Assembly (NCBI GenBank): GCA_902836505.1
Contig: CADFQU010000003.1
Coordinates: 1-18,225, forward strand
Length of the DNA stretch: 18,225 nt
Direction of reading: 5' to 3'
DNA from: Streptococcaceae bacterium
GTDB lineage: Bacteria; Bacillota; Bacilli; Lactobacillales; Streptococcaceae
Shown: positions 1 through 18,225 of the stretch, one piece after another
Layout: each line of letters begins with the position of its first letter
How positions within the stretch are numbered: the first letter of the stretch is position 1
Notes under the pieces: model-generated
Databases searched by the model: none
What the model was told of the DNA's origin: nothing
The model's input: only the letters and a program-made list of their open reading frames with translations
Translations under genes and position numbers: made by a program

Positions 1-200
1 TAGTGTTGCTCCCTTTCTTAATACCCGGTTTCTATACCGTCTTGAAAGAGAAGACATGCGTCTCTGTTCACAACGGTTTTGACGAAGGTTGGTGTGAATT
101 TCATCACGCGGAGGATTCTCTCCTCGCTCTCATTCATCCTTTTTGATAATTTTTAGAAAAATTAAGTTTTGGTAACAAACTACTTTTTTTCTAAAAATAG
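1..200 (-). other. Hairpin-rich non-coding tract, possible leader of an off-window gene
   Basis: No supported ORF lies here. Read on the minus strand, several inverted repeats follow one another. A perfect 13-bp repeat (149-161 with 186-198, 24-nt loop) has no T-run after it. A GCGAGGA stem closes over TCCT-C-CGC with one bulge, and shorter GTGA/TCAC and GTCTT/AAGAC stems come nearer the left edge. The left 140 bases are visibly richer in G+C than the A/T-rich bases around them. In several streptococci the gene after pbp1b is rpoB, so this could be part of the rpoB 5' leader. That is an inference from gene order, because rpoB itself is not in the window. Confidence 0.3.
150..178 (-). promoter_or_regulatory. 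Weak sigma-A-like promoter pointing left
   Basis: On the minus strand TTGTTA (173-178) is separated by 17 nt from TAAAAA (150-155). Each hexamer matches the sigma-A consensus at 4 of 6 positions. It lies just after the 205-250 terminator, where a promoter for the next leftward gene would be expected. The -10 falls inside the 13-bp inverted repeat. A/T-rich DNA gives such matches by chance, so confidence is low. Confidence 0.3.
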
Positions 201-301
201 GCACAAAAAGAGCAGCTAAATCGACTTTTATAAAGTTTGATTTAACTGCTGTAAGCTTCTATTTGGACAATATTTCAAATAAAGCGCACGACAAATTACT
301 T
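201..301 (-). ncRNA. Candidate ~100-nt small RNA or attenuated leader
   Basis: A promoter-like pair at 308-336 would start transcription near 301, and the intrinsic terminator at 205-250 would end it near 203. Both signals point left. No ORF with a ribosome binding site lies between them. This is what a stand-alone small RNA or a prematurely terminated leader looks like. I recognise no known family, and the call rests only on the two bounding signals. Confidence 0.25.
205..250 (-). terminator. Intrinsic terminator, minus strand
   Basis: A 12-bp stem (211-222 with 239-250, one G-U pair on the RNA) encloses a 16-nt loop that can form a further five-pair ACTTT/AAAGT inner helix. On the minus strand it is followed by CTTTTTG (T-run at 205-209). 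There is no T-run on the plus-strand side, so it acts leftward. It is 137 nt past the pbp1b stop and could end that transcript, but a promoter lies between them, so it may instead end a short separate RNA. Confidence 0.75.
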
Positions 302-307
302 GTCCTT

Positions 308-336
308 ATTATATCGTATTTTCACAAAAAACACAA
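308..336 (-). promoter_or_regulatory. Sigma-A-like promoter between pbp1b and the 205-250 terminator
   Basis: The minus strand has a perfect TATAAT (308-313) with TTGTGT (331-336, 3 of 6 consensus) at exactly 17 nt. Transcription would begin near 301 and run left into the terminator hairpin. The perfect -10 and spacing favour a real promoter, while the poor -35 argues for a weak or activated one. Confidence 0.45.
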
Positions 337-351
337 GGTTTTCTCTAGACA

Positions 352-365
352 TGAAAACGATTTTA
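352..365. promoter_or_regulatory. cre-like CcpA site
   Basis: TGAAAACGATTTTA matches the classical cre consensus TGWAANCGNTNWCA at 13 of 14 positions; only the C near the end is missed. Its centre is about 57 nt upstream of the start predicted for the 308-336 promoter. CcpA can activate from that distance in other Firmicutes. It starts 22 nt below the pbp1b stop. One consensus match in A/T-rich DNA is weak evidence. Confidence 0.3.
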
Positions 366-386
366 TGGTATTGTCTCTGATAATTT

Positions 387-2828
387 TTATCGATTTTGTC
401 CACTCGATGATGAACTGCTTGGCGTACTAGGATTGTTTGTCCGGTTGCTATTGCGATTTCCATTGGAAGGATTTGCTGAACCGCCTAGAATTCCGGCCCA
501 AGCGCTAGCATAATCACTATCTGAACCACCAATCGCAAAGCGGTAGGTCGTTTGTGGAGCACCATTTTTAGCCCAATAGCTGGTAACCGTCGCACCCGAC
601 ACATCGATATCACGACCATTGACATTGACACGACCCGGTCGTTGTCCTGTCGATTTGAGAACAGTCGATGAAATGACACTGCTATCTAGGGTGAAGCGAT
701 CTTGAACGCCCCAAGCATTTGGATCCGCCTGATAGATGGCATTGGCTAAATAGGCCATGTAGCTTGCGTTATTATTGTATCCTGTCAACGGAGCCATGGA
801 AGCATTGTTATCGTGTCCAATCCAACCACCTAAGGTGAGATTTGGAGTAGAAAGCATGAGCCACATATCTCCATTATCATTGGTGGTTCCGGTTTTTCCA
901 ATCCAATCAGCATTTGCAAGGGTTGGGTTGACCTGGCTGATCCGGCTCTTAAAGGTTGTAGTCGCACCAGAGCTGATGACCCCTCTTAACAGATCCTGCA
1001 TGATGGTTGCAGTTGCCGCTGAATAAACCCGAGTTGGTTTGCTTTCGTGCTGGTAAACAACTTTCCCATCTCGATCCATGATCTTTTCAATCATGTAGCG
1101 TTTTTGATAATTCCCGTTATTGGCAAGGGTTTGATAACCGTTTGTATGTTGAGCAACACTTACTTCGATCCCGCCTCCCATTGGCAGACTTTCAATCCCA
1201 TACTCAGCGATGTCGTAGCCCATTTTTTCCATATAGCCTGGGACATCGACACCCTTTTCGCGTAATGTACGGTAGGTCCAATAAGCTGGGATATTCCATG
1301 AGGTATTGAGGGCCTCTCGAAGGTCCATCATGCCAGTCCCTCGGTTATCCACGTGCATAATTGGCTCTCCACTAGAGAAGTTGGTTGGGTAATTGGAGAG
1401 GATACTATTGCTTCCCATCAGGCCTTGGTCAATGGCAATTCCATAAGCCAGCAAGGGTTTAATGGTAGAACCTGGAGAACGCTCCGTATCAAAAGCATGG
1501 TTATTTTGATTCCCGTCAAAATTCCGTCCCCCGACAAAGCCGAGAATAGCTCCTGTTCGGTTGTCCATAAGGACATTCCCAACTTCTACCGTACCCGTTC
1601 CATCGTCCAAGATGCCTCCATAATTGGCAACTGCTTCTTGCATGGCATTGTAGATAGCTTTGTTGATAGTGGTTTGGACCGTATAACCACCTTCTCGCAA
1701 TTCTTTCTTCGCTAACTCTTGATAAGATTTAACGGTCGAATTGTTTTTTAGGTCTTGGCGGGAGACATTGTCTCTCTTGATTAAATACTCATACATGGCT
1801 TCTTCCGCTTCACTGACGGCTTGGAAATACAAGTAGTCGTGTGGCGTCTTCTCGATGCCATTTGACGGAAGGAAATCCTTACTTAAATCATATTGACTAT
1901 ATTGGTCATACTCTTCCTTGCTGATAACCCCTGTCCGATACATGTTGTACAAGACATCCTTGGCACGATCCAAGCCTAAAGCTTGATTTTCTGGAGTTTT
2001 GAGACTTCCATCAGAAGCATAAGGTGAGTAGACAATGGGGCTCTGTGGTAAACCAGCAATAAAGGCCGCCTGTGGGATGGTCAAATCTTTGGCAGAAACT
2101 CCAAAGATACCTTGAGCCGCCGCTTCCACTCCGGCAATATTTTGTCCACGGTTGTTTCGACCAAATGGAGATACATTGAGGTAGGTCGTTAAAATTTCGT
2201 CCTTATCCATTACCCGCTCAAGAGCAAGGGCATCGATAATCTCCGCAGCCTTCCGTGAGAAGGTCGGCGCATCTCCCACAACTTGTTGTTTGATCAACTG
2301 TTGGGTCAAAGTCGAACCCCCACTAGAGGAACCTACTCCAGCAACTGAACCCAAAGTAGCCCGGATTACTGCTTTCGGAACGACCCCGTTATGGCTGTTA
2401 AAATTCTCATCCTCGGTGGCAATGACAGCCTTTTTGACATTGTCAGAAATCGCATCCTTTTGAACAGGAATCCGAATGAGGTCACTATCAATATCAGAAA
2501 TGACACTCCCGTCTGAGTAGGAAATCTTTGAAACACTGGAAACATTTCGCACTTGTTGAACCAGCTGTGTTGGATCTGGCGTCTCAGCCTCATTAAAGAG
2601 GCTAGCTGCATAGCCAATCGCAATCCCTGCACCAAACAAGAGACCACCCAAAGCAAACACCAATAACACATCCCAAAGAAGTTTCATCGTCCGGAGAATC
2701 GTTGCTAGGAAATCTCCTAGTGACCAGCCCTCCTTGTCTTCTTTCTCATCGACTTCAACAGTCATCTTGGCAAAGAAGTCTTTTATTTTCTTCCCGCACT
2801 TTGTAAAAAATTCTCTCATTTGACTCAC
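387..2828 (-). CDS. pbp1b: Class A penicillin-binding protein 1B
   Basis: Bifunctional peptidoglycan synthase of 813 aa: its glycosyltransferase polymerises lipid II and its transpeptidase cross-links the strands. Visible parts are a short cytoplasmic N-terminus, one membrane segment near residues 49-72, a GT51 domain and a transpeptidase domain. GT51 shows ATEDENF with catalytic Glu139 and GGSTLTQQ near 170-177. The transpeptidase shows Ser454-Thr-Ile-Lys457 (SxxK), Ser510-Trp-Asn512 (SxN) and Lys645-Thr-Gly (KTG). All catalytic motifs are intact. The C-terminal ~30 residues are a Ser/Asn-rich low-complexity tail. The start is a GTG at 2826-2828, chosen because AAGGAG lies 7-8 nt upstream; the in-frame ATG three codons later is too far from it. 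The gene is divergent from tyrS. A real alternative is only another class A PBP, but gene context and length fit 1B. Confidence 0.95.
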
Positions 2829-2850
2829 TCTATTTCTCCTTGTCCTTCCT

Positions 2851-2880
2851 ATTATACCAAATGGACCTCTTTCTTTTCAA
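2851..2880 (-). promoter_or_regulatory. Promoter of pbp1b
   Basis: TTGAAA (2875-2880) and a perfect TATAAT (2851-2856) on the minus strand are 18 nt apart. The predicted start leaves a leader of about 15-20 nt before the GTG codon, just enough for the ribosome binding site. Confidence 0.65.
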
Positions 2881-2930
2881 TTCCTAAAGTTGAGAACACT
2901 GCTTCCGATTGGATTTTTTTCGTCCATTCA

Positions 2931-2958
2931 TTGCTATTTCAAGTCATTATGGTAAAAT
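2931..2958 (+). promoter_or_regulatory. Promoter of tyrS
   Basis: TTGCTA (2931-2936) and TAAAAT (2953-2958) have 16 nt between them, with TATGG just before the -10. The start would be near 2965, giving a leader of about 60 nt. That leader has no room for a T-box, a regulator common on tyrS genes in other Firmicutes. It can form a six-pair hairpin, TACTGG (2977-2982) with CCAGTA (3002-3007), which I would not call functional. Confidence 0.6.
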
Positions 2959-3027
2959 AGAGAGAAACCATACAGATACTGGACTGTTTTCATCGATCCG
3001 GCCAGTAGCTTAGAAAAGGAGAGAACG

Positions 3028-4284
3028 ATGCACATTTTTGATGAGCTAAAAGAACGTGGTTTGATTTTCCAAACGACTGACGAAGATGCTTTGCGTAAAG
3101 CCCTAGAAGAAGGACAAGTATCGTATTATACTGGCTACGATCCAACTGCTGATAGTTTACACCTTGGGCACCTTGTTGCAATCTTGACCAGTCGTCGCTT
3201 ACAATTGGCAGGCCACAAACCTTATGCGCTTGTCGGTGGTGCGACCGGACTCATTGGAGACCCTTCTTTCAAAGATGCCGAGCGCAGTTTACAAACTAAG
3301 GAGACTGTAGACGGTTGGGTCACTTCTATCCAAGGGCAATTGTCTCGTTTCTTAGATTTTGAAAATGGGGAAAATAAGGCTGTCATGGTCAATAACTACG
3401 ACTGGTTTGGCAGCATTAGCTTCATTGACTTCCTTCGCGACATCGGAAAATACTTTACTGTCAACTACATGATGAGCAAGGAATCTGTGAAGAAACGGAT
3501 TGAAACAGGGATTTCTTACACTGAATTTGCCTACCAAATCATGCAAGGCTACGACTTCTTTGTCTTGAACCAAGAGCACAATGTCACTCTGCAAATCGGT
3601 GGTTCTGACCAGTGGGGAAATATGACTGCTGGTACCGAATTGTTGCGTCGGAAGGCTGACAAGACTGGTCACGTAATCACTGTGCCCCTCATCACAGATG
3701 CAACTGGTAAGAAATTTGGTAAATCTGAAGGGAATGCGGTTTGGCTCAACCCTGAAAAGACTTCTCCATACGAAATGTACCAATTTTGGATGAATGTCAT
3801 GGACGCTGACGCTGTTCGCTTCTTGAAAATCTTTACCTTCTTGTCTCTTGATGAGATTGAAGAGATCCGCAAACAGTTTGAAGCTGCGCCACACGAACGC
3901 TTGGCTCAAAAAGTCTTGGCGCGTGAAGTGGTTACCCTTGTCCACGGTGAAGAAGCTTACAAAGAAGCCCTCAACATCACGGAGCAACTCTTTGCTGGAA
4001 ACATCAAAAACCTTTCTGTTAAAGAGCTTAAGCAAGGACTTCGTGGCGTGCCAAACTACCAAGTACAAGCAGACGAAAACCACAACATCGTAGAACTTCT
4101 CGTGTCATCTGGCGTGGTTAACTCAAAACGCCAAGCCCGTGAAGATGTCCAAAATGGCGCCATCTACATCAACGGTGACCGTATCCAAGACCTTGACTAT
4201 GTCTTGAGCGATAGCGATAAAATAGAAAATGAATTGACCGTTATCCGTCGCGGCAAGAAAAAATACTTTGTTTTGACTTATTAA
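3028..4284 (+). CDS. tyrS: Tyrosyl-tRNA synthetase
   Basis: Cytoplasmic class I aminoacyl-tRNA synthetase, 418 aa, which charges tRNA(Tyr) with tyrosine using ATP. The HIGH motif appears as HLGH at 45-48, after GYDPTADSL. The second signature is KFGKS at 229-233, the usual bacterial TyrRS variant of KMSKS. Tyrosine-pocket sequence ([13 protein letters not shown], near 164-176) and GGSDQWGN (near 191-198) are present. Residues from about 352 form the S4-like RNA-binding domain typical of bacterial TyrRS. Length is normal. GAAAAGGAGAGAACG before the ATG supplies a strong ribosome binding site. It has its own promoter and terminator, so it is a single-gene unit. Confidence 0.97.
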
Positions 4285-4292
4285 AAAGAGAG

Positions 4293-4325
4293 ACCTCTGA
4301 AACTATGACTTTCAGAGGTTTTTTG
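4293..4325 (+). terminator. Intrinsic terminator after tyrS
   Basis: A perfect 10-bp stem (4293-4302 with 4310-4319) closes a 7-nt loop and runs into TTTTTTT. It begins nine bases after the tyrS stop. It ends only 17 bases before the rlmA start codon, so rlmA needs a promoter in or overlapping this hairpin, or relies on read-through. Confidence 0.93.
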
Positions 4326-4341
4326 GTACACTAGAAGTATC

Positions 4342-5184
4342 ATGACGATCAAACCAAAATTACAACGATTTCAGACCGCAACAGCTTTTGCCTGCCCCAT
4401 CTGCCAGGAAGCCCTTGAGCTAGTCCAACAAAGCTTGACTTGTCCCAACCGCCATTCCTTTGACCTTGCTAAGTTTGGCTATGTGAACTTGGCCCCACAA
4501 GTGAAGGCCTCTAAGGACTATGACAAGGAGAGTTTCCAAAACCGGCAACTAGTTTTAGAGAACGGCTTCTACGACCATATCCTTACTACCCTATCAGAAT
4601 GCTTGTCTCCACTGGACCATCCAGCCAACATTTTAGATATTGGTTGCGGGGAAGGCTACTATTCTCGCATCTTACAAGAACGGTATCCAGACCATTCCTT
4701 TTACGCCTTTGATTTGTCTAAGGAATCGATCCAGCTGGCTGCCAAGAGCGACCATGAATGGAAGGTCAAGTGGTTTGTCGGGGATCTAGCCCGTCTCCCC
4801 CTTTTAGACCAGAGCATGGACCTTCTCCTAGATATCTTTTCGCCAGCAAATTATCAAGAGTTTAAACGGGTCATGGCCCCAGATGGTCGCCTTATCAAGG
4901 TCATCCCAACAGCCGCGCATCTGCAAGAGATTCGTCATAAGGTTAAGGAGCACCTGGATCAGGCCGATTATTCTAATGAGCAGATTATTCAACATTTCTC
5001 CGATCATTTTACGATTGAAAACACCATCCATTGCCAGGAAACCTTCGAACTCACACCAGCATTACGAGAGGCTCTTCTGAGCATGACGCCTCTCCTCTTT
5101 CACGTCGATCCAGCTCAAATTGACTGGACCGATCTGACTCAGGTCACCATTTCTGCCACGATTTTGATCGGAAGAAGCAACTAA
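4342..5184 (+). CDS. rlmA: 23S rRNA (guanine-N1)-methyltransferase, RlmA(II) type
   Basis: SAM-dependent methyltransferase of 280 aa. The Gram-positive RlmA(II)/TlrB branch methylates N1 of G748 in helix 35 of 23S rRNA, a position at the macrolide and ketolide tunnel. An N-terminal zinc finger is visible (Cys18, Cys21, Cys34, His38), as is SAM motif I ILDIGCGEG (97-105). The sequence closely resembles the pneumococcal RlmA(II) as I remember it. Family context is relevant to telithromycin and tylosin, but this is a normal chromosomal gene, not an acquired resistance gene. The ATG at 4342 has only a weak AGAAG upstream and lies 17 nt from the tyrS terminator, with TGGTACACT as the only nearby -10-like element. 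Translation may therefore be inefficient or nearly leaderless. It converges on the response regulator gene. Confidence 0.93.
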   Translation: MTIKPKLQRFQTATAFACPICQEALELVQQSLTCPNRHSFDLAKFGYVNLAPQVKASKDYDKESFQNRQLVLENGFYDHILTTLSECLSPLDHPANILDIGCGEGYYSRILQERYPDHSFYAFDLSKESIQLAAKSDHEWKVKWFVGDLARLPLLDQSMDLLLDIFSPANYQEFKRVMAPDGRLIKVIPTAAHLQEIRHKVKEHLDQADYSNEQIIQHFSDHFTIENTIHCQETFELTPALREALLSMTPLLFHVDPAQIDWTDLTQVTISATILIGRSN

Positions 5185-5222
5185 AAAATACCCTCCATTT
5201 TTTAATCAATGGAGGGTATTTT
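5184..5222. terminator. Bidirectional terminator between rlmA and the response regulator
   Basis: A perfect 12-bp core stem (5188-5199 with 5208-5219, 8-nt loop) is flanked by A-runs on the left and T-runs on the right. It therefore works for rlmA rightward and for the two-component operon leftward. The response regulator stop is 13 nt away. Confidence 0.93.
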
Positions 5223-5234
5223 CATGTTTTCAGA

Positions 5235-6533
5235 TTAGTCACTTTCCTCTACGCCGATTTGTTGACGGTAGGCTTTGGGCGACTTGCCACACAACTTGCG
5301 GAAAACCTTGTAAAAGTAACCGACATTGCTGTAGCCGACCTCATAGCATATATCCTCAATGCTTTCAGTTGTGGATAAAAGCAACTGTTGGGCAGCTTTG
5401 ATCCGTTGTTTATTCAGGAGTTCCGCAAAGGTGGAATTGGTCTCACGTTTGATCAATTGTCCTAAATAAACGGGATTGATATAGAGATCCTTGCTGATAT
5501 CCTTGAGCGACAGTTCCTTCCGATAGTCACGTCCAATCACTTCCAATACGGTCGCCACATTATTGTTCATTCGATATTGAGAGAAGAAACTCTCCAATTG
5601 GTTCCGAACACAGGTAACAAGATCCTCGAAAGTCGTTGTCTCATGAACAGCTTTCACAACTTCTGCCAGGTCATCTCCGTGCAAGTGTTCAAATAAATGA
5701 AAGACATCCATAATGAACTGAATAAAGAGTTGCTTGGCTATTGCCACTTTTGGAGTATGGCTTTTCACGGTTTCTTCCAACCAGTTCAACTCTTCTAAAA
5801 TCTGTTGGATATTCCCCTGGATGATGACACGGTAGATGGGTTCGTAGTAATTAAAGACACCACCTTCTTCTTCCAAAGGGAGATCCCCATAAAATAGACT
5901 TCGTTCAACAAGCTCTTTAAATTGTTGAAAATGTTCCTTGTAAGGTGCTTGGAAACGACGCTGTAGGAAAGCCCCCTCATCCTCATCTGATAGATAGAGT
6001 TGAAGATTTTTTCCTAAGACTTGATAAGACGAACTGGCAAAGCCTTTTCTTTCCTTATCCACTCCAATCCAGAGTTGCTTTCTTCCTCGGATGGCCTGCT
6101 CAAACTCTTCTTCTGACCAATCTTCATGAAGGAGCCGATTGGCCGTCGCTTGATCTGGATTTTTCAGAGTTTGAGATAATTTTTCTAGGATATTTCCCAA
6201 CTCCACCTTATTGACAGGCTTTAACAGATAGTCTGCTACCCGGAGGTTTAAGGCTTTTTTTACATAAGCAAAATCTTGGTAACCTGACATAATGATATAG
6301 GCTGCATGGGGAAGAATGGACTGCATTTGATCAATCATTTCCAGACCAGTTTTTCCTGGCATATTGACATCCGTAATCACGACATCCACTGGATAATCTG
6401 AAACATAGGCCAAGGCCTGATCGGCATCCTCTGCTGTGTACACAACCTCCATGTCCCATTTTTCAAAGGGAATCAGTTTTTTCAACCCCTCAGTAATCAT
6501 ATATTCATCGTCAACCAATAAGACTTTATACAC
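5235..6533 (-). CDS. AraC-type response regulator, YesN family
   Basis: Cytoplasmic DNA-binding response regulator, 432 aa, the cognate partner of the kinase just upstream. The receiver domain spans residues 1-~120, with acidic pair Asp8/Asp9, phospho-acceptor Asp55 (VVITDVNMPG), Ser83 and Lys105 all present. A linker of about 200 residues follows, typical of this family and without clear catalytic motifs. The C-terminal ~100 residues hold two AraC helix-turn-helix units, with NPVYLGQLIKRET and a final IEDICYEVGYSNVGYFYKVF-type motif. The start is GTG at 6531-6533, with AGAGGA 7-8 nt upstream and 12 nt after the kinase stop. From memory it is most like pneumococcal RR07, a regulator of N-glycan genes. 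Its likely targets are the transporter and glycosidase genes on the right. Confidence 0.92.
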   Translation of the reverse strand: MYKVLLVDDEYMITEGLKKLIPFEKWDMEVVYTAEDADQALAYVSDYPVDVVITDVNMPGKTGLEMIDQMQSILPHAAYIIMSGYQDFAYVKKALNLRVADYLLKPVNKVELGNILEKLSQTLKNPDQATANRLLHEDWSEEEFEQAIRGRKQLWIGVDKERKGFASSSYQVLGKNLQLYLSDEDEGAFLQRRFQAPYKEHFQQFKELVERSLFYGDLPLEEEGGVFNYYEPIYRVIIQGNIQQILEELNWLEETVKSHTPKVAIAKQLFIQFIMDVFHLFEHLHGDDLAEVVKAVHETTTFEDLVTCVRNQLESFFSQYRMNNNVATVLEVIGRDYRKELSLKDISKDLYINPVYLGQLIKRETNSTFAELLNKQRIKAAQQLLLSTTESIEDICYEVGYSNVGYFYKVFRKLCGKSPKAYRQQIGVEESD

Positions 6534-6545
6534 GATTTTTTCCTC

Positions 6546-8192
6546 TTAAATGTCCTCGATGGTCATCGTATAGAGGACACCTTTTCCTTTTTCTGATGTA
6601 ATTTGAATGTGGTAACGATCCCCAAAGTAGAGAAGGAAACGCTCGTGGACATTGACAATCCCAATTGATTGCCGTCCCTTACTTTCTTCTACTTCTTCTC
6701 GAGGATCCCTATGACTCAATACTTGTTGGATCCGTTGCAACTGACTCGGTTCCATCCCTCTCCCATTGTCCTGGACACGAATTTCCACAGCTTCTCCAAC
6801 ATGACGGACTTTGATACTAATGACATTGTCCTTGCGTTTGCGATCAACTCCATGAACAAAGTAATTTTCCACTAGTGGCTGAAGAGTAAACTTTGGAATA
6901 ACCATCTCTTCTAGACCGGGTTCAATTTTAAAGCCATAGGCAATCGATTTTGGATAACGCACCATACAGAGATAGCTGTATTTTCTACAAAATTCCAACT
7001 CATTTTCTATAGTCGTCTCTTTCTCCTCTGAAATATTGTTTCGAAGGAGACTACTAAATTCGTAAATAATATCGGCTAATTCTTCTTGATCCTGCATGAC
7101 TGCATACATGCGAATAAACTCCATGGTATTATACATGAAATGCGGATTAATCTGCGCTTGTAAGGCCTTCATATTGGCATCTTTCTGGCTCAGTTGTAAC
7201 TGATAGATATCCCGAATAGACTTGTCCATATTGTCCAACATGGTATTGGTCATTTCTGCCACTAGGAGGAGCTCCTGCTCTTTGGTATCCACATTGATCC
7301 GTCGCTCAGAATCCCCCTGGCTGATGGCTTCCATGGTATCTACCAAATCCAAAACTTGTCTTTGGTAATTACGGAAAATTCGCTGGAGCAAGAGATACAA
7401 GACCAAGACCAGGATTAAGGCGACCGAAATCATCCAGGTAAAACTAAATAAGGCTGTTCGAACTGTGTAAGAGGTCGGAATCCCAACCCAGATTTGATAG
7501 CCGTAAGCAGTATCTCGCACAATCCACTGACTATGATCTTCTGGCTTGGTGTCTCCCCTGTGGTAAAAATCCTTCCCCAAGGGATTATAAATCTGGACAG
7601 CAACTGGAATCGTGTCTTGAATATTGTCGACAACAGAATCCAAAAGTGCTGGATTGATTTTAATGTAAGCCAGTCCAATATCTTCGCCAGTCGTAACATC
7701 CGTCAAGGAGACTGGAATCGCTTGTGAACTAGCCACGTATTGATCCGCTGGAACTTGTTGCCCTCCTTTTTTACTTTTACTGGAGACAAAGACCGTTGTA
7801 TAGTCATTTAACACCAAATCAATTTCATCCAGGGCGTCGTGTTCCAAGTAAAGAGTCTCAACATTGCGGTGTAGGGAGACTTGAATATAGTTGGAAAAAT
7901 AATTGTCCAAGCGCCAACTTTCATATTCAGAAGGTGTCATTGAAAAATACTTGTAAACACCTTCAAGTTTGGCTGGATTTTCAACCAGACTCTTCCCCCA
8001 TTGAGAAGATCTCTTATAAATATCCTCTACCTCAGCAGTCAAGCGAGAGGAAATCAACTGAGCGATTCGATCTGTCTCTGCCTTCTGATTATGCCAATAA
8101 ATCAAAGAAACCGTCACACCTAAGGTCGTGATAATCCCGACCATGATATAGGCATAGAATTTCAAAAGTGTTGCTAACCATATTTTTTTCAT
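6546..8192 (-). CDS. Sensor histidine kinase, YesM family (HisKA_7TM-independent, PF06580 type)
   Basis: Membrane sensor kinase of 548 aa. TM1 lies near residues 9-32, an extracellular sensing region of about 210 residues follows, then TM2 near 246-270, a HAMP linker, the His_kinase domain and an HATPase. The phosphorylated residue is His351 in QAQINPHFMYNTMEF. ATP-site motifs are VEN (441-443), DNGRGM (475-480) and a G2 box near 506-512 (GRQSIGI). The ATG is only 2 nt after the yesL stop and has no good ribosome binding site, so translation is probably coupled to yesL. The extracellular part resembles a Cache-type sensor in layout, but I cannot assign a ligand. Context suggests a glycan or a loaded binding protein. 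It most resembles pneumococcal HK07 by memory and gene order. Confidence 0.92.
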   Translation of the reverse strand: MKKIWLATLLKFYAYIMVGIITTLGVTVSLIYWHNQKAETDRIAQLISSRLTAEVEDIYKRSSQWGKSLVENPAKLEGVYKYFSMTPSEYESWRLDNYFSNYIQVSLHRNVETLYLEHDALDEIDLVLNDYTTVFVSSKSKKGGQQVPADQYVASSQAIPVSLTDVTTGEDIGLAYIKINPALLDSVVDNIQDTIPVAVQIYNPLGKDFYHRGDTKPEDHSQWIVRDTAYGYQIWVGIPTSYTVRTALFSFTWMISVALILVLVLYLLLQRIFRNYQRQVLDLVDTMEAISQGDSERRINVDTKEQELLLVAEMTNTMLDNMDKSIRDIYQLQLSQKDANMKALQAQINPHFMYNTMEFIRMYAVMQDQEELADIIYEFSSLLRNNISEEKETTIENELEFCRKYSYLCMVRYPKSIAYGFKIEPGLEEMVIPKFTLQPLVENYFVHGVDRKRKDNVISIKVRHVGEAVEIRVQDNGRGMEPSQLQRIQQVLSHRDPREEVEESKGRQSIGIVNVHERFLLYFGDRYHIQITSEKGKGVLYTMTIEDI

Positions 8193-8194
8193 AA

Positions 8195-8806
8195 TTAAGA
8201 AACCACTTTAGACCGAATTGTTTCATAGACGGGTTGAAAAATATCATTGACAAAGAAATGCCACAAGCCCAGTAAAACAAAGAAAAATAAAGCTGGAACG
8301 AAATGGGTGACAACCCCAAGAAGAAAGGTCCCCAAGAGAAACTTCGTCACTGCACGAATATCAAGAAAAGCACCAATAAAGCTCAACTTCAAGCTATTGA
8401 GATAGGACAACTCAAAATGGACCTGAAGCTTGAGGTAGACTGCAAAAGTCAGGGGAGCCACCAATAATAAAATTAAATTAACCAATAAGATAAAAATCTG
8501 AAATAGGGACAAGTGGGGCAATTGAATCATCAGATACATGCCATAAACAAGAATGGCTTCGATTAAAAAAAATGTATAGAAAACCTGGTTGGCACGACGG
8601 AAGTTCTCTTTATAGAGGGACCAAGCTTCAGACCAACCATATTGCTTGTAATCAGATCCATGTTCGGCATATAGACTCATAATCGTTGCGCTAGCTGGCC
8701 CAAATCCAAATAAGATTCCTCCACAAAAAGTTAGCGCCCAAAAAATTCCTGTTGCCAGCATGGCTAAGTAAACTCTTGTAAAAATAAATTCAATCATTCT
8801 TCCCAT
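8195..8806 (-). CDS. YesL-like membrane protein (DUF624)
   Basis: Integral membrane protein of 203 aa with about five hydrophobic segments and few charged residues between them. The N-terminal hydrophobic stretch carries FCGGILFGFGPASATIMSLY, resembling the conserved start of the DUF624/YesL family. No enzymatic motif is seen. YesL homologues usually sit beside YesMN-type two-component systems and sugar ABC transporters of the Lpl/Yte type, and their molecular role is not established. It is the first gene of the regulator operon. GGAG lies 7 nt before the ATG, and a promoter about 90 nt upstream. It could be an accessory subunit of the sensor kinase, which is only an inference. Confidence 0.85.
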   Translation of the reverse strand: MGRMIEFIFTRVYLAMLATGIFWALTFCGGILFGFGPASATIMSLYAEHGSDYKQYGWSEAWSLYKENFRRANQVFYTFFLIEAILVYGMYLMIQLPHLSLFQIFILLVNLILLLVAPLTFAVYLKLQVHFELSYLNSLKLSFIGAFLDIRAVTKFLLGTFLLGVVTHFVPALFFFVLLGLWHFFVNDIFQPVYETIRSKVVS

Positions 8807-8893
8807 AATTTGTCTCCATATTCATTTGCTGTAGAGGGGAACTTCAATCAAGTTAGTATAGTTTCCCTAGTACAAATGATGATTATATCCTAT

Positions 8894-8923
8894 ATTATAG
8901 CACATTTCCCCTGATGCTTTCGA
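8894..8923 (-). promoter_or_regulatory. Promoter of the YesL-kinase-regulator operon
   Basis: A perfect TATAAT (8894-8899) carries an extended TG one base upstream (TGCTATAAT). TCGAAA (8918-8923, 4 of 6 consensus) lies 18 nt away. A second TATAAT follows at 8882-8887, giving a possible alternative start. The leader is about 80 nt. No good cre site is seen here. Confidence 0.7.
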
Positions 8924-8940
8924 TTCTAAATCATCAACAG

Positions 8941-8976
8941 AAAAGACTTTGAAGTACGAAGACCTCAAAGTCTTTT
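8941..8976 (-). terminator. Terminator after the ABC transporter operon
   Basis: A perfect 12-bp stem (8941-8952 with 8965-8976) extends inward by about three more pairs, including a G-U, to leave a six-base CTTCGT loop on the RNA. It ends in TTTTCTG on the minus strand. It lies 26 nt past the binding-protein stop and 18 nt before the regulator-operon -35, so it insulates the two operons. Confidence 0.88.
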
Positions 8977-9002
8977 AATAGACTTAAGCAAGTATTGTTA
9001 GC

Positions 9003-10484
9003 TTATTTCTTAGCAGCAAGGTACTCATCGTATTGTTTTTGAATTTCATCCAATACTTTTTGGTAGGCACCTTCTGATTTCAATTTTTCAAGCATCTTAG
9101 GAATTTCAACTTCAGGATCTACTGTACCTGTATTGATGGCACTTGTGAATTGGTTCAAAGTGTTAGTAAGGGCAGTGATTTCTGATTTCACGTTTTCAGT
9201 GTTGAAGATGAATCCAAGTGCTGGAGATTCTTTTGCAGTTTCCAAGTCTTTCTTAGATTGTGCAATTTGCTCATCCGTTACGTTTTCGTTGATGTAAAGG
9301 ATCCAGTTGTTACCAGTGTTCCATCCAGACATGTGAGTATTTCCGTTGTAGCCATCCAAGACTTTCACACGGTTTTCTTTACCTTCAACTTTTTCCCAGT
9401 TCTTGCCTTCTGGACCATAAACAAGACCGTTCAAGAGTTCTGGGTTTGTATTCAAGAGGTTCAATACTTCCATTGCTTTTTCTTTGTTCTTAGAGTTGTT
9501 TGAGATGACAAAGTTTGCAACTTGAGTAGTGTTGTTCTTCTTGTAAAGTTGAGTGAATGGTTTGATCTCGATCTTACGGTTTGCTACACGAGTAAGCAAG
9601 CTGTTACCGTAGTCAGCAGGTCCTACTGTTTCTTCACGTACCAACCAAGTATCTTGAGAAAGGTCATATCCAGTGTCGCTTGTAGCTACGTCTTTTGGAA
9701 TGTAACCAGCTTCATAGTATTTATGAAGAGTCTTCAAGTTTTCAACATAACGTGGAATAGTGTAACGGTCAACGATCTTAGTGGTGTCACCTTGCAAATC
9801 GACAACGAATGGAAGTCCATCTACTGCAATGTAATCGAAGTCATCAGAAGGTCCACCATAGCTCTTGTTCATTGCGAATGGAACAACGTTTGGATCTTTT
9901 TCTTTGATCGCTTTCAAGACTGGTTCAAGAGAAGCATAGTCTTTTACGTTTGAGATGTCGATACCATATTTTTCAAGAAGTGGTCCGTTGAAGGCAAAGT
10001 TTTGTGAAGATGCAACGTTGGCTGCAACTGGAACAGCATAGATCTTGCCGTTTACAGTATTCCCTTTGATGTAAGCTGGGTCAAGTGCTTCATAGAGCTC
10101 TTTTCCTTCTTTCTTGTACAAGTCTGTCAAGTCAGCGTAAGCACCTTTTTGAGCGTTGATAACATAGTTGTTTGCGAAAGCAATATCGTAGTTTTCACCA
10201 GATGAAATGATAACGTTCATTTTCTTGTCATAGTCACCCCAACCAAGGTATTGGATGTCTAATTTAACACCAGCTTTTTCTTCGATGATCTTGTTAGCAT
10301 TTTCTAACAAGGTATCCAAGTTATCCGGTTTGTCACCGATTTGGTACATTTTGATAACTGTTTTACCGTCTTCACTCTTAGATGATTTTTGGTTATCACC
10401 TGTCAAGTTACCACAAGCAGCAAGAGTTGCTCCAAGTGCGAGAACGCTAGCAGAAGCTAAAGCATATTTTTTCCAATTTTTCAT
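9003..10484 (-). CDS. ABC transporter substrate-binding lipoprotein, NgtS-like
   Basis: Extracellular lipid-anchored sugar-binding protein, 493 aa from the chosen start. The signal peptide is MKNWKKYALASAS followed by a hydrophobic core, with lipobox LAAC and Cys24 as the modified residue. The body is a family-1 type binding fold, and the last ~140 residues resemble the DUF3502 domain found in Lpl-type proteins. An upstream in-frame start would add 12 residues, but the ATG at 10482-10484 has AAGGAG 8 nt upstream and gives a proper signal peptide. Length and gene order (permease, permease, binding protein) match pneumococcal NgtS, which binds N-glycan fragments, as I recall. The 63-nt gap before it and the strong ribosome binding site suit higher expression than the permeases. 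The ligand is inferred, not shown. Confidence 0.9.
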   Translation of the reverse strand: MKNWKKYALASASVLALGATLAACGNLTGDNQKSSKSEDGKTVIKMYQIGDKPDNLDTLLENANKIIEEKAGVKLDIQYLGWGDYDKKMNVIISSGENYDIAFANNYVINAQKGAYADLTDLYKKEGKELYEALDPAYIKGNTVNGKIYAVPVAANVASSQNFAFNGPLLEKYGIDISNVKDYASLEPVLKAIKEKDPNVVPFAMNKSYGGPSDDFDYIAVDGLPFVVDLQGDTTKIVDRYTIPRYVENLKTLHKYYEAGYIPKDVATSDTGYDLSQDTWLVREETVGPADYGNSLLTRVANRKIEIKPFTQLYKKNNTTQVANFVISNNSKNKEKAMEVLNLLNTNPELLNGLVYGPEGKNWEKVEGKENRVKVLDGYNGNTHMSGWNTGNNWILYINENVTDEQIAQSKKDLETAKESPALGFIFNTENVKSEITALTNTLNQFTSAINTGTVDPEVEIPKMLEKLKSEGAYQKVLDEIQKQYDEYLAAKK

Positions 10485-10547
10485 GAGAAAAACTCCTTTT
10501 TTATTTTTCTTTATTAACATTATGAAGGGTGGGCGAGAAAGGTTTGC

Positions 10548-11480
10548 TTACTCTTTCACACCACCGATGGTCAATCCTTTTACAAAGTAACGTTGGAAGA
10601 ACGGATAGAGGATAGCGATTGGAACTGTTGCCACCACCACCATGGCCATCCGTCCAGTTTCCTTAGGAAGGGATTGGACCGCACCAGCGATTTGACTAGA
10701 TGCACCGACTGATTTAGAAATGTAATCCATATTATTTTGGATTTGCATCAGCAAGTATTGAAGGGGATAGAGATTTTCACTCTTGATGTAGAGGAGGGCG
10801 TTGAACCAGTCATTCCAGAAGCCGAGGGCTGTGAAGAGACTGATGGTCGCAATTCCTGGGAGAGAAAGTGGCAAACAGATCTGGAAGAAGATCCGTGTTT
10901 CACTGGCTCCATCTATCCGAGCAGACTCAAGAATGGCTTCTGGGATTGTCCGTTTGAAGAAGGTCCGCATCAAGATGATGTTAAAAGGACTCAATAACAT
11001 TGGAATGATGAGGGCTCCAACGGTATCTCCTAAATGAAGCAACTGAGTAGTAACGATATATCCTGGTACCATCCCTGCACTAAAGAGCATGCTCAAGAGG
11101 GCAAAGACAGTAAAGAAGTTTCTGTACTTAAAGGTTCTACGAGAGATCGCGTAGGCGTAGGTCGTTGTAATAAAGACATTACATGCTGTCCCTACAATCG
11201 TTACAAACAGGGTAATGAAGAGGGCTTGAAGAATCTTATCCTTAAATTGAACAAGGAAAAGATAGCCATCTGCACCAAACTTAGCAGGCCAAAATTGGAA
11301 GCCGTGAATTGCCAAACTTTGTTCATCTGTCAAGGAAATCATGACAACGAAGATGAAGGGCAAGATACAGGATAGCGCAACCAAGCCGACGATGCTACTA
11401 AAGAAGATGTCTGCTTTCTTACTGAAGGAGTGGATCCCAACATTATCAACTTTTTCTTTTTTAATTTTTGATTTTGCCAT
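10548..11480 (-). CDS. ABC transporter permease, LplC-type
   Basis: Membrane permease of the carbohydrate uptake family, 310 aa. After a charged N-terminus, TM1 spans about 24-49 and further hydrophobic segments follow at about 84-109, 121-150, 151-172 and beyond. The EAA loop that contacts the ATPase begins at Glu181 (EAILESARIDGASETR) and ends at Pro204. A 13-residue upstream extension is possible in frame, but AAAGGAGG stands 5-6 nt before the ATG at 11478-11480, so that start is chosen. The gene is 13 nt downstream of the partner permease and they would pair as a heterodimer. It resembles pneumococcal SP_0091-type proteins from memory. Confidence 0.92.
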   Translation of the reverse strand: MAKSKIKKEKVDNVGIHSFSKKADIFFSSIVGLVALSCILPFIFVVMISLTDEQSLAIHGFQFWPAKFGADGYLFLVQFKDKILQALFITLFVTIVGTACNVFITTTYAYAISRRTFKYRNFFTVFALLSMLFSAGMVPGYIVTTQLLHLGDTVGALIIPMLLSPFNIILMRTFFKRTIPEAILESARIDGASETRIFFQICLPLSLPGIATISLFTALGFWNDWFNALLYIKSENLYPLQYLLMQIQNNMDYISKSVGASSQIAGAVQSLPKETGRMAMVVVATVPIAILYPFFQRYFVKGLTIGGVKE

Positions 11481-11493
11481 GGTATCCTCCTTT

Positions 11494-12423
11494 CTAAAAG
11501 AGCGCTGCATTCTTATCAATCCGACGTGCTACAATATTAGAAAGTAAAACGAGAATCAATCCGACAACTGATTGGTAAAGACCAGCCGCTGCGGCCATCG
11601 CAATATCCCCTGATTTAGCAAGTCCGTTGTAGACATAGACATCAATTACGTTTGTCACACTATAAAGAGCACCTGAGTTATGTGGGATTTGGTAGAACAA
11701 TCCAAAGTCAGCACGGAAGATATTTCCGATGGCAAGGATGGTCAAAACCGTAATCAAGGAAGCCAACTGAGGAATGGTAATGTGGCGAATTCGCTGCCAC
11801 TTAGATGCTCCATCCACTGTTGCTGCTTCGTAGAAGGTTGGATCAATTCCCATGATGGTTGCATAGTACATAACACTGCTATAACCAAAGCCTTTCCAGA
11901 TTCCTAAGAAGAGGAGAAGCGCTGGCCAAATGGCAACCTCTGTATAGAAGTTGATTCCTTTCATCCCAAGTGATGTTAAGATATGGTTAATCAAGCCTTT
12001 ATCAACGTTTAAGAAGGCATCTGTAAAGAAGCTGATGATAACCCATGACAAGAAATAGGGGAACAACATTGATGTTTGAAACACTTTAACCAACCGTTTG
12101 GAACGCATTTCACTAAAGATGATGGCAATCCCAACGGAAACAATCAAGCCCAAGAAAATAAAGGCTAGGTTGTAAAGGACGGTATTTCTTGTAATGATAT
12201 AAGCATCTTTAGAACTAAAGAGGAATTTGAAGTTATCAAATCCTACCCACTTACTCTTCATTACACTATCAATAAATCCCTCTCCGGTGATATGATAGTC
12301 TTTAAATGCGACAACGTTTCCCAAAACAGGTATGTAGAAGAATAAAATCAACCACGCTGCACCTGGTAAAACCATCAAGAAGAAAATAAGATTTTCTCTC
12401 AAGGTCTTAACAAACTTTTTCAT
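11494..12423 (-). CDS. ABC transporter permease, LplB-type
   Basis: First gene of the transporter operon, 309 aa. Hydrophobic segments lie near residues 11-40, 79-104, 114-134, 162-185, 221-235 and 272-298. The EAA loop is EAATVDGASKWQRIRHI starting at Glu199, with Pro218 at its end. It forms the membrane channel with the next gene. The ribosome binding site GGGGGGAG lies 4-5 nt before the ATG. The promoter and cre site are just upstream. No ATP-binding subunit follows anywhere in the operon, which is usual for this family in streptococci, where a shared MsmK/RafK-type ATPase serves several importers. Confidence 0.92.
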   Translation of the reverse strand: MKKFVKTLRENLIFFLMVLPGAAWLILFFYIPVLGNVVAFKDYHITGEGFIDSVMKSKWVGFDNFKFLFSSKDAYIITRNTVLYNLAFIFLGLIVSVGIAIIFSEMRSKRLVKVFQTSMLFPYFLSWVIISFFTDAFLNVDKGLINHILTSLGMKGINFYTEVAIWPALLLFLGIWKGFGYSSVMYYATIMGIDPTFYEAATVDGASKWQRIRHITIPQLASLITVLTILAIGNIFRADFGLFYQIPHNSGALYSVTNVIDVYVYNGLAKSGDIAMAAAAGLYQSVVGLILVLLSNIVARRIDKNAALF

Positions 12424-12453
12424 CTGACTCCCCCCTTTGTCATTTTATTTTTT

Positions 12454-12467
12454 TGGTAACGTTTACA
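12454..12467 (-). promoter_or_regulatory. CcpA cre site over the transporter start site
   Basis: On the minus strand TGTAAACGTTACCA matches TGWAANCGNTNWCA at 13 of 14 positions. It begins seven bases downstream of the TATAAT, so it covers the expected transcription start and first 13 bases. Bound CcpA would block initiation or early elongation. This suggests the transporter is shut off when a preferred sugar is present. Confidence 0.8.
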
Positions 12468-12473
12468 TTTTTT

Positions 12474-12502
12474 ATTATAAAACTCTATGAAAACTTTTTC
12501 AA
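12474..12502 (-). promoter_or_regulatory. Promoter of the ABC transporter operon
   Basis: TTGAAA (12497-12502, 5 of 6) and a perfect TATAAT (12474-12479) are 17 nt apart. It is the best promoter in the window by consensus. The leader is about 44 nt. It follows the GH20 terminator, so the transporter is a separate transcription unit from the glycosidase genes. Confidence 0.85.
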
Positions 12503-12531
12503 ACTCCTAATTATAGAAAAAATTCTACAAA
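12489..12531 (-). promoter_or_regulatory. Possible activator repeats upstream of the transporter promoter
   Basis: Two similar A/T-rich blocks stand 28 nt apart on the minus strand: TTTGTAGAATTTTTTC (12516-12531) and TTTGAAAAAGTTTTC (12489-12503), the second overlapping the -35. AraC-type activators often use direct repeats placed this way. The first block also holds a TAGAA/TTCTA inverted repeat. The sequence is A/T-rich, so the match could be chance. Confidence 0.2.
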
Positions 12532-12557
12532 TTTATGACATAGCCTTAAAAATGGAG

Positions 12558-12597
12558 AAAAAAGGAGAAGAAATGTCTCCATCGGACATCTTTCTCC
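12558..12597 (-). terminator. Terminator after the GH20 gene
   Basis: An imperfect hairpin pairs GGAGAA with TTCTCC and then ATGTC with GACAT around a small internal loop (12585-12597 with 12564-12577). It is followed by TTTTTT at 12558-12563 on the minus strand. It starts 39 nt after the GH20 stop and lies upstream of the transporter promoter. Confidence 0.75.
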
Positions 12598-12635
12598 TCT
12601 TTCAACAGCATTTTCTTTAAAGACACCCTTTTGAA

Positions 12636-14516
12636 TTAGGTCGTATAAATAGTCGAAGCTGTTGCAATGGTATGCCACTGGTTAGCCGTTGTGGCTGCGA
12701 AGTCCTTATCTCCGTAGAAATCATTAAATGGCAAGATCTCTACTTCTAGTTCGTCGATACGAGAGATTTCGCCTGCTAGGTAGTTTTCAATACGGCTTTC
12801 TGCTCGCTTAATCCGTTGCAAGAGCCCACCCATACGGATATCTACTGTATCCAAACCAAAGACCTTGTTTTCTTTCAACCATTGCTGGCTAAAGAGTTTG
12901 TGGAAGGTTTCAATCTGGCTTCTGAGTTTTGGCAATTCTTCTCTGGCGATTTGTTGCAAACTCTCTTTATCATCTGCTTGATAAGCTTCCCGAATGCGGC
13001 GTCCTACATCTACTTTACTACTTAAAATAGCATTCAACTGAGCCTGAGTCTCAAAGAGATAAGCGTAGACTCCAGCTTTTTCTTTAATGTCAGACAGAAT
13101 CTCAGCTGCCTTAGCAAAGTGGGGTTTGTCCTGTTCAGGAGTCATGTGCTTGTCAAGGATTGGGCAAAGAACATCTTGATAAAAGACATAGCGGTTAGGA
13201 TTGATGCCACTGAGATTGTCTGGTAGATATGGTAAGAGGTTGGCCAAATCCAGCTGCATAAAGTCCTCAGCTGATAGACCTGTATTGGTCTTTAAGTGAG
13301 CAGACAAGCGTTCTAAATCATTACGATAGCTGAGTTCTGCCCAGATTTGCAAGCTCGGTAAAATAGAGAACTGGGCTGTTTCACCACCATTATCTCCCCA
13401 ACCAGTCACAATGACTTCTTTGATTTGATTGGCACGGCAGGCTTTATTAGCTTCGACTGCGATGAGACGACTGAAATGGTTATGAGGCGTGAAACCAATC
13501 CACTTCCAAGCACCACCTGCAAAGGCGATATCCTGGCTAATCTTGTGGTGGTTACGGAAGTTCCGGTTGTATTTTTCCTCACTATCTTGGTAATAATCCC
13601 AGTAAACCAAAGTCACACGGTCTTTGAGACGGTCTAGATAAACACGTGTTTCCTCTGGAATCTCCACATCGCGGTCATACTGACCATCTGCTGACATGAG
13701 CTTGAAGAACATATCGCTCCACATCTGGCAGTGGAAACCATACTTGTCTGCGATATCCAGCACGCGCTCCAAGTGTTGGCACATAAGGAGACTACGATCA
13801 ACCACACCGTTTAGGATGAGGTAGCGTCCCAAACCAACTAGGTGAGCTTCGTCCATTCCGATATTGACCTTGCGAGTCTGTAGCTTAGATAGCGTCGCAA
13901 ACATGCCATCAATCAGGTCATAAACCTTTTCTTCGCCAATGAGGAGAATGTCCTCAACATCACGAAGTTGCTGGACTTCTTTGACACTCCATTTGACAAA
14001 GGCTGACAAGTGGGCCAAGGTCTGGATACATGGTACAAAAGTCATATCAAACTGCTGGGCGTAGGCTTCAATTTCCTGTAACTCTTCAGCAGAATAAGCT
14101 CCACGGAAATAGCCAAAGTAAGGTTGTCCCTCGATTTGATAGGTATCTTCCATATAGAGTTCAAAAGTTGAGTAGCCCATGAGAGCTAAGACCTCAATCA
14201 TCTGCTTGGCAGAGGTGACATTCATTACAGCATTACGGGAACAATCCGCCATGTATGCTAAATCTTCATAAGCCGCTTGTTCTTCAATCTCTACCTTATC
14301 ACCTTCTACCAAAGCTGTTACTAGCACTGACAAGGCACGGTAGAGTTGGTGAGGTTTGTCATAAGTCAATTGATACTTTCCGCCCTCACCCTTGATAGAA
14401 ATAGAAGATTGATCAGACTGGGTGACTGCCACTTCTACATTGGGTAGAGAAATGTGCTTTTTTAATGCTTCGATAGATTGGGCTTGTTTGGGACTAAGTC
14501 CTGTAAAAATTACCAT
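12636..14516 (-). CDS. Cytoplasmic GH20 beta-N-acetylhexosaminidase, GH20C-like
   Basis: Exo-beta-hexosaminidase of 626 aa, expected to remove terminal beta-linked GlcNAc or GalNAc from imported glycans. An N-terminal GH20b-type domain (about 1-85) precedes the catalytic barrel. The GH20 acid/base pair Asp222-Glu223 stands in NIGMDEAHL, and WSDMF and [10 protein letters not shown] are typical later barrel segments. There is no signal peptide, LPXTG or repeat, so it is cytoplasmic and differs from secreted StrH. Length matches pneumococcal GH20C as I recall. The ATG overlaps the ROK stop (ATGGTAA), with AGGAGG 7 nt upstream, so translation is coupled. It is the last gene before a terminator. 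Exact linkage preference cannot be read from sequence. Confidence 0.9.
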
Positions 14517-15379
14517 TGGTTTTCCTCCTGTAACCAGTTGACAAGGGCACCGTAGAGATTGGCATCTGCCTGATAGGTGCAGGCTTGGATGACTGGCGCA
14601 ATTGTATACTCTTCATATCTTTCGACAAAAGCATCTACTGCTTTTTGCACCCCTTTGATAAAATCTGGATTCTGACTGATAGAGCCTCCTAGGCTAATGA
14701 CATCTGGGTCGATCAGATACTGAATATTGAGTAGTCCTTGAGCAAGATTGCGGTTCATGCGCTCAATGGCTTCTTGACAAAGGACATTGTTTGCTGCAGC
14801 CTCTTGGTAAATCTTACGACCGTCCCAATCGGATTGACCAGATTTTTCATTCACATAGCGAACCATACTTCCAGTTGACGCCAGTTGCGACCAGTTATTG
14901 AGTTTCTCAGTTGGTGCAAGAGTCGTCATGTAGCCAAACTCACCACCCAAGCCATGGCGACCACGGTGTAGTTTCCCATTGATCATCATAGCCCCGCCAA
15001 TCCCTGTGCCAATGACAACACAGGCTGCATTTTCAATCTCGGGATGAGCTAGCAGTTCACTAAGTCCAACACAGTTGGCATCATTTTCTAGATGGACAGG
15101 TAGCTGGTGATGAGCAAGGGCCTCATACCATGAAAAACCATGGATATAAGGAATGGCACTAATCCCCTCAATCACTCCTGTTTCTTGATTGACCGCACCT
15201 GGCACACTCATAGCAATCCCACGATAGTCCTGTTCTGACAAGCGTTGGTCCAACCAAGCCAACAAATCTTCTAGAGTTTCTGGAGTTGGGGTGCTGGTCT
15301 TATCTAAAATCTTTCCATCAGGAGTTAGACTAGCAAACTTAATGCCAGTCCCTCCGATATCAATTGTTGCAATGGTCAT
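14510..15379 (-). CDS. ROK-family sugar kinase
   Basis: Cytoplasmic kinase of 289 aa that would phosphorylate a hexose released by neighbouring glycosidases. The ATP-binding phosphate loop DIGGTG is at residues 7-12, the catalytic Asp100 in LENDAN, and GTGIGG at 124-129. The usual ROK zinc motif CxCGxxGCxE is absent; the region after [13 protein letters not shown] carries no such cysteines. No helix-turn-helix is present, so it is a kinase rather than a ROK repressor. A TTG five codons upstream could extend it, but AGGTG lies 6 nt before the ATG at 15377-15379, which I chose. Substrate could be mannose, GlcNAc or glucose; context favours mannose or an N-acetylhexosamine, with low certainty. 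The stop overlaps the GH20 start. Confidence 0.88.
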
Positions 15380-15392
15380 TGCTTTCACCTGC

Positions 15393-15435
15393 AAAAAGGA
15401 GCGAATCAGCAGTTGGTTCTTACTTTTTCGCTCCT
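15393..15435 (-). terminator. Internal terminator or attenuator between GH38 and ROK
   Basis: AGGAGCGAA pairs perfectly with TTCGCTCCT (15427-15435 with 15397-15405). The stem can extend outward by four more pairs, two of them G-U. A 21-nt loop separates the arms, and TTTTT follows on the minus strand. It lies between the GH38 stop and the ROK ribosome binding site, inside what otherwise looks like one operon. It would lower ROK and GH20 output relative to GH38 and GH125. Confidence 0.65.
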
Positions 15436-15463
15436 CCTTTCTGTTTATGTTTACTTTTTGAAA

Positions 15464-18109
15464 TTAAATTTCTTCTTTTTGAATGAATTCTGTACGAATT
15501 TCCTGTGGTGCCAATAGTCCTGAATGAACTGGGTATGGGCGTTCCAGCAAGTCAATAATGGCTTGTTGTTTTTCAGACACGCGAACATTTTCTTGACTCA
15601 TGTTGTAGTAACGAAGGACATAACCTTCTTCATTCTCAGCCACCTTAAAGGCTGTTGGGCAGACTTGTGGCAAGCTAAATGCCGTATGGTTAAAGAGACT
15701 ACCCGTTGCCGCAACACTCCCCTCTTGTTTTGCAACTTGAAGAGCTGTAAATGGTACCTGGAAGGCTTTGGCACGACGGAAAGCTGAGAAGCGTTCGCCT
15801 GCTTGATGACATTCTACTGCAAATTCAACTTCGATATCACGCAAGCACTGAGCTTCCGGCGTTGGGAAGTAACCCCAGTCACCAAGTTCGCCTGAAGCAC
15901 GAAGAAGGGTTACAGCCATGGTGTCGTCTCCAAGAATTTCATACTCGTGCAATCCTTTATTGGATACGGTCACTCCTTTGACATCATCATACAAGCTGAC
16001 AAAAGCTTGTTGGTGTTGTGGATTTTCAGGATTTTCCCAAGAAGCTGCTGGTTTATTTGGTCTTGTCACAACTTCATAGATGCTTTCAGAATCATTGCTT
16101 GGACGAGTGTTATGAGTTTTTACTAAGAGACGAATGCGGTGGTCTTTGGCTGTATTAGTAAAGCGAGTCTTGAAGCGAATCTGTGGATTGTCCACAAAGA
16201 CAGTCATTTCTGTTTCAAGAGGAATGGTTGTCAACTCTTCTGAACGACCTGCATCTCGTTTCATGAACTCGATGATACCTCTTTGTTCAGCATCCAATTT
16301 TTCATCTGCACTGACCGGAATCGTCAAGTCATGTTTGAGCAATACCTTAGCATAGCGAGCATTGTTTTCTAAGACTTCGTATCCTTTCAATTGAGCATAG
16401 ATTGGCTCAGTACCTTTTGGTTGGAAGTAAATGTATTCATTACCAATATCCCCGCGGTCTTCGAAGCTAAGGAAGTCCTCATAAGCCTCATTGGTCGTCT
16501 TGTCGTAAAGGGTCAAGCAATCATCAATACTGAGGGTTACGAACGGCGTATCGAGAACCCCATTTTGGTAAATACCATCATGATGGGAAGCTTTTCCTTC
16601 CAGAAGCTGGAAGGTGGTCCAAGAAAGAGGTGATAGGTGAACTGGAACCGTCACGCGCACTTGACGCGCGATATAAGGTTGACGGAATTTATCCTTAGGC
16701 AAGGTATAGCCAAAACTTGCCCCCAAGTCTTCAATATCTGCTTCTACAAGATGACCGTCTAAATCTTCTACATGATAGTCTGGCAAGGTCAAAGCGGCCA
16801 TTTTCTTGAAGCCTTCTGTCGGATGCAACTCCTTAAATGGACAAACCGCTACATCGACGATCGTGCTGACGGTATCCACCTTATCATGCAAGCCTGTATT
16901 GATGACCGTAAAGAGATGCTCACTCTGCGCTTTTTGAGTTGCTAGTTTGCCCTTCCATTCATTCAGAAGGTTGGTCTTGACAAAGTTTCCGACTTGATTG
17001 ACCTTGGCAAAACGAACTTCCATTTCACGGTGAACATCATCCACACTACATCCACAAATACTATCGTGTGGTGCATTTTGCAAGAGGGTCTTCCAAGCAT
17101 AGGTCAATTGATCCTTGTGGTTGTGCCCACCAGTGATAATGGTCAAAGGTTCCACAACCTGCTCTAACAAGTTGCTGTTTTCTTGGAAGGCTTGTTTGAG
17201 GTAAACGCGTGAAGAAGAAGTATTCGCCAGCGTATACCAACCATCGGTTTCCTGACTAGTCAATTCTCCTGTAACCGTTGATAATTGCTCAGGAAGTGCA
17301 CTTTCCACTGCTTGCACATATTCGTCAAAGGAGCTATGAATAAAGGTCACGTCAGGGAAGAGTTCGTTGGCCACGCGAATGGCTTCACTAATATTTCTCT
17401 GTACAGGCTGGTGGTCACAGCCGTTCATCATCAACCATTGGTTGGTCGATGCATAGTCACGGACGTCTGCTAATTTTTGCTTCCAGAAAGTCAAAGCCTC
17501 ATCTTTATCCACTGGAATTTCATTCCCGTTACTGTACCAGTTTGCAAAGAGAATGCCGAGTACACGGCTACCATCAGCCCCCTGCCAATACATCTCAGAA
17601 AATTGAGAGGTAAATTGCTCATCTTCGAGGACTTGGTTGTCAAATCCGATTGGCTTGACACCGCGACCAAAGGCTGCTACGTGAATGCCTGATTTTTGAA
17701 GAATCTGAGGAGCTTGCCCCATATTTCCAAAAGTATCTGGGAAGTAGCCAATCTGCGTAGATTTGCCCCATTTGGCACATTCAGCTTGTCCAATCAAGGT
17801 ATTGCGGACGTTCGCTTCACTAGAAATCAAGTAGTCATCCTGCAAGATGTAGAAAGGACCAATCTTGAGCTTGCCTTCGTCGATATAACGCTGCACCTTG
17901 TCACGGTTTTCAGGGCGAATTTCTAAATAGTCATCAAGGACAATGGTTTGTCCATCTAGGTGGAAGCTCTTGAACTCAGGATCGTTTTCAAAAAGATCAA
18001 AGAGATCATCAAAGAGTTCCACCAATTGCATACGGTGACTTTCAAAAGGTAGATACCACTCACGATCCCAGTGACTGTGAGAGATGATATGTACAACAAC
18101 ATTTTCCAT
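15464..18109 (-). CDS. GH38 alpha-mannosidase
   Basis: Zinc-dependent retaining alpha-mannosidase of 881 aa, cytoplasmic (no signal peptide), acting on mannose of imported N-glycans. The N-terminal catalytic domain begins HIISHSHWDREW, with zinc ligands His13 and Asp15. The nucleophile is expected at Asp125 in GYFPDTFGNMGQ, and His348-Asp349 (NAPHDSICGCS) supplies the final zinc ligand. GCDHQPVQ near 230-237 also fits streptococcal GH38. The C-terminal half forms the beta-sandwich part of the family. Length is normal. It resembles SpGH38 from S. pyogenes, which cleaves alpha-1,3-mannosidic linkages, as I recall. The ATG at 18109 has GAGG 8-9 nt upstream. It lies 76 nt downstream of the GH125 end, consistent with an operon. 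Confidence 0.93.
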   Translation of the reverse strand: MENVVVHIISHSHWDREWYLPFESHRMQLVELFDDLFDLFENDPEFKSFHLDGQTIVLDDYLEIRPENRDKVQRYIDEGKLKIGPFYILQDDYLISSEANVRNTLIGQAECAKWGKSTQIGYFPDTFGNMGQAPQILQKSGIHVAAFGRGVKPIGFDNQVLEDEQFTSQFSEMYWQGADGSRVLGILFANWYSNGNEIPVDKDEALTFWKQKLADVRDYASTNQWLMMNGCDHQPVQRNISEAIRVANELFPDVTFIHSSFDEYVQAVESALPEQLSTVTGELTSQETDGWYTLANTSSSRVYLKQAFQENSNLLEQVVEPLTIITGGHNHKDQLTYAWKTLLQNAPHDSICGCSVDDVHREMEVRFAKVNQVGNFVKTNLLNEWKGKLATQKAQSEHLFTVINTGLHDKVDTVSTIVDVAVCPFKELHPTEGFKKMAALTLPDYHVEDLDGHLVEADIEDLGASFGYTLPKDKFRQPYIARQVRVTVPVHLSPLSWTTFQLLEGKASHHDGIYQNGVLDTPFVTLSIDDCLTLYDKTTNEAYEDFLSFEDRGDIGNEYIYFQPKGTEPIYAQLKGYEVLENNARYAKVLLKHDLTIPVSADEKLDAEQRGIIEFMKRDAGRSEELTTIPLETEMTVFVDNPQIRFKTRFTNTAKDHRIRLLVKTHNTRPSNDSESIYEVVTRPNKPAASWENPENPQHQQAFVSLYDDVKGVTVSNKGLHEYEILGDDTMAVTLLRASGELGDWGYFPTPEAQCLRDIEVEFAVECHQAGERFSAFRRAKAFQVPFTALQVAKQEGSVAATGSLFNHTAFSLPQVCPTAFKVAENEEGYVLRYYNMSQENVRVSEKQQAIIDLLERPYPVHSGLLAPQEIRTEFIQKEEI

Positions 18110-18185
18110 GAGTAAAACCTCATTCTAACTTAAATTTAAAAATATATTTGTGATTCTTTCCTAGAATCTGTCGAGCGATCGCTCA
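18110..18185 (-). other. Gap between GH125 and GH38 with two small palindromes
   Basis: A six-pair stem GATTCT/AGAATC (18152-18157 with 18163-18168) has a 5-nt loop. A separate perfect 12-nt palindrome GAGCGATCGCTC is at 18173-18184, two bases from the GH125 stop. Neither has a clean T-run, so I do not call a terminator. No clear promoter is seen, which suggests read-through from GH125. Confidence 0.35.
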
Positions 18186-18225
18186 TTAGCGAATATCCAG
18201 GTAATCCAAGACCAATTCGCAAAAC
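18186..18225 (-). CDS. C-terminus of a GH125 exo-alpha-1,6-mannosidase (partial)
   Basis: Twelve codons and a stop are visible, reading FCELVLDYLDIR, and the gene runs off the right edge. The short peptide resembles the end of GH125 enzymes as I remember it, and in S. pneumoniae GH125 is the neighbour of this glycosidase cluster. GH125 removes alpha-1,6-linked mannose. The identification is tentative because so little is present. The alternative frame through this region also stays open for a while but gives no recognisable product. Confidence 0.5.
   Translation of the reverse strand, partial: FCELVLDYLDIR

What the first reader, a model, noticed from the sequence alone, without database searches (positions are those of the whole stretch)
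5235..18225. Two-component system, N-glycan importer and glycosidases joined in one locus
Regulator, sensor, YesL, permeases, binding protein, GH20, ROK, GH38 and probable GH125 lie contiguously on one strand. As I recall, pneumococcal TCS07, NgtS-P1-P2 and the GH20C/ROK/GH38/GH125 cluster are at three separate sites, linked only by experiment. Here the linkage is physical. It supports a functional unit for host N-glycan use and makes the kinase's signal easier to guess. The direction of change (fusion here or dispersal in pneumococcus) is open.
Basis: partly seen in the sequence, partly recalled or inferred. Interest (0 to 1): 0.75.

Follow-up and report, generated by a model that had tools for sequence, protein, structure and literature searches.

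The report
Joined N-glycan use locus in Streptococcus
A mouth streptococcus keeps, side by side on its chromosome, the sensor, importer and sugar-cutting enzymes used to eat the sugar chains of host proteins; this arrangement was reported in related species in 2020, but the sequence also shows which order is older and what looks like the regulator's switch in front of two of the operons.

Summary
On the minus strand, 5235-18225 carries response regulator, histidine kinase, YesL, NgtS, NgtP2, NgtP1, GH20C, ROK, GH38 and the last 12 codons of GH125: orthologues of pneumococcal TCS07, NgtS-P1-P2 and the carbohydrate-processing locus (CPL). The claimed novelty is not: Andreassen et al. 2020 (PMC7075642) report the three co-localised in six other species. 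The window (S. australis/rubneri group) is a further member of a known kind.

New here, by computation only. (1) Direction: the joined order is older. Of 69 Streptococcus genomes with all three modules, 23 have them within 6 kb; in 40 the kinase is over 30 kb away or on another contig. A pneumococcus-like genome has all three apart; its CPL/Ngt split is an origin-centred inversion. (2) The gh125-gh38-rok-gh20 operon was swapped with an S. infantis-like allele. (3) A probable operator: two CTATAATTTGT half-sites 21 bp apart, ending 26 bp before the -10, at ngtP1 and gh125, less clearly at bglA3, not at yesL, strH or endoD. Binding is untested; a published gel-shift at gh125 was negative.

The parts
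5185..5222 (.). terminator-like hairpin between rlmA and the regulator gene (listed on + by the scan)
   Evidence: 15-pair stem; the scan as a whole found no more than chance (9 against 10.9)
5235..6533 (-). response regulator (RR07/YesN type: receiver plus AraC-type HTH, long linker); Asp55 present by my count on the translation
   Evidence: 63% to L083 (pneumococcus-like), 72-73% to S. parasanguinis-group loci
6546..8192 (-). sensor histidine kinase (HK07/YesM type); sensor part residues about 30-240 with a predicted Cache-type fold; His351 in an invariant column
8195..8806 (-). YesL-like DUF624 membrane protein (first gene of the TCS operon, as in L083)
8807..9002 (-). intergenic region before yesL; promoter-like match, no 21-bp repeat operator
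   Evidence: 0 of 13 yesL upstreams; 0 of 48
9003..10520 (-). NgtS, N-glycan solute-binding lipoprotein; ligand tryptophans W81 and W386 (pneumococcal numbering) conserved
10548..11519 (-). NgtP2 permease
11494..12423 (-). NgtP1 permease
12474..12479 (-). -10 element TATAAT of the ngtP1 promoter (-35-like TTGAAA begins at 12502)
12506..12537 (-). candidate RR operator: half-sites 12537-12527 (CATAAATTTGT) and 12516-12506 (CTATAATTAGG), 21-bp period, ending 26 bp before the -10
12636..14516 (-). GH20C exo-beta-N-acetylglucosaminidase (GcnA type)
   Evidence: 1309 bits to 5a69-series GH20C chains
14510..15394 (-). ROK-family putative sugar kinase
15464..18109 (-). GH38 alpha-mannosidase
   Evidence: 867 bits to 2wyh; 935 bits to 5kbp
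18186..18225 (-). 3' end of GH125 alpha-1,6-mannosidase (12 codons and stop); the rest lies beyond the window

Best explanation
This is the TCS07-regulated N-glycan foraging locus in its older, joined form. Inferred working: secreted enzymes (EndoD, encoded elsewhere; GH92 next door) release Man3-5GlcNAc from host glycoproteins; NgtS binds it and NgtP1-P2 import it (no ATPase gene in the locus); GH125 and GH38 remove mannose; GH20C and the ROK protein deal with remaining sugars. The kinase senses a glycan-derived signal with an extracellular Cache-type domain and activates the AraC-type regulator. The regulator then binds a two-half-site direct repeat (CTATAATTTGT, 21-bp period), placed 26 bp before the -10, at the ngtP1 and gh125 promoters; the yesL-hk-rr operon has no such site. 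Shown here: gene content, order, orthology, conserved ligand residues, the repeat and its fixed geometry. Inferred: sugar fluxes, binding, activation, the signal. History (inferred from order and trees): the joined order is older; the two-component system moved away in the mitis group; an origin-centred inversion later split CPL from Ngt in the pneumococcal lineage; in the australis/parasanguinis clade the gh125-gh20 operon was replaced by a mitis-group allele.
For: Domains. NgtS 831 bits to pneumococcal NgtS 5swa; W81 and W386 kept in 19 of 19 loci aligned. GH20C 1309 bits to GH20C chains of the 5a69 series (that these are pneumococcal is recalled). Order in kin: 26 of 80 fetched loci hold the two-component system within the 10 kb flank of NgtS, 23 of them with GH38-ROK-GH20 too (my count). 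Of 147 Streptococcus genomes, 69 have all three modules at the thresholds used: 23 within 6 kb, 40 with NgtS-GH20 within 6 kb but HK over 30 kb away (26) or on another contig (14), 1 with all three far apart on one contig; the other 5 are given in the full report. Outgroup: 5 of 7 genomes with a divergent NgtS (51-53%) and no GH20C have HK within 2 kb of NgtS. Inversion: pneumococcus-like G039 has NgtP1 beside rpsD and GH20 beside an SPFH-like gene, while G002 has GH20|NgtP1 joined and these two genes 1.8 kb apart; breakpoint midpoint 492.6 kb against dnaA at 496 kb, dnaA strand flipped relative to NgtS. Operator: TAnnnT exactly 26 bp after the second half-site in 25 of 29 upstream regions; in 2.37 Mb of held loci, hits at 91 of 102 ngtP1 and 60 of 70 gh125 upstreams, 1 of 93 rok, 0 of 48 yesL, 1 other, reversed control 0. 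Published: RR07 overexpression induces ngt and CPL but not hk07 (PMC7075642 section 6).
Against: No expression or binding data for this organism. A published gel-shift did not detect RR07 on the strH and gh125 promoters (PMC9603416, passages). Two strongly induced RR07 targets do not show the operator in the 200 bp tested: strH (168 of 300 shuffles reach its score) and endoD (200 of 300 in G039, 191 of 300 in G001). The operator was defined on these same promoters, and the loci are related, so counts are not independent. 4 of 29 upstreams lack the 26-bp spacing, among them S. cristatus gh125. 2 of the 7 outgroup genomes have HK on another contig (G107, G121), and HK identity in the 7 is only 33-47%. 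14 of the 40 'separated' genomes are drafts with HK on another contig, so distance is unknown. EndoD was found in 23 of 30 genomes searched and in 3 of 4 of the window's group (absent in G140). The window's own assembly is not held.
Confidence: 0.85

Rival explanations
1. The joined order is the newer one: the modules were scattered and came together in the australis/parasanguinis line.
For: The gh125-gh20 operon of the window's group has a different history from its neighbours: it nests with S. infantis-type genomes, so part of the locus was put together by recombination. Two outgroup genomes have HK and NgtS on different contigs.
Against: S. gordonii, S. cristatus, S. suis, Streptococcus sp. 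121 and pyogenic-type genomes also keep HK beside NgtS. The swap replaced an operon at a place where relatives already have the same operon.
Confidence: 0.07
2. The high similarity of gh125-gh20 to S. infantis reflects strong purifying selection, not transfer.
For: NgtS also keeps high fourfold-site identity (64-66%) to S. infantis without transfer; it is presumably highly expressed (inference).
Against: Fourfold-site identity of the window's GH38/ROK/GH20 to two S. infantis-type records is 67-75% against 29-43% for NgtP1/NgtP2; identity drops near both ends of the operon; a mitis-group clade is rejected for CPL (AU p 0.00016) but present for NGT and TCS, and an australis/parasanguinis+infantis clade is rejected for NGT (5e-46) and TCS (2e-76) (LG+G4, GH125 left out, groups named after a first tree was seen).
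Confidence: 0.08
3. The kinase does not sense glycan itself; NgtS loaded with Man3-5GlcNAc docks on its Cache domain (a LuxP-LuxQ-like or GanP-GanS-like arrangement).
Against: The sensor domain is only 49-50% identical between the window and S. parasanguinis-group loci while NgtS is 93-94% identical; no interface was tested.
Confidence: 0.3
4. The 21-bp repeat is the site of another regulator, or a feature of a shared promoter type, not the site of the adjacent response regulator.
For: Negative gel-shift in print; no support at strH and endoD.
Against: It occurs at promoters of genes that RR07 induces (ngt, gh125 operon, less clearly bglA3) and not at hk07's operon, which RR07 does not induce; 21 bp is two helical turns, as expected for an AraC-type dimer on direct repeats (recalled).
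Confidence: 0.25

Closest known systems
Joined CPL-ABC-TCS07 loci of S. parasanguinis, gordonii, cristatus, intermedius, suis and iniae (Andreassen 2020, PMC7075642)
   Same: Same modules in one place; the same gene order was seen here in S. parasanguinis-group, S. cristatus, S. gordonii and S. suis loci.
   Different: The S. australis/rubneri group is not in that list; YesL, HK and RR here are 63-73% identical to S. parasanguinis-group loci while the CPL proteins are 93-97% identical (GH125 taken from L003).
S. pneumoniae TCS07, NgtS-P1-P2 and CPL (Robb 2017, PMC5215778; Andreassen 2020)
   Same: Orthologous proteins; candidate operator at ngtP1 and gh125 of G039.
   Different: Three sites in pneumococcus; GH29 belongs to the pneumococcal CPL but was not among the ORFs looked at in the australis-group locus L114, 1-6500.
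S. suis endoSS region (Ma 2020, PMC7281376)
   Same: More than 20 kb with regulator, transporter, GH20, ROK, GH38, GH125 and GH92 (passages).
   Different: The S. suis region includes an endoglycosidase; in three genomes of the window's group GH85 lies on another contig than NgtS.
GanS-type kinases of Bacillota
   Different: Other sugar (recalled); sensor halves not compared with GanS.

Membership tests
TCS07 (HK07/RR07) | three-gene operon: yesL-like gene, HK with His_kinase domain, RR with receiver and AraC HTH | tested here: met
   same trio in pneumococcus-like L083; three-gene operon spr0152-hk07-rr07 named in PMC9603416 (passage)
TCS07 (HK07/RR07) | one clear relative per genome, orthologous to the pneumococcal pair | tested here: met
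   77 of 147 genomes match HK at E<=1e-60, one match each; trees. Locus tags of L083 were not read from an annotation
TCS07 (HK07/RR07) | activates ngt and CPL genes on N-glycoprotein | not testable with these tools
   published for pneumococcus
NgtS-P1-P2 (ABCNG) | SBP homologous to NgtS with W81 and W386 | tested here: met
NgtS-P1-P2 (ABCNG) | binds Man1-5GlcNAc | not testable with these tools
   no binding assay
CPL | GH20C, ROK, GH38, GH125 in a row with GH92 beside them | tested here: met
   for the window; for L003 and L114, where GH125 and GH92 are whole or nearly so
CPL | GH29 in the cluster | tested here: inconclusive
   not among the 5 ORFs of at least 150 aa in L114 1-6500; the published paper notes gh29 missing in some species
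Cache sensor domain | fold match of the extracellular part | tested here: met

The most novel reading that the evidence does not exclude
The regulator of N-glycan foraging in streptococci acts through one operator geometry (two CTATAATTTGT half-sites, 21-bp period, 26 bp before the -10) kept from pyogenic-type to mitis-group species, so that whole coding operons can be exchanged between species, and the modules can scatter, while staying wired to resident regulators whose kinases are only about 50% identical.
Probability: 0.5. Interest if true: 0.6.

Novelty: new member of a known kind. Interest (0 to 1): 0.42.

Why it matters
The locus itself confirms published work. The added value is a bench test: the TCS07 authors found no consensus in 2020 and proposed CTWWWWWWAG in 2024, and a 2022 gel-shift failed. 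A fixed two-half-site geometry at two promoters in many species gives probes to test, and would explain why the published motif, seen in 69 of 92 ngtP1 upstreams, is missing from 68 of 68 gh125 upstreams. The order of events also shows the pneumococcal arrangement to be the derived exception.

Tried and rejected
Rejected: chance clustering (the order recurs). Rejected: fusion as the newer state (outgroups), with the reservation that 2 of 7 divergent genomes have HK and NgtS on different contigs.

Led nowhere or went against the reading: a strict double half-site pattern with up to 3 mismatches hit only 2 of 8 genomes, once each, both just upstream of ngtP1 by position (G118, G091). In the window the published motif has 4 matches where 1.67 are expected (14 of 200 shuffles reach 4). 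strH of G039 has one perfect half-site, but further upstream than the 200 bp later tested, and endoD a TTTGT pair 22 bp apart; neither fits the geometry. bglA3 fits more weakly: at most 6 of 300 shuffles reach the score in 5 of 6 upstreams, 104 of 300 in S. gordonii (spacing 25-27 allowed there, 14 upstreams tested in all). The gene downstream of NgtS that scores well in G039 shows the strict pair in only 4 of 35 upstreams of 130 bp. The GanS/GanP literature search listed no paper on that system. The fold search on the whole kinase said little on the sensor half, so that half was folded alone.

Literature searches: (listings; seven of ten allowed). The library lacks most subscription papers; figures and supplements were not read, so Fig. 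8 of PMC11034029 and Fig. 8 of PMC7075642 were not seen, and the 2024 motif may be broader there than in the text.

Rows left out: trees used 28 and 17 sets chosen by me from the 44; GH125 was left out of the CPL trees because the window lacks it; the AU groups were named after the tree. The operator set was 29 upstreams chosen by me; one search then used all 124 sources held at that time.
Full report
What is there. The window runs pbp1b(-), tyrS(+), rlmA(+), then on the minus strand the regulator, kinase, YesL, NgtS, NgtP2, NgtP1, GH20C, ROK and GH38 genes, and the last 12 codons of GH125 (the names pbp1b and tyrS are by look of the sequence). Among the 80 loci fetched, the window is nearest to S. 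australis, S. rubneri and S. xiaochunlingii type records, 92.7-93.8% over the best aligned piece; the assembly itself is not held. Beyond the window, kin loci show the whole GH125 and a divergent GH92.

What the proteins are. NgtS scores 831 bits against the pneumococcal NgtS structure 5swa and keeps the two ligand tryptophans described by Robb 2017 (section 10) in 19 of 19 loci aligned. GH20C scores 1309 bits against the 5a69 series and 1063 against the 2epk group (that these are S. pneumoniae GH20C and S. gordonii GcnA is recalled). GH38 scores 867-935 bits against 2wyh, 3lvt and 5kbp.

What is known. Andreassen 2020 (sections 6, 10 and 11 read) shows that RR07 overexpression induces strH, ngtP1-P2-S, endoD, the CPL, bglA3, SPD_0092 and others, not hk07, and states that CPL, ABC transporter and TCS07 co-localise in six other species. 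Robb 2017 (sections 6 and 10 read) linked CPL and transporter by position in 8 of 10 loci. Ma 2020 (passages) describes the S. suis cluster.

Direction of change. In 147 Streptococcus genomes, NgtS, HK and GH20C were located by protein search (HK and GH20C at E<=1e-60). 69 carry all three. 23 have both distances under 6 kb. One has HK close and GH20 on another contig (G011). 26 have NgtS-GH20 under 6 kb but HK over 30 kb away, 14 have HK on another contig. Two have GH20 6-30 kb from NgtS (G066, G085), two have the three on three contigs (G080, G106), and G039 has all three apart on one contig. Of 7 genomes with a divergent NgtS (51-53%) and no GH20C at the threshold, 5 have HK within 2 kb of NgtS and 2 have it on another contig; HK there is 33-47% identical. 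Joined loci thus occur in S. suis, S. gordonii, S. cristatus, the australis/parasanguinis clade and pyogenic-type genomes. Among genomes with all three modules, the separated two-component system is seen in mitis-group type genomes and DD10 (NgtS identity 77-87% types). In G118, G100, G050 and G087 HK lies on the other strand, over 260 kb away by contig coordinate; in the oralis/mitis type it is 34-62 kb away on the same strand.

The pneumococcal split. In G039 the segment from beside NgtP1 to beside GH20 is inverted. Outside junction genes are rpsD (beside NgtP1) and an SPFH-like gene (beside GH20); both names are by look of the sequence. In G002 (S. mitis 321A, by identical coordinates and contig length with L063) GH20 and NgtP1 are joined, and the two outside genes are neighbours, 1.8 kb apart. 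At nucleotide level both G039 junctions map to the two intact junctions of G002 and of G074. Of 22 genomes searched 22 had rpsD and 9 had the SPFH-like gene or a piece of it; the two lie within 16 kb of each other in 5 (G002, G066, G074, G085, G095) and far apart in 4 (G039, G050, G100, G138), so the neighbourhood is a feature of S. mitis-type genomes, not of the genus. dnaA in G039 is at 496 kb, the breakpoint midpoint at 492.6 kb, and dnaA is flipped relative to NgtS. Origin-symmetric 'X-alignment' of S. mitis B6 with pneumococcus is published (PMC2828477, passages); G095 has the length given there for B6.

A swapped operon. The window and S. australis G1 share gh125-gh38-rok-gh20 with two S. 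infantis-type records at 86-92% nucleotide identity (S. parasanguinis S32 with S. infantis ATCC 700779: 83-90%), while NgtP1/NgtP2 are at 74-76% and GH92 at 54-57% (one record, DD18, 69%). The identity falls within the first 100 bp or so of gh125 and at the end of gh20. DD10 behaves the other way: closer in Ngt (84-87% protein) than in CPL (78-80%). AU tests reject a mitis-group clade for CPL (p 0.00016) and reject an australis/parasanguinis+infantis clade for NGT and TCS. pbp1b is 63-66% identical to the mitis-group type genomes tested and 78-80% to the two S. parasanguinis-type ones. The coding block seems to have been replaced between resident promoters; since intergenic DNA diverges fast, the exact ends are uncertain.

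A candidate operator. The upstream regions of ngtP1 and gh125 share a direct repeat with half-site CTATAATTTGT and 21-bp period. ATTTGT pairs (one mismatch allowed) at 21 bp occur in 9 of 17 ngtP1, 8 of 12 gh125, 0 of 13 yesL and 0 of 7 pbp1b upstreams; shuffles reach at most 3 (the spacing was picked). With the best repeat fixed by half-site score alone, a TAnnnT lies exactly 26 bp further on in 25 of 29 (two more at 25; next commonest offset 6 of 29). A regular expression for the full geometry gives 153 hits in 2.37 Mb: 91 at ngtP1 (of 102 upstreams held), 60 at gh125 (of 70), 1 at rok (of 93) and 1 elsewhere, in L115 some 2 kb upstream of an NgtS and so probably its ngtP1; reversed control 0. 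Many of these loci are near-copies of each other. Letting the spacing vary from 25 to 27 gives 161 hits, control 1; among the added ones 5 lie before a gene a little downstream of NgtS and 1 before a bglA3-like GH1 gene (L099). In G039 that first gene is the second after NgtS (one 328-aa ORF between), so by counting from SPD_0090 it would be SPD_0092, which is on the published induced list at 2.8 log2; the tag was not read from an annotation, and only 4 of 35 upstreams of this gene show the strict pair. In a shuffle test (300 each, 14 upstreams, spacing 25-27) G039 ngtP1, gh125 and this gene were reached by 0; bglA3 by 0-6 in 5 of 6 and by 104 in S. gordonii; strH 168, endoD 200 (G039) and 191 (G001), yesL 263, rpsD 264. 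The published motif CTWWWWWWAG occurs in the window at 12507-12516, that is inside the second half-site; it is in 69 of 92 ngtP1 upstreams and 0 of 68 gh125 upstreams. Against: a published gel-shift was negative at gh125.

Verdict. A correct observation of a known kind of locus in a further species group; its stated novelty was in print in 2020. The direction of change is answered from gene order, the locus is a mosaic, and a testable operator is proposed.

Noticed in passing
window 238-296 (-): Lacto-rpoB RNA leader (Rfam RF01709, 66.9 bits).
   Followed up: no
L003:16177-18759 and S. parasanguinis-group loci L007-L013, L015, L053: Between rlmA and tyrS lie 2.6 kb in S. rubneri and 1.4-3.6 kb in parasanguinis-group loci, against under 0.1 kb in the window; contents not read.
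   Followed up: no
L042:15358-16485 and L077:16154-17281: A sugar-ABC ATPase-like gene (msmK type, by look of the sequence) near the two-component system in S. cristatus and S. suis, 79% alike; the window's locus has no ATPase gene.
   Followed up: no
L020 (S. oralis DD21): GH38 and ROK matches are each split into two pieces with extra DNA between.
   Followed up: no
G077 NgtS, G131 NgtS, G014 NgtS, G067 GH20, G129 HK: The searches report in-frame stops inside these matches; some may be terminal stops read through, others may mean decay of the locus.
   Followed up: no
window 6546-8192, sensor half: The sensor domain is 49-50% identical between the window and parasanguinis-group loci although the importer is 88-94% and CPL 93-97% identical; why the sensor differs so much is unexplained.
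   Followed up: partly
G050 and G100 (infantis type): The SPFH-like gene lies about 5-6 kb from HK in these genomes, a hint at how the two-component system was moved in that line.
   Followed up: no
L114:540-2039: A zinc-binding protein gene (ZnuA plus ZinT domains) lies beyond GH92.
   Followed up: no
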